The notes under the pieces were generated by a model, which did no database searches, was not told where the DNA came from, and worked only from the letters and a program-made list of their open reading frames with translations. A program made the translations under genes and the position numbers. From contig CALYAR010000009.1 of assembly GCA_944393585.1 (NCBI GenBank), positions 1 to 33,913 of the forward strand: a stretch of 33,913 nt of DNA, in the 5' to 3' direction. Shown piece by piece: positions 1 to 33,913 of the stretch (its first letter is position 1; every line of letters begins with the position of its first letter). Source of the stretch: an uncultured Clostridia bacterium. Lineage in GTDB: Bacteria > Bacillota > Clostridia > CALYAR01.

Positions 1-1292
1 GGAACCACAGCAACTTCCTGTGCAGTTACAACTTCCTGATCGTCATCGGGATCGGTGTTTCCGCCGGGAACAAAAGGCTTATCCGGATCTACCGGTTCTT
101 CCGTAGAAATTTCTTCGCCGTTTACAATCGTGCCGGTTACTCCGTCGGCAACTTCCACTTCAACGCCTTCGTTTTCAATGGTAACATTATTTGCATTGAC
201 AAATACTTTTTCGATCGTACCCGTACCGGTAATGGCAATATTTTCAGCATTCGCATACACTTCCTGCACAGTGCCGGAAGCAACTTCAACCGCCGCATTG
301 GCCTCAACGGTTTCCGCGTCAATTCCATCTAAAATTACATCGGTATTGGCAACAAGATTTGCAATATTTTTGGATGCACTGTCAGCATAGAGACGAACGG
401 TGCTGTTGATGTTATTTACAATAACATCTCCGCCGATTGTGGTGCCGTTAATGAGTTCAACCGTATTGACACCGCCGCCGCGGATTAACAGGTCGTTTTC
501 TACTGTAACAGCGTCTAAAACTGCATCTCCTTCTCCCACGCCGTCACCGATGGTGACATTGCCGGAAATCGTGGAACCGGCTACTGTTACATCCGGATTT
601 TGAACCATCAGGCTGCCGTCAACGTCGCCTTCAAAGGTTCCTTCTTTTGCAAAAGCCTGAGCGGCTTTGTCCAAAATGACTGCAAATTCCGCGCGGGTCA
701 TGGTAGCGTTCGGGGAAAGCTTTCCTTCCGAACCTTCAATGTAACCGTTTTTCACCATAGCCGCTACATCCGCGAGAGCCCAGTCCGCAACGGAAGAAGC
801 GTCTGAGAACGCAGCAATGTCATCTGCGGTTCCGCCTTCCAGGCAAATTGCGCGTGCAAATACGGCAATCGCTTCCTGGCGCGTTACATCATCGTTTGGA
901 CGCATCATATTGTCAGAACCAGCCAGGATTTCCATGTTCACTGCTTCTGCAATGTCTGCGACATACCAGGCATTTTCTTCAATGTCTGTAAAATTCGAAA
1001 TATCGGCTGTTACAGAAGCATTGAATATTCTGGTCATAAAAGCGGCAAGTTCTGCACGGGTCAGGTTCCCGTCTGGATTATAGCCCTCTCCGTTACCGAC
1101 CAGGATGCCGTTTTCAGCGGCGCGTACCATAACTTCTTCTGCCCAGTGACCGACTGTATCGGCCGGAACAGAAGCCTGCGGCTGAGAATCATTGTCAGTT
1201 TCCACAACAACTTCATCCGCCATTGCGCCGAATCCACAGGACAATACCATCGCTGCGGACAGTGTTGAAGCCAACACCTTCTTAAACTTCAT
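1..1292 (-). CDS. Secreted SLH-domain surface protein, N-terminal part (runs off the left edge)
   Basis: The frame is open from an ATG at 1292 to the window edge (430 codons seen). It begins with a signal peptide (KK near the start, hydrophobic stretch, then GFGAMA-DE, cleavage near residue 25). Three SLH-type repeats follow at about residues 45-230, each with an HWA/AWY-like start and a LTRAE, VTRQE or MTRAE end. Such repeats anchor proteins to secondary cell-wall polymers. From about 240 to 400 there are short V-x-I/G-x-V repeats that look like a right-handed beta-helix (for example GTTIGGDVIVNN), then an acidic Pro/Asp-rich linker. A GGGGA ribosome site lies about 7 nt before the start. 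It is probably an S-layer-associated exoprotein. The C-terminal function lies outside the window. Confidence 0.88.
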   Translation of the reverse strand, partial: MKFKKVLASTLSAAMVLSCGFGAMADEVVVETDNDSQPQASVPADTVGHWAEEVMVRAAENGILVGNGEGYNPDGNLTRAELAAFMTRIFNASVTADISNFTDIEENAWYVADIAEAVNMEILAGSDNMMRPNDDVTRQEAIAVFARAICLEGGTADDIAAFSDASSVADWALADVAAMVKNGYIEGSEGKLSPNATMTRAEFAVILDKAAQAFAKEGTFEGDVDGSLMVQNPDVTVAGSTISGNVTIGDGVGEGDAVLDAVTVENDLLIRGGGVNTVELINGTTIGGDVIVNNINSTVRLYADSASKNIANLVANTDVILDGIDAETVEANAAVEVASGTVQEVYANAENIAITGTGTIEKVFVNANNVTIENEGVEVEVADGVTGTIVNGEEISTEEPVDPDKPFVPGGNTDPDDDQEVVTAQEVAVV

Positions 1293-1752
1293 GTCGATTC
1301 CCCATTTCTATAATTTTTGATACCCATGCAGACGGCCGTCCGCACAATTTCTGAAAAACAGGATTCATATCGCAATAAATCCATACCTTAAAATAAAAAA
1401 TACACAATATAACCGGATTACAAAAGCAACAGAACTTTTTTCCAGATCCTATGTGCGAAAACTCATCATAGCATAGAGTAATCTATTAATAGGGCACAAC
1501 CTTTTTGCTATTATTTCAACCCTGATGTGCAAATTTTCATAATTTTGCAACAGATTTGTTAGGTTACAGTAATTTAAAATAACGAAGCAATGTTTCCTTG
1601 TTTTTGCCGCTATATGGAAAACGCAAAATTTTACTGTAAATGACTTCCTTTCATTCGTCTTGTCTTTGGATCAAAATTACTGATAACTGTAAAATCTGCA
1701 TTAGATTTGAAAAGAAATTTTAGATTTTTTAGCGATTTGTGCAAAACTCCGA
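1293..1752. other. 460-bp intergenic region between the divergent SLH and ComM-like genes
   Basis: This is AT-rich with no convincing gene on either strand. It must hold the promoter of the minus-strand SLH gene, but I find no clear -35/-10 pair for it. A 10-bp palindrome GACGGCCGTC sits at 1331-1340. I see no RNA gene and no terminator. Confidence 0.5.
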
Positions 1753-1781
1753 TTGTAACCTGTGGATAAATGGTTTATAAT
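1753..1781 (+). promoter_or_regulatory. Promoter of the ComM-like gene with a DnaA box in its spacer
   Basis: TTGTAA (1753-1758) and TATAAT (1776-1781) are separated by exactly 17 bp, a good sigma-A promoter ending 31 bp before the GTG start. The spacer contains TGTGGATAA (1761-1769), a perfect DnaA box in reverse orientation. DnaA bound there would cover the polymerase site, so control by DnaA is plausible. That control is inference. Confidence 0.7.
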
Positions 1782-1812
1782 TTGATTAATATGGGAAGGA
1801 GGGGAGGAAAGC

Positions 1813-3354
1813 GTGGCAAAGATAAAAAGCTGCATGCTGATCGGCCTGGAAGGAAAGCTTTGCGAAATCGAGACGGATATCTCAGGCGGGATCCCGTCAT
1901 TTGAAATCGTCGGCCTGCCGGACGCAGCAGTGAAAGAATCCAAGGACCGAATCCGCGCTGCGTTTAAAAATACCTCTCTGGAATTTCCGCGCAAACGGGT
2001 GCTGGTCAATCTTGCACCTGCTAACCTGAAAAAGGAAGGGACGTCGTTTGATGTTCCCATTATCCTCTCCATTCTCAGTGAATGCGGGATTTTGACAATA
2101 CCGGATGCAGACCGCTCTGCATTTTTCGGCGAAATATCGCTCGACGGCGCCATCCGGCCGGTTCCCGGGATCCTGCCTATGGCTTTGACTGCAAAAGAAT
2201 TCGGAATCGAGAGGGTATTTGTACCGGAAGAAAATGCAATGGAAGCTGCATTTTCCGGTCTTCCGGTCTATGGAGTGGAGACGCTTTCTGATATGGTAGA
2301 ACATTTTGGGGGAAAGAAGGAACTTTCGGTCCAAAAAGCGGATTTTGAAACGTATTTCCGCCGGCAGGCGGAAACCGCGCTGCTCGATTTCTGCGATGTA
2401 AAAGGCCAGCAGGTCGCCAAGCGCGGCGCAGAAATTGCGGCGGCAGGATCACACAATATCCTCTTTATCGGAAGTCCCGGCTCCGGCAAAACCATGATTG
2501 CCAAACGGATCCCCTCTATTCTGCCGGATCTTACGTTCCAGGAGGCAATGGAGACCAGTAAAATTCACTCTGTCTCCGGTTTGCTGACACGCCAGCATCC
2601 ATTTGTCACCGTACGCCCATTTCGGAGCCCGCACCATACGATTTCCGCTTCCGGCCTGTCCGGCGGGGGAACAGTTCCAAAACCGGGAGAGCTCAGTCTG
2701 GCGCACAACGGGGTCCTGTTTTTGGACGAGCTCTGTGAATTTCATAAGGATGTACTGGAGATCATGCGCCAGCCGCTGGAAGACGGAACAATCACGGTCG
2801 CCCGTGTCCATGCAACATTGACTTATCCCTGCAATATCATGCTGGTTGCCTCCATGAATCCCTGCAAATGCGGCTACTACGGAGATCCGCGGCACCAGTG
2901 TACCTGCACGCCGGCAGAGATCAAAAAATATATGGGAAAAATCAGCGGCCCTCTGCTCGACCGGATTGATCTGCACACCGAAGTGTCATCACTCAGCTAC
3001 GATGAACTGGCAGGAGGAGCAAAGGAGGAGCCCTCTTCTGAAATTAAAAAGAGGGTCAACCGGGCAAGAGCCATACAAAAGAAGCGGTACGAAGGACTCT
3101 CCATCCATTCAAACTCCGATCTTTCCCCCGCACTGATGAAAGAATTCTGCAGTTTGGGAAAGGAAGAAAACCGCGTGTTAAAGTCTGCATTTGAAGCGAT
3201 GGGACTGAGCGCCCGCGCTTATGACCGGATTTTGAAAGTATCGCGGACCATTGCGGATTTAGAGGGAAGTGAGAAAATCCATTCCGAACATATTATGGAA
3301 GCAATTCAATACCGGACGCTGGACCGGAAATATTGGGGAAATACACTTGGATAG
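1813..3354 (+). CDS. comM: ComM/YifB-family Mg-chelatase-like AAA+ ATPase
   Basis: 513 aa, the usual length for the YifB/ComM family. The N-terminal part (about 1-170) is the Lon-protease-like fold typical of the family, with GLPDAAVKESKDRIRAA and FDVPIILSIL. The Mg-chelatase ATPase domain follows, with Walker A GSPGSGKT at 220-227 and Walker B VLFLDE at 301-306. A cysteine cluster (NPCKCGYYGDPRHQCTC) comes next, as in other members. In naturally transformable Gram-negatives ComM is a branch-migration helicase acting on recombination intermediates. Its role in Clostridia is less defined. The GTG start is supported by GGAGG/GGAGGAAA upstream; no ATG lies in a better position. It is first in a plus-strand operon with the Ppx-like and HAD genes (9-nt gap, then a 4-nt overlap). 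Transcription runs toward oriC. Confidence 0.92.
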   Translation: MAKIKSCMLIGLEGKLCEIETDISGGIPSFEIVGLPDAAVKESKDRIRAAFKNTSLEFPRKRVLVNLAPANLKKEGTSFDVPIILSILSECGILTIPDADRSAFFGEISLDGAIRPVPGILPMALTAKEFGIERVFVPEENAMEAAFSGLPVYGVETLSDMVEHFGGKKELSVQKADFETYFRRQAETALLDFCDVKGQQVAKRGAEIAAAGSHNILFIGSPGSGKTMIAKRIPSILPDLTFQEAMETSKIHSVSGLLTRQHPFVTVRPFRSPHHTISASGLSGGGTVPKPGELSLAHNGVLFLDELCEFHKDVLEIMRQPLEDGTITVARVHATLTYPCNIMLVASMNPCKCGYYGDPRHQCTCTPAEIKKYMGKISGPLLDRIDLHTEVSSLSYDELAGGAKEEPSSEIKKRVNRARAIQKKRYEGLSIHSNSDLSPALMKEFCSLGKEENRVLKSAFEAMGLSARAYDRILKVSRTIADLEGSEKIHSEHIMEAIQYRTLDRKYWGNTLG

Positions 3355-3363
3355 GGAGGAAAT

Positions 3364-4296
3364 ATGCTAGAATCGATCGCTGTGCTTGACTTAGGTTCCA
3401 ATTCTGCACGTCTTTCCGTCTTTTCCATCCAGGATGAAGCTCACTTTTCCCTTGAGGAGTATGCTTATGAAATGATCCGGCTGGCCGGTTCTATAACAGA
3501 GGACGGTACCCTTTCCAAAGACGCTTTTCCGCGGGCAGCTGCTGCAATAAACAGACTTTGCAGACTGGCGCGGCAACATCATGCTGTCAAATTTTTATGT
3601 ATAGCAACGGAAGCGGTCCGAAAAGCGAAAAACAGCGATGTATTTCTTGCGTATTTGTTTCAGGAGACGGGGCTGTCATTTGAAATCATTTCCGGTGAAA
3701 AGGAAGCGCAGTATGGCTTTTTCGCCGCAAAAGAGGAAACCGGTTTGACCGACTTTCTCCTGCTTGATACCGGGGGAGCGAGCGTTGAAATCAGTACGGT
3801 ACGCAGCGGCGTTCCAACCCACAGCATTTCCTTGCCGATTGGATCTCTTGCCATGCACCGCCGCTGGATTCATTCTGATCCCGTAACGGCAAGCGATTTT
3901 TTTCACTTGCAGTCTCATATCTGCAAGGCACTGACATCCGTCGGCTGGCTTTTCGAAGGCAGGAATCTGCCGATCGCCGCCTTAGGGGGTACAAATAAAT
4001 GCGCTGCAAAGCTGGACTGTCCCGGCCTTGCAGCGTATCAGGGCTATACAATGCCGGCAGAACGGATTATGGAAATATATGAAAAAATCCTGTCTTCCTC
4101 CATCTCGGAGCGAGCCCGACTCGAAGGTATGGAGCAGGGCAGAGAGGATTCCATCCTGGCCGGGATGACGGTTGCCGTCACGCTCATCAATCTGCTTTCA
4201 TCGCCTGAAATGGTGATCTCTGAATGGGGGCTGGGATATGGAATATTCCTGGAATACTGGAACAAAAGTCTTAGAAAGGAAGAACGCTTTACATGA
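3364..4296 (+). CDS. Ppx/GppA-family phosphatase (exopolyphosphatase-like)
   Basis: 310 aa, matching the short single-catalytic-domain form of the Ppx/GppA family (sugar-kinase/actin fold). Motifs seen are the first phosphate loop LDLGSNSARLSVF (8-20), the catalytic-Glu segment ISGEKEAQYGF (about 112-122), the second phosphate loop LLDTGGASVEIS (about 133-144), and ALGGTNK near 205. Family members hydrolyse polyphosphate or convert pppGpp to ppGpp; the sequence does not say which applies here. The ATG follows GGGAGGAAAT. The last four bases (ATGA) are shared with the next gene, so the two are probably translationally coupled. Confidence 0.88.
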   Translation: MLESIAVLDLGSNSARLSVFSIQDEAHFSLEEYAYEMIRLAGSITEDGTLSKDAFPRAAAAINRLCRLARQHHAVKFLCIATEAVRKAKNSDVFLAYLFQETGLSFEIISGEKEAQYGFFAAKEETGLTDFLLLDTGGASVEISTVRSGVPTHSISLPIGSLAMHRRWIHSDPVTASDFFHLQSHICKALTSVGWLFEGRNLPIAALGGTNKCAAKLDCPGLAAYQGYTMPAERIMEIYEKILSSSISERARLEGMEQGREDSILAGMTVAVTLINLLSSPEMVISEWGLGYGIFLEYWNKSLRKEERFT

Positions 4297-5144
4297 AAAC
4301 GCTTTATGTCTCCGATCTGGATGGGACACTGCTCAATGGAGACAGTAAGATACCGAATCGGGCTTTGGAGAAAATTAACAGTCTGATTCGGGAGGGACTT
4401 CTTTTTACTGTGGCGACAGGCCGCTCCTATACATCGGTAACTCCAGTGGTGGAAGGACTTCATTTAAAACTGCCGGCTATTTTGCTCAACGGAGTTCATT
4501 TGTTTGATTTGTCTGCAAAGCGGACCGTTTATACCAAATACATTGGAAAGCCGGAAACGCGCGCCATTTTAGCACTGCTCAAACGGGAAGGGACAACCCC
4601 TTTTGTATATAAAATGAGGGAAGACGGCAATATCAACATGTATTACGATGAAATTACCAGCGATATGGCCCGCACCTATATCAATGACCGCTATCTCTAT
4701 TACAGCAGTTTATGCAATTATGAAGCAGTGGAGCGAAAAAATCTTTGTCAGGTTTGTGATTCCCCTCAAATTTGTTTTATGTTTGCAGTAGACGAGCGGG
4801 AAGACCGGCTTCAGGCAATCGAACGGGAGATTAAAAAAATGCCGTTTGTCCATTGCCATTTTTATAAAGAAGAAAGATTAGGACTTTCTTCTATTGAAAT
4901 ATTTGCATCAGACGCGGGAAAAAACAAAGGGATTCGATATTTAAAAAAACAGACGGGCGCCGAACGCGTGGTCAGCTTTGGGGATAACTACAACGACATT
5001 GATATGAAATTGGACAGCGATTTGTTCTGCGTTGTAGACAATGCGCCGCCGGAAGTGAAAAAACATGCTGATCTTATCATTGAAAGCAACAATGACAATG
5101 GGGTTCTTCAATTTATTTTGGATGATCTGCGCCAAAATAGCTGA
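4293..5144 (+). CDS. Cof-type HAD-superfamily phosphatase
   Basis: 283 aa, typical of the Cof/HAD-IIB group of cytosolic sugar-phosphate or nucleotide phosphatases. Motif I is DLDGTLL (8-14), with the nucleophile Asp and the acid/base Asp two residues later. Motif II is VATGRS. The metal-binding motif IV is FGDNYNDIDM (about 229-238). A large cap domain lies between motifs II and IV. The substrate cannot be told from sequence because this family is promiscuous. The start overlaps the Ppx-like stop by 4 nt. It is the last gene before the left half of oriC, and no clear intrinsic terminator follows it. Confidence 0.9.
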   Translation: MKTLYVSDLDGTLLNGDSKIPNRALEKINSLIREGLLFTVATGRSYTSVTPVVEGLHLKLPAILLNGVHLFDLSAKRTVYTKYIGKPETRAILALLKREGTTPFVYKMREDGNINMYYDEITSDMARTYINDRYLYYSSLCNYEAVERKNLCQVCDSPQICFMFAVDEREDRLQAIEREIKKMPFVHCHFYKEERLGLSSIEIFASDAGKNKGIRYLKKQTGAERVVSFGDNYNDIDMKLDSDLFCVVDNAPPEVKKHADLIIESNNDNGVLQFILDDLRQNS

Positions 5145-5193
5145 ATGCCCGTTCGACAAAAAGCGAGAATTTGTAACAAAAATATTACACAAG

Positions 5194-5369
5194 TTATAAA
5201 CATATTCACAGCCGCCTAAAGAGGCAGTAATATAGGATTTTTGTAGAATCCTTCAAACTTTTCCACAGATGTTTATAACATTGTGGATAACTTTATAAAC
5301 ATTTTAAAAAACCCGCTGTTATCAAGGTTTTTCGTGAAAGGAAAAAAGTTTTTCACTTGTTTATCCACA
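5194..5369. other. oriC, left (dnaA-upstream) DnaA-box cluster
   Basis: Two perfect DnaA boxes: TGTGGATAA at 5282-5290 (reverse) and TTATCCACA at 5361-5369 (forward). One single-mismatch box TTTTCCACA lies at 5259-5267. Two TTATAAACA variants lie at 5194-5202 and 5293-5301, and a weak ATATTCACA at 5202-5210. This matches the incA/B-like half of a Bacillus-type bipartite origin and probably also covers the dnaA promoter, giving autoregulation. No clean -35/-10 pair could be assigned among the boxes. Confidence 0.85.
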
Positions 5370-5467
5370 TCCGGTTTCACAGATTGCAGCTTCGATTTGA
5401 AATGTTTTGTGAAGTTGGTGTTTTAATAAATTTTGCCTGCCATTGCGCGGCGGAAACGGAGAGTAAC

Positions 5468-6805
5468 ATGAACCTTAACGATGTATGGAATCAATGTCTT
5501 CAAATGCTGGAAGCGGAGGTCAAGCCTATTACATACCGTTCCTGGATCCAGCCCATCAAGCCTTATCTATTGGAAGAGGACAAGATTTTGTTGACTGTGG
5601 AGAACGATCCTTCTAAGGCAATGATTGAAGCCCGCTTTGTAGAAATGATCCGGAGCGCACTTTTTTCTGTGACACAGACAATCTTTGACATCGAGGTAAA
5701 AGTAGTTGCACCAGAAGAGGAACATCCGGAATGGGAAGAAAGGGAGCAAAAGAAAAAGGAGGTACCAAATCAGTTAGTACCCTTTTCTGCCAACCCCAAA
5801 TATACCTTTGAAAATTTCGTCGTCGGCAATTCCAACCGGTATGCCCATGCCGCTTCTCTGGCTGTTGCGGAAGCGCCTGCCGCGGCCTATAACCCGTTGT
5901 TTTTATACGGGGGATCCGGTTTGGGAAAAACGCATTTGATGCATGCCATTGCAAACTATGTCAAAGCAAATCATCCGGATTTGAGCGTCATTTATGTCTC
6001 AAGCGAAAAGTTCACCAATGATCTGATTAATGCTATCCGCGATGACAAGCGAAACGAATTCCGTCAGCAATACCGGACGGCTGACGTTCTGCTTGTCGAC
6101 GACGTCCAGTTCATCGGCGGAAAAGAAAGTACGCAGGAGGAATTTTTCCACACTTTCAACGAGCTTCACGATGCCAATAAGCAGATTGTACTCACCTCAG
6201 ACCGCCACCCCAAGGAAATCAATACGCTGGAAGACCGGCTTCGCAGTCGGTTTGAATGGGGACTGGTCGGAGACATTCAGCCGCCGGACTACGAAACAAG
6301 AATTGCCATTTTGAAAAAGAAGGCGGAAGCAGACCAAGTAAATATTCCCAACAGCATTTATTCCTTTATTGCTGACCGCGTGAAATCCAACATCCGGGAA
6401 CTGGAAGGCGCCATGCTCCGCATTATCACCTATGCAAAAATATCAGGCCGTGAAATTACCATTGATCTGGCGAACGAGGCACTCAAGCAGTTCGCCCAAG
6501 ACGGTGGTTCTTCACAGGTGACAGCAAAAATAATCAAGGAAAAGACGGCCAAATACTTTAATTTGCTCGAATCCAATCTGACAGGAAAGGTAAAAACCAA
6601 AAATATTGCGCTGGCCCGTCAAATTGCCATGTACCTCTGCCGCGAGTTAACCAATTTATCGTATCCCGCCATCGGGGGAGAATTCGGCGGCAGGGACCAT
6701 ACAACAGTTTTATATGCTGTGAATAAAATTGAAAACGATATGCAGAAAGACAGCGAATTGAAAAAAGATGTCGACGCTTTGATCAAGGATATTCGCTCCA
6801 TTTAG
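5468..6805 (+). CDS. dnaA: Chromosomal replication initiator DnaA
   Basis: 445 aa, the normal length for Firmicutes. Domain I starts MNLNDVWNQCLQ, then a short charged linker (about 85-110), the AAA+ domain with Walker A GGSGLGKT (148-155) and Walker B LLVDDVQFIGG (about 206-216), and the C-terminal DNA-binding domain IV with the signature GGRDHTTVLYA (about 406-416). The ATG at 5468 is chosen over an in-frame TTG at 5357. The upstream stretch has no similarity to DnaA and overlaps a perfect DnaA box, whereas GGAGAG at 5458-5463 fits the ATG. DnaA binds the boxes on both sides of its own gene and opens the DNA for replication. Confidence 0.98.
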   Translation: MNLNDVWNQCLQMLEAEVKPITYRSWIQPIKPYLLEEDKILLTVENDPSKAMIEARFVEMIRSALFSVTQTIFDIEVKVVAPEEEHPEWEEREQKKKEVPNQLVPFSANPKYTFENFVVGNSNRYAHAASLAVAEAPAAAYNPLFLYGGSGLGKTHLMHAIANYVKANHPDLSVIYVSSEKFTNDLINAIRDDKRNEFRQQYRTADVLLVDDVQFIGGKESTQEEFFHTFNELHDANKQIVLTSDRHPKEINTLEDRLRSRFEWGLVGDIQPPDYETRIAILKKKAEADQVNIPNSIYSFIADRVKSNIRELEGAMLRIITYAKISGREITIDLANEALKQFAQDGGSSQVTAKIIKEKTAKYFNLLESNLTGKVKTKNIALARQIAMYLCRELTNLSYPAIGGEFGGRDHTTVLYAVNKIENDMQKDSELKKDVDALIKDIRSI

Positions 6806-6810
6806 ACGAG

Positions 6811-7137
6811 TTATCCACCGATTTTGTGGATAAGTATGTGAAAAACTGTGGATTTCCTCTGTACAAGCTATGAATTTATGTGTATGAATATTCCTTTTGG
6901 CATAAAATTCTATTTACCGGCTGCAGTAAAATCCAGTGGACAATGAAACACGAAGGACACCTATTCCCTGCTGCGTGTTGATATGTGGAAGACAAGCTGT
7001 GGACAAAACACTCCAAAACGGTTTTGTTGAGGCAATGTGGATAACTGAAACAAAATTTCTTTGCTTGACCACAACCTGTCAACACCGCAAAAACCGGATC
7101 GGTATCAGGATTTTTTCGGTTATCCACATAATCCACC
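6811..7137. other. oriC, right (dnaA-dnaN) DnaA-box cluster
   Basis: Perfect boxes lie at 6825-6833 (TGTGGATAA), 7036-7044 (TGTGGATAA) and 7120-7128 (TTATCCACA). Single-mismatch boxes lie at 6811-6819 (TTATCCACC) and 6998-7006 (TGTGGACAA). Weaker ones lie at 6847-6855 (TGTGGATTT), 6935-6943, 6984-6992 and 7129-7137 (TAATCCACC). The last strong box and the weak one next to it form a direct tandem against the candidate unwinding site. There is no credible gene in this 410-bp gap. Confidence 0.88.
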
Positions 7138-7200
7138 ATACTACTGCTGTTACTGCTGTTTATTATATTTTTATTTTTTATAAAGAAAAAAGTAATGAAA
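7138..7200. other. Candidate DNA unwinding element with DnaA-trio-like triplets
   Basis: Directly after the box pair 7120-7137 come seven triplets in register at 7141-7161: CTA CTG CTG TTA CTG CTG TTT. An almost pure A/T stretch continues to the dnaN ribosome site. In B. subtilis the origin opens at this place, where triplets reading 3'-GAT/GAA/AAT-5' on the complementary strand (DnaA-trios) guide DnaA onto single-stranded DNA. Here the complement reads GAT GAC GAC AAT GAC GAC AAA. The central A is kept in every triplet, but several carry C at the third position. Confidence 0.7.
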
Positions 7201-7215
7201 TAAAGGAGAATGAAA

Positions 7216-8319
7216 ATGAAATTTTCTTGTGAAAAAACTGCTCTTGTTACTGCTGTTTCTGTTGCCCAGAAGGCAGTTTCTTCTAAATCCACCTTAGTTG
7301 TTTTGGAAGGCATCCTGCTGCAGGCTTCTAATCAGCAGCTTATGTTGTCTTCTAACAACATGGAGCTTAGTATTGATTATACTCTGGATGTTTCTGTGGA
7401 AGAAGAAGGAAGTATTGTCGTAAATGCGCGCCTGTTTGGCGATATTATCCGCCGACTGCCGCAGGATCTCGTTTTTTTTGAGACAAAAGAAAATAATATC
7501 ATCAACATTCGCAGCGGAAATGCTTCTTTTGATATTATGGGACTGCCGGCTGATGAGTTCCCGCAGGCACAGCAGGTTGATCGCAGTAATTATATGGAAA
7601 TTTCTCAAAAGCTTTTTAAATCGATGATTTCCAAAACAATCTTTTCTGTTGCTACGGTTGATTTAAAACCCATTTTAACCGGAGTGCTCTTTGATTTTCA
7701 TGGGTCTATTTTAAATTTGGTAGCCATTGACGGTTACCGGCTGGCCCGCCGAAGCATTGAGGTGGAGAATACCAACATTACAGCACAGTTTGTCATTCCG
7801 GCAAAAACGCTCAATGAGCTGTTAAAGCTGCTGTCGGACACAGATGATCCGGTGACACTTTATGTAGATAAACAAAATATCTTGTTTGTGTTCCCGCAGT
7901 TTACCTTAATTTCCCGTCTGCTGGAAGGGGAATTTTTGAATTACGATGCGATTATTCCAAAGGAATTCCGGATTGAAGCGATTGTCGATACAAAAACGTT
8001 TATTGCTTCAATTGAACGCGCCAGCCTGATTGTCAGCGGGGAGTTTACCAAAACACCGCTACGGATTCAGATTTCGGAAAATGAGATTACCTTAAACTGC
8101 AGCGCGCAGATGGGAAAAGCGACGGACTCGTTTTCTGCTCAGATTACCGGAGGGGATTTGGAAATCGGCTTTAACTTCAAGTATCTGCTTGATGCTTTGG
8201 GGGCAGTGGAGGAGACTGAGACGAAAGTGCTCTTTAACATGAGTTTGAATCCCTGCATAATTAAGCCGCTGGAGGGAGATGACTATCTCTATATGATTCT
8301 TCCGATCCGTTTGGCATAA
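7216..8319 (+). CDS. dnaN: DNA polymerase III beta subunit (sliding clamp) DnaN
   Basis: 367 aa with the three-repeat clamp fold across the whole length. It starts MKFSCEKTALVTAVSVAQKAV and ends YLMYMILPIRL-like (YLYMILPIRLA), as usual for DnaN. The clamp encircles DNA and tethers the replicative polymerase. Of two in-frame ATGs (7210 and 7216) the second is preferred: GGAG at 7205-7208 leaves 7 nt to 7216 but only 1 nt to 7210. It lies directly downstream of the origin opening site and is followed after 18 nt by the S4-domain gene. Confidence 0.98.
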   Translation: MKFSCEKTALVTAVSVAQKAVSSKSTLVVLEGILLQASNQQLMLSSNNMELSIDYTLDVSVEEEGSIVVNARLFGDIIRRLPQDLVFFETKENNIINIRSGNASFDIMGLPADEFPQAQQVDRSNYMEISQKLFKSMISKTIFSVATVDLKPILTGVLFDFHGSILNLVAIDGYRLARRSIEVENTNITAQFVIPAKTLNELLKLLSDTDDPVTLYVDKQNILFVFPQFTLISRLLEGEFLNYDAIIPKEFRIEAIVDTKTFIASIERASLIVSGEFTKTPLRIQISENEITLNCSAQMGKATDSFSAQITGGDLEIGFNFKYLLDALGAVEETETKVLFNMSLNPCIIKPLEGDDYLYMILPIRLA

Positions 8320-8337
8320 GAGGGAAGGCTTGTATTT

Positions 8338-8589
8338 ATGAAAGAAAAACAGACGCTTGAGGTTGAAATCCATACGGATTTTATTAAGCTCGATTCGTTT
8401 TTGAAATTTGCCGCGGTCGCCGATACGGGAGCGATGGGCAAAGAAATGGTATTGGATGGAATTGTATCGGTCAATGGGGAAATCTGCACCATGCGGGGGA
8501 AAAAGATCCGCTGCGGCGATGTGGTAGAAGTAAACTTGGAGGACTGTGTGATCACGTTGATTCCCAAAATGGCCGAAGCGGAGAAATAG
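8338..8589 (+). CDS. yaaA: S4-domain RNA-binding protein, YaaA type
   Basis: 83 aa forming a single S4 RNA-binding domain: IKLDSFLKFAAVADTGAMGKEMVLDGIVSVNGE followed by RGKKIRCGDVVEV. This small protein is found between dnaN and recF in many Firmicutes (B. subtilis yaaA). Its exact role is not settled; the S4 fold points to structured RNA, such as the ribosome. A GGGAAGG-type site lies upstream. The stop is 12 nt before the recF start, so the genes form one dnaN-yaaA-recF unit. Confidence 0.92.
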   Translation: MKEKQTLEVEIHTDFIKLDSFLKFAAVADTGAMGKEMVLDGIVSVNGEICTMRGKKIRCGDVVEVNLEDCVITLIPKMAEAEK

Positions 8590-8601
8590 AGGAGAAGCAG
8601 C

Positions 8602-9717
8602 GTGTACATTCGGTCAGTTAAGCTGCGGTCGTTTCGCAATTATGCGGAGTGTGAATTGGAACTGGGGCCGCATACCAATGTGTTTTATGGGGGGAATGCC
8701 CAAGGGAAGACCAATTTGCTGGAAGCAATGTATCTTTGCTCTCGGGCAAAGAGCTATCGTACCTCCTCTGCCGGCGATTTGGTTTTGCACGGGGAGGACT
8801 ATGGCGAGGTAGAGCTTCGTTTTTTTGCTGCAGGACGGGATCAGGTTTTCCGGATGGCAGTTGATAAAAAAGGAAAAAAGAAAATTTTTTTAAACGATGT
8901 TCCTGTGGGAAAAGTCAGCCGCCTGCTTGAGACGTGCAAAGTGATTCTGTTTTCGCCGGATGATTTGCTGATGGTAAAAAAAGGACCGGATCTTCGGCGG
9001 AAATTCATTGATAATAGTATCAGCCAGCTCAAACCCTCTTATCTATCCGACCTGGTCAGCTACTGCAGACTGGCGGAGCAGAAGAATAAGCTTCTCAAGC
9101 TAATTAAAGAAGGACGGTATGATGAGGCAACTCTGTCAGCTTGGAACTATAAGCTTGCAGAATATGCCGCGAAGATTACGGCTGTGCGCAGGCAGTTTGT
9201 GGATGAAATCAATCAAGTCAATGAACGGATACACTTTTCCATTTCCAGGCAGAAAATGTCTGTGCTTTACCGGCCCAATATACGCGAAAGTATGCAGATC
9301 GAAGAATATTCCAGGCAGAAACAGGTTATCTTCGACTATTTACAGGCCCATGCGCAGCAGGAAATGAAATTGGGGTTGTCGCTTTACGGAATTCATCGGG
9401 ATGATTTTGAGCTTCAGATCAATGATACGGATCTGCGGCAGTTTGGCTCCCAGGGACAGCAGAGAAGTGCCGTTTTGTCGCTCAAACTGGCACAATGCGA
9501 GCTGATCGAACAAAAGACGGGGGAGAGAGCTTTGATACTTCTGGACGATATTATGAGTGAACTGGATCAGGATCGAAGGGCATTTTTGCTTTCTTCCTTT
9601 GGAGAACAGCAGGTTGTGATTACTTGTACTGACCGAGAGGTTTATCCTTCCAATGGGGACGTCCATTATTACCATGTGGCAGGCGGTACCTGCCGTGAAA
9701 TTTTAGAAACAGATTAA
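8602..9717 (+). CDS. recF: DNA replication and repair protein RecF
   Basis: 371 aa, the family's usual length. It begins MYIRSVKLRSFRNYAE. Walker A is GGNAQGKT (30-37), the ABC-type signature is SQGQQRSAVLSLKLA (about 280-295), and Walker B is ALILLDDIMSELD (about 310-322). RecF is an SMC-like ABC ATPase that helps load RecA at gaps with RecO and RecR. The GTG start at 8602 is supported by GGAGAAG upstream. A strong intrinsic terminator follows 31 nt after the stop, ending the dnaN operon. Confidence 0.97.
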   Translation: MYIRSVKLRSFRNYAECELELGPHTNVFYGGNAQGKTNLLEAMYLCSRAKSYRTSSAGDLVLHGEDYGEVELRFFAAGRDQVFRMAVDKKGKKKIFLNDVPVGKVSRLLETCKVILFSPDDLLMVKKGPDLRRKFIDNSISQLKPSYLSDLVSYCRLAEQKNKLLKLIKEGRYDEATLSAWNYKLAEYAAKITAVRRQFVDEINQVNERIHFSISRQKMSVLYRPNIRESMQIEEYSRQKQVIFDYLQAHAQQEMKLGLSLYGIHRDDFELQINDTDLRQFGSQGQQRSAVLSLKLAQCELIEQKTGERALILLDDIMSELDQDRRAFLLSSFGEQQVVITCTDREVYPSNGDVHYYHVAGGTCREILETD

Positions 9718-9748
9718 AAAAAGTATTCATTTTTCAACAGAAATTTGG

Positions 9749-9795
9749 GCAGAAAGAATTTTATAGATTTGTAAAATTCTTTCTGCTTTTTTTTC
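9749..9795 (+). terminator. Rho-independent terminator after recF
   Basis: Perfect 15-bp stem: GCAGAAAGAATTTTA (9749-9763) pairs with 9772-9786 across an 8-nt loop and is followed by eight T (9787-9794). Confidence 0.95.
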
Positions 9796-9941
9796 AGGTA
9801 AATAGACCGTTGTAAAATAAATGTTACAAAATAATGAAATGAGTTTTCACGAATTTTATAAATTTCTGTTTTTTTTCTCCTTTTTTAACCTTTTTTTCTG
9901 ATTGAATCTTCAGAAAGTTGCGTATAAATTATTAAAAAAGT

Positions 9942-9970
9942 TTGACAAAATAAATAAAATAGTATAGAAT
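9942..9970 (+). promoter_or_regulatory. Promoter of the YabE-like gene
   Basis: TTGACA (9942-9947), 17-bp spacer, TAGAAT (9965-9970), in A/T-rich surroundings. The expected transcript start near 9977 leaves a leader of about 138 nt before the ATG at 10115. Confidence 0.85.
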
Positions 9971-9976
9971 ATATTA

Positions 9977-10114
9977 AAACTTGTTACAGATCAATGAAAC
10001 AGTTGCTTCAAAGATCTCAAAAATCAATGCCGTACGGGCAAATACAAGGGCGGCCGAATATAGAAGAAATTTCATTTATGATTGGATGAACGGCCGCATG
10101 TATGAGGAGGAAAT
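9977..10114 (+). promoter_or_regulatory. Structured 5' leader of the YabE-like gene
   Basis: The leader contains a GCGGCCG (10050-10056) / CGGCCGC (10091-10097) stem enclosing a 34-nt A/U-rich loop, and a small TGCC/GGCA hairpin at 10028-10040. The stem ends 6 nt before the AGGAGG ribosome site (10104-10109). I do not recognise a known riboswitch. Leaders of cell-wall hydrolase genes in Firmicutes often carry the ydaO c-di-AMP motif, but its conserved blocks are not visible here. Confidence 0.5.
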
Positions 10115-11155
10115 ATGTTAAACATTGATTTTTTGAAGAAGTTTCAAAAGGTGTTAGTAAAAAGAATATTACCCTGTTTCTGCGTTGTGGCGCTTTGTTC
10201 CAGCAATGTGCTGTTTGCAGTACATGCGAAAGAGAGAAATATTACAGTGACCGACGGAAGCCTTGTTTATGAGGCGGAAGTAGAAAATCAAACTGTCTCT
10301 GAGCTTTTGGAAAGTTTATCCATTACACTGGGAGAAAATGATCAGCTCAATGTAGATTTGAACACAAATTGCGGTGAAGTTACCGATATCGTTATCGACC
10401 GTGCAACGCATGCGTATGTTGTGGTTGATGGGGACGCAAAAGCTTATTATACCCAGGGGAATACGGTAGCGGAGTTTTTGGCTGAGCAGAATATTACGCT
10501 CAATGAGCTTGATACTGTGACTCCGTCATTGGATTCGGTTGTTTACAACGGACTCATTGTCCGCATTACCCGCTATGCAGTAACGGAAGAGATTGTGACC
10601 GAGGAAATCCCGTTTGAAACACAAACCCGGGAAAACAGTGAATTGCTGAAGGGAAAAACCCAGACAGCAGTAGAAGGTGAAAACGGAACCAAAGAGTATG
10701 TGTATCAGGTAACGTATGAAAATGGAGTAGAAGTATCGCGCGTCTTGGTAGAAGAACGCATTGCTAAGGAACCGGTGACGCAAATTGAGGAAATCGGTAC
10801 AAAGGAACCTGCTCCCAAAAAGAATTTAAAGGTATCGTCTGTAAGTGCCAGTCTGAATTATACAGATGTATTCCAGGTGAAAGCAACAGCATACGATCCT
10901 TCGGCAGGAACCCGCACGGCAACCGGACAGAAAGTACAGGTTGGAATTATTGCAGTGGATCCGGACATTATCCCGCTGGGAACAAAATTGTATGTGGAAT
11001 CAGCAGATGGAGGAAAATCCTGGGTATATGGCTATTGTGTCGCGGGTGACACTGGCGGAGCAATTCAGGACTACAAAATCGATTTGTTTTTCAATACGCA
11101 TCAGGAAGCCATGAATTTTGGAGTCCGGCAGGCAAATGTTTATATTTTAGAGTAG
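10115..11155 (+). CDS. yabE: YabE-like secreted protein: DUF348, G5 and 3D domains
   Basis: 346 aa. A signal sequence or anchor (about 17-39, ILPCFCVVALCSSNVLFAVHA) is followed by DUF348 repeats (about 42-140), a G5 domain (about 149-228) and a C-terminal 3D domain (about 255-346). The three Asp residues that name the 3D domain are seen in AVDPD, AGDTGG and KIDLF. The 3D fold is related to MltA-type murein hydrolases and expansins, and G5/DUF348 modules bind the cell wall. The protein is therefore probably a peptidoglycan-remodelling enzyme of the YabE/RpfB-like group, without the Rpf lysozyme domain. AGGAGG lies 5 nt before the ATG. It has its own strong promoter and leader. Confidence 0.9.
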   Translation: MLNIDFLKKFQKVLVKRILPCFCVVALCSSNVLFAVHAKERNITVTDGSLVYEAEVENQTVSELLESLSITLGENDQLNVDLNTNCGEVTDIVIDRATHAYVVVDGDAKAYYTQGNTVAEFLAEQNITLNELDTVTPSLDSVVYNGLIVRITRYAVTEEIVTEEIPFETQTRENSELLKGKTQTAVEGENGTKEYVYQVTYENGVEVSRVLVEERIAKEPVTQIEEIGTKEPAPKKNLKVSSVSASLNYTDVFQVKATAYDPSAGTRTATGQKVQVGIIAVDPDIIPLGTKLYVESADGGKSWVYGYCVAGDTGGAIQDYKIDLFFNTHQEAMNFGVRQANVYILE

Positions 11156-11204
11156 CCTGAGCTGAGAAAATCCTGCGTCATACCATAGATATAGAAAAAT
11201 GTTG

Positions 11205-11236
11205 CAAGTTATCCACAATATTTAGTGGATAACTTG
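11205..11236. repeat. 12-bp perfect inverted repeat built from two facing DnaA boxes
   Basis: CAAGTTATCCAC (11205-11216) and its exact complement (11225-11236) flank an 8-nt A/T loop. The left arm contains a perfect DnaA box TTATCCACA (11209-11217); the right arm contains AGTGGATAA (11224-11232), one mismatch. A third weak match (GGGATAACT) follows near 11248. It lies 50 bp after the YabE-like stop. It could act as a terminator, although the following TCTTATAT is a poor U-tract, or as a DnaA-binding site outside oriC. Confidence 0.75.
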
Positions 11237-11322
11237 TCTTATATCTGGGATAACTCGAAATTTAACGGTTCTTTTGGAATATTGTTGACAAATGAAACTA
11301 GCGGAAAGAAAGAGGAAATGGT

Positions 11323-12549
11323 ATGAAGAAAAAAATTGCAGTATCGTTTTGTATTCTAATTCTAGCCATTGGAGTATGGATGTTCTTTCAAATGGATCCA
11401 GAAACAGAAGAGACAGCAGACTATTATTATGCGCAGGTTTACATAGATGCAGATCCCTTCAAACAGGGATCAGACATAATGTTTCTTCAAAAAGACGGAC
11501 AGCTCTATATTTCCTTTCAGGATGCACAAGAATTGTTTTCTGTGCAAATTTTAAATCAAAATGCAGGGAGTATTAAGGTTTCCTCAGACGGAGGGAATTT
11601 TTTGCTTACTTCGGAGAAGGGATTTGAAATTTTAAAGCGAGAAGGCATATCCTATCTCCCTTTCCGCAAAACAGCTGAAAAATTGGACTATGCCGTACTA
11701 TGGGATCATGGGTTTTTGAATTTGATTTCCGATCCGCTGGCATCGGATTTTTCATTCGGCGGAATTCAATATGGCAGCAGTGAAGCAGCATTGCTTGACT
11801 ATTTTGGACAGCCCGATCGAAAGGATTTGTTCAGCAATGGAACGGTCCGTTATTTGTATGCGCTCAATTCAGAAGATTTTTTCATGGCAGATATTCAAAA
11901 CGGTATTGTCTGTGCTCTTTATTCCAATGCAAAAGGATGGACTCATTCCAAGCTTGCTTATGGAATGTCAAGAAGTGAAGTGGAGGAAATTTTAAAGGAC
12001 AGCTATTTCGTCGATATTTCCGATGTCAGCCAAAATGAAATTGGAATCGGAAAGGTATATTTGATGTTTGATCAAATTGATGGAGAGCGTTTCCATGCAG
12101 TTTGTGTCGGAGAACCTATGATGATGGAAGAAATTGATATGAATCAGGACGGGGCTTTGCTCGAGACAGAAATGTTGGATATTCTCAATGCGGAACGGAT
12201 AATTCATGGCTGTTCCCCTCTTTTGCCGGATGAAGTGACAGCTGAATGTGCAAAAGCGCATAGTATCGATATGAGTGAGCGGGATTACTTTGACCACACG
12301 AATCCGGAAGGAGAAGACATCGGTGACCGGATGAAAAAAATGGGGATTTCTTATTCTATCGCTGGGGAAAACATTGCTGCCGGTTATCAAAATATTATAT
12401 TTGCCCATAATCAGCTGCTCAATTCTTCGGAACATAGAGCTAATCTATTTGAGGATTTCCAATATGCTGGAATCGGCATTGCAGAAAATGAAAATTCCAA
12501 ATATCAGTATTATTACACCCAAAATTTTTATACAATGCAGATGGGATAA
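11323..12549 (+). CDS. Secreted CAP-domain (SCP-like) protein with an EF-hand-like loop
   Basis: 408 aa. An N-terminal signal anchor (about 4-24) is followed by a copper-amine-oxidase-N-like beta region (about 35-130), a CAP-associated domain (about 145-260: FGGIQYGSSEAALLDYFGQP, then YGMSRSEVEEIL), and a C-terminal CAP domain (about 285-405) with LNAERI, HSIDMSERDYFDHTNPEG, AGENIAAGY and SSEHRANLF. This is a common layout for clostridial extracellular CAP proteins, whose biochemical role is mostly unknown. At residues 272-283, just before the CAP domain, DMNQDGALLETE fits a 12-residue EF-hand calcium loop. The ATG has GAGG 7 nt upstream; an earlier overlapping ATG is out of frame and stops at once. 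Confidence 0.85.
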   Translation: MKKKIAVSFCILILAIGVWMFFQMDPETEETADYYYAQVYIDADPFKQGSDIMFLQKDGQLYISFQDAQELFSVQILNQNAGSIKVSSDGGNFLLTSEKGFEILKREGISYLPFRKTAEKLDYAVLWDHGFLNLISDPLASDFSFGGIQYGSSEAALLDYFGQPDRKDLFSNGTVRYLYALNSEDFFMADIQNGIVCALYSNAKGWTHSKLAYGMSRSEVEEILKDSYFVDISDVSQNEIGIGKVYLMFDQIDGERFHAVCVGEPMMMEEIDMNQDGALLETEMLDILNAERIIHGCSPLLPDEVTAECAKAHSIDMSERDYFDHTNPEGEDIGDRMKKMGISYSIAGENIAAGYQNIIFAHNQLLNSSEHRANLFEDFQYAGIGIAENENSKYQYYYTQNFYTMQMG

Positions 12550-12657
12550 GATTGTAGAAAACACTTGATTAAATTTGATTTTCCATGTAGAATAAAATTA
12601 TATCAAAAATTAATCCATACAGCACATAAGAAGCAGCTAAATTTAGGAGGAATTTAC

Positions 12658-13293
12658 TTGGATAATGAACAGACGAAAGTAGCAAATGAAAAAGCTGGCT
12701 CCATAGTAAAGCGTTATATCAAAGACGGAATGAAGCTTGTAGGGAATTATTTGATGGCGGTAGCGGCTCAGATAATTCTGTTTTTGATTGCATTCCTTTC
12801 GTTTATAGACAATCAGGTGCTGATGATAATTTATTGTTCCATTTTTATCATAGTTGTTTTTGGGTTTGTTTATACAGCTGCTGCTAGAATTGCGAAACGT
12901 GATTTAAAGCCCTATTACAATGTGAGCCATTTTCCGTCCAGAGGCTTTCTGATTGGATTAATTCCGGCTGCTTTGACAACAATATTAATTATTCTCTGGC
13001 AGCTTGTCTATATTCCCAGCTTTTTGGATATGGCCAAGTACGGCGGCATTCCCAACTACCTCTATATGGCGGATCAATTTGTATTTGTAATTTATACGTT
13101 TCCTTTCAATGCTTTTATGCAGATTGACGGCAATCACATAACCTGGTATTCGTATATTATGATTTATCTGATCCCTTACCTTGCCAGCGGATTGGGGTAT
13201 TGGGCAGGGAACCGGAATTTCTCATTTTATGACAAATACATTTTCCGACTGATTTTCAAAGTAAAAAAAGATGAGAAAAAACAGACAAAATAG
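12658..13293 (+). CDS. Small multi-pass membrane protein of unknown function
   Basis: 211 aa from a TTG start. AGGAGG at 12645-12650 leaves 7 nt to this TTG and nothing comparable precedes other starts; an upstream in-frame TTG at 12565 has no ribosome site. About four membrane segments are visible, near residues 30-50, 54-76, 97-119 and 165-186. A basic Lys-rich tail ends the protein and an acidic/Lys N-terminus precedes the first segment. I recognise no family motif. It lies 108 nt after the CAP-protein gene on the same strand and may share its transcript. Confidence 0.7.
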   Translation: MDNEQTKVANEKAGSIVKRYIKDGMKLVGNYLMAVAAQIILFLIAFLSFIDNQVLMIIYCSIFIIVVFGFVYTAAARIAKRDLKPYYNVSHFPSRGFLIGLIPAALTTILIILWQLVYIPSFLDMAKYGGIPNYLYMADQFVFVIYTFPFNAFMQIDGNHITWYSYIMIYLIPYLASGLGYWAGNRNFSFYDKYIFRLIFKVKKDEKKQTK

Positions 13294-13315
13294 CTGTAAG
13301 AAAAAGTGAGTTCAC

Positions 13316-13383
13316 AAAAGCGGTACCAGATTTTTTTGCAGGAGTTGCAGAGCAAATCCCTAAAATTGAGGTTCCGCTTTTTT
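13316..13383 (+). terminator. Probable terminator with long loop, overlapping an alternative hairpin
   Basis: AAAAGCGGTACC (13316-13327) pairs with GGTTCCGCTTTT (13370-13381) with one mismatch, and a run of six T ends at 13383. The loop is 42 nt, long for a classical terminator. Bases 13324-13331 (TACCAGAT) also pair perfectly with 13384-13391, which would break the first hairpin. Confidence 0.45.
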
Positions 13384-13395
13384 ATCTGGTAGAAT
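13366..13395 (+). promoter_or_regulatory. Possible promoter of the aminoglycoside kinase gene
   Basis: TTGAGG (13366-13371) and TAGAAT (13390-13395) are separated by 18 bp, ending 21 bp before the ATG. The element overlaps the descending arm of the terminator-like hairpin. Confidence 0.4.
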
Positions 13396-13416
13396 CATGA
13401 TTGGGGTTGGAAGCTT

Positions 13417-14184
13417 ATGTATTTTCCGGATGAAATCAAATGGAAGATTGGGCAGGAGGCTTATCAGGTTGATCAAGTTGGTATGTCTCAAGCAAAAATA
13501 TTCTGTTTTGAGCACATGGTTTTGAAAGTAGATGCACAATTAGAACGCGAGTACCGCATGATGAATTGGCTTTCAGGCCGGCTCCCCGTCCCCCAAATTA
13601 TATATTTTACGCGGGAAAACGGATTGGATTATCTGCTCATGAGCAGAATAGAAGGAAATATGGCTTGCTCGGAAGAAATGCTGGAAGATCCGAATCAGTT
13701 GGTGCGGTTATTGGCAGATGGCCTGAAAATGCTGTGGAAGGTCGATCCAATGAATTGTCCCTATTGCAATTCTTTGGAATATCGCTTGCAGCAGGCACAG
13801 GAACGTGTGGAACGGGGACTTTGCGATGTGGAAAATGCAGAACCGGGTACGTTTGGAAAAGACGGGTTTCATAGTCCGAAAGAGCTTTTAAAGTGGCTGC
13901 AGGATAACCGGCCGGAGGAAGAGCTGGTTTTTTCCCATGGGGATTTTTGCCTTCCCAATATTTTTTATCAAAATAACCGGCTTAAAGGATTTATCGATTT
14001 GGGAAACAGCGGCATAGCCGATCGTTATCAGGATATTGCCCTATGCTATCGAAGCTTGATTGACGATATTTACGGAGGAAAAACGTTTCAGGATTTTGAT
14101 GCAAAAATGCTGTTTGACGAACTTTCAATCGTTCCCGACTGGGAAAAAATTCGATATTATATTTTACTCGATGAATTATTTTAA
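13417..14184 (+). CDS. APH(3')-family aminoglycoside O-phosphotransferase
   Basis: 255 aa; known APH(3') enzymes are about 260-270. It aligns by eye with APH(3')-III along its whole length. Visible matches are VGMSQAK near the nucleotide-binding loop, EREYRMMNWLSGRLPVP, the catalytic segment FSHGDFCLPNIF with Asp176, the metal-binding segment FIDLGNSGIADRYQDIAL (about 190-207), and the C-terminus PDWEKIRYYILLDELF. In APH(3')-IIIa the terminal Phe carboxylate contacts the drug, and this end is intact here. The expected activity is ATP-dependent phosphorylation of the 3'-OH of kanamycin-type drugs. It is followed after 37 nt by a serine hydrolase. No transposase or repeat flanks it, so it looks resident, not freshly mobile. 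Confidence 0.88.
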   Translation: MYFPDEIKWKIGQEAYQVDQVGMSQAKIFCFEHMVLKVDAQLEREYRMMNWLSGRLPVPQIIYFTRENGLDYLLMSRIEGNMACSEEMLEDPNQLVRLLADGLKMLWKVDPMNCPYCNSLEYRLQQAQERVERGLCDVENAEPGTFGKDGFHSPKELLKWLQDNRPEEELVFSHGDFCLPNIFYQNNRLKGFIDLGNSGIADRYQDIALCYRSLIDDIYGGKTFQDFDAKMLFDELSIVPDWEKIRYYILLDELF

Positions 14185-14221
14185 TTTTGTATAAAATCAA
14201 AAAATTTGATAGGAGAAGGCA

Positions 14222-15148
14222 ATGAAAACACAAGAACTGCTTGCAAAATTAGTCTCCAGCTATGCGAAAAATAAACCTCATCTGAAATGTTCCATTGGGA
14301 TCATCTCTCGGGAAAAAGTGGAAAGATTTCAGTTTGGATCAGATGGAATGGAAATACCGCTTACCGATGAATCCTATGAAATCGGTTCGGTTACCAAAAC
14401 AATAACGGCGTCTTTTTATGCCGATGCTATAAAAAAGAATGATATTTCGTTAAACGAGAGAGTTTTTCATTCCGTTACAGTGAAAGATTTATTAACGCAT
14501 ACCTCTGGTATTGGCGAACTGCCCGAAAAATTAAGTACGGACAAAAATCCATTTTTCTCCTATACGGAGCAGGATATTTTGGAATATATCAAATTAAAGA
14601 AATTTGACGGACAACCCGGCTGGGAATATTCGAATCTCGGATATGCAGTTTTAGGGTTGTACCTGGAAAAGGTGTACCACAAAAAATATGCTGATTTAAT
14701 TTCTGATTTTATTGATCATGAGCTTCATTTAAAACAAACAGTATGGATCAGTTCTTCCATCCCGCTGACCGGTTATAACTATCAAGGAAAACCGTCAAAT
14801 TGGAGTTGGAGCAAAAATAATGTTTTCCTTCCAGCCGGCGGATTGGCCTCAACGTTAAACGACATGCTCTGTTATTTGGCATTGCAGATAAACTCCGGCC
14901 GTTACGATATTTGCCACAGCGTTCATGCACAAACGGATCAACCGTTTGATATGGGGCTGGCATGGATGATTGAAAAAAATTCAGAAATTGTTTTTAGTAT
15001 GGGATTAACAGAAGGTTTTAGTTCATTTTTGGGTTATCATCGGGCCAAAAAAGCTGGAATCGTAATATTATCCAATTATTTTGGTCCGGGATATGGCAAT
15101 CCCAATACTCCGAATGGAATTGGCCGTGCTTATCTCAATCAAGTGTAG
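14222..15148 (+). CDS. Class C beta-lactamase-like serine hydrolase (cytoplasmic)
   Basis: 308 aa of the serine-hydrolase/beta-lactamase-related family (AmpC/EstB fold). The nucleophile motif S-x-x-K is SVTK at residues 56-59 (EIGSVTKTI), the second motif Y-S-N is at 136-138 (WEYSNLGYAVLG), and DLLTHTSGIGELP lies between them, as is typical. The third KTG-like position is probably within GLTEGFSSFLGY near residue 265. There is no signal peptide, so it should act in the cytoplasm, unlike penicillin-binding proteins. Family members include esterases, D-amino-acid peptidases and beta-lactamases; the substrate is unknown. GGAGAAGGCA precedes the ATG. It probably shares a transcript with the APH gene and is closed by a terminator. 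Confidence 0.82.
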   Translation: MKTQELLAKLVSSYAKNKPHLKCSIGIISREKVERFQFGSDGMEIPLTDESYEIGSVTKTITASFYADAIKKNDISLNERVFHSVTVKDLLTHTSGIGELPEKLSTDKNPFFSYTEQDILEYIKLKKFDGQPGWEYSNLGYAVLGLYLEKVYHKKYADLISDFIDHELHLKQTVWISSSIPLTGYNYQGKPSNWSWSKNNVFLPAGGLASTLNDMLCYLALQINSGRYDICHSVHAQTDQPFDMGLAWMIEKNSEIVFSMGLTEGFSSFLGYHRAKKAGIVILSNYFGPGYGNPNTPNGIGRAYLNQV

Positions 15149-15172
15149 ATTTATGGAACAAGTTCAATATCC

Positions 15173-15214
15173 GGGTGAAAGCGCAGATGCTTTCATCCTT
15201 TCTTTTTATTTTTA
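15173..15214 (+). terminator. Rho-independent terminator after the serine hydrolase
   Basis: GGGTGAAAGC (15173-15182) pairs with GCTTTCATCC (15189-15198), with one G-U pair and a 6-nt loop, followed by a T-rich tail TTTCTTTTTATTTTT. Confidence 0.88.
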
Positions 15215-15372
15215 ACTTTTCCCAAACAAAAATAAATGTATCATTTTTAGTCAAAACAACATGGTTTTTTATCGAAAATTGGAAAGAATTTAAGAAAAGA
15301 AACATCCATTGATTTTAGGTGATGTAAAATCCAGTAATTTCCTTAATTTTAAAAAATAATCCCCTTTTTGCC

Positions 15373-15401
15373 TTGAAAAAATATCGGAAAAATGCTATAA
15401 T
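15373..15401 (+). promoter_or_regulatory. Promoter of the remB-gyrB(-gyrA) operon
   Basis: TTGAAA (15373-15378), 17-bp spacer, TATAAT (15396-15401). The resulting leader of about 250 nt carries two short inverted repeats, GTTCG/CGAAC at 15522-15536 and TTTTGAG/CTCAAAA at 15552-15576. I see no gene and no known RNA family in it. The rest of 15215-15372 is A/T-rich and empty. Confidence 0.85.
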
Positions 15402-15656
15402 ATAGGTAGTAATTCAGAAAAACAAATGAGATATCAAAGGCGGAAATCAATCGGGTTTATCTTCCGAAAAGAACATTTTGTCTGGTATTAGGATAATACT
15501 TTTATAAGATAAAAATGATACGTTCGAAATGCGAACGGATGGAATGTCCCCTTTTGAGTTTTATGAAATCTCAAAAAGAAAACAGTCAATTTCAGCACAA
15601 ATCCCTGACGGGACAAGCAGAATTTTTTGATTTTGATAATGATAGGATGATGATAA

Positions 15657-17850
<2,194 letters not shown>

Positions 17851-17889
17851 TATCGAATTGAGAGAGCATGGAGAGGAATTTGGATTTAT

Positions 17890-20382
17890 ATGTACGATAA
17901 AGACTTAGAAACGATTATATCAGTCGACATTGAAAAGGAAATGAAGAAGTCCTACATCGACTATGCAATGAGCGTCATTGTAGGGCGTGCGCTTCCCGAT
18001 GTGCGCGATGGACTAAAACCCGTTCACCGGCGTATTTTATATGCCATGTATGAAGCAAATCTCACGCCGAACCGGCCTTACCGGAAAGCTGCGACGACAG
18101 TCGGTGACGTGCTCGGTAAGTATCATCCGCACGGAGATGCTTCCGTTTATGATGCAATGGTCCGCATGGCGCAGGATTTTTCCCTTCGCTATCCTTTAAT
18201 CGACGGGCACGGCAACTTCGGTTCCATTGACGGCGACGCGCCTGCCGCTTACCGTTATACGGAGGCAAGGCTGGCCAAGCTGTCGATGGATATGTTAACC
18301 GACATTGAAAAAGACACGGTTGATTTCGTTCCAAACTACGACGATAAAGAAATGGAACCGTGGGTTCTCCCCTCGCGGTTTCCGCAGCTTTTGGTCAACG
18401 GTTCCAATGGTATTGCAGTGGGTATGGCCACCAACATGCCGCCCCACAATTTGAGGGAAGTCATTGACGGTGTCATTGCCGTAATGGACGATCCGCTGAT
18501 CAGCTTTGACGAGCTGATGGGTTACATCAAAGGGCCGGATTTTCCAACCGGCGGCCTGATTTTAGGAAAAAGCGGTATCCGTGCGGCATATCATACCGGA
18601 CGCGGGAAAATTATCATGCGTGCACGTGCAACAATCGAGCCAAAAGATGCGAACCGGGATCAAATCGTGGTAACAGAAATTCCTTATATGGTTAACAAAG
18701 CGCGCCTGATTGAAAAAATTGCCGAGCTGGTGCATGAAAAGCGGATTGAAGGGATTTCAGACCTTCGGGATGAATCCGATAAAGAAGGCCTTCGCATTGT
18801 CATCGAGCTTAAGCGCGACGCGAATGCAAACGTTGTACTCAACAATTTATATAAAAATACCCAGCTTCAGGATTCCTTCTCGGTGATCAATCTCGCATTG
18901 GTGAACAATAAGCCGAAGATATTAAACCTAAGAGAAATCATTGATAACTACATTGCGTTCCAAAAGGAAGTAATTGTCCGCCGGACCAAGTTTGAACTGG
19001 ATAAAGCGCTCAAGCGGGCGCACATTTTGGAAGGTCTTTTGATTGTCATCGGAAACATCGATGAAACGATCGCTATCATCAAGCGTTCCAAAGACCAGGC
19101 GGAGGCAAAGGTCAATTTGATGGAGCGGTTCGGAATATCAGACATTCAGTCGCAGGCGATTGTCGATATGCGTCTCGGCCGTTTAACGGGCTTAGAACGC
19201 GAGAAAATCGAAAACGAATACAAAGAGCTGATGGAGCAAATCGAGGATTTAAACGACATTCTGGCCAAGGATGAGCGCGTCTGCGCTATCATCCGGCAGG
19301 ATCTCACTGAAATCAAAGATCGCTGCGGTGATGACCGCCGGACGGAAATCGTAGCAATGGAAAATGACATTGATATTGAGGACTTAATCGAGGAAGAGGA
19401 CTGCGCCGTTACTTTGACGCACTTTGGCTATGTTAAGCGCATGTCCGTTTCGGCCTATAAGAGCCAGCACCGTGGGGGACGCGGCATTGCAGGGCTGTCC
19501 ACGCGCGAAGAGGATTTTGTGGAAAAACTGTTTGTAACGTCGACGCATGACTATATCATGTTCTTTACCAGCAAAGGCAGGGTTTACCGCTTAAAATGCT
19601 ATGAACTGCCGCTGGCCGGCCGCGGAGCCAAGGGCGCTGCCATTGTGAACCTTTTGGAAATTGAAAAGGACGAGCAGATTACCGCAGTTATGACAACAAG
19701 GGAATATGACGACGATAAATATGTGATGTTCATTACCAAGCAAGGCGTAACCAAGCGGACAGAGCTGGCAGAGTTTTCCAACTGCCGTAAGTCTGGTTTG
19801 ATTGCGATCCGGCTCGATGAAGGAGATGAGCTGATCGGGGCTTATATCACCAGCGGGAATGACGAAGTGATTGTGGGAACCAGAAACGGTATGGCAATCC
19901 GCTTTTTGGAAACCGACGTCCGGTGCATGGGCCGTTCTACGCGCGGCGTGCGTGCGATTGACCTTGGAGAAGGCGACGAAGTTGTCGGGATGAGCATTGC
20001 CGCTGAAGGATGTGATCTTCTGACTGTAACGGAAAATGGGTATGGGAAAAAGACAGAAGTATCGCAGTACCGCCTGCAGAGCCGCGGCGGAAAGGGGATT
20101 TTAAATTACCGGCTGTCAGAAGACACGGGAAGCGTCGTAGCGCTTCTTCCGGTTTCGGATGCCGACGATTTGATGCTCATTACCAACGAAGGCGTAATCA
20201 TCCGCATGGATGCGGGTGAGATCAGCACAGTTGGCCGTGTGACGAAGGGCGTTCGCCTGATGCGGCTGACGGACGGCGTCAAGATCGTTTCGGCAACGGC
20301 CGCTGCCAAGGAAGAAGAGGACGGGGCCGACGAAGAGGAAGCGGAAACAGAAGCTATCGTTCGCCCTGAGGAGGAAGAATAA
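17890..20382 (+). CDS. gyrA: DNA gyrase subunit A
   Basis: 830 aa. The breakage-reunion domain carries the catalytic Tyr123 ([10 protein letters not shown]). The GyrA box QHRGGRG (526-532) opens the C-terminal beta-pinwheel, and a strongly acidic tail ([15 protein letters not shown]) ends the protein. The quinolone-resistance-determining segment reads [17 protein letters not shown]. The position equal to E. coli Ser83 is therefore Ala84, followed by Ser85, and the Asp87 equivalent is Asp88. This is the arrangement seen in mycobacteria. AGAGAGGAATTTGGATTTAT precedes the ATG. Together with GyrB it forms the A2B2 gyrase. Confidence 0.98.
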
Positions 20383-20394
20383 GCTGTGGATCGG

Positions 20395-20425
20395 CTTTCC
20401 GCAAAAATGATGTTTTTGTGGAAAG
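20395..20425 (+). terminator. Hairpin after gyrA (possible terminator, no U-tract)
   Basis: CTTTCCGCAAAAA (20395-20407) pairs over 13 bp with 20413-20425 (one G-U pair) across a 5-nt loop. No T-run follows, so it may be a 3'-end-stabilising hairpin instead of a terminator. It lies 12 nt after the gyrA stop. Confidence 0.45.
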
Positions 20426-20574
20426 CAGGTAGGAATTTTGGGAAGCCCATTAGCTGAGATGTTATAAAATGGCTTTTATGAGTACCAAACCATATGAAGC
20501 AAACCAGATGCAAAACGTTTTTTTCAATCAAACATTGAAAAAGACGGGAAAATAAGATATGCAGGGGGTATTTT

Positions 20575-21131
20575 ATGAAAACGCTTATCATCAACGGTTC
20601 ACCCAGAAAAGACGGAAACACGGCCACTTTGCTGAATGAGTTAAAAAACATCTGAACGGCGAAGTCTATCAAGTCGACACCTACTATGCCAAAAGCGCGC
20701 CGTGCAATGATTGCCGGCACTGCTGGACGAATGCGGAATGTATCATTCAGGACGAAATGCAGGACGTTTATAGAATGATTGAGCAGGCAGACAATGTTGT
20801 TGTGGCTTCTCCGATCTATTTTGGAAATGTGACTGGCTCTTTGTTAAATTGGGTAAGCAGGTTCCAGTATTTTTGGTCTTCAAGAAACATCCGCAAAGTG
20901 GAGCCATTAGGCGAAAAAATCAGAAAAGGGGCTGTTATCTTGGTTGTCAATGCCGGCGCAAAGCCTTTCGACGCGGCAATTTTTGCCGGGGAGGATTTAT
21001 TGAAGCAAATGAGGGCTGAGTGTTGTGAAGTCATGCGCTGGACCAATGACGATGGCGCCAATCAACCATCGCCGGCACAATTAAATATGGATAAAATTAT
21101 GAAACTAGCCAATACCTTTAACGCGGGGTAA
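20575..21131 (+). pseudogene. Flavodoxin-fold NAD(P)H-dependent FMN/Fe-S oxidoreductase, frame broken at an A6 run
   Basis: An ATG at 20575 opens MKTLIINGSPRKDGNTATLL, the FMN-binding start of the family, but the frame stops at 20653-20655. The rest continues in the -1 frame to 21131: KHLNGEVYQVD, a C-x2-C-x2-C-x5-C cluster (CNDCRHCWTNAEC), then NVVVASPIYFGNVTGSLLNW. Together they give a protein of about 185 aa with all expected parts, like iron-sulfur flavoprotein-type reductases. One extra A in the run at 20643-20648 restores the frame. The site reads A_AAA_AAC in the zero frame, a classical -1 slippery heptamer, so recoding is possible. Mutation or a sequencing error is equally possible. 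GGGGG precedes the ATG. Confidence 0.8.
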
Positions 21132-21152
21132 TAAGGGAACTGTTTTTTGGGA

Positions 21153-21180
21153 AAGGACAGAGGAAGCCTCCTCTGTCCTT
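21153..21180. repeat. Perfect 12-bp hairpin between the reductase and metA
   Basis: AAGGACAGAGGA (21153-21164) and its exact complement (21169-21180) flank the loop AGCC. There is no T-tract on either side in the right direction, so it is not a classical terminator. I see no SAM riboswitch or T-box signature, though metA genes often have one. A TATAAT at 21210-21215 may be the metA -10 box; its best -35 (TTCCGA) has a 19-bp spacer. Confidence 0.55.
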
Positions 21181-21273
21181 CTCATTCCGATAAAGGAATA
21201 AAATATTTTTATAATGATGAAATAGTCCTGCCATAAAGCATGGGAAACAAAAGAAAGCAAGGAGAGGATACTT

Positions 21274-22191
21274 ATGCCAATTAAAATTCCGGACGCACTG
21301 CCGGCCGCAAGACAAATGGAAAACGAGAATATTTTTGTCATGACGGAAACGATGGCAGCCCATCAGGACATCCGGCCGCTGAAAATTGCGATTGTCAACC
21401 TGATGCCGACAAAGATTGCCACGGAGACGCAGCTGATCCGGCTGATGAGCAACTCTCCTTTGCAGGTTGACGTAGATTTTGTGCGTATGCACAGCCACGA
21501 TTCCAAAAATACGCCGGTTCAGCATTTGGATATGTTTTATACGACGTATGATGAAATTAAAAAAAATAAGTATGACGGCGCTATCATTACCGGCGCACCG
21601 GTGGAAAATCTCCCGTTTGAAGAGGTAGACTACTGGAAAGAGCTCTGCGAGATCATGGAGTGGACCAAGACGAATGTTACGTCTACATTTCACATCTGCT
21701 GGGCGGCGCAGGCAGGGTTATACTATCACTATGGCATTCAAAAAAAGCCGCTGCCTGAGAAGCTGTCGGGAATTTTTGCCCATGACGTTAAGCGTCCGAC
21801 TGCGAAACTAATGCGCGGCTTTGACGATTGCTTCTATGCGCCGCATTCCCGCTACACGACGGTAGACAAAGAGGATATTTTGAAAGTACCGGAGCTCGAG
21901 ATTCTGTCCGAATCCGAAGAAGCAGGAGTCTATATTGTATTTACCAAGGCGGGAAAAAGGATTTTTGTGACGGGGCATTCGGAGTATGAACAATATACCC
22001 TGCACGAAGAATATATGCGCGATTTGAAAAAAGGGCTTTCCATAGAAATGCCGAAACATTATTACCCTGGAAATGATCCCTCCAAACCGCCAGTCGTCAG
22101 TTGGAGGTCCCATGCCAATTTGCTTTACTGCAACTGGCTGAATTATTTCGTATACCAAATGACGCCGTACGATATTGAAACAATTCAATAA
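21274..22191 (+). CDS. metA: Homoserine O-acetyltransferase (MetA family)
   Basis: 305 aa, the usual MetA length. The nucleophile Cys142 is in HICWAAQAG, and His235 and Glu237 are in VTGHSEYE, forming the catalytic set at canonical positions. Residue 111 is Glu ([15 protein letters not shown]). In this family Glu111 marks acetyl-CoA users and Gly111 succinyl-CoA users, so the product should be O-acetyl-L-homoserine for methionine synthesis. GGAGAGG lies 6 nt before the ATG. It is a single gene, closed by a terminator shared with the opposing methyltransferase gene. Confidence 0.95.
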
Positions 22192-22195
22192 GAGT

Positions 22196-22228
22196 AAAAA
22201 AGACCCGCAGAATCTTCTGCGGGCCTTT
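22196..22228. terminator. Bidirectional Rho-independent terminator
   Basis: CCCGCAGAA (22204-22212) pairs with TTCTGCGGG (22215-22223). Six A lie on the left and CCTTTTA on the right, so it can end metA (plus) and the methyltransferase (minus), whose stops face each other here. Confidence 0.9.
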
Positions 22229-22275
22229 TATCCTGCTTTTTGTTCGAAACGAAGTATAGTTAAAAAATGATATTT

Positions 22276-23010
22276 TTATTGATTCCTTGCCGACACAATC
22301 AGCATCATAGGGCGGCGGAGCTCGTCTTCCATGCCGGGGACGGTGTGCAGCAAATGCTCAGCCGGCTGCGGCTCTTCTACGCCTGTAATGACAAATCCGG
22401 TTTGCAGCAGGGTATTGAAATATGTGGTGAGTGTTTTATGATATTTAGTCATTTCTTCTCCCAAAAAGACGGCCTTTCGCTCTCCCTCCAGAAAATAACG
22501 GTCGACCGGCCAGTGGAGTATATTCCCGTCCGCATCGTAATACCAGTCCTGTGTTCCATATGCGGTAAAGACGGGATGTTCCACTGAAAATACAAAGTCT
22601 CCGCCTGCGGCCAGACAGGATTTCACTCGCTTGCAGATGTCTGCAAAAGATGGGGTATAATGAAAAGCCAGGGAGCTTAATACGACGTCAAAGGAATCCG
22701 GCGGAAATTCAATCTCTTCAAATGCCATTTGAATGAATTCTGCCTGGGGCGACGTTACTTTTTTTCTTGCCACCTCCAGCATTTTTTGGGATAAGTCGAT
22801 TCCGACTGTCTGCACAGCGCCGTGATCCAGCGCATATTGGCAGTGCCAGCCAAAACCGCAGCCAAGGTCCAACACCCGTTTTCCTTCAAAATTGGGCAGC
22901 ATTTTCTGCAGAGTCGGCCACTCTCCAGCGCCTTCCAGCCCGTTGACGGAACGGCCCATCTGGCTGTATTTTTCAAAAAATGTGGGATCGTCATATTTAT
23001 TTTCTTTCAC
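22276..23010 (-). CDS. Class I SAM-dependent methyltransferase
   Basis: 244 aa with the Rossmann methyltransferase fold. Motif I is VLDLGCGFGWHCQYA (about 46-60), the acidic residue after strand 2 is VGIDLSQKM, and motif IV is FDVVLSSLAFHYT. This resembles the UbiE/methyltransferase-11 group acting on small molecules; the substrate is not evident. The GTG start at 23010 has AGAGAGGAAAAGCT upstream. It lies 57 nt downstream of murC and may be cotranscribed with it. The coding strand faces the presumed replication fork. Confidence 0.88.
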   Translation of the reverse strand: MKENKYDDPTFFEKYSQMGRSVNGLEGAGEWPTLQKMLPNFEGKRVLDLGCGFGWHCQYALDHGAVQTVGIDLSQKMLEVARKKVTSPQAEFIQMAFEEIEFPPDSFDVVLSSLAFHYTPSFADICKRVKSCLAAGGDFVFSVEHPVFTAYGTQDWYYDADGNILHWPVDRYFLEGERKAVFLGEEMTKYHKTLTTYFNTLLQTGFVITGVEEPQPAEHLLHTVPGMEDELRRPMMLIVSARNQ

Positions 23011-23067
23011 AGCTTTTCCTCTCTTTTGTGTATTGTAAGAGCGTTTTAGTATGGGATTGTGTATAAT

Positions 23068-24459
23068 TTATGCCATATTTTTTATCAAATCCAAAATGCG
23101 GTTGACGTCGCCGGCGCCGATGGAGATCAGAATATCGCCGTCTCCAATTTTGCTGCTATAGTACTTGGCTACATTTTCAAAGCCGGAGATATAGGTGGCT
23201 TGGATACCATTTTTCCGCATTTTTTCTGCCAGCCGTTCCGGGCTTGCGCTGGGATCAAAGGCTTCGCGCGCGGCATAGACGTCGCAGACTACAACTTCGT
23301 CTGCGCCTTTCATACAGCGGGCAAAATCGTCAAAAAAAGCATTGAGGCGGGAATAAGTGTGCGCCTGCATGATGGTATAAAGATGTTTTTTATGCAGCTT
23401 TTTCGCCGCGGCGATGGTATTTGCAATTTCAGTAGGATGATGCGCATAGTCGTCGATCAGGATACAGCCGTTTACTGTACCGACCTGCTCAAAACGACGT
23501 TTCGTCCCCTCATACTGCGACAGGCCCAGGCCAATCTGCTGGGAGGAGATTCCGTCGCAGTCGCATGCGGCAGTGGCGGCCAGAGCATTTTGGATGTTAT
23601 ATTCCCCCGGAACCTGGAGCGATGTTTCAAATAGCTTTTTCCCCCTGCGAAAGACAGTGAATTTTGCGCAGGCGGATTCATCGTAGGTTATATTGTCTGC
23701 ATAATAATCCGCTTCTTTGCTGAGACCGAAGGTTACAATACGCTGCTTTAAGCCGCAAGTTGCCTTTTTCACGCTTTCGTCTCCATAATGGGCGACAATA
23801 ACGCCGTCGGGCCGTGTTCCCTCTGCAAATTCATGAAATGCTCCGATGATATCGTCGAGGTCCCGGTAAAAATCCATATGATCGGCTTCAATGTTTGTAA
23901 TAACCGCAATGGAAGGCTTGAAATTCAAAAAGCTCTTTCGGTATTCACAAGCTTCCAAAATAAAGCAGTCATGGCTTCCAATATGAGAAGTTCCGTCAAT
24001 GGAGGGCAGATACCCGCCAATATTGATGGTTGGATCCAGGCCTGCGTTTAAAAAGATGGTGCTGATCATTCCGGTTACCGTAGTCTTGCCGTGCGTTCCG
24101 GATACAGCAATGCTGCTGGCGTATTCCTGCATGAGCATTCCCAATAGGACAGGCCGTTCGATGCAGGGAATGCCCAGCTCTCTGGCATGGGTGAGTTCAG
24201 GATTGTCGTCATGAATTGCTCCCGTATATACCACAAGTGAGAGAGATGGCGAAATATTTTCATACTCATGCCCGATGTGAACAACGGCGCCAAGTTCCCG
24301 CAAATGCTGTGTAATTGAGCTGTCCTCCCGATCTGAGCCGCTGATTGAGAAACCGCGGCGCAGCAGCATTTCGGCAAGCCCATTCATGCTGATTCCGCCA
24401 ATTCCAATAAAATAAATCGCTGCATGCGGAGGCAGCGCAGATAATTGAAATGATTCCAT
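23068..24459 (-). CDS. murC: UDP-N-acetylmuramate--L-alanine ligase MurC
   Basis: 463 aa, the normal length. The N-terminal nucleotide-binding motif is FIGIGGISMNGLAEML (17-32), the ATP loop is GTHGKTT (about 120-126), the metal/UDP segment is ITNIEADHMDFY, and the C-terminal Mur-ligase motif is DDYAHHPTEI. MurC adds the first amino acid of the peptidoglycan stem peptide in the cytoplasm. The ATG at 24459 is preferred because GGAGG sits 11 nt upstream and family homology begins there. The frame stays open to 24573 but the extra 38 codons look like untranslated leader. It is head-on to the presumed fork, unusual for an essential gene. Confidence 0.96.
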   Translation of the reverse strand: MESFQLSALPPHAAIYFIGIGGISMNGLAEMLLRRGFSISGSDREDSSITQHLRELGAVVHIGHEYENISPSLSLVVYTGAIHDDNPELTHARELGIPCIERPVLLGMLMQEYASSIAVSGTHGKTTVTGMISTIFLNAGLDPTINIGGYLPSIDGTSHIGSHDCFILEACEYRKSFLNFKPSIAVITNIEADHMDFYRDLDDIIGAFHEFAEGTRPDGVIVAHYGDESVKKATCGLKQRIVTFGLSKEADYYADNITYDESACAKFTVFRRGKKLFETSLQVPGEYNIQNALAATAACDCDGISSQQIGLGLSQYEGTKRRFEQVGTVNGCILIDDYAHHPTEIANTIAAAKKLHKKHLYTIMQAHTYSRLNAFFDDFARCMKGADEVVVCDVYAAREAFDPSASPERLAEKMRKNGIQATYISGFENVAKYYSSKIGDGDILISIGAGDVNRILDLIKNMA

Positions 24460-24675
24460 CGGTTCTTTATCCTCCTGATTAAAAATCGAATCTATTACAG
24501 TTATTGCACAAATGTATGTATTTTTATACCAAATCTCCTGGTAATCTGCCGGCTGGAGAATATATTTTATCACCTGCTGATTATGGATGGAAAAACAAAA
24601 TGTGCGAAACGGCCGCTTAGCCTATTTGTCACACTTGCTTCATTGTATGCGTATACTGAACCAGAGGTGATTCGT

Positions 24676-25032
24676 ATGCTGTATATTTTAGAGACCACTT
24701 TTTTCTGGTTTTTTGCCATCTTAGGCTTTGCTGGGCTGATGCACCGGATCATCCAGGCCATTTTTGGCAAATTGGAAAAGAAAAAGCGGTTCTGTGTCCT
24801 TATGACCGTCCAAAATGAGGAAAAGGAAATTGAAGGAATGCTCCGCAGTGTCGTCTGGTCGTATTTAAACCAGAAAAACGGCTGTATACTGCCCGAAATC
24901 ATAGTGATTGATTTAGATTCCACAGACGGAACTTATGAGATTTTGCAGCGGCTGTCCGAAGAATATCCGTTTATTCATCCGATTACGAAACAGGAATATT
25001 CCCACTACCTTAATTCTCTGGTCGAAAAGTAA
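24676..25032 (+). CDS. Membrane-anchored mini GT2-like protein (118 aa)
   Basis: 118 aa from an ATG with AGAGGTGATTCGT upstream; an in-frame ATG at 24583 lacks a ribosome site. One hydrophobic segment (about 3-23) is followed by basic KLEKKKR and then by what looks like the nucleotide-binding half of a family-2 glycosyltransferase. VLMTVQNEEKEIEGMLRSV corresponds to the usual VPxYNEE start, and VIDLDSTDGTYEIL to VVDDGSTDGT. It ends soon after, with no DxD or acceptor half, so catalysis is doubtful. It is the only plus-strand gene right of 22.2 kb. Its stop TAA abuts the stop of the opposing gene without a spare base. Confidence 0.7.
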   Translation: MLYILETTFFWFFAILGFAGLMHRIIQAIFGKLEKKKRFCVLMTVQNEEKEIEGMLRSVVWSYLNQKNGCILPEIIVIDLDSTDGTYEILQRLSEEYPFIHPITKQEYSHYLNSLVEK

Positions 25033-25749
25033 CTATGACCGATAAATCTGCTTAACCTCCGGCGAGAGCGTTCCATTTTCGTCATACAAGATGAGCGGGG
25101 GCAGAACACGAACTTCCTTTCCGCCTCCCAGCGTGCCTTCTATCAAAAAAAGATCGGCGGCTGTTTGTCTGGTTCGGTGCAGGAAACGCAGCGTTTTGGG
25201 CTCGATCTTGTTTTGGCGGAACTCTATCAGGATATCCGCCATGCGTGAGGTCTTATGGATCAGAAATAAATGGCCTCCATACCGCAGAAGCTTTCCGCAG
25301 ACCGATACAATCCCGGCCAAATTGCAGCTGATTTCATGACGGGCAGCTGCTTTGGCGTCCAAGGGATTTAATAATCCCCGGCCGCCTTCCATATACGGCG
25401 GATTGCAGACGATGACGTCAAACGAGCCGGGTTCCAGCACGGACGGCGCATCGTTCAGATCCATATTCAAAACATCAAATCGTTCTTCTAACCCATTGAG
25501 AGCTGCATTCCGTCGTGCCAAATCCGCCGCGCCCGGCTGAATTTCTACCAGGGTAAAATGCGGCGTATCTGTTTTGGCAGCTAAAAGCAAGGCAATGATT
25601 CCATTTCCCGCACAAAGATCCAGCGTACGCTTCGAACGGGTTTTTCTTGCAAAATCGGCCAGCAGGACAGCATCTGTTCCAAAGCAAAACTGATCCGTAT
25701 CCTGAATGATGCGGTAGCCGCTGATTTGTAAATCGTCAATTCGTTCCAC
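25033..25749 (-). CDS. tRNA1(Val) adenine-N6-type methyltransferase (YabB/TrmN6-like)
   Basis: 238 aa. The SAM motif LDLCAGNGIIALLLA lies near residue 40, and NPPY (in VIVCNPPYMEGG, about 114-125) is the hallmark of N6-adenine or amino-group methyltransferases. The opening DDLQISGYRIIQDTDQFCFGTDAVLLADF is characteristic of the YabB/TrmN6 group that methylates A37 of tRNA-Val. The GTG start at 25749 has AGAGAGGAAACATCA upstream. It is 21 nt downstream of the coiled-coil gene and so probably in the parAB transcript. The catalytic class is firm; the tRNA target is from family knowledge. Confidence 0.88.
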   Translation of the reverse strand: MERIDDLQISGYRIIQDTDQFCFGTDAVLLADFARKTRSKRTLDLCAGNGIIALLLAAKTDTPHFTLVEIQPGAADLARRNAALNGLEERFDVLNMDLNDAPSVLEPGSFDVIVCNPPYMEGGRGLLNPLDAKAAARHEISCNLAGIVSVCGKLLRYGGHLFLIHKTSRMADILIEFRQNKIEPKTLRFLHRTRQTAADLFLIEGTLGGGKEVRVLPPLILYDENGTLSPEVKQIYRS

Positions 25750-25770
25750 TGATGTTTCCTCTCTGAAAGG

Positions 25771-26277
25771 TTATCCATTTGCTGTCTTTGCAGCATCTTC
25801 TTCTGCCCAGGTCTCTAGTTTGTCAGCCAGTGCCCGTATAACGGTTTCAGCCTGTGAATCTTTTTGATCCTCATAATAGTCCATTGCCAGGGCAATGTCC
25901 TCTTCCATTTCAGTTAACCGGGATTCGGTTACTTCAAAATCGGCTAGCTTTGTTTCGTTTTGCTGGTTCATGGCATTGAGTGTGCTGATCTCCGAGCGAA
26001 GATTTTCAATGTCCTGCTGCAGCTTCTGCATTTCAGCTTCCTTTGCTTCCAGATCACCCTTTAATTTGATGTTTTCCTCGTTAATTTGATCAATGTTCTG
26101 CTGCATTGTCTGCTGCAGACGCTCGGTGATATCGGTTGTGAGATTAGTTCTCAATTCTTCTTCCCGTTCCTGGGTAACGCGGCTTTGCGTAATAGCTGAC
26201 AGTGCAATGAGCAAAGCAGCGGCCAAAAATAAGGCTAAAGCATACACGATAACCTTTTTATGCTGTTTATCCATCAT
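25771..26277 (-). CDS. Single-pass membrane coiled-coil protein, unknown function
   Basis: 168 aa. After a short basic N-terminus there is one membrane helix (about 8-28, VIVYALALFLAAALLIALSAI), then a long heptad-rich coiled coil (about 35-130; ENIKLKGDLEAKEAEMQKLQ) and an acidic C-terminus. With a basic cytosolic N-terminus the coiled coil would lie outside the membrane, though topology is uncertain. GGAG lies 11 nt before the ATG. The start is 1 nt after the DUF4446 stop, so translation is coupled. No known family recognised; the context suggests a role near ParAB or the envelope. Confidence 0.75.
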   Translation of the reverse strand: MMDKQHKKVIVYALALFLAAALLIALSAITQSRVTQEREEELRTNLTTDITERLQQTMQQNIDQINEENIKLKGDLEAKEAEMQKLQQDIENLRSEISTLNAMNQQNETKLADFEVTESRLTEMEEDIALAMDYYEDQKDSQAETVIRALADKLETWAEEDAAKTANG

Positions 26278-26278
26278 A

Positions 26279-26776
26279 TTATTTCACTCCTGAAATGTTT
26301 TTCATGTAATTTTCCTGGGCAAGACTCAATGCTTTTTTCTCCTCTTCTGAGAGAACATAGCTGGATTTGAGCTGCTCAATGGGCTTTAGATAGGTAACGC
26401 AGTAATCACGGGAATAGATTCCGGTCAGAACAACGCCGCAGTCATATTCATCGAGCAGAGCGAGACTATAGCTTTGATCGCTTCCTGCGTCGAGAGCGCA
26501 GTAACGCACGCATCCGACTTTTTGAATGGAACTTTTAAAGTGGCGCTCGATTTGTTCTATATGTTCGAATTTTTGTTCGAATATATACTGCATTTCTTCA
26601 ATCTTTTGATAGTAGGTCCCTATAGTCTCGGCAAGATTTCCATTTGCTGCATTTTTATTGATTTTATTTAACCTGCTGGTATTTCGGACCACCAAAACGA
26701 ACAAGATCAAAACCATGATGGCCAAAACACCGCAGACAATGGCTAATACATCCAATGTGATAAAGCTTGGCAGCAT
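26279..26776 (-). CDS. DUF4446-family membrane protein
   Basis: 165 aa. An N-terminal membrane helix (about 8-30, VLAIVCGVLAIMVLILFVLVV) is followed by a short coiled stretch and a conserved domain with KVGCVRYCALDAGSDQSYSLALLDEYDCGVVLTGIYSRD. This matches the DUF4446 family, typically found just after parAB in Firmicutes and of unknown function. GGGGATG lies upstream of the ATG. It is 15 nt downstream of parB and directly coupled to the coiled-coil gene. Confidence 0.87.
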   Translation of the reverse strand: MLPSFITLDVLAIVCGVLAIMVLILFVLVVRNTSRLNKINKNAANGNLAETIGTYYQKIEEMQYIFEQKFEHIEQIERHFKSSIQKVGCVRYCALDAGSDQSYSLALLDEYDCGVVLTGIYSRDYCVTYLKPIEQLKSSYVLSEEEKKALSLAQENYMKNISGVK

Positions 26777-26791
26777 GAATACATCCCCTTT

Positions 26792-27682
26792 TTACATGAT
26801 ATCTGATTTATGACTGATTAAAGAAACAATCCGTTCCAAATCGTCGTTTCCATAATACTCAATTTCAATTTTTCCTTTTTTCTTTCCGCTTGTAATCTTC
26901 ACTTTCGTTGCCAAAGAAGTTTGCAGCCGCCCGCAGATGTCTTCAATGGCGAGTTCAGTTTGCGACGGTATGATTTTTGTATCTTGTTGTTTTTCTTCTT
27001 TGGAAGCGTTATATTTTTTTACAAGAGCCTCTGTCTGGCGAACGCTGAGGCCTTCGTCTACAATTTTCGTAGCCAGAAACAGACGGGTTTCTCGGTCAGA
27101 GATACCCAAAAGTGCCCGCGCATGTCCTTCGCTTAATTCTTTTTCGCGAACTAAAGCGAGAAGCTCTTCGTCCAAAGATAGAAGACGAAGTGAATTTGCA
27201 ACCGCCGAACGGCTTTTTCCCACACTTTCACTGATTTGTTCCTGCGTCATAGAAAATTGAACCATCAGATTGCGGTAACCCAAAGCTTCTTCAATGGGAT
27301 TTAAATCCTCCCGCTGCAGATTTTCAATCAATGCAATCTCTATGCTTTTGAGTTCTTCATATTCTTTGATAATGGCCGGAATCGTTTTCAAGCCTGCCAG
27401 CTTGGAGGCACGCCACCGGCGCTCGCCGGCTATGATCTGGTAAAAGCCATTTTTCTCTTGTTTGACAAGAATCGGCTGGATGACGCCATATTTTGAAATC
27501 GAATCGGCCAGCGCTTTTAGTTTTTCTTCGTCAAAATCTTTTCTGGGCTGTTTGGAATTTGGTTCTACTTCATTGATATTCAGCTCAGTCACCAGCTTGT
27601 CCGCATCGGCAGAAGCTGTCTGCGGCTGTTCCAATTCACTGATTAATGCGCCCAATCCGCGCCCCAGTCCCTTTTTTGGCAT
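26792..27682 (-). CDS. parB: Chromosome-partitioning protein ParB (Spo0J)
   Basis: 296 aa. The N-terminal KKGLGRGLGALI stimulates ParA ATPase in the family. The CTP-binding box is GERRWRASKLAGLKTIPAI (about 90-108). The helix-turn-helix is MTQEQISESVGKSRSAVANSLRLL (about 140-165), and a C-terminal dimerisation region ends the protein. ParB loads at parS as a CTP-dependent sliding clamp; two consensus parS sites lie about 0.9 kb upstream in this operon. AAGGAGAG precedes the ATG, 21 nt after parA. Confidence 0.97.
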   Translation of the reverse strand: MPKKGLGRGLGALISELEQPQTASADADKLVTELNINEVEPNSKQPRKDFDEEKLKALADSISKYGVIQPILVKQEKNGFYQIIAGERRWRASKLAGLKTIPAIIKEYEELKSIEIALIENLQREDLNPIEEALGYRNLMVQFSMTQEQISESVGKSRSAVANSLRLLSLDEELLALVREKELSEGHARALLGISDRETRLFLATKIVDEGLSVRQTEALVKKYNASKEEKQQDTKIIPSQTELAIEDICGRLQTSLATKVKITSGKKKGKIEIEYYGNDDLERIVSLISHKSDIM

Positions 27683-27703
27683 TTTATTCTTCTCTCCTTG
27701 CCT

Positions 27704-28498
27704 TTATTTTATCCTTTTTGTCTTTTTTTCAGCTTCTCCATTCATTTTTAAAAATTCATCGCACAATGCCAAATAGCTTTCTGCCCCTCGTGAGGTGATG
27801 TCATAATCAATAATCGATTGTCCAAAACTGGGAGCTTCTGAAAGACGGACATTTCTTGGAATTGCAGTCTGATACACCTTATCTTTGAAAAATTTTTTTA
27901 CCTCTTCAATCACCTGAATGGACAAATTGGTCCGCCCATCGTACATAGTGGGCAGAACCCCTTCGATCTCAATGCGCGGATTCAGCGATTTTTTTACCAT
28001 TCGGATGGTAGCTGTCAGTTGGCTGAGACCTTCCAAAGCGTAGTATTCACATTGAATGGGAATCAAGACACTGTTACAGGCAGTAAACGCATTCAGGGCC
28101 AATAAACCAAAAGAAGGAGGGCAATCCAACAGGATGAAGTCGTAGTCGTCAATGATGGGAACCAGGGACCGACGGAGCTGGAATTCCCGCTTGGCCTTAT
28201 CGACCAATTCAATTTCCGCCCCGGCAAGATCAATGTTGGACGGGACCACCCATAGATTCTGGTTTCGGGCCGGCAGCACGGCATCCGAAATAGGGACAGA
28301 ATCAACAAGTACATCATAAATGGTGTGCTCAATTGCATTTTTTTGAATTCCGATTCCGCTTGTCGCATTTCCCTGCGGATCCATGTCAAGAAGCAGTGTT
28401 TTCTTGTTTCGGCGGGCCAGGCAGGCGGCCAGATTTACCGATGTAGTAGTTTTTCCTACGCCCCCTTTTTGGTTGGCAACTGCTACTATTTTCCCCAA
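27704..28498 (-). CDS. parA: Chromosome-partitioning ATPase ParA (Soj)
   Basis: 264 aa from a TTG start. It begins MGKIVAVANQKGGVGKTTTS, with the deviant Walker A KGGVGKTT at 11-18. DMDPQGNATSG (Walker A') and FILLDCPPSFG (Walker B) follow. The TTG at 28498 fits both the family's usual beginning and AGGAAG with 9-nt spacing; an in-frame GTG at 28507 would overlap that ribosome site. ParA is a DNA-bound ATPase that moves or separates ParB-parS complexes and, as Soj, also regulates DnaA. Normally this pair lies left of dnaA; here it is right of gyrA. Confidence 0.96.
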   Translation of the reverse strand: MGKIVAVANQKGGVGKTTTSVNLAACLARRNKKTLLLDMDPQGNATSGIGIQKNAIEHTIYDVLVDSVPISDAVLPARNQNLWVVPSNIDLAGAEIELVDKAKREFQLRRSLVPIIDDYDFILLDCPPSFGLLALNAFTACNSVLIPIQCEYYALEGLSQLTATIRMVKKSLNPRIEIEGVLPTMYDGRTNLSIQVIEEVKKFFKDKVYQTAIPRNVRLSEAPSFGQSIIDYDITSRGAESYLALCDEFLKMNGEAEKKTKRIK

Positions 28499-28547
28499 AA
28501 AACTCACTTCCTATCACAAATATCAGTCAATCTTCAAAACACTTTTT

Positions 28548-28553
28548 ATTATA
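28548..28553 (-). promoter_or_regulatory. Possible -10 box for parA-parB
   Basis: TATAAT on the minus strand at 28553-28548, about 50 nt upstream of the parA start. At 17-bp spacing the -35 position reads TTCTTT, which is poor and lies in the T-tract next to the parS palindrome. ParB bound there could affect it. Confidence 0.4.
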
Positions 28554-28565
28554 GCATATATTTTC

Positions 28566-28598
28566 AAAAAAAAGAAGTGTTTCACGTGAAACACTTCT
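28566..28598 (-). terminator. Rho-independent terminator of the ispD operon, formed by a parS palindrome
   Basis: Bases 28573-28598 are a perfect 26-bp palindrome centred on parS, and on the minus strand it is followed directly by seven T (28572-28566). The RNA would form a stem of about 11 bp with a CACG tetraloop plus a U-tract, 32 nt after the ispD stop. Confidence 0.8.
28578..28593. promoter_or_regulatory. parS site 1 (ParB-binding)
   Basis: TGTTTCACGTGAAACA matches the conserved bacterial parS consensus TGTTNCACGTGAAACA at every position. It lies between parA and ispD. Confidence 0.96.
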
Positions 28599-28629
28599 AT
28601 AATAATTAATTTTGTCTCCAGTTTATGTT

Positions 28630-29337
28630 TTATAATGTTTCACGTGAAACACTCCCAAAGAGACCTGACTTTACAAGTGCTGAAGCAAAAATGACATCTT
28701 CCGGCGTTGTCAGCTTGAGATTCGAATAGCTGCCCTCAACAACTGTGATCGGCACCCCCATTGCCTCTACTAAAGAACAATCGTCTGTCACCGGAGCCGT
28801 GACAGTCTCATGTGCCCGCATAATTAAAGGATACTCAAAGACCTGAGGGGTCTGAATGACCCACAATTGATCCCGCACGGGAGTCGACATTACAACTTGA
28901 TCGCGGCTGCATATCTTTATCGTATCTTTCGTTCGCACTCCCAAAGTTGCAGCCTTTGTTTGGTTTGCTTTTCGGATGACGGCCGACAAATCTTCCTGGG
29001 ATACAAAGGGACGCGCTGCATCGTGAATTGCAGCCAGTTTGGTATGAGAGCCCGCCGCCTTCAGCCCGTTGTATACAGAACGCTGGCGTTGATCTCCTCC
29101 CGGAACAATCGAAGAGATTTTGGAAATCCCATAAAACCTTGTGATATCTGCACACTGTGCCCGTTCTTCTTTTCGGCTCACCAAAACAATTTCCTTTATT
29201 AAGGGGCAATTTTCAAAAGCAAGAAGCGTATGGGCCAAAACCGGTATGCCATTGAGATCCAAAAATATTTTGTTTTTGGTGCCTCCCATCCGTTTCCCCT
29301 CTCCCCCGGCAACAATTATGGCGGTGCAATCGATCAT
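28630..29337 (-). CDS. ispD: 2-C-methyl-D-erythritol 4-phosphate cytidylyltransferase IspD
   Basis: 235 aa. The CTP-binding start is IIVAGGEGKRMGGTKNKIFLDL (7-28); HDAARPFV (about 104-111) and TDD near residue 185 are further family marks. IspD makes CDP-methylerythritol in the non-mevalonate isoprenoid pathway. AAAGGAGAG, lying within the last codons of hslO, precedes the ATG, and only 2 nt separate it from the hslO stop. The gene's last codons contain a parS site, so its C-terminus (SVSRETL) is partly set by DNA-binding needs. Confidence 0.96.
   Translation of the reverse strand: MIDCTAIIVAGGEGKRMGGTKNKIFLDLNGIPVLAHTLLAFENCPLIKEIVLVSRKEERAQCADITRFYGISKISSIVPGGDQRQRSVYNGLKAAGSHTKLAAIHDAARPFVSQEDLSAVIRKANQTKAATLGVRTKDTIKICSRDQVVMSTPVRDQLWVIQTPQVFEYPLIMRAHETVTAPVTDDCSLVEAMGVPITVVEGSYSNLKLTTPEDVIFASALVKSGLFGSVSRETL
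28636..28651. promoter_or_regulatory. parS site 2, inside the 3' end of ispD
   Basis: A second TGTTTCACGTGAAACA, centred 58 bp from site 1. On the minus strand it encodes V-S-R-E-T, just before the final Leu and stop of IspD. Confidence 0.96.
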
Positions 29338-29339
29338 AT

Positions 29340-30248
29340 TCAGCTCTCCTTTTTTGCGATTTGGAGCAATCGATTTAACTCCTCTTCATTAAATTGATAC
29401 TTTTGATCGCAGTAAGGACAGGAAAGCTCTGCTTTGTGATCTTCGTCCAAGATCGACTGCAATTCTTCCGTGCCAACACTGATCAAAGCTTTTTCTGCAC
29501 GCTCCCGGCTGCAGCCGCAATAATATTCCGGCTGAATTTCTTCCGGATCTGCCGCCTCTTTCAAACCGTCTCCCAGAAGTCTAGCCAATTCCAGCGGAGT
29601 GATTCCCTCCTCTAATAATTGTGTGACGGACGTAATTTTAGCAATATTCTGCTCTAACAGAGACGTTGCTTCTTCAGAAGTTCCAGGCATCAGCTGTGCC
29701 AGAAAGCCGCCGGAACACAACACAGATCCATCGGTTCCGACGAGCACACCCAGGCCAACGGCCGTCGGCGTCTGCTCACTCGCTGCATAATAATAGGTTA
29801 AGTCCTCCGCAATTTCACCATTTACCAGAGGAGTTTGGCCAATATAGGGTTCCCTTAGTCCCAGATCACGGACCACATAAAGTGTTCCTTTGCCCACGGC
29901 CCCTCCGACATCAAGCTTTCCCGTTTTATTCGGCGGTAAATATACGCTGGGATTCGCTACACTGCCGCGTACTCTTCCCTTGCTGTCTGAAACGGCGCAA
30001 AGGAGTCCCATAGGGCCGTCACCCCGGAATTGGAGAGAAATAGTGTCGCGTTCCCCTTTCTGCATAATGCCCATCATGGCCGCAGCAGTAAGCGCACGGC
30101 CCAGAGCCGCAGTTACAATCGGAGAGGTTTGGTGATATTGATGTGCCGTCTGCGCTAGTTTGGTAGAACGGCAAGTAAAAATTCGTACCCCCTCCTTCGT
30201 ATTGATTCGAATCATTTGATCCGGCATATAATTTTTGAATTCGCTCAT
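29340..30248 (-). CDS. hslO: Redox-regulated chaperone Hsp33
   Basis: 302 aa, near the usual 290-300. The N-terminal substrate-binding domain contains LGRALTAAAMMG and LQFRGDGPMG. The C-terminal zinc switch shows CGCSRERAE and CPYC, that is C-x-C and C-x2-C. Hsp33 is activated when oxidation releases the zinc and links these cysteines, and then holds unfolding proteins. The ATG at 30248 (MSEFKNYM) follows AAGGAATGAT and lies 4 nt after the upstream methyltransferase stop; an in-frame extension to 30314 has no ribosome site and overlaps that gene. Confidence 0.95.
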   Translation of the reverse strand: MSEFKNYMPDQMIRINTKEGVRIFTCRSTKLAQTAHQYHQTSPIVTAALGRALTAAAMMGIMQKGERDTISLQFRGDGPMGLLCAVSDSKGRVRGSVANPSVYLPPNKTGKLDVGGAVGKGTLYVVRDLGLREPYIGQTPLVNGEIAEDLTYYYAASEQTPTAVGLGVLVGTDGSVLCSGGFLAQLMPGTSEEATSLLEQNIAKITSVTQLLEEGITPLELARLLGDGLKEAADPEEIQPEYYCGCSRERAEKALISVGTEELQSILDEDHKAELSCPYCDQKYQFNEEELNRLLQIAKKES

Positions 30249-30252
30249 TTTA

Positions 30253-30999
30253 TCATTCCTTTTCACAATAAAAATAGATTCGTTCCGAATCAAATCGGAC
30301 GGGAGAAAAACCAAAATCTGAGAATATCTTGATCTTGCAAAATCCGCATTTTTCTAACATGGATTGCAGAAACGCTTGATCCCATGCCCGCTGAATATGT
30401 TCTTCGTCTATCCTTCGGTAGAGAGAACCTTCGCGCAGAAAAAATGTGATCTCGGATATGCTGAGTTCTTCTTCCTCCTCATAAGTATTTTCCCAGGTAT
30501 AATAAACGCTCTCATCGTCGTAGACAAAGGTATTGTTTCCCAAAAGTTCACAGAGCTTGAAACGGCTGCTGATATCAAAGATAAACACTCCGCCGGGATT
30601 GAGGTATTGGCGCACCAGGCGCAGGCTTTTCAGAAGGCTATCAGTTTCCGTGATATAATTATAGCCATCTGTCATACATAAAACAGCATCTACGGTGCCA
30701 TATAATTCGAATCCAGTAATATCCTGATTCAAATAAAGGGATTGTTCATCTTTTTTTCGCGCCAGATCCAGCATTTCGACCGAACAATCTATTCCGATCA
30801 TATCATAGCCGCGTTTTGCCAGCCTGGATGTAACCAGGCCTGTTCCGCAAGCCAAATCTGCAACTAAATTTATTTTACGGCCGCTTTTGTGAAAAAGCTG
30901 TTCAATCATATCGCACAAGCCGTCATAGTTAATATCCGCCTTTATCAATTCATCGTAAACACCTGCAAAACCGCTGTAGGCGTTTGTCATTTCTTTCAT
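30253..30999 (-). CDS. Class I SAM-dependent methyltransferase
   Basis: 248 aa. Motif I is VADLACGTGLVTSRLA (about 42-57), then MIGIDCSVEML, and motif IV DAVLCMTDGYNYI. The opening YSGFAGVYDELIK is typical of a small-molecule or tRNA-directed methyltransferase-25-like group; the substrate is unknown. The start at 30999 follows GGGGGAAACTTAAA. The open frame reaches 31095, but that extension encodes an unlikely hydrophobic stretch in A/T-rich promoter-like DNA. It is the first gene of the methyltransferase-hslO-ispD operon; the stop is 4 nt before hslO. Confidence 0.87.
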   Translation of the reverse strand: MKEMTNAYSGFAGVYDELIKADINYDGLCDMIEQLFHKSGRKINLVADLACGTGLVTSRLAKRGYDMIGIDCSVEMLDLARKKDEQSLYLNQDITGFELYGTVDAVLCMTDGYNYITETDSLLKSLRLVRQYLNPGGVFIFDISSRFKLCELLGNNTFVYDDESVYYTWENTYEEEEELSISEITFFLREGSLYRRIDEEHIQRAWDQAFLQSMLEKCGFCKIKIFSDFGFSPVRFDSERIYFYCEKE

Positions 31000-31339
31000 T
31001 TTAAGTTTCCCCCTGCGATTTTCCTTTTCCGCATTTGTTAGAATAATGGAAAAGAAGTACAACAATATAGTAATATAAAAAAATTTTTTTCGCAAGGGAA
31101 ATGTGAATGGAATATAAAGAAATAATCCATCTAATTTTTAAATCCATTGTAAAAAATGGATAAAGGAAGAGCTAACAAGAAATGGAACAATGCAATCTGT
31201 ATTTAAAATCAAAGAATAATATAATTCTCTGCTTTACTTCATTTCGGTGAAAAATTACGGTTATTGTCTGAAGGCGTCAGTCATCACAGATATAAAACTA
31301 CGCTGCCGCCGACAGGTCCCTATTTTGGCATAAATGAAA
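31000..31339. other. A/T-rich intergenic region upstream of the hslO operon
   Basis: It must contain the minus-strand promoter of the methyltransferase-hslO-ispD operon, but no good -35/-10 pair stands out. ATCCATT (31142-31148) and AATGGAT (31155-31161) form a 7-bp inverted repeat. A 63-codon plus-strand frame beginning at 31264 has no ribosome site and crosses a terminator, so it is not called. Confidence 0.45.
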
Positions 31340-31373
31340 CCCTCTATTGCAGGAAAATAACTGCAATAGAGGG
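31329..31373 (-). terminator. Terminator of the amidohydrolase operon
   Basis: CCCTCTATTGCAG (31340-31352) pairs perfectly with 31361-31373 (13 bp, 8-nt loop). On the minus strand it is followed by TTTCATTTA, a modest U-tract, 67 nt after the stop at 31440. Confidence 0.8.
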
Positions 31374-31439
31374 CAGCATGGTCTGTCTGCACAATATAGG
31401 ATCCGTTCAAATGCGGCAGACAGTTTATTTTGAACTGAA

Positions 31440-32255
31440 TTACAGATTCAGATAGGGCTTGATATTTGCCCCGTAAATCTTCACCAAATCTTCCTGCGTT
31501 GCCTTTTTCGAATTTTCAAGCCGCAGGAACTGCGGTTCCATATAGGCAAAAGGAGCGTTTGATCCAATTACAATATGATCTGCCCCAACCTTCTCCAAAA
31601 ACGTATCAAAGTTGTTGTTAATATGGTAGAGATCCAGCTTAAACGTAGAGAAGAACAGATCCTTTTTGTTTGGAATCATATCTTTCGGGTCTGTTGATAA
31701 AAACTGTTCCGGCCAAAACCCGGTGAAAATATAGGACGCTTCCGGTACAGCCTTGACCATTGCAGCCGCTGCTGCAGGGGTAAGATTATTCTGAACATCC
31801 ATCTGATGGCGCTGGCGGAAATCTTCAAAGCCATCGCGGATTCGGATCGGCATGTGATAAGATGCAGCTAATTTTGCCGCTTGAGTGCTCTTTGCGTCCC
31901 CGAGAGTATAACGATGATAGAGCGGAAGCAGTTCAATGCCGGAAAAACCCAGCTCATGCGCTTTTTCAATATCCTTTTCAAATCCGGTATAAGTGGGATT
32001 GATGACGGCAAACAGAGCGTATTTTACTGGGCTTTGCTTGCTTTCTTCAAAGGTTTTCACCGATTCATACAATTCCATGTTTCCGTCCATGGAATTGCGG
32101 TAAAAAATTGCATTAATTGAGGCCGCGCAGAGAACATCGACATTATTTTCCTCTGCTATTTTTGCCAATTCTGCCGGTGTATTGCAAAACAACTTCCGGA
32201 AAGGAAAAGAACCTAAGTAATTGTCTGTATCGATTACAATAGAGTTGTTAATCAT
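31440..32255 (-). CDS. Amidohydrolase-2-fold protein lacking metal ligands
   Basis: 271 aa with the layout of its neighbour (TIM-barrel amidohydrolase-2 family): an N-terminal VIDTDNYLG where H-x-H is expected, LGFSGIELLPLYHRYTLGD in the position of the lysine-containing strand, MPIRIRDG instead of the third His, YIFTGFWPE instead of the fourth, and VIGSNAPF instead of the catalytic Asp. All usual metal-binding residues appear replaced, so it is probably not a hydrolase and may be a partner or regulator of the active paralogue. GGAGG within the last codons of the upstream gene precedes the ATG; the gap is 1 nt. Confidence 0.8.
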   Translation of the reverse strand: MINNSIVIDTDNYLGSFPFRKLFCNTPAELAKIAEENNVDVLCAASINAIFYRNSMDGNMELYESVKTFEESKQSPVKYALFAVINPTYTGFEKDIEKAHELGFSGIELLPLYHRYTLGDAKSTQAAKLAASYHMPIRIRDGFEDFRQRHQMDVQNNLTPAAAAAMVKAVPEASYIFTGFWPEQFLSTDPKDMIPNKKDLFFSTFKLDLYHINNNFDTFLEKVGADHIVIGSNAPFAYMEPQFLRLENSKKATQEDLVKIYGANIKPYLNL

Positions 32256-32256
32256 C

Positions 32257-33078
32257 TTATTTGGCCTCCTTTAAGAAGCGGCGCAGTCCTACGCCCGCCA
32301 GTATTTTTTTCTTATCCTGTTCACTGATGCGTGCGCCCAGGGTCTTTGCGACGCCGGCATTGATGGAACCGTCCGTACCAAAGACAACGCGGTCTGCCCC
32401 TAAATAGCGAACTGCTTCTTCTACGGCTCCCAAATCTACTACACTGCCGCTGATGTCAGTTAAAACGTTCGGGCAATCTGCAATTCCGCGCAGCTGCCAG
32501 AGCCAGTCTCCGCCGCCGGTCACATGTGCCATGAGAATGGTGCAGTCCGGAAAAGCTTTTGCCGCCCGCGCGATTTGCTCACTGTGCGACATATTCGGCT
32601 GTTCTGGGAAGCACTGCAGCGAATAGCCGGCATGGATCAAGATTGGAATGTTAAGTTCAGAGCATTTAGCCAGAATGGGGCGCTGAACCGGATCGTCAAG
32701 TGTATACTGGTTGTAGAGCTTTAAACCGGTCATGCCCAGCTCATTGATGCAGCGGTCGATTTCATCCAATGCCTCTTGACCGAAGCCGGGATCGACATAG
32801 CACATACCCTGGATACGGCCGGGGTATAACTGCATTGCTTCATAGACTAAATCATTTGCCTTGCGGCACATTTCCGGCGTTGCAGTCCCGCGTGTAATCG
32901 GAAGAGAGCAGAGCAGGATATCCATATAGTTGTCATCCGCACCCTGGATCAGGCCGTGCAGCTCATCCATATTGAGAACATCGTTGCCGTTTTCGTCCTT
33001 TGTCATCCATACATGCTCATGCCAGTTGATTACGGAATTGTTTTGGAACAATTTCATTTTCTCGGAGATTGTTGACAT
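32257..33078 (-). CDS. Amidohydrolase-2-family metal-dependent hydrolase
   Basis: 273 aa TIM-barrel enzyme of the amidohydrolase-2 (ACMSD-like) family. The metal ligands are in place: H20-x-H22 (INWHEHVW), H149 (ILIHAGY), H185 (ILMAHVTGGG) and D236 (VFGTDGS), with TGLKLYNQYTLDD between. Family members hydrolyse or decarboxylate cyclic or aromatic carboxylates and lactones. The substrate is unknown; the solute-binding protein next door suggests an imported compound. AAGGAGG lies 8 nt before the ATG. It heads a two-gene operon with its metal-less paralogue. Confidence 0.88.
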   Translation of the reverse strand: MSTISEKMKLFQNNSVINWHEHVWMTKDENGNDVLNMDELHGLIQGADDNYMDILLCSLPITRGTATPEMCRKANDLVYEAMQLYPGRIQGMCYVDPGFGQEALDEIDRCINELGMTGLKLYNQYTLDDPVQRPILAKCSELNIPILIHAGYSLQCFPEQPNMSHSEQIARAAKAFPDCTILMAHVTGGGDWLWQLRGIADCPNVLTDISGSVVDLGAVEEAVRYLGADRVVFGTDGSINAGVAKTLGARISEQDKKKILAGVGLRRFLKEAK

Positions 33079-33134
33079 TTAAAAGCCTCCTTCATTCATT
33101 CTCCTCGAGAGAGGAACAGTGTTGTTCTGTAATC

Positions 33135-33163
33135 ATCATAGCTTTCAGGGGAAAAAAAATCAA
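33135..33163 (-). promoter_or_regulatory. Promoter of the amidohydrolase pair
   Basis: On the minus strand TTGATT (33163-33158), 17-bp spacer, TATGAT (33140-33135), about 57 nt before the ATG at 33078. This suggests the pair can be transcribed separately from the upstream transporter gene. An 8-bp inverted repeat (CCTATTTT/AAAATAGG, 33186-33204) lies just upstream of the -35 and could be an operator. Confidence 0.7.
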
Positions 33164-33278
33164 CTATTTTCTATTATTTTATTGACCTATTTTGTAAAAA
33201 TAGGAATAGCAATGTTTCCAGTATCTTTTATAGCTAAGTATTAATAGGCATAAGATTGTGAAATCAGTAATTGCCTAG

Positions 33279-33913
33279 TTAGTTCAGGGTATAACTGATT
33301 CCCATAGCGGCAGCCTGTTCTCTGTCATACGCCAGCACATACTCTGTCATTTCATCCGCCATATAACCATATTTATCCTGCCAATCAGCAACGGCCTGAT
33401 CAAAGTCAGCCTCGCTCATACGGCCCATAATGTAGTTGCAGGTGATGGTAGACATTTCTGTCTGGCTGGTAGCACTCTGTCTGCTGGCGGTGTCGGAAGC
33501 GACAAATCCCGGAATATCCTTCGGACTCATGGGAACCTCTCTGGCAATATCGTCAATTGCGGTATAAGATGCTACCTGTTCTTCGGCATATTCTTTGTCT
33601 GTCATTTCAGCATAAGCAATTTCGTATGGCTTGGTAGCGGAATAGCCCCAGATTATTAAGAACTGTCTCTGCCAAGAAAATACATTGGGATCATTTTTAT
33701 CCAGGTTATAAACTTCTTCGATCGGAACTTTCTCCCCGTCTACTACTTCATAAGAATATCCTTCTTTTCCCCATACGCACAGATCGCGGAATTCTTCGGA
33801 AGCCATGACCTCTAAGACATCAAAAGCCCGGTCAGGATTTGCGCACTTGGAAGAGATGTACATGCCATGCTGTGCTGCTACACCATTATTTGAAGTTCCA
33901 TAGGCAACTTCCG
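33279..33913 (-). CDS. ABC-transporter extracellular solute-binding protein, C-terminal part (runs off the right edge)
   Basis: 211 codons are visible, open to the edge; the start lies outside the window. The segment GTSNNGVAAQHGMYISSKCANPDRAFDVLEVMASEEFRDL is typical of family-1 solute-binding proteins (sugar or oligosaccharide type), where it lies in the hinge/C-terminal lobe. A helical tail ends with DWQDKYGYMADEMTEYVLAYDREQAAAMG. It would be a lipoprotein catching a substrate outside the membrane. It lies upstream of the amidohydrolase pair on the same strand with a 200-nt gap that holds their own promoter. The ligand is unknown. Confidence 0.82.
   Translation of the reverse strand, partial: EVAYGTSNNGVAAQHGMYISSKCANPDRAFDVLEVMASEEFRDLCVWGKEGYSYEVVDGEKVPIEEVYNLDKNDPNVFSWQRQFLIIWGYSATKPYEIAYAEMTDKEYAEEQVASYTAIDDIAREVPMSPKDIPGFVASDTASRQSATSQTEMSTITCNYIMGRMSEADFDQAVADWQDKYGYMADEMTEYVLAYDREQAAAMGISYTLN

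What the first reader, a model, noticed from the sequence alone, without database searches (positions are those of the whole stretch)
28566..28598. A parS site that doubles as a Rho-independent terminator
The consensus parS at 28578-28593 is extended to a perfect 26-bp palindrome (28573-28598) and followed on the minus strand by seven T, 32 nt after the ispD stop. The DNA form should bind ParB and the RNA form should stop transcription. ParB clamps spreading from here and transcription ending here share one element, so segregation and operon boundaries may be coupled.
Basis: partly seen in the sequence, partly recalled or inferred. Interest (0 to 1): 0.7.

Follow-up and report, generated by a model that had tools for sequence, protein, structure and literature searches.

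The report
Centromere site doubling as transcription terminator
A bacterial chromosome-segregation site sits inside what looks like a transcription stop signal just before the segregation genes, and the same fusion, built from different flanking letters, recurs in related bacteria.

Summary
A perfect consensus parS (28578-28593) lies in a perfect 26-bp palindrome (28573-28598) followed on the minus strand by T7, between ispD and parA-parB. Its minus-strand RNA scores as a strong intrinsic terminator (d 36.2; plus strand -16.2); 0 of 92,700 flank-swapped parS sites score as high.

In 312 surveyed sites not chosen by their flanks, 46 have perfect arms of 6 bp or more against 1.0 expected; 0 of 18 between divergent genes, 2 of 65 inside ORFs. 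Terminator scores above 10 fall on the coding strand only in 12 tandem sites, antisense only in 1.

Against a general rule: most sites are not terminator-like, T6 tails are no commoner than A6 tails (57 v 59 of 391 genomes), and no close relative was available.

Termination, ParB binding and coupling are untested. My paper searches showed no prior report. Closest precedent: Neisseria uptake sequences in terminators.

The parts
28578..28593 (.). consensus parS, TGTTTCACGTGAAACA (presumed ParB site)
   Evidence: exact match; ParB binding not tested
28573..28598 (-). 26-bp perfect palindrome; as minus-strand RNA an 11-bp stem with ACGU loop, the terminator hairpin
   Evidence: d-score 36.2 on the minus strand, -16.2 on the plus strand
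28566..28572 (-). U-tract (T7 on the minus strand) after the hairpin
28636..28651 (.). second exact parS, within the last codons of ispD (SVSRETL*); not terminator-like (d -33 and -58)
28548..28556 (-). candidate extended -10 element TGCTATAAT, perhaps the parAB promoter; its -35 position (28571-28576, TTCTTT, weak) falls in the terminator 3' arm and T-tract, 1 bp from the parS core
   Evidence: read; not listed by the promoter scan, which needs 9 of 12 matches; same kind of element downstream of parS in 33 of 82 unselected X-parA sites, upstream in 4. Activity inferred
28630..29337 (-). ispD, gene whose transcript the terminator would end
   Evidence: Pfam PF01128 2.5e-60
27704..28507 (-). 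parA (soj), downstream gene (start codon uncertain)
   Evidence: Pfam PF13614 2.2e-69
26792..27682 (-). parB (spo0J), presumed cognate centromere-binding protein
   Evidence: Pfam ParB_N and HTH_ParB; solved ParB and Spo0J relatives, best E 9.1e-59

Best explanation
One DNA element does two jobs. As duplex DNA, 28578-28593 is a parS centromere site loaded by the neighbouring ParB. As minus-strand RNA, the palindrome that contains it, with its U-tract, is an intrinsic terminator that ends the ispD transcript before the parAB promoter. The parS core supplies the loop and the inner 6 bp of the stem; selection for termination added the outer arms and the T-tract. It recurs because parS often lies in the short gap between an upstream gene and parA, where a terminator is useful: it keeps read-through out of the parS-parAB promoter region. 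Shown here: sequence, predicted fold and score, statistical excess, strand and context bias, and a few cases of arm turnover with pairing kept. Inferred: termination in vivo, ParB binding, and the benefit of fusing the two.
For: Window: d 36.2 on the coding strand only; rank 8 of 262 tandem and convergent sites, or 4 of 209 without picked loci; 0 of 92,700 flank-swapped sites as high. Unselected survey: arms >=6 in 46 of 312 sites v 1.04 expected (max 5 in 1000 swaps); default-returned replicate alone 18 of 93 v 0.47. By context: tandem 33/181, convergent 8/28, divergent 0/18, in ORF 2/65, edge 3/20 (divergent and ORF v tandem plus convergent: Fisher 0.049, 0.0007). d>10 in tandem sites: coding only 12, antisense only 1, both 7 (p 0.0034); without the window 11 v 1 (p 0.006). 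Intergenic ends with d>10: 37/494 v 7 with complemented flanks. Turnover with pairing kept: genus g30 taggaa/ttccta in two genomes v gaggaa/ttcctc in a third, before parA; family f5, three unrelated arm pairs before parA, one of them (L150) without a U-tract. Clear cases by eye: G371, G331, G395, G117, G040, G032.
Against: T6 tails 3-15 nt after parS occur in 57 of 391 genomes, A6 tails in 59. Short-arm tandem sites lean the other way by U-score: arms 0-1, coding only 15 v antisense only 29; arms 2-3, 4 v 14. At d>0 the strand bias is weak (15 v 6, p 0.078). 17 of 33 unselected long-armed tandem sites are not terminator-like on either strand (20 of 42 with picked loci). 69 of 82 unselected sites before parA have d<=10. 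G-U v A-C at the first arm break, a test for RNA pairing, is 21 v 13, p 0.23. No close relative, no transcript data. Gene calls come from a short script; the d-score was chosen after weaker results with a U-score alone.
Confidence: 0.72

Rival explanations
1. The extended palindromes arise by mutation: template switching in the parS palindrome copies one flank onto the other, with no selection for an RNA. T-tracts are chance in AT-rich DNA.
For: Long perfect arms with abrupt ends; 17 of 33 unselected long-armed tandem sites without terminator score on either strand; no overall T6 excess.
Against: Arms >=6 at 0 of 18 divergent sites v 41 of 209 tandem plus convergent (Fisher only 0.049); coding-strand bias of d>10 sites 12 v 1. 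Divergent and ORF sites may be constrained for other reasons.
Confidence: 0.12
2. The arms serve DNA: an extended ParB or accessory-protein footprint or a cruciform that helps loading, with RNA pairing a by-product.
For: Flanks AA...TT are preferred even where arms are short; long arms exist without U-tract (L154 and L160; L386); the G-U test does not favour RNA significantly.
Against: Arm sequences differ freely, which argues against base recognition; coding-strand bias and absence at divergent sites are not expected of a DNA-only role.
Confidence: 0.08
3. The terminator is tunable: ParB on parS changes read-through or the parA promoter, so centromere occupancy feeds back on parAB. This would add to the best explanation, not replace it.
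For: Candidate -35 position abuts parS in the window; an extended -10 lies downstream of parS in 33 of 82 unselected X-parA sites, upstream in 4. ParB represses promoters beside intergenic parS3 and parS4 in P. aeruginosa (PMC5521831, passages).
Against: No measurement of a ParB effect on termination seen or possible here; the fold that joins the two parS copies (-32.8 kcal/mol) ends at the same 3' arm, so it is not an antiterminator.
Confidence: 0.15
4. A chance terminator beside an ordinary parS, without any relation between them.
For: Terminators are common downstream of genes: 55 of 196 tandem gaps without parS have one.
Against: The hairpin is centred exactly on parS; flank swapping gives d>=36.1 in 0 of 92,700.
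Confidence: 0.05

Closest known systems
Chromosomal parS (Spo0J/ParB site) of the ParABS system
   Same: exact 16-bp consensus, two copies, beside parA and parB
   Different: core nested in a terminator hairpin, which the passages I read on parS do not describe
Intrinsic (Rho-independent) terminator
   Same: stem-loop plus U-tract after a stop codon, on the coding strand
   Different: loop and inner stem are fixed by a protein-binding DNA site
Neisserial DNA uptake sequences in terminators (PMC2397512, passages)
   Same: a DNA recognition motif also used as Rho-independent terminator
   Different: two DUS copies in inverted order build the stem; here one self-palindromic centromere site is the core and the arms are free
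parS at promoters: P. aeruginosa parS3/parS4 (PMC5521831, passages), M. bovis BCG gidB promoter (PMC2346475, passages)
   Same: parS placed where ParB could affect transcription
   Different: those concern initiation, not termination
RA3 plasmid stability module (PMC7414963, passages)
   Same: a tested Rho-independent terminator at the end of the partition genes, which are followed by parS
   Different: plasmid KorB system; the passages do not say that parS is part of the terminator

Membership tests
parS centromere site | 16-bp palindrome TGTTTCACGTGAAACA | tested here: met
   exact at 28578-28593 and 28636-28651
parS centromere site | chromosomal ParB encoded in the genome | tested here: met
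   ParB_N and HTH_ParB; solved ParB/Spo0J relatives
parS centromere site | bound by ParB in vivo and supports partition | not testable with these tools
   needs ChIP and a stability assay
Intrinsic terminator | stable hairpin | tested here: met
   -13.6 kcal/mol, z -4.8
Intrinsic terminator | U-tract directly after the stem on the transcribed strand | tested here: met
   T7 on the minus strand; d 36.2
Intrinsic terminator | ends transcripts in vivo or in vitro | not testable with these tools
   no RNA data
Recurrent parS-terminator fusion | parS-centred hairpins exceed chance, and terminator scores favour the coding strand, elsewhere | tested here: met
   arms >=6 46 of 312 v 1.04; d>10 tandem 12 v 1
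Recurrent parS-terminator fusion | conserved at this junction in close relatives | not testable with these tools
   only same-class genomes returned; none of the 80 ispD loci holds a parS within 1 mismatch in the DNA fetched, some of it cut short by contig ends
Recurrent parS-terminator fusion | general rule for parS | tested here: not met
   T6 57 v A6 59 of 391 genomes; 13 of 82 unselected parA-upstream sites d>10

The most novel reading that the evidence does not exclude
A centromere-terminator switch: ParB loaded on the parS-terminator changes RNA polymerase passage (as roadblock-assisted termination, or by occluding the promoter whose -35 position abuts parS), so the state of the partition complex sets parAB output and insulates the centromere from upstream transcription. 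Several bacterial lineages would then have evolved this circuit repeatedly by growing arms around parS.
Probability: 0.15. Interest if true: 0.85.

Novelty: new variant of a known kind. Interest (0 to 1): 0.6.

Why it matters
It links two maps usually kept apart, centromeres and transcript ends. If real, some transcription units end on the centromere itself in several lineages, which makes directly testable whether RNA polymerase must be kept off parS and whether ParB occupancy changes termination or parAB expression. It also warns that parS or ParB mutants in such species may have transcriptional effects that are not due to segregation.

Tried and rejected
Simple T-run tests: runs of T5 v A5 after parS were 26 v 26 and T6 v A6 genomes 57 v 59, so 'parS is generally followed by a U-tract' was dropped for the narrower claim about long-armed sites. 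A T-richness count did differ from its complement control in long-armed sites (26 v 10 ends at arms >=4). U-score alone gave weak strand bias: first two sets, 7 v 2 sites, p 0.08; later set, 10 v 4, p 0.18; all together 16 v 5, p 0.027. The combined stem-plus-U score was chosen after seeing these, so its p-values are not those of a plan made beforehand. Rfam: no family in the window at gathering scores. Antiterminator from pairing of the two parS copies: rejected, the long fold ends at the same 3' arm. G-U test: 21 v 13, p 0.23. ispD-anchored relatives: no parS in the DNA fetched. Shielding by terminators in general: coding-strand terminators in 50 of 110 tandem gaps with parS (25 gaps fused, 25 separate) v 55 of 196 without (p 0.0026), but parS gaps are longer (median 203.5 v 159 bp); by length the difference is clear at 120-200 bp (16/28 v 21/76), suggestive at 350-600 (13/20 v 7/18) and absent at 60-120 and 200-350 (picked loci included).

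Full report
OBSERVATION. The minus strand reads: last codons of ispD containing a perfect parS (28651-28636), stop at 28632-28630, 31 nt, the palindrome AGAAGTGTTTCACGTGAAACACTTCT (28598-28573), T7 (28572-28566), GAAAATATA, then TGCTATAAT (28556-28548) and the parA leader. Both parS copies are exact and 58 bp apart; with up to two mismatches no other was found in the 2.82-Mb assembly. Pfam names IspD, ParA and ParB on the same strand, and ParB matches solved ParB, Spo0J and Noc structures, best E 9.1e-59. The 98 other genomes are same-class only; that the class is Clostridia is my inference from the ispD hits.

IS THE TERMINATOR CONVINCING? The hairpin is -13.6 kcal/mol with z -4.8, and the consensus scan lists it (14 such sites found in that stretch, 9.4 expected). 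I scored it with the d'Aubenton formula (recalled: 18.16 nT + 96.59 Y - 116.87) using ViennaRNA energies: 36.2 on the minus (coding) strand, -16.2 on the plus strand; the second parS scores -33 and -58. Swapping left and right flanks among 310 intergenic parS sites gave arms >=5 in 1.7% and a score of 36.1 or more on either strand in 0 of 92,700; 10 of the 310 real sites reach it.

SURVEY. Exact parS occurs in 72 of 99 genomes, the window's own included. I collected flanks and gene context from 75 same-class loci (window; 130 non-redundant sites), 76 loci of the class of a Halalkalibacterium record (Bacilli; 89 sites) and a later set of 100 same-class loci (L354-L453; 158 sites), sites with one mismatch included and near-identical flanks merged. 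Of the later set, 40 loci were picked with flanks in view; without them 312 sites remain. In these, perfect arms of 6 bp or more beyond the 16-mer occur at 46 sites against 1.04 expected by flank swapping (largest of 1000: 5); first set 22 of 130 v 0.51, Bacilli 6 of 89 v 0.20, default-returned later loci 18 of 93 v 0.47. Context: tandem 33 of 181, convergent 8 of 28, divergent 0 of 18, inside ORFs 2 of 65, locus edge 3 of 20.

TERMINATOR SIGNAL. In the 312 sites, intergenic strand-ends with d>10 number 37 of 494, and 7 if both flanks are complemented, which keeps the pairing but turns T-tracts into A-tracts. Among 181 tandem sites d>10 falls on the coding strand only in 12, antisense only in 1, both in 7 (p 0.0034); at d>20, 11, 2 and 1 (p 0.0225); at d>0, 15, 6 and 8 (p 0.078). 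Leaving out the window, d>10 is 11 v 1 (p 0.006). With all 377 sites d>20 occurs at 29 of 620 ends v 0.4 by flank swapping (largest of 100: 2) and 7 by complementing. Tandem and convergent sites above 20 on the coding or, if convergent, the better strand number 22 of 262, in 18 families of the class plus 2 Bacilli genomes (family numbers; 6 of the 22 come from picked loci; 16 of 209 without them). The window ranks eighth of 262, fourth of 209.

NEGATIVE RESULTS. T6 after parS is no commoner than A6 over 391 genomes (57 v 59). Short-armed tandem sites lean to the antisense side by U-score. About half of the long-armed tandem sites, 17 of 33 unselected, have d<=0 on both strands, and only 13 of 82 unselected sites upstream of parA score d>10. 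In a class reached through a locus titled Deltaproteobacteria, arms >=6 occur at 5 of 16 sites that my script called intergenic and 0 of 15 ORF sites among the 30 default loci (one of the five, L482, resembles the coding sites, so its label is doubtful). Palindrome growth may thus be wider than the U-tract form.

TURNOVER. Junctions before parA keep pairing while letters change: in genus g30 the arm is taggaa/ttccta in two genomes and gaggaa/ttcctc in a third; in family f5 a 271-residue gene ends before arms acccccaaa (no U-tract), acagcaggaa or aataatacgaa; in f2, L373 keeps a long stem with a G-U pair on the coding strand, though without a T-tract. This is the pattern of a selected hairpin, but the sets are few and I chose which families to print.

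ARCHITECTURE. TGnTATAAT with at most one mismatch in the hexamer lies within 90 nt downstream of parS in 33 of 82 unselected gene-parS-parA sites and upstream in 4 (41 and 6 of 109 with picked loci). So upstream gene, parS (sometimes the terminator), extended -10, parA is a repeated layout. In the window the -35 position (28571-28576) lies in the terminator arm and T-tract, 1 bp from the parS core, so ParB there could occlude the promoter; inferred.

MECHANISM AND MEMBERSHIP. I hold it most likely (0.72) that the element is both a parS and a working terminator, grown around parS because the gap before parA needs a transcript end. Coupling through ParB is possible (0.15) and would come on top. 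By sequence it meets the defining features of parS and of an intrinsic terminator; binding and termination are untested.

PRIOR WORK. None of the listings I ran (titles and abstract starts only) showed parS-terminator fusion. The library lacks most subscription papers, and I did not see the 2007 parS survey of Livny and colleagues (reference seen) or the 2015 pneumococcal ParB-parS competence paper (reference seen). Passages read: PMC7022226 (no 'terminator'), PMC5521831 (only vector terminators; ParB represses beside parS3 and parS4), PMC2346475 (parS over a gidB -10), PMC2397512 (uptake sequences as terminators), PMC4409726 (no 'terminator'), PMC2267715 (no parS), PMC12779278 (terminators in general only), PMC7414963 (plasmid RA3, tested terminator after orf11, then parS), PMC10516426 and PMC4949633: nothing on fusion in the passages shown. 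Gene labels for survey neighbours (Noc, RsmG, GyrB, rubrerythrin) are my readings of clusters, not family searches; gene calls come from a short script.

Noticed in passing
loci; window 28578 and 28636: parS sites often come in close pairs: 71 of 173 successive spacings are 120 bp or less, bunched at 35-50 bp, with weak 10.5-bp phasing (R 0.25, p about 0.011, picked loci included).
   Followed up: partly
G066:C38:17849, G170:C8:44251, G162:C33:162924, G304:C1:1197400, G315:C1:10868, G068:C5:42290: By eye, a separate terminator-like hairpin ends at or within 2 nt of parS, its T-tract running towards or into the T's of the parS.
   Followed up: partly
gene-parS-parA junctions; window 28548-28556: An extended -10 element lies just downstream of parS in 33 of 82 unselected junctions, upstream in 4, suggesting parS-proximal parAB promoters as a common layout.
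   Followed up: partly
listing, e.g. G565:C63:5687, G587:C424:7422: In a class reached through a Deltaproteobacteria locus many listed parS sites lie, by eye, in one conserved reading frame with similar codons on both sides; gene not identified.
   Followed up: no
window 28566-28660, minus strand: The two parS copies can pair with each other as RNA (-32.8 kcal/mol, z -7.2), the 3' arm again ending at the U-tract.
   Followed up: partly
window 31339-31374, minus strand: Another terminator-like hairpin (14 pairs, 7 G-C).
   Followed up: no

Follow-up and report, generated by a model that had tools for sequence, protein, structure and literature searches.

Heteromers that join an active enzyme to a dead paralogue are familiar from trypanosomatids, in which AdoMet decarboxylase and deoxyhypusine synthase work as obligate complexes of this kind (the prozyme enzymes). 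Those enzymes differ from the proteins described here in their unrelated folds and narrow taxonomic range, and they occur without a bacterial gene pair or fusion. Closer by structure is ACMSD, the active site of which is completed by an Arg of the neighbouring subunit and the monomer of which is inactive (PMC9021598, PMC11650718). A further case is the class A2 ATCase of Pseudomonas, in which a zinc-less pseudo-dihydroorotase is needed for activity (PMC7053772).

In this study, we examined two adjacent genes from a Clostridia bacterium, A and B, which can be related to both amidohydrolase systems. With the ACMSD / gamma-resorcylate decarboxylase group, A shares its fold and its mononuclear metal ligand pattern; ACMSD, however, forms homodimers that have two active sites each, whereas here a separate gene or domain supplies the second barrel, which is predicted to be metal-free and has invariant residues of its own. 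The likeness to the Pseudomonas enzyme lies in a chain of amidohydrolase fold that lacks zinc ligands; in Pseudomonas this chain is inactive yet needed by its partner. That partner is an unrelated transcarbamoylase, whereas A is itself a homologous Amidohydro_2 protein. Heteromers containing a pseudoenzyme are already known, but in the open-licence papers that we searched we found no named amidohydrolase catalytic/pseudo pair such as A-B, and no biochemical data on any A-B member.

The window, by which we mean the whole stretch of DNA analysed (33,913 nucleotides), is one entire contig of an assembly of 2.8 Mb in 266 contigs. The features of the locus are collected in Table 1.

Table 1. Features of the A-B locus and its immediate neighbourhood, in positions of the window
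Feature	Position	Strand	Description
Gene A	32257-33078	minus	Catalytic-type Amidohydro_2 protein, 273 aa; ligands H20, H22, H149, H185, D236, with K120
Gene B	31440-32255	minus	Pseudo-amidohydrolase, 271 aa; no metal ligands
A/B junction	32256	minus	1 base separating the TAA of A from the ATG of B
Ribosome-binding site of B (GGAGG)	32265-32269	minus	Within the 3' end of A
Ribosome-binding site of A (GGAGG)	33086-33090	minus	
Extracellular solute-binding protein, last 210 residues	33279-33911	minus	Gene runs off the end of the contig; lies some 200 bp upstream of A

The original prediction for this DNA had described the upstream protein as keeping H20-x-H22, H149, H185 and D236 and its partner as carrying non-ligand motifs at each matching place. 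On a letter-by-letter check the A residues proved exact, and the B motifs were confirmed (DTD at residues 9-11, RIRDG at 138-142, FTGF at 177-180 and GSNA at 231-234); the gap of 1 nt reported between the genes is indeed a single base. Together with K120 and with the HxH motif on strand 1, the ligands H149, H185 and D236 give A the metal site pattern of ACMSD and gamma-resorcylate decarboxylase. A scores 103.1 bits against Amidohydro_2 (PF04909; curated cut-off 26.4), whereas B, at 18.2 bits, falls under that cut-off; no NCBIfam model matched B. Eleven of 12 B members match Amidohydro_2 at E values up to 0.01. Profile-profile comparison shows B to be homologous to A (hhalign probability 99.8, E 1e-29, 248 columns), and BLASTP of B directly against A gives a weak alignment (E 2e-4). 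Among the solved structures searched, none belongs to the family of B, whose closest relatives in the PDB are 5-carboxyvanillate decarboxylases and ACMSD-type enzymes. The neighbouring gene had been taken for a solute-binding protein, and in line with this it resembles such proteins beside other A-B pairs (L131, 49% over 41 aa; L132); the C-terminal 210 residues present in the window gave no confident library match alone.

Absence of the pair from other genomes was one of the refutations named in the original prediction, and we found the A-B pair to be kept far beyond this genome. The window's own genome holds four A and four B genes, forming four adjacent pairs: that of the window, one on contig C87 and two in tandem on contig C227. 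It also holds a fifth, distant A-type match (81 bits) without a B. Genes for a solute-binding lipoprotein and an AraC regulator are found close to the pair on C87. When named genomes were scanned with the B alignment, 69 loci were returned, placing B in eight or more bacterial phyla and in Bathyarchaeota; the taxa are Clostridia, other Bacillota, Bathyarchaeota, Poribacteria, Zipacnadia/Armatimonadetes/WS1, Latescibacterota, Hydrogenedentota, Planctomycetes, Chloroflexi, Bacteroidetes and Balneolaceae. Adding other genome loci to those of the scan gives a set of 82 B proteins.

An A gene lies upstream on the same strand for 75 of these 82 B genes, usually with a gap of less than 15 nt or an overlap, overlaps of 4 and 11 nt being commonest. 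One of the 75 (L090) was counted as a pair with other genes standing between A and B, over about 2 kb. Of the seven B genes without a counted A, six are truncated by the contig start, two of them showing a partial A, and the seventh (L092) has no adjoining A. Locus L141 is a generic amidohydrolase match, with its A at a contig end where any following B would be lost. Searches with the B profile and the A profile, both independent of the GHWPFR pattern used in the scan, gave a similar picture. Across 391 genomes of the window's class, 15 of the 16 strong B loci checked have A directly upstream, and the 16th sits at a contig start; in the reverse search with A in Clostridia, B was present at 27 of 29 loci, and both genomes with a solitary A hold full pairs too. 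The Latescibacterota genome of L092 has one lone A, one lone B and one divergent pair. Adjacency of A and B is near-universal, not absolute: four A genes and one B gene stand alone. Further, the distance matrices of A and B are correlated (r 0.88 over 74 pairs, the best of 1000 permutations reaching 0.15), a value to which shared species history contributes.

Two variant arrangements were also seen. At L105:5460-8783, three successive A genes are followed by one B, an arrangement in which a single pseudo-subunit might serve several catalytic ones. In Latescibacterota, L179 and L181 represent a more divergent type of A-B pair, with about 140-160 nt of intergenic sequence and weak B scores (123-134 bits).

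When A and B are aligned jointly, the ligand columns hold His or Asp in every A protein that covers them (74/74, 74/74, 75/75, 75/75 and 75/75). The 82 B proteins have at the same columns mainly N, Y, P/S/T, N/G and G/H, with others besides at the D236 column, and only one B has a His at the H20 column. Judged from this alignment, ligand loss in B is a family-wide trait. In place of the ligands, B has an invariant set of its own, comprising D9, G15, P18, F19, P111, H114 and R147 (each 82/82), with W17 and Y116 (each 80/82) and R20 (78/82) near-invariant. R20 belongs to the GHWPFR loop, H114 and Y116 to PxYHxY, and R147 to D/NxRQRH; by sequence, the invariant residues map to the loops after strands 1, 4 and 5, that is, to the mouth of the barrel. 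GHWPFR was itself the pattern of the named-genome scan, so the conservation of that motif in the scan loci is partly built in, while D9, P111, H114 and R147 lie outside the pattern. For near pairs, dN/dS is mostly 0.05-0.3 in A and B alike, indicating purifying selection; many comparisons were synonymously saturated and were left uninterpreted. Mean identity is 33% for B versus 38% for A, B diverging slightly faster.

Physical association of A and B gains support from natural fusions. On haloarchaeal plasmids of five species (Halomontanus rarus, Natrononativus amylolyticus, Haloprofundus salinisoli, Halosolutus gelatinilyticus and Natronosalvus amylolyticus), A and B form the N-terminal and C-terminal halves of single proteins of 558-567 aa. 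H. rarus has two further tandem genes of fusion size, as judged by size alone and not by individual scoring. A second lineage, which we call class II as opposed to the A-B order of class I, has the opposite order, pseudo barrel and then active barrel; these are adjacent genes in more than 10 genomes and are fused (about 530 aa) at five loci, one of them in the window's own genome (contig C78). All five ligands are intact in the A halves of the haloarchaeal fusions, and nearly all in the active domains of class II. The class II pseudo domains share P111 with B, mostly share H114, have F/Y for Y116 and lack R147. Fusions in both gene orders are strong evidence that the two barrels would work together. 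The proposal of an obligate catalytic/pseudoenzyme complex in the original prediction is thus supported both by the wide conservation of the pair and by these fusions.

Several class II fusions (L054/L145, which is G000:C78, L159 and L146) have Asp at the place of H149 in the active half, with the other ligands intact; this is possibly a different metal site or a further step of loss. In two haloarchaeal species (L173, L174), an A-like amidohydrolase lies immediately 3' of a DUF6282 gene, whose product is a conceivable further degenerate partner.

Structure prediction was applied to both classes. For class I, the L110 pair, from another species, was joined by reading the stop of A as one residue, which leaves a linker of one residue, and was modelled from four paired rows; its halves are well folded (pLDDT 88.9), with alternating strands and helices in B, but at a pTM of 0.56 the model does not fix how they are arranged against each other. 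The natural class II fusion L143 (AlphaFold) has its halves confidently packed against each other (pLDDT 88.1, pTM 0.90). As a model, it supports a class I complex without proving one. For both joined models the top PDB matches belong to the ACMSD / gamma-resorcylate decarboxylase group, and among the PDB chains listed none covers the two halves together (TM by query no higher than 0.39).

As for origin, the class I B proteins and the class II pseudo domains fall together on one side of a branch of the tree, with the active domains apart (SH-aLRT 99). Independent losses in each class are nevertheless compatible with the data by the AU test (p 0.53). A single origin of the pseudo barrels is possible on these sequences.

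From these results, we put at roughly 0.77 the probability that A and B are two subunits of one heteromeric amidohydrolase, one metal-bearing and the other a pseudoenzyme. Very probably, the pair represents an undescribed family of two-part enzymes that need B as a subunit. A would use a mononuclear metal site and carry out a hydrolysis, decarboxylation or hydration. B would have arisen from an ancient duplication of the barrel of A, with loss of the metal site; selection would have kept it as a partner whose role is structural and probably functional too, in the place that the second subunit occupies in homodimeric relatives. There, it most likely presents R20, H114/Y116 and R147 on the face that it shares with A or towards the substrate. 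The active site of ACMSD needs an Arg from the neighbouring subunit; an A-B heteromer could have come about when one subunit retained the metal and the other only the contributed face, a role that the invariant Arg and His of B would fit. For the window itself, we infer that A and B bind each other, that B is probably non-catalytic, and that residues of B may complete the active site of A. Counted against the heteromer are the pTM of the class I model, the lone A genes in Clostridia and the unlinked A and B in Latescibacterota.

A more specific account can be offered tentatively, and it is somewhat doubtful as a whole. In this account A would give the metal and B the invariant Arg and His, from a metal-free barrel, to a composite site; the split would have taken place once, before the A-B and pseudo-A classes diverged, and the family, obligately heteromeric, would have spread through Bacteria and Archaea and repeatedly become single-chain.

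How much of this role falls to catalysis is where other readings enter. B could be structural or regulatory only, stabilising A or sensing a ligand in its emptied pocket and contributing nothing to catalysis, which amounts to the heteromer without the completion of the site of A. The pseudo-dihydroorotase of ATCase gives this a precedent in the superfamily (PMC7053772), and both the slightly faster divergence of B and the occurrence of solitary A genes are consistent with it; yet Arg and His are kept on the active-site-side loops more strictly than a scaffold needs, and we regard a purely supporting B as possible rather than probable. The same strictly kept polar residues, on the loops after strands 1, 4 and 5, could also be expected if B were a metal-independent enzyme with a new site formed by D9, R20, H114, Y116 and R147, which would carry out a second step on the product of A after hand-over of the substrate. 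Metal-free activity inside the superfamily is known from 2-pyrone-4,6-dicarboxylate lactonase, but this enzyme retains most of the superfamily residues, all of which B has lost. The class II pseudo domains, moreover, share just part of the polar set, and the pair stays fixed while its gene contexts vary widely, a pattern more in keeping with a single enzyme than with two steps. A catalytic B is therefore unlikely.

Ligand loss, and nothing more, is what would be expected if B were a decaying duplicate that lies near A by chance. We give this next to no credence: the same loss with the same invariant replacements in 82 proteins from many phyla, the purifying selection and the natural fusions rule it out, and chance is excluded because the same adjacency and the same ligand loss recur across dozens of species.

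The heteromeric amidohydrolase would act in varied surroundings. Neighbours of the pairs include DegT aminotransferases, Gfo/Idh/MocA oxidoreductases, heparinase II/III, ceramidase-like, isochorismatase-like and AAC(3)-type acetyltransferase proteins, sulfatases, and SusC/D-like and ABC transport, and part of this set is common to Bacteroidetes and Haloarchaea. Such neighbours point to the breakdown of sugars, amino-sugars or acids derived from them, and do not fix the substrate of A-B. The haloarchaeal fusions (L168-L172, L175) and the Bacteroidetes loci have DegT, Gfo/Idh/MocA and ceramidase-like neighbours in common, possibly as markers of a single catabolic pathway that both conserve. Immediately upstream of the two tandem A-B pairs on C227 are a URO-D-like (methyltransferase-type) and an isochorismatase-like gene (L006:3-689 and 713-1546); isochorismatase-like genes related to that of C227 also adjoin Bacteroidetes pairs.

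Pseudoenzyme partners usually surface singly and in narrow lineages. If our reading is true, the A-B pairs would make up a family widespread among prokaryotes, in which members of a very common enzyme superfamily work with a dead twin of their own. Their natural occurrence both as separate genes and as fusions, in either order, would offer a comparative system for the passage from a homodimer to a heteromer of catalytic and non-catalytic subunits. For annotation this calls for caution, as the products labelled 'amidohydrolase family protein' include subunits that are probably unable to work alone.
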